From Thermoplasmatota archaeon (GTDB taxonomy: Archaea > Thermoplasmatota > Thermoplasmata > Methanomassiliicoccales > Methanomassiliicoccaceae), in contig JAKIXL010000035.1 in NCBI GenBank assembly GCA_022709105.1, forward strand, positions 2,617 through 11,571: DNA of 8,955 bases, written 5' to 3'. Positions 1-8,955 of the stretch are shown here, piece after piece (within the stretch, counting starts at the first letter, position 1; each line of letters begins with the position of its first letter). The position numbers and the translations under genes were made by a program. Below the pieces are notes generated by a model. It was not told the DNA's origin, ran no database searches, and was given only the letters and a program-made list of their open reading frames with translations.

Positions 1-215
1 CCGCCGGTCGGCCTAATGAGGCGGAGAACGCATCTACCAGTGGTGGTCTTTCCGCAGCCGCTCTCCCCCACTAGCCCGAGAGTCTCTCCCTTTCGGATAT
101 AGAACGATACGTCGTCCACCGCTCTCACCGCCGACGCGCTCCGGGAGAACAGGCTTTTACGGATGGGGAAATACTTCTTCATCCCCCTGACGTCGATGAG
201 GATGTCGTCGCTCAA
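1..215 (-). CDS. oppF: Peptide ABC transporter ATP-binding protein, OppF/DppF type (partial, N-terminal 71 residues)
   Basis: This is the second ATPase of the peptide importer. It would sit on the cytoplasmic face and pair with OppD to power transport. Only the first 71 codons are present and the 3' end runs off the left edge. Visible features are a YFPIRK motif near residues 15-20, an AVDDVSF strand (32-38) and a Walker A loop GESGCGKTT (50-58), an order typical of OppF/DppF proteins. The chosen start is TTG at 213-215, which overlaps the oppD stop in the tetranucleotide TTGA and is preceded by GGTGGAG as a plausible ribosome binding site. The next in-frame ATG (codon 12) would remove conserved N-terminal sequence. 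The Q-loop, signature and Walker B lie outside the window. The OppF role rests on position and N-terminal motifs, and the true substrate cannot be read from this. Confidence 0.9.
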
Positions 216-1474
216 TTCTCCACCCCCGTGTACAGATGGCAGGCCACTGAGTGACCGGGGGTTATCTCTATCATGGACGGCTTGTCGGTGGAGCATATGT
301 TCATGGCGTAAGGGCATCGGGGATGGAAGCGGCATCCGGTCGGAGGCTTGGTGAGGTTGGGAACGTTCCCCTCGATTATCTCCAGCCTCGGGAGCTCTAT
401 GTCTATGCGGGGGATGGCCGCCAGCAACCCGAGGGTATAGGGATGCAGCGGCTCCTTGAACAGCTCGCGCTTCGACGACAGCTCGACGATGTTGCCGGCG
501 TACATAACGCCCACGCGATCGCAGATCTCCGCGATGATGCCTAGATTATGGGTGATCATGAGGATGGTCGTCCCGGTATCCTTCTGCAGTTCACGCATGA
601 GCTTGATTATCTGCGCTTGGATGGTGACGTCCAAAGCGGTCGTAGGCTCATCGGCTATGAGCAATTGAGGCTTGCATGCCAAGGCCATGGCTATCATGAC
701 CCTTTGCTGCATCCCTCCAGAGAGCTCATAGGGATATGACTTGGATACGTTGATCGGATCGGGCACGCGTACCAGGCGGAGCATGTTGACCGCGCGCTCG
801 TTCGCCTCCTTGACCAACGGCCTCTCGTACCTCCGCAGCAGGGGCACCTTGGACATGAGCCTCAGCAGAAGAGCTTCGGGATCGGCCTGCATCCTCTTGT
901 AAAGGCTGCGATAGATCTTCAGCTTGATGCCGCCGGCGCCATTTCCTTGGTCGAAGCTCCGCAGGACCGCCGCAGCGAGCTCAGGCCGCTCGTGGAGAAG
1001 GATGACCTCCGCTATCTGATCACCGGCCGTGAACACTGGATTGAGGGAGCTCATGGGCTCCTGGAAGATCATGGATATGGCCTTCCCCCTCACCTTTCGG
1101 AGCTCCTCCTGCGACTTCCGGACGATGTCGTACTTTGCCAGCTCGGTATTGAGCTCGTCCCTGAGTCGGGCGGCCTCGGGGGCGCTTTCGTCCAAATGCT
1201 TCAGCTTCTCGCCTATGCTCTCCTTCTTCCTCCTTACCTCAGAGGGCATATCGAACAGTATCTGTCCCTTCTCGACCTTCCCCGGGGGGCTGGGAACGAG
1301 CTGCAGAATGGAATTGGCGGTGACGCTCTTGCCGCATCCGCTTTCGCCGACCAGGCCCAGAGCTTCACCCCTGTTTATCTTCAGATTGACACCGTCAAGA
1401 GCATAGACCACTCCGGATTTGGTGTAGAAGTTGACATACAGGTCCTCGATCTCAATGATGGTCTCAGAGCTCAT
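212..1474 (-). CDS. oppD: Peptide ABC transporter ATP-binding protein, OppD/DppD type, with two insertions
   Basis: This cytoplasmic ATPase of an oligo/dipeptide importer has 420 residues, against roughly 320-340 for usual family members. Walker A is GESGCGKS (43-50), the Q-loop is FQEP (Q138), the signature is LSGGMQQR (251-258), Walker B is LLIADEP (271-277) and the switch histidine is H309, so all catalytic elements are intact. The C-terminal oligopeptide-transporter domain carries four cysteines (C381, C387, C394, C412). In some OppD proteins this pattern binds an iron-sulfur cluster; that it does so here is inference. The extra length lies in two charged, probably helical segments at about 78-127 and 162-224. 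The start ATG follows a near-perfect AAGGAGGTGA site that contains the oppC stop codon, so translation is probably coupled. The gene overlaps oppF by 4 nt. Confidence in the family is high; substrate specificity is unknown. Confidence 0.95.
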
Positions 1475-1478
1475 CTTC

Positions 1479-2459
1479 TCACCTCCTTGACCTCGGGTCC
1501 AGAATATCCCTCAGGCCGTCCCCCAGCAGGCTGAAGCCCATCGTGAACAGCAGGATCATAAGGGCGGGGAACGACACTACCCACCAAGGGGTGTGATAGG
1601 CGCCATTGAAGGGTACCTTGGCCAGGAACCATCCCTGCCCGTCCGATACCATTCTTCCCCATTCGGCGTAGCCGCTTGGTACCCCGAACCCTATATAGCT
1701 CAGGCTGGCGGCGACCAGGGCCACCGCGCCCAGGTCCAGGGTGATGGCCACTATGAGGGGAGAGAGCGAATTGGGCACGATGTGCCTGAAAAGGATCCTT
1801 CCGCGCTTGCTTCCGATGGCCTTTGCCGCCTCTACGTAAGTGCTCTCGCGGATCGTAAGTACCTGCCCTCTTATGAGGCGAGCATAGCTCGGCCACCACA
1901 CTATGATCAGGGCGAACATCATGTTCTCCAGGTTCCTCGTGAGTATAGACGCGATGGCCATGGCCATGATCAGTGCGGGCAGGGAGAGGAATATGTCAGT
2001 GAACCTCATTAGGACCTCGTCGATGACGCCTCCATAGTAACCAGATATCGCTCCAACGACCAGTCCAACGAGGGCGGCGGTCAGTACGACATAGAGGGAG
2101 ATGACGATGGTCGTCCGCGCGCCCCAAATGACCCCGTAATAGATGTCTGCTCCCATCTCTCCGGTGCCCAGCGGATGCCCGGGGATGAAGGGCGGCTTTG
2201 GAAGGTCAAAATCCCTCGGGATGTACATCGCGTCCACTCCCGAGGGGGGTGCGAGGACCGGGGCCAGAATGGCGATGATGATTATGGTGATGATGAGCAC
2301 AAGCCCCATCATCGCCGTCCAGTTATGCCGGATCAGGTCCCAGGAGTTCTTCCATTCCTTGATCCTGGGCCGTAGCTCGGCGGTGATGTCGCGAATGCTG
2401 ATGATCGAGCTGTCCGTTGCAGTGCTTGCTGCGGTACGGGATCTGGTGGATATCGCCAT
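1479..2459 (-). CDS. oppC: Peptide ABC transporter permease, OppC/DppC type
   Basis: This is the second membrane permease subunit, forming the translocation channel with OppB. It has 326 residues from the chosen start. It begins with a Ser/Thr-rich cytoplasmic stretch (2-20) and an amphipathic OppC-N-like segment (30-47), then a first membrane helix (about 49-70). The periplasm-facing HPLGTGEMGADI motif (96-107) is characteristic of OppC. Further helices lie near 116-140, 155-173, 180-190, 235-256 and 295-313. The EAA loop that docks on the ATPases is YVEAAKAIGSKRGRILFRH (208-226), and the protein ends in DGLRDILDPRSRR, the usual OppC terminus. An upstream in-frame ATG at 2498 would add 13 residues lying inside oppB. 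I prefer the ATG at 2459 because GGGGTGAT sits just upstream and the gap to oppB becomes 4 nt, matching the next junction. Confidence 0.95.
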   Translation of the reverse strand: MAISTRSRTAASTATDSSIISIRDITAELRPRIKEWKNSWDLIRHNWTAMMGLVLIITIIIIAILAPVLAPPSGVDAMYIPRDFDLPKPPFIPGHPLGTGEMGADIYYGVIWGARTTIVISLYVVLTAALVGLVVGAISGYYGGVIDEVLMRFTDIFLSLPALIMAMAIASILTRNLENMMFALIIVWWPSYARLIRGQVLTIRESTYVEAAKAIGSKRGRILFRHIVPNSLSPLIVAITLDLGAVALVAASLSYIGFGVPSGYAEWGRMVSDGQGWFLAKVPFNGAYHTPWWVVSFPALMILLFTMGFSLLGDGLRDILDPRSRR

Positions 2460-2463
2460 CTTA

Positions 2464-3486
2464 TCACCCCAGCTTGACCCTTGGGTCGAGATATGCATAC
2501 ATGATATCCACTACCAGGTTCGCTATGACATAGATGAACGCTATCAGCAGGCAAAAGCCCAGGATCGAGGCGGTATCCATCCTCAATATCGACTTCGCCG
2601 ACCATCTCCCCAGTCCGGGCCATTGGAAGATAGATTCGGTAAGCACGGCTCCGCTGAGCAGGCCTCCAAAGGCCAGTCCGACGACAGTGGTCGTAGGTAT
2701 GAGGGCGTTCCTTCGGGCATGCTTCCGTATGACCGCTCTCTCCGGCACGCCCTTGGCCCTGGCGGTCTTTATGTAATCGAGATGCAGCACTTCCAGCATG
2801 CTGTTCCTCTGCATCCTGAGGATGAGCGCTATACTGGAGAACGAAAGTGTCACTGCAGGCAGGATCAGATGCCAGATGACGTCAGCGAAGAAGTTCAGAT
2901 TTCCCATGATCAGGGAATCGACGGTCATGAAACCGGTCACCAGGTTCTTGGTGACCCCGGTCAAGATGAAGATGTCGCTATACCTCCCGCCCTTGGGGAA
3001 CAGGCCGAGCTGGGCATAGAAGACCAACAACAGGAGAAGGCCGAGCCAGAAGACCGGGATAGAAACACCTATGAGCGATATGACCCGGGTCGTATGGTCG
3101 AACGGCCTGTTCTTCTTGACCGCCGATGTGGTCCCCAATGCGATGCCCGCGATTATGGCGATGATGATGCTGGTAAGTGCAAGTTCGAACGTTGCGGGCA
3201 AATAGTAGGCTATGGCGTCGGTAACTGGCATCGTCGCGGTCTTCGACCATCCCCAGTCCAGGTTCAGTATGCCATTGAGCCAGTAGAAGTATTGAACATA
3301 GACGGGTTCATTGAAATGGTATTTCTGGTAGACGTCGGCTATCTGTGAGGCGTTCATCTTTTCATTGATGTATGCCGCAGCAGGGTCCCCTGCCATCCGG
3401 GTCAGGGAGAAGATGATGATGGAAACCCCGATGAGAACGGGTATTATCAATAACAGCCGTCTGAATATATACCGTTTCAGACCCAT
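2464..3486 (-). CDS. oppB: Peptide ABC transporter permease, OppB/DppB type
   Basis: This is the first membrane permease subunit of the peptide importer, 340 residues and of normal length. It opens with MGLKRYIFRRLLLIIPVLIG, a typical OppB start with a membrane helix at about 9-29, followed by the conserved RMAGDPA segment (30-36) and an extracellular loop (40-95). Five more helices are predicted near 97-120, 134-160, 203-223, 262-283 and 308-331. The EAA loop, DYIKTARAKGVPERAVIRKH (237-256), contacts the ATPases, and the C-terminus YAYLDPRVKLG is family-typical. No Shine-Dalgarno sequence precedes the ATG. A TATA-like box centred about 33 nt upstream predicts a leader of only some 8 nt, so translation may be leaderless. 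This is the first gene of the oppBCDF unit, separated from the binding-protein gene by an oligo-T terminator and a promoter. Confidence 0.95.
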   Translation of the reverse strand: MGLKRYIFRRLLLIIPVLIGVSIIIFSLTRMAGDPAAAYINEKMNASQIADVYQKYHFNEPVYVQYFYWLNGILNLDWGWSKTATMPVTDAIAYYLPATFELALTSIIIAIIAGIALGTTSAVKKNRPFDHTTRVISLIGVSIPVFWLGLLLLLVFYAQLGLFPKGGRYSDIFILTGVTKNLVTGFMTVDSLIMGNLNFFADVIWHLILPAVTLSFSSIALILRMQRNSMLEVLHLDYIKTARAKGVPERAVIRKHARRNALIPTTTVVGLAFGGLLSGAVLTESIFQWPGLGRWSAKSILRMDTASILGFCLLIAFIYVIANLVVDIMYAYLDPRVKLG

Positions 3487-3524
3487 CAGAATCGATTCAT
3501 GGAGCCTTTCATCGCTATATAATA
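3484..3524 (-). promoter_or_regulatory. Predicted archaeal promoter of oppBCDF
   Basis: On the minus strand, TATTATATAGC at 3514-3524 resembles an archaeal TATA box. Its centre (about 3519) lies about 33 nt upstream of the oppB ATG, so the usual spacing of about 25 nt would start transcription near 3494. The same 11 bases form the predicted promoter of the binding-protein gene at 5559-5569. No clear BRE can be assigned with confidence. Confidence 0.6.
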
Positions 3525-3587
3525 CATATGATAGTTCTAAGGGCGATACTTACGGAACGAAGGCGGTTCCATACCGCTGGCCAAGGT

Positions 3588-3612
3588 AAAAAAATAAGAA
3601 AAAGAAAAAGAA
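3588..3612 (-). terminator. Oligo-T terminator after the binding-protein gene
   Basis: Fourteen nucleotides after the binding-protein TAA stop, the minus strand carries a 25-nt pyrimidine tract of T-runs (T5, T5 and T7) broken by single C or A bases. There is no strong preceding stem. Archaeal RNA polymerase is known to terminate at oligo-T stretches. Its position before the oppB promoter supports two transcription units, although some read-through is possible. Confidence 0.65.
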
Positions 3613-3625
3613 GGTTGGGAAGGAA

Positions 3626-5485
3626 TTACAGCTCGAACCTGGCGATCGCGGCAACTACCTCGTCCAGCGCGGAGGCGGACGAAGTGCCGGCCGGCAGCTT
3701 GGCCGCCTTCAGGTATTCCTTGGCCTTTTCGAGATTGTAGTCGTAGATGGGGACATCAGCGCTGTAGCCGAACATGCCCTTTGGTATGGCTCCGTTAGGC
3801 TGCAGTGCGGTGCCCTGCAGGGTGTTCTCGATATAGGTCGAATACTTGAAGGCGTGAGCGAACGCTAGCCTGACGTTCTTGTCGGCGAAGAAGTCCGACG
3901 GGACGTTGGTCAGGTCGGGGTTGGCGCCGGTCAGGTTCAGCTTCTGGTTCAGGCCCAGGAAGTCCACGTTGAACGAGGGGGAGCCGGTCCTCAGGACCAC
4001 GCCTTCCATAGCTTCAAGGGTGGTCTTCTTGTCGCGGGGAATGGCCGCAGCGTCCACATCTCCGTTCTGGAGCTGAAGGATCCTGGTGCCAACCTCGGGG
4101 ACCTGGCTGATGATCACGTGGGCCAGGGCAGCGGGTTCCCTCCAGTAGTTGTCGTTCCTGTCCAGGTTGTAGTATGCATCAGTGGCGAAATCGCCAAGAA
4201 CGAACGGACCAGTGCCCATCATGTGAGTGCTCATGAAGGTATATCCGTTCTTGGACAGCCCGCCGTCGGCCTCCACGTAGCTCTTGGAGACAATGGACCC
4301 AGCGTTGAAGGCAAGGGTGCTCAGGAACGCAGGGTAGGGCTGGGTCAGGTTGAACTGGACGGTGTCGCTGTCGACGACCCAAATGGCGGCATCGCACATG
4401 GCCTGAGTGATCTCGGGCTGCATGACGCCGGCATCGGTGAAGGTCGCCATGCCGTAGTTGTAGTAGTCAGGTATCAGGACCTGACCATACATCCAGAACG
4501 GCCCGTGCGGGTCGTTGTACATGAGGCCGCGGTCAAAGCTGTACTTGACATCCTCGGCGGTCATGGGGGTCCCATCGCTGAACTCGACACCGGAGCGGAT
4601 GTTGAAGGTGTAGGTCAGCCCGTCCGCGGAGATGCCGCCGTTCTCGATCGTGGGGACCTCTGTGGCCAGCATCGGAATGAGGTCGCTGGAAGAGGTGCCG
4701 TTGTACCAAACCAGGGTCTCATACACGTTCTGGAGCAGTTCACCGCCCACGGTCTCGTAGTCGACAACTGGGTCGAAGCTCTCTGCATTACCGTCGATAC
4801 TAGCATATCTAAAGGTCGTAGTGTCGGCGGCCGCCTCCGTCTTGCTGAGAGAGTAGTAGTACAGGTTGGAGTACATGGGGTTGTACGCGTAACCCTCCAC
4901 CCAGTTCCTCTGCGCGGCGAAGTTGTTGGCCTGGGCGGTCCATACATAGATGCACTCTTCGTACATGTCCATGCTGATCTCTTTGTACAGCGCAGCCCTC
5001 TGAGTGTCATCGAGCTCAGCGGCAGCGGCGGCGATCATGGCGTCAAGGGTCGCGTTGTTGTAACCTATCATTGACGCATAGGTCCCACCGGACAGGTAGA
5101 AGGGCTGGAGATAGTCGTCCGGATCAGCATAGTCAGGCGCCCATCCGAGGAACATCGCGGCCATCTTGCCGGTCTTCCTGTACTCGAGGTAGTTGGACCA
5201 TTCGAGAGGAGTGACCGTAATCTTGATCTTGCCGGGGTTCAGGGACTCTAGGCCTGATTTGATCAGTTCACAAGCGGTCTGGCGGGCCGTATTTCCGGAA
5301 TTATAGAAGATCTCCAGATTAAAGCCCTTATCGAGCCAGTTGTCTGCCTGCTCGCTCTTGCCCTGATTGCCAAGGACCAAGACGGCGGCAGCAATCGCGG
5401 CGATCAGCAATACGGCTACGACGATGACCGCCAATAGCTTCTTGCTCATGCCGCGTTTTTTTGCAGCAGGTGCACTTCCTTCCAT
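3626..5485 (-). CDS. oppA: Membrane-anchored peptide ABC substrate-binding protein (SBP_bac_5) with circularly permuted domain order
   Basis: This extracytoplasmic binding protein of 619 residues should deliver peptides to OppBC. It has a cytoplasmic basic tail (K9, K10, R11, K15, K16) and one membrane helix (about 17-38). No lipobox cysteine follows, so it is probably an uncleaved anchor. The fold is SBP_bac_5 but the order is unusual. Residues 53-215 hold the normally C-terminal third: GFNLEIFYNSGN (54-65), GWAPDYADPDDYL (114-126) and VEGYAYNP (196-203). After a short TEAAAD linker (216-221) comes the normally N-terminal part: FRYASIDGNAESFDP (225-239), LTYTFNIRSGVEFSDGTP (290-307), GTGPF (424-428), NDNYW (444-448), and EKAKEYLKAAKLP (586-598), after which GF-x-L would normally follow. 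A short unique tail (601-619) ends the protein. Each part occurs once. The start is supported by AAGGAGG about 7 nt upstream. The gene is monocistronic, with its own promoter and terminator. Confidence 0.93.
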   Translation of the reverse strand: MEGSAPAAKKRGMSKKLLAVIVVAVLLIAAIAAAVLVLGNQGKSEQADNWLDKGFNLEIFYNSGNTARQTACELIKSGLESLNPGKIKITVTPLEWSNYLEYRKTGKMAAMFLGWAPDYADPDDYLQPFYLSGGTYASMIGYNNATLDAMIAAAAAELDDTQRAALYKEISMDMYEECIYVWTAQANNFAAQRNWVEGYAYNPMYSNLYYYSLSKTEAAADTTTFRYASIDGNAESFDPVVDYETVGGELLQNVYETLVWYNGTSSSDLIPMLATEVPTIENGGISADGLTYTFNIRSGVEFSDGTPMTAEDVKYSFDRGLMYNDPHGPFWMYGQVLIPDYYNYGMATFTDAGVMQPEITQAMCDAAIWVVDSDTVQFNLTQPYPAFLSTLAFNAGSIVSKSYVEADGGLSKNGYTFMSTHMMGTGPFVLGDFATDAYYNLDRNDNYWREPAALAHVIISQVPEVGTRILQLQNGDVDAAAIPRDKKTTLEAMEGVVLRTGSPSFNVDFLGLNQKLNLTGANPDLTNVPSDFFADKNVRLAFAHAFKYSTYIENTLQGTALQPNGAIPKGMFGYSADVPIYDYNLEKAKEYLKAAKLPAGTSSASALDEVVAAIARFEL

Positions 5486-5558
5486 TTAGTTTCCTCCTTA
5501 ATGACGTCTTCCCGTTATGAAAAATGGGATAGACATTACCCCTTGATAACACAACTGA

Positions 5559-5569
5559 GCTATATAATA
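5559..5569 (-). promoter_or_regulatory. Predicted TATA box of the binding-protein gene
   Basis: The minus strand reads TATTATATAGC, identical over 11 bases to the predicted oppB promoter. With a spacing of about 25 nt, transcription would start near 5540, giving a leader of about 55 nt. That leader contains the ribosome binding site AAGGAGG just before the ATG at 5485. The surrounding 130 bases are much more AT-rich than the flanking genes. Confidence 0.6.
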
Positions 5570-5614
5570 ATTATTGGACATTTCATAAATTGTTTAGGAT
5601 ATCCAGCATCATAT

Positions 5615-5675
5615 ATTATCGATAATTCTATATTTCTATAATCGTAGAAAAGACTGCAAATTTATCAATTATCGA
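5615..5675. promoter_or_regulatory. Candidate operator: palindrome and repeated half-site upstream of the binding-protein promoter
   Basis: A perfect 12-bp palindrome, ATTATCGATAAT, lies at 5615-5626, about 50 bp upstream of the predicted TATA box. The octamer ATTATCGA that forms its left part recurs in the same orientation at 5668-5675. This position suits an activator or a distal regulator site. The tract is AT-rich, so part of the symmetry could be chance, and no regulator is encoded in the window. Confidence 0.3.
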
Positions 5676-5698
5676 AATGACTTCTGATTGTCTGGAAC

Positions 5699-5706
5699 AA
5701 AAAAAA
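5699..5706 (-). terminator. T8 terminator after mptE
   Basis: The minus strand has eight consecutive T residues about 30 nt after the mptE stop codon, directly preceded by GGCC. A small CCA-TCG-TGG hairpin lies just before it. An oligo-T tract alone is enough for termination in archaea. It separates the mptE unit from the binding-protein promoter region downstream. Confidence 0.65.
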
Positions 5707-5736
5707 GGCCACGATGGTCGTTCATGTTCCCGGGCC

Positions 5737-6432
5737 TCACCCATCAAGGGCGATGGAGGAAACTATCTCAACGTCCGAGGGGTTCATGTCCCAAATCAGC
5801 CTGCGGGCCTCCTCGAGCTTGCGGCGCTTGATCGCAAGGTCCTTGCCCTCCTTCGGCCTAGGGTCATCGAGGTCGAAGCCCGCGAGGAATATTCTCTTAG
5901 CCCCGAAATGCCGGGCGAGCATCACCGCCCTGTCCCCGTCTGTGAAGCCCCCGAAATTATGCACGCCGTCGAACGGCCGGGATTGGGTTGTAAGGACAAT
6001 GGGTCCGGTGAACCAGGGGACGTATCTCTCGATGGCCTCAACATTGTCGCCGTGCGCTAGGATCACAACTATCGAACCTTGTGCGTTTGCCGAAAGCTGA
6101 TCGGGCACGTTCCCATCCAGATCTGTGACTATCACGTCCGGGACCTTCCCGAGGGTGTGCATCAGCGTGGAGGTCGCTCCGTCCGCTGCGATCACCGTTC
6201 CTCTTAAAGGCGCTTTCTTCAGCTCTAGTTCAAGGCCGGGCCCGTCGCCTACAACCGTGGCCTCGACGCCCATTCGGCTGCGGAGGCATGAGGGAGCGCA
6301 CGTCTCCTTGCCCTTTGCCAGCTCATAGAGCCTCAACGCAGCAAGCTCGTCCTCTCGGATCGAAAAGCCGAAATCGCTCGCAATGCGAAGGTAGTGAGGT
6401 TCCCAGTCCGCATAGTCCATCGGTCCGCTCAC
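5737..6432 (-). CDS. mptE: 6-hydroxymethyl-7,8-dihydropterin pyrophosphokinase, MptE-like (DUF115)
   Basis: Enzymes of this archaeal family transfer pyrophosphate from ATP to 6-hydroxymethyl-7,8-dihydropterin, a step towards methanopterin or folate-type cofactors. They replace the unrelated bacterial FolK. The protein has 231 residues and is soluble. Family-type motifs are all present: VGDGPGLE (61-68), AADGATS (82-88), DVIVTDLDGN (99-108), AHGDN (126-130), NFGGFTDGDRA (159-169) and AGFDLDD (184-190). The aspartate-rich motifs probably bind Mg-ATP. The annotated start is GTG at 6430-6432, which overlaps the DUF373 stop as GTGA. An ATG four codons later (6418-6420), with GGAGTGA at a good distance, is equally plausible. 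The family call is by motif recognition. Which pterin pathway it serves depends on the host, which the window does not reveal. Confidence 0.87.
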   Translation of the reverse strand: MSGPMDYADWEPHYLRIASDFGFSIREDELAALRLYELAKGKETCAPSCLRSRMGVEATVVGDGPGLELELKKAPLRGTVIAADGATSTLMHTLGKVPDVIVTDLDGNVPDQLSANAQGSIVVILAHGDNVEAIERYVPWFTGPIVLTTQSRPFDGVHNFGGFTDGDRAVMLARHFGAKRIFLAGFDLDDPRPKEGKDLAIKRRKLEEARRLIWDMNPSDVEIVSSIALDG

Positions 6433-7574
6433 TCCGCGCTCTCCACTGGATCGCCGCTCTCCGCTCCCTTCTGTTTCCCGTTCATCCCCCTCAAGGACGT
6501 ATTGAGAAGGGCCCCGAAGACCGCCAGAAGGAACCCGGCCATGATCTCCAAGAAGATCACCGCTTGATCATAGTTGCGGAACCCAAAGAAAACCTGAGTA
6601 GCGTCCAAGGCCCCCTGGAGGATGAAGCCCAGGGCGAATATCGTGACCGAGGCAACGAGATACGAGTACTGAAGAACGCCCTTGGACAGATAGTCATTGA
6701 TGAACAGGCCGACCTGGAAGGTGAAGTAGGCGAACACGCACATCCACATGAAGCCGCCCACGAACAGCACGATCTTCTCCAGCACCTCGGCCTCGGGGTC
6801 CGACAGAGCCGCGTCCAGTCCGTAAAGCAGACCTAACAGGAATATCATGATCGCCAGCACAGCGAAGGGTAGCATGGTGCTTCCTTCCTTCACCGCGGTT
6901 TGCGTCTCCTTCCACCACTCCCTTGCCCTATCTCCGGCCTTGTACGCGAACATAACCAGGTACAGGCCGACGACCGCCCAGATCATGGCCAGCCCCATGT
7001 TGGTGAACGACACCTCGGCTGAGCCCTGGAACAGCATTATGATGGGGTCCAGGAGAGCGAATATGCCGAACACGAGAAGCGCCAGGCCGATGGGTACGAC
7101 GATGCGCTTTCTGACCTTTTCGTCGTTCAGCATTTTGATCAGGATGTAGTACGTGCCTTCGACCGTGGGCACCTGCTTGACAAAGACCTTGCGCACGGAG
7201 TCGACCTTCACCCTCGAAGAGACCACGGGATAGATGTACTCATCCTCAGCTCCGTCGGAGACCAGCACGACCCGGTCAGGCCTTACAAGGCCCAATACGG
7301 TCTCCAGCTGTGTAGAGAGCACCAGATCGCTCTCGTATCCAACGTGCACGTCCCCGCAAATGGTGGCGATCTCCACGTCCATTCCCTTCTTGATCATCTC
7401 ATCGTAGATGCTTATGGCCGCCAGAAGGGTGTTGGTATCTGAGTCTTCAGCGTCCTTGAGGCCCAGCCCTATAGCTGCTTTGAGATTTTCCTCCCGGCCG
7501 ACGAAAGGACTGTTGAGACCGGCCTTGACACCGAAGTCATCGTCCCGGTCCACGCAGAGAACTAGAATCCTCAT
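6429..7574 (-). CDS. DUF373 family integral membrane protein
   Basis: This is an archaeal membrane protein of unknown function, 381 residues. The soluble N-terminal domain (1-155) begins MRILVLCVDRDDDFG and contains the family-like segments SPFVGREENLKAAIGLGL (22-39), DAEDSDTNTLLAAI (41-54) and VLVSDGAEDE (103-112). The acidic DRDDD and DGAEDE motifs look like metal or nucleotide sites, but no reaction is known to me. Six hydrophobic helices follow at about 158-181, 192-211, 234-256, 266-289, 302-321 and 336-358, then a charged tail. It overlaps mptE by 4 nt, so the two are co-transcribed and probably translationally coupled. No clear ribosome binding site precedes the ATG, and the nearby TATA-like box suggests a near-leaderless transcript. 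Confidence 0.88.
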   Translation of the reverse strand: MRILVLCVDRDDDFGVKAGLNSPFVGREENLKAAIGLGLKDAEDSDTNTLLAAISIYDEMIKKGMDVEIATICGDVHVGYESDLVLSTQLETVLGLVRPDRVVLVSDGAEDEYIYPVVSSRVKVDSVRKVFVKQVPTVEGTYYILIKMLNDEKVRKRIVVPIGLALLVFGIFALLDPIIMLFQGSAEVSFTNMGLAMIWAVVGLYLVMFAYKAGDRAREWWKETQTAVKEGSTMLPFAVLAIMIFLLGLLYGLDAALSDPEAEVLEKIVLFVGGFMWMCVFAYFTFQVGLFINDYLSKGVLQYSYLVASVTIFALGFILQGALDATQVFFGFRNYDQAVIFLEIMAGFLLAVFGALLNTSLRGMNGKQKGAESGDPVESAE

Positions 7575-7598
7575 TTTGATTCTCTATTTGGTTACATT

Positions 7599-7610
7599 CT
7601 AATTAAATTT
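7599..7610 (-). promoter_or_regulatory. Predicted TATA box of the DUF373-mptE unit
   Basis: The minus strand reads AAATTTAATTAG, preceded by GGGG, about 30 nt upstream of the DUF373 ATG. A 25-nt spacing would put the start site about 5 nt before the ATG. That fits the missing Shine-Dalgarno sequence and suggests leaderless translation. Confidence 0.5.
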
Positions 7611-7664
7611 CCCCTTCCATCCTCACCTGGGTGACCGGACAGCAGATAGTTGCTTAATGCAGAG

Positions 7665-7883
7665 CTAGCTTCTCACGGGCATTCTGTGCCGGTCAAAGTG
7701 TGTAGAACCTTCGGGGACCCGTCTTCCAAGATGCTGCTCGAGTTTGGTTCTCATTGATCGGCCACATTCATAAATGCCGCTGACCAGGTCGCCCTCTGGA
7801 AGGATCTGGCATGAAGGATGGACCATAGTGCCAAGGCCGATGACATCCGCCGCGCGGCCAAAGCCTTGGCCGCCCGTGCTCAA
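7665..7883 (-). CDS. Possible small ORF or gene fragment (72 aa), unrecognised
   Basis: This TTG-started frame has gene-like composition, including AADVIGLGTMVHPSCQILPE (11-30) and SMRTKLEQHLG, and ends in TAG. No ribosome binding site precedes it. The same frame upstream, beyond a TGA, still looks coding-like, which fits a remnant of a longer gene better than a complete small gene. I do not recognise a family. Confidence 0.2.
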   Translation of the reverse strand: MSTGGQGFGRAADVIGLGTMVHPSCQILPEGDLVSGIYECGRSMRTKLEQHLGRRVPEGSTHFDRHRMPVRS

Positions 7884-8048
7884 TGATGGTGGCGAATTAC
7901 CATATCAAGTGAGGGTCCGAACGAAGGCGTCTAAGAGCCCATCGGTGCCAACGGCCTTGCGGCCATCCTTATGTGTCCCGATGAGCCGGCATATAACTTC
8001 GAGCTCGGTTGCCGAGGCCTTCCACCGCAGCAATGGACGACCTGAACC

Positions 8049-8068
8049 AGATCACCGATCGATGATCT
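8049..8068. repeat. 20-bp near-perfect palindrome
   Basis: AGATCA at 8049-8054 and TGATCT at 8063-8068 flank a CGATCG-containing centre. Read against its reverse complement, 18 of 20 bases match. It could be a protein-binding site or a short hairpin, but no gene start lies nearby. Confidence 0.4.
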
Positions 8069-8455
8069 CTGATCAAATGGGCTGTTCTTCGAGGAAGACC
8101 CTTCCATGCCAGGATATCGCAGCAATGGTCCTTTCCAGGCAGAGGTGTTGGCTTGCCCGAGGGAACGCTGCCCCCCATATTGCCGTCGAGACTTGTGGTC
8201 AAGAACGTCGAAGGGGCGCAAAATTATGCACCGTCACTGCGGCAACCTGAGCCATATGAGCATCCTTTCACATAGGGAGGGTCGCAGGAAAGGGAGCCGA
8301 TCTGAAAGATTTTCGATCCCTTCACCGCATCTTAGTGCTGATGTCCATTTTTGGGGGCCCCTGAGGCCATCACCGGACCGTTCCAGCGTCCAGGAGCTGG
8401 AGCAGCAGTTCCTCTATCTTTTCCGACCCGTGGCCCGTGGACAGCGCGGTCATCT

Positions 8456-8477
8456 CCCGGCCGTAGCAGAGGCCGGG
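8456..8477. repeat. Strong GC-rich hairpin
   Basis: CCCGGCC (8456-8462) pairs perfectly with GGCCGGG (8471-8477) around an 8-base loop, GTAGCAGA. It lies in the stretch without a clear gene, just after the small minus-strand ORF ends. It has no following T-run on either strand, so it is not an obvious terminator. A structured RNA or chance in GC-rich DNA are both possible. Confidence 0.45.
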
Positions 8478-8501
8478 CGATGATGTTCACTAAATCGCGA
8501 T

Positions 8502-8663
8502 CTAAAGGACCGTGCAAAAAGCGCCGTCCGACTCAAGCTGGTAACTGCCGGTGGACAGAGAGGAGCGGGGCTTGATCTTCGGGTCGATCCAAAACGGACG
8601 ATCGGGATCTGCCGCCGGCAAAGAGAGGTCTGCATTAATGACATGGAACGCATCAAGGACCAT
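8502..8663 (-). CDS. Possible small ORF or gene fragment (53 aa), unrecognised
   Basis: This ATG-started frame has balanced, protein-like composition, for example MVLDAFHVINADLSLPAADP (1-20) and FWIDPKIKPRSS (24-35). It ends at TAG, soon followed in frame by another TAG and a TGA. Beyond these, more coding-like sequence continues in the same frame. An AT-rich TATTATA element at about 8716-8722 could act as a minus-strand promoter, but no ribosome binding site is visible. It may be a genuine small protein or the 5' remnant of a decayed gene. Confidence 0.25.
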   Translation of the reverse strand: MVLDAFHVINADLSLPAADPDRPFWIDPKIKPRSSLSTGSYQLESDGAFCTVL

Positions 8664-8681
8664 CGTCCATGGTGCCGCGAC

Positions 8682-8687
8682 TATATC
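8682..8687 (+). promoter_or_regulatory. Predicted TATA box of the zinc-ribbon gene
   Basis: TATATC on the plus strand is centred about 27 nt before the ATG at 8712, so transcription would start at or just before the start codon. A GGTGAG at 8694-8699 lies 12 nt from the ATG. That spacing is long for a ribosome binding site and it may be accidental. Confidence 0.4.
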
Positions 8688-8711
8688 TCAAAAGGTGAGT
8701 TTTCTGACAAA

Positions 8712-8955
8712 ATGATTATAATAATGGAGGATAATCCGACGCTCGGCAGGTCCATGGAAAGGTCATCTGGTCTGAAGGAATGCCCTCGCTGCGGGCTTAG
8801 AAATCGCCAAGGTGCTTACCAATGCGATTTCTGCGGCTGGGACTTCAAGGCCGCTACCGATGACTGGATGGGGCAAGTGAACGACCTGGAGCGCATCGGG
8901 CGTGACGTCGAGCTCTCGGACATGGATACGTCCGTTCGCTCCAGGATCGAGCTGA
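8712..8955 (+). CDS. Zinc-ribbon protein (partial, N-terminal 81 residues)
   Basis: This is the only plus-strand gene with support, open to the right edge. After a short polar leader comes a C4 zinc ribbon: CPRCG (24-28) and CDFCGW (38-43), two CxxC knuckles about 11 residues apart. The following segment is acidic and helical (DDWMGQVNDLERIGRDVELS), possibly the start of a coiled coil. Such short ribbons are common in archaeal regulatory and scaffold proteins, and the specific role is unknown. The start could be ATG 8712, 8724 or 8754, all in frame. I chose 8712 because the TATA box predicts a leaderless transcript beginning there. The transcript diverges from the DUF373-mptE unit. Confidence 0.7.
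   Translation, partial: MIIIMEDNPTLGRSMERSSGLKECPRCGLRNRQGAYQCDFCGWDFKAATDDWMGQVNDLERIGRDVELSDMDTSVRSRIEL

What the first reader, a model, noticed from the sequence alone, without database searches (positions are those of the whole stretch)
3626..5485. Apparent natural circular permutation of an OppA/DppA-type binding protein
In every SBP_bac_5 protein I know, such as E. coli DppA, the TYTFxLRxGVxWHD region lies near the N-terminus. The EKAKxLLKEAG helix followed by GFxxxL begins the last third, and the GW...DPDN...F motif and a xGYxxxP segment lie near the C-terminus. Here the order is reversed. GFNLEIFYNSGN and GWAPDYADPDDYL come first (54-126) and VEGYAYNP ends that part (196-203). FRYASIDGN...TYTFNIRSGVEFSDG follows (225-304), and EKAKEYLKAAKLP comes last (586-598). 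The cut falls exactly between LKAA and GFxL, and the two parts together make one complete domain with no motif duplicated. I infer a true circular permutant, not a fusion or duplication. I cannot say whether it has been described before.
Basis: partly seen in the sequence, partly recalled or inferred. Interest (0 to 1): 0.88.

Follow-up and report, generated by a model that had tools for sequence, protein, structure and literature searches.

The report
Repeatedly re-ordered archaeal peptide-binding protein
This archaeal gene encodes a protein of the peptide-binding family whose chain is circularly re-ordered (the last third comes first); relatives at the same locus carry either order, so the order has likely switched more than once, and the protein is predicted to catch nutrients with its membrane anchor moved to its other lobe.

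Summary
The 619-aa minus-strand product matches the SBP_bac_5 (PF00496) profile once, in two swapped pieces. It is no assembly error: 53 of the 120 listed homologues share the order and cut, and permuted copies sit at the same place (DUF373-MptE-SBP, OppBCD after it where the contig goes on) in ten genomes. Conventional homologues occupy the same slot in others. The permuted label fits the OppBCD tree (3 changes) better than the upstream-gene tree (7). Trees of the SBP and, separately, of OppBCD reject one permuted clade (p 5e-5, 1e-52). A C-terminal tail shared by the permuted groups favours one gain followed by reversal; independent gains remain possible. The same cut recurs in other Thermoplasmata, once 87-88% identical to a conventional gene; a different cut occurs in P0266, 94-96% identical to conventional P0292. 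Junctions fit tandem duplication, fusion and truncation. Likely function: membrane-tethered peptide catcher for OppBCDF, its tether moved to the other lobe. My searches found one natural SBP permutant in print, in another SBP cluster (TpMglB-2).

The parts
3626..5485 (-). circularly permuted SBP_bac_5 (cluster C) substrate-binding protein, 619 aa
   Evidence: pairwise dN 0.110, dS 0.804 against the G020 gene
5354..5485 (-). N-terminal leader, residues 1-44, with one hydrophobic stretch (about 20-38; basic residues before it, no Cys): predicted membrane anchor
   Evidence: hydropathy 3.41 over 19 residues; helix 15-37 in the model, low confidence there
4841..5353 (-). residues 45-215 = last third of the canonical domain (profile 366-536), here first; holds D118, aligned to DppA D436 (precursor numbering)
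   Evidence: D118 invariant in 44 and 16 aligned permuted proteins
4802..4840 (-). residues 216-228, new linker joining old C-terminus to old N-terminus; in several relatives it keeps a (D/N)PDT spacer like the one after the anchor of conventional proteins
3698..4801 (-). residues 229-596 = first two thirds of the canonical domain (profile 1-369), here second
   Evidence: model residues 223-598 on DppA 1-344
3629..3697 (-). residues 597-619, C-terminal tail found on permuted proteins, not on conventional ones; fold not predicted confidently
   Evidence: motif in last 10 residues of 41 of 50 permuted vs 0 of 65 conventional proteins, motif chosen after looking at the tails; pLDDT <50 for 601-619
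2464..3486 (-). OppB/DppB-type permease
   Evidence: PF00528, PF19300
1479..2498 (-). OppC/DppC-type permease
   Evidence: PF00528, PF12911
212..1474 (-). OppD/DppD-type ATPase with C-terminal Cys motif spaced 6/7/18, the spacing of the [4Fe-4S] cysteines of E. coli DppD
   Evidence: PF00005, PF08352; spacing from the sequence and a passage of PMC12136057
5737..6432 (-). MptE-like 6-hydroxymethylpterin diphosphokinase, conserved upstream neighbour
   Evidence: PF01973; synteny
6429..7574 (-). DUF373 membrane protein, conserved upstream neighbour
   Evidence: PF04123; synteny

Best explanation
The gene encodes a naturally circularly permuted SBP_bac_5 substrate-binding protein (last third first, then the first two thirds, each once), which likely works as the membrane-tethered peptide catcher of the OppBCD(F) transporter encoded next to it. 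SHOWN by sequence: the swapped order, the single coverage of the domain, the same order and cut in many relatives, conventional-order homologues in the same syntenic slot, and a better fit of the order to the OppBCD tree than to the upstream-gene tree. PREDICTED: the chain closes into the usual two-lobed fold (confident model). INFERRED: it captures a ligand by the usual flytrap motion and hands it to OppB/OppC; the invariant acidic residue D118, aligned to DppA D436 that contacts the dipeptide's amino group, suggests a peptide ligand. INFERRED: the permutation arose by head-to-tail tandem duplication, in-frame fusion and loss of the outer pieces, because in the clearest pairs the new linker keeps the old post-anchor spacer and the new N-terminal junction keeps residues from before the cut. 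INFERRED: its consequence is to move the single membrane anchor from the N-lobe terminus to a strand of the C-lobe. Within Methanomassiliicoccales I favour one gain of the permuted order followed by one or two reversals to the normal order; in the class as a whole, further independent permutations, and at least one more at a different cut.
For: Order and coverage. Recurrence: 53 of 120 listed homologues (552 in all) permuted at the same cut; 9 complete plus 1 contig-cut permuted genes among 147 genomes of the order. Synteny: DUF373 and MptE upstream in 10 of 10 permuted loci, OppB downstream in 8 of 10 (in the other two the gene lies at the contig end); 4 of 4 short conventional loci have the same flanks. 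Upstream-gene tree (30 rows): permuted label needs 7 changes; OppBCD tree (27 rows): 3. One permuted clade rejected by the SBP (AU p 4.6e-5), by its N part (0.001) and by OppBCD (1.2e-52). Tail: 41/50 vs 0/65, cross-group profiles z 1.8-11.6. Other permutations: G282 vs G352 87-88% identical; 120 of 120 listed homologues of the G200 protein permuted; P0266 vs P0292 95.9% and 93.9% in swapped order, leaders 87% over 47 residues. Fold. Selection: dN 0.110, dS 0.804.
Against: No solved structure, expression or transport data for any of these proteins. The C part alone does not reject one permuted clade (AU p 0.135). The tests were run after seeing trees, on hand-picked rows; the wider trees carry long-branch warnings. 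No tandem or C-N-C intermediate was found among the 120 listed homologues, and conventional genes nested among permuted ones show no remnant of a past permuted state. The tail is placed at pLDDT <50 and its likeness between orders is weak. The DppA arginine that contacts the peptide carboxylate (R383) is not evidently conserved (by ungapped extension it meets N62), so the ligand is open. In G282 no OppBC follows the permuted gene, so that copy may be non-functional or use other permeases.
Confidence: 0.86

Rival explanations
1. Permutation arose several times independently at the same cut within Methanomassiliicoccales, and no reversal ever happened; the shared tail is convergence imposed by the new C-terminus.
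For: The same cut recurs in clearly separate lineages (G282 inside conventional f18 genes, the G200-type clade), so the site is prone to it. Tail likeness also appears, weakly, in the distant G200-type proteins. No remnant of a permuted state in conventional genes.
Against: It needs 4 gains against 1 gain plus 2 losses on the OppBCD tree; tail profiles trained on one permuted group recognise the others (z 1.8-11.6; groups hold related rows, so z is inflated) while conventional C-termini score far below.
Confidence: 0.35
2. Misassembly or chimeric gene in a MAG.
For: The window's genome is a fragmented MAG (319 contigs, 80% complete).
Against: Same order at 84% and 81% identity on independent assemblies (contigs of 328,856 and 64,256 bases), in 53 of 120 listed homologues, with intact leader and stop and low dN/dS.
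Confidence: 0.01
3. Fusion of two partial SBP domains or a tandem duplicate, not a permutation.
For: Such a state is the expected evolutionary intermediate.
Against: The canonical profile is covered once, 366-536 then 1-369; each of the 120 listed homologues gave one match to the N part and one to the C part.
Confidence: 0.02
4. The order is switched by a programmed or site-specific DNA rearrangement (phase variation), so one organism can make both proteins.
For: Both orders occupy one locus in related species, close permuted/conventional pairs exist, and genome G282 carries its permuted gene together with a conventional paralogue elsewhere (81% and 69% identical in the two parts).
Against: No locus shows both orders of this gene; the six window genes scanned include no recombinase (further neighbours were not scanned); the closest pairs lie in different genomes or contigs.
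Confidence: 0.04
5. The permuted protein is not a transport SBP but a membrane-anchored sensor or scavenger that kept the fold.
For: SBP-like domains serve as receptors elsewhere (general knowledge).
Against: Pfam finds no signalling domain on it; the order goes with OppBCD.
Confidence: 0.08

Closest known systems
E. coli DppA / cluster C (SBP_bac_5) peptide-binding proteins, e.g. 1dpp, 8z1y (PMC12136057, passages read)
   Same: Same domain by Pfam and PDB sequence search; N part of the model superposes on DppA; beside OppB/C/D genes; DppA D436 position conserved (D118).
   Different: Chain starts at the canonical position about 366 of 536 (after DppA mature residue about 344); predicted N-terminal transmembrane anchor; extra C-terminal tail; DppA R383 not evidently kept.
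TpMglB-2 (Tp0684), a naturally circularly permuted glucose-binding protein; proposed 'Type Ic / Cluster Bc' (PMC4990184, abstract and passages read)
   Same: Natural circular permutation of an ABC-transporter binding protein that is tethered to a membrane; its authors also suggested anchoring as a possible reason.
   Different: Cluster B sugar-binding protein; bacterial; its permuted part is poorly conserved in sequence; no locus with both orders and no reversal in the passages I read.
Conventional-order homologues in the same syntenic slot (G009, G022, G141, G142; P0013-type) and PKD-stalked forms
   Same: 52-64% identical to the window protein in each part, same flanking genes, same kind of leader.
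   Different: Normal order, no tail; the PKD forms have a median 228 residues between anchor and domain, against 16 (permuted) and 21 (short conventional).

Membership tests
SBP_bac_5 / PF00496 | Match to the curated profile above its cut-off | tested here: met
   253.7 bits against 32.4
SBP_bac_5 / PF00496 | Profile matched in its linear order | tested here: not met
   Profile 284-366 precedes 2-282: a permuted variant of the family
Circular permutant | Both pieces present once, order swapped, whole domain covered | tested here: met
   366-536 then 1-369 of 536
Circular permutant | Pieces pack into the parent fold with new termini at one site | tested here: inconclusive
   Confident model, N part superposes on DppA; no permutation-aware superposition of the C part, no solved structure
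Opp/Dpp-type ABC importer (OppABCDF) | SBP gene with two permeases and ATPases in one cluster | tested here: met
   OppB, OppC, OppD in the window; a second, OppF-like ATPase gene follows in relatives (named by its weaker OppD match and place)
DppA dipeptide-binding equivalog (NF043070) | Score above the equivalog cut-off | tested here: not met
   130 against 1005 bits
Peptide-binding SBP | Binds peptides | not testable with these tools
   Only D118 conservation suggests it
TpMglB-2-like 'Cluster Bc' SBPs | Cluster B (MglB-type) domain, permuted | tested here: not met
   Pfam gives PF00496 as the one family above cut-off; the solved relatives listed are SBP_bac_5-type proteins

The most novel reading that the evidence does not exclude
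At one fixed chromosomal locus of Methanomassiliicoccales, a binding-protein gene was circularly permuted and later put back into the normal order at least once, and the same kind of permutation (two different cuts) arose anew several times in archaeal peptide-binding proteins: chain order in this family is an evolutionarily reversible trait, selected because it changes which lobe is tied to the membrane.
Probability: 0.5. Interest if true: 0.88.

Novelty: new variant of a known kind. Interest (0 to 1): 0.78.

Why it matters
Natural circular permutations are often inferred from distant relatives, after the event has blurred (my general knowledge). Here both orders sit in one syntenic slot, the permuted form is found in many species, the window gene looks constrained (dN well under dS), and two pairs (87-88% and 94-96% identical in protein) keep both junctions readable. 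That makes the duplication-fusion route, its recurrence and its possible reversal directly testable. It also offers a natural experiment on how the point of tethering affects a substrate-binding protein, an idea raised for TpMglB-2. In practice, linear profile searches report such genes as two fragments or plain SBPs and hide the permutation.

Tried and rejected
Tail as a remnant of the segment after the cut: rejected, mean z 0.17 over 58 rows, one of which was a wrong ORF. Tail shared between Methanomassiliicoccales and the G200-type proteins: suggestive only (z 0.7-3.7 for 10 rows; the anchor was chosen by eye); G282 tail z 1.28, not significant. Remnants of the permuted state in conventional genes: none seen. 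Tandem or double-domain intermediates: none among the 120 listed homologues; a 2087-aa ORF in G001 gave one SBP match. Alternative-cut permutants in genomes: none full-span among 389 genomes drawn from the phylum, at most three candidates scored per genome; the same limit holds, so its permuted counts are lower bounds. Other permuted SBPs in print: full-text searches (listings only, apart from passages of PMC4990184 and of PMC12136057) gave TpMglB-2 as the one natural SBP permutant; the library lacks most subscription papers, so this is not proof of absence. I saw no report of a permuted cluster C SBP or of a reversed permutation in those listings.

Rows dropped or labelled by hand: tree used 115 of 120 proteins (5 partial permuted ones left out); searches used 54 and 45 of these, picked by hand for spread; one search labelled 33 of the 40 loci by hand (PKD label by ORF length or by likeness, including contig-cut G003, G128 and the 631-aa G135) and used 30 and 27 of them; one search used 23 of 27, leaving out G008, G015, G019, G021 as long or divergent; (56 rows, p 1e-26 against one permuted clade, 5 changes) has an outgroup that is not one side of a branch; one search left out three conventional f27 rows that I had cropped wrongly (G267, G325, G310), and G279 was 24% filled; tail counts used 50 of 53 permuted and 65 of 67 conventional proteins. 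A dN/dS for the G018 gene was asked for but not returned; for G282/G352 dS was saturated. The spacer figures cover proteins that begin with ME; one or more permuted rows gave an impossible value (range -43 to 23), so only medians are quoted.

Full report
OBSERVATION. The reported gene is an intact 619-codon ORF on the minus strand (3626-5485) with a Shine-Dalgarno-like GGAGG (5497-5493) before its ATG. The quoted motifs are at the quoted residues. Pfam PF00496 matches in two stretches in swapped order: residues 269-601 with profile 2-282, and about residues 49-135 with profile 284-366. A 536-position profile that I built from 67 conventional homologues is matched as 366-536 and then 1-369, that is, once, with four positions of overlap at the cut. 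Solved relatives align the same way.

NOT AN ARTEFACT. Of 552 homologues, 120 were listed; 53 have the permuted and 67 the conventional order. In the order (147 genomes, 37 with a match) nine complete permuted genes and one cut by a contig end were found. Two independent named assemblies carry it at 84% and 81% identity. Against the G020 gene, dN is 0.110 and dS 0.804.

SAME LOCUS, TWO ORDERS. In 10 of 10 permuted genomes of the order, DUF373 and MptE lie upstream; OppB lies downstream in 8, the other two genes being at contig ends. The four genomes with short conventional homologues, and many with a PKD-stalked conventional form, have the same arrangement. The tree of the upstream genes (30 rows) needs 7 changes of the permuted label; the tree of OppBCD (27 rows) needs 3, with PKD forms on one side of a branch. 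So the SBP-OppBCD cassette seems to be exchanged between genomes at a fixed place, and the order travels with it (inference from the trees).

HOW OFTEN DID IT SWITCH. On a 54-row SBP tree rooted on the PKD forms, one conventional group (11 rows) lies inside permuted ones, and a single permuted clade is rejected (AU p 4.6e-5). The N part alone gives 0.001; the C part alone does not reject (0.135). OppBCD, a separate marker, rejects it strongly (p 1.2e-52; 23 rows). There conventional G009 and G022 fall in one group with permuted G000, G018, G020 and G012 (support 100/99), with G012 outermost (94/94, not starred). Three changes suffice: one gain and two losses; gains alone need four. Permuted proteins share a C-terminal tail (41 of 50 against 0 of 65 conventional), and tail profiles of one permuted group recognise the others (z 1.8-11.6; rows within groups are related, so these z values are inflated). 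This favours one gain and later reversal, but does not prove it; no remnant was found in the conventional genes.

BEYOND THE ORDER. In the class search (400 genomes drawn from a larger group) permuted genes also appear in two other groups. In family f18, which holds a genome whose contig length equals that of Aciduliprofundum sp. MAR08-339, only G282 of 8 matching genomes (18 searched) is permuted. Its gene is 87-88% identical in both parts to the conventional gene of G352, with 7.3 kb of alignable upstream sequence; no OppBC follows it, and the same genome has a conventional paralogue elsewhere (81% and 69%). In the order of G200 (37 genomes) ten complete permuted genes were found (orders checked), and 120 of 120 listed homologues of the G200 protein (327 in all) are permuted, 93 ending in an [AV]RD motif. 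A 55-row tree with all of these needs 7 changes among three states (long-branch warnings). The third state is a different cut: P0266 and P0349 begin at about canonical position 300 and end at about 271-275. P0266 is 95.9% and 93.9% identical, in swapped order, to conventional P0292, with the leader 87% identical over 47 residues. No genome of 389 in the phylum search showed this cut (at most three candidates scored per genome).

MECHANISM OF ORIGIN (inferred). In P0266 the new linker reads on from the old C-terminus into the VKNPDT spacer that follows the leader in P0292, and the new N-terminal junction keeps the SE..FMADPAV residues from around the cut (sequences). The G282 linker and many Methanomassiliicoccales linkers likewise hold (D/N)PDT-F; the window's own linker reads DTTTF. 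This is what a head-to-tail duplication, an in-frame fusion of copy 1's end to copy 2's post-anchor spacer, and loss of the outer pieces would leave. No intermediate was found.

MECHANISM OF ACTION (inferred). The protein has one N-terminal hydrophobic stretch without cysteine, and a spacer to the domain of median 16 residues in permuted proteins, 21 in short conventional ones and 228 in PKD forms (43, 31 and 26 proteins). It therefore likely sits tethered on the outer face and hands its ligand to OppB/OppC. The permutation would move the tether from the start of the N-lobe to a strand of the C-lobe (lobe assignment of DppA recalled, not from a call). D118, aligned with DppA D436, which contacts the bound dipeptide (PMC12136057, passages), is invariant in 44 and in 16 aligned permuted proteins, which suggests a peptide ligand; DppA R383 falls in an unaligned stretch and its position is probably N62. 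The OppD cysteines have the 6/7/18 spacing of the DppD iron-sulfur motif.

COMPARISON. TpMglB-2 is a solved natural permutant of a cluster B sugar-binding protein, whose authors proposed a separate sub-class and suggested tethering as a possible reason (PMC4990184, abstract and passages). Ten full-text searches found no permuted cluster C protein and no reversed permutation in their listings; the library is partial. I therefore file this as a new variant of a known kind: a member of SBP_bac_5 by sequence that fails the family's linear order.

VERDICT. Permutation real (near certain); same-locus order switching well supported; reversal more likely than not; tethering as the reason is a hypothesis.

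Noticed in passing
P0266 and P0349 (public proteins): A second, different natural circular permutation of the same family, cut near canonical position 285 (between the ..LHIQTK strand and the FMADPAVR helix), on leaders with a lipobox-like SGC/AGC; P0266 is 94-96% identical to conventional P0292.
   Followed up: partly
L091:8291-10036 (G282) against L103:7163-8869 (G352): Permuted gene whose conventional counterpart in the same genus is 87-88% identical; no OppBC follows it, and the next ORF looks MATE-like (by eye).
   Followed up: partly
L051-L090, PKD forms (e.g. P0086, P0105): At the same locus many Methanomassiliicoccales carry a conventional SBP on a PKD-domain stalk (median 228 residues) after the anchor: tethering varies in length as well as in attachment point.
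   Followed up: partly
window 212-1474: OppD seems to have two insertions (about residues 79-120 and 170-215) compared with typical OppD (by eye); several homologues in the order are also long (437-516 aa ORFs).
   Followed up: no
L070 (contig C248) 1736-2470 and next to it, outside the window: The OppF-like gene of the window's own genome seems split into two ORFs, unlike relatives; possibly a frameshift in the MAG.
   Followed up: no
L115:4913-7296 (G207): A G200-type permuted gene split into two overlapping ORFs; frameshift or sequencing error.
   Followed up: no
C-termini of permuted SBPs (window 3629-3697): Conserved tail ending in a hydrophobic-A-R/K-I/L/D-like motif in most permuted proteins and no conventional one counted; function and origin unexplained.
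   Followed up: partly
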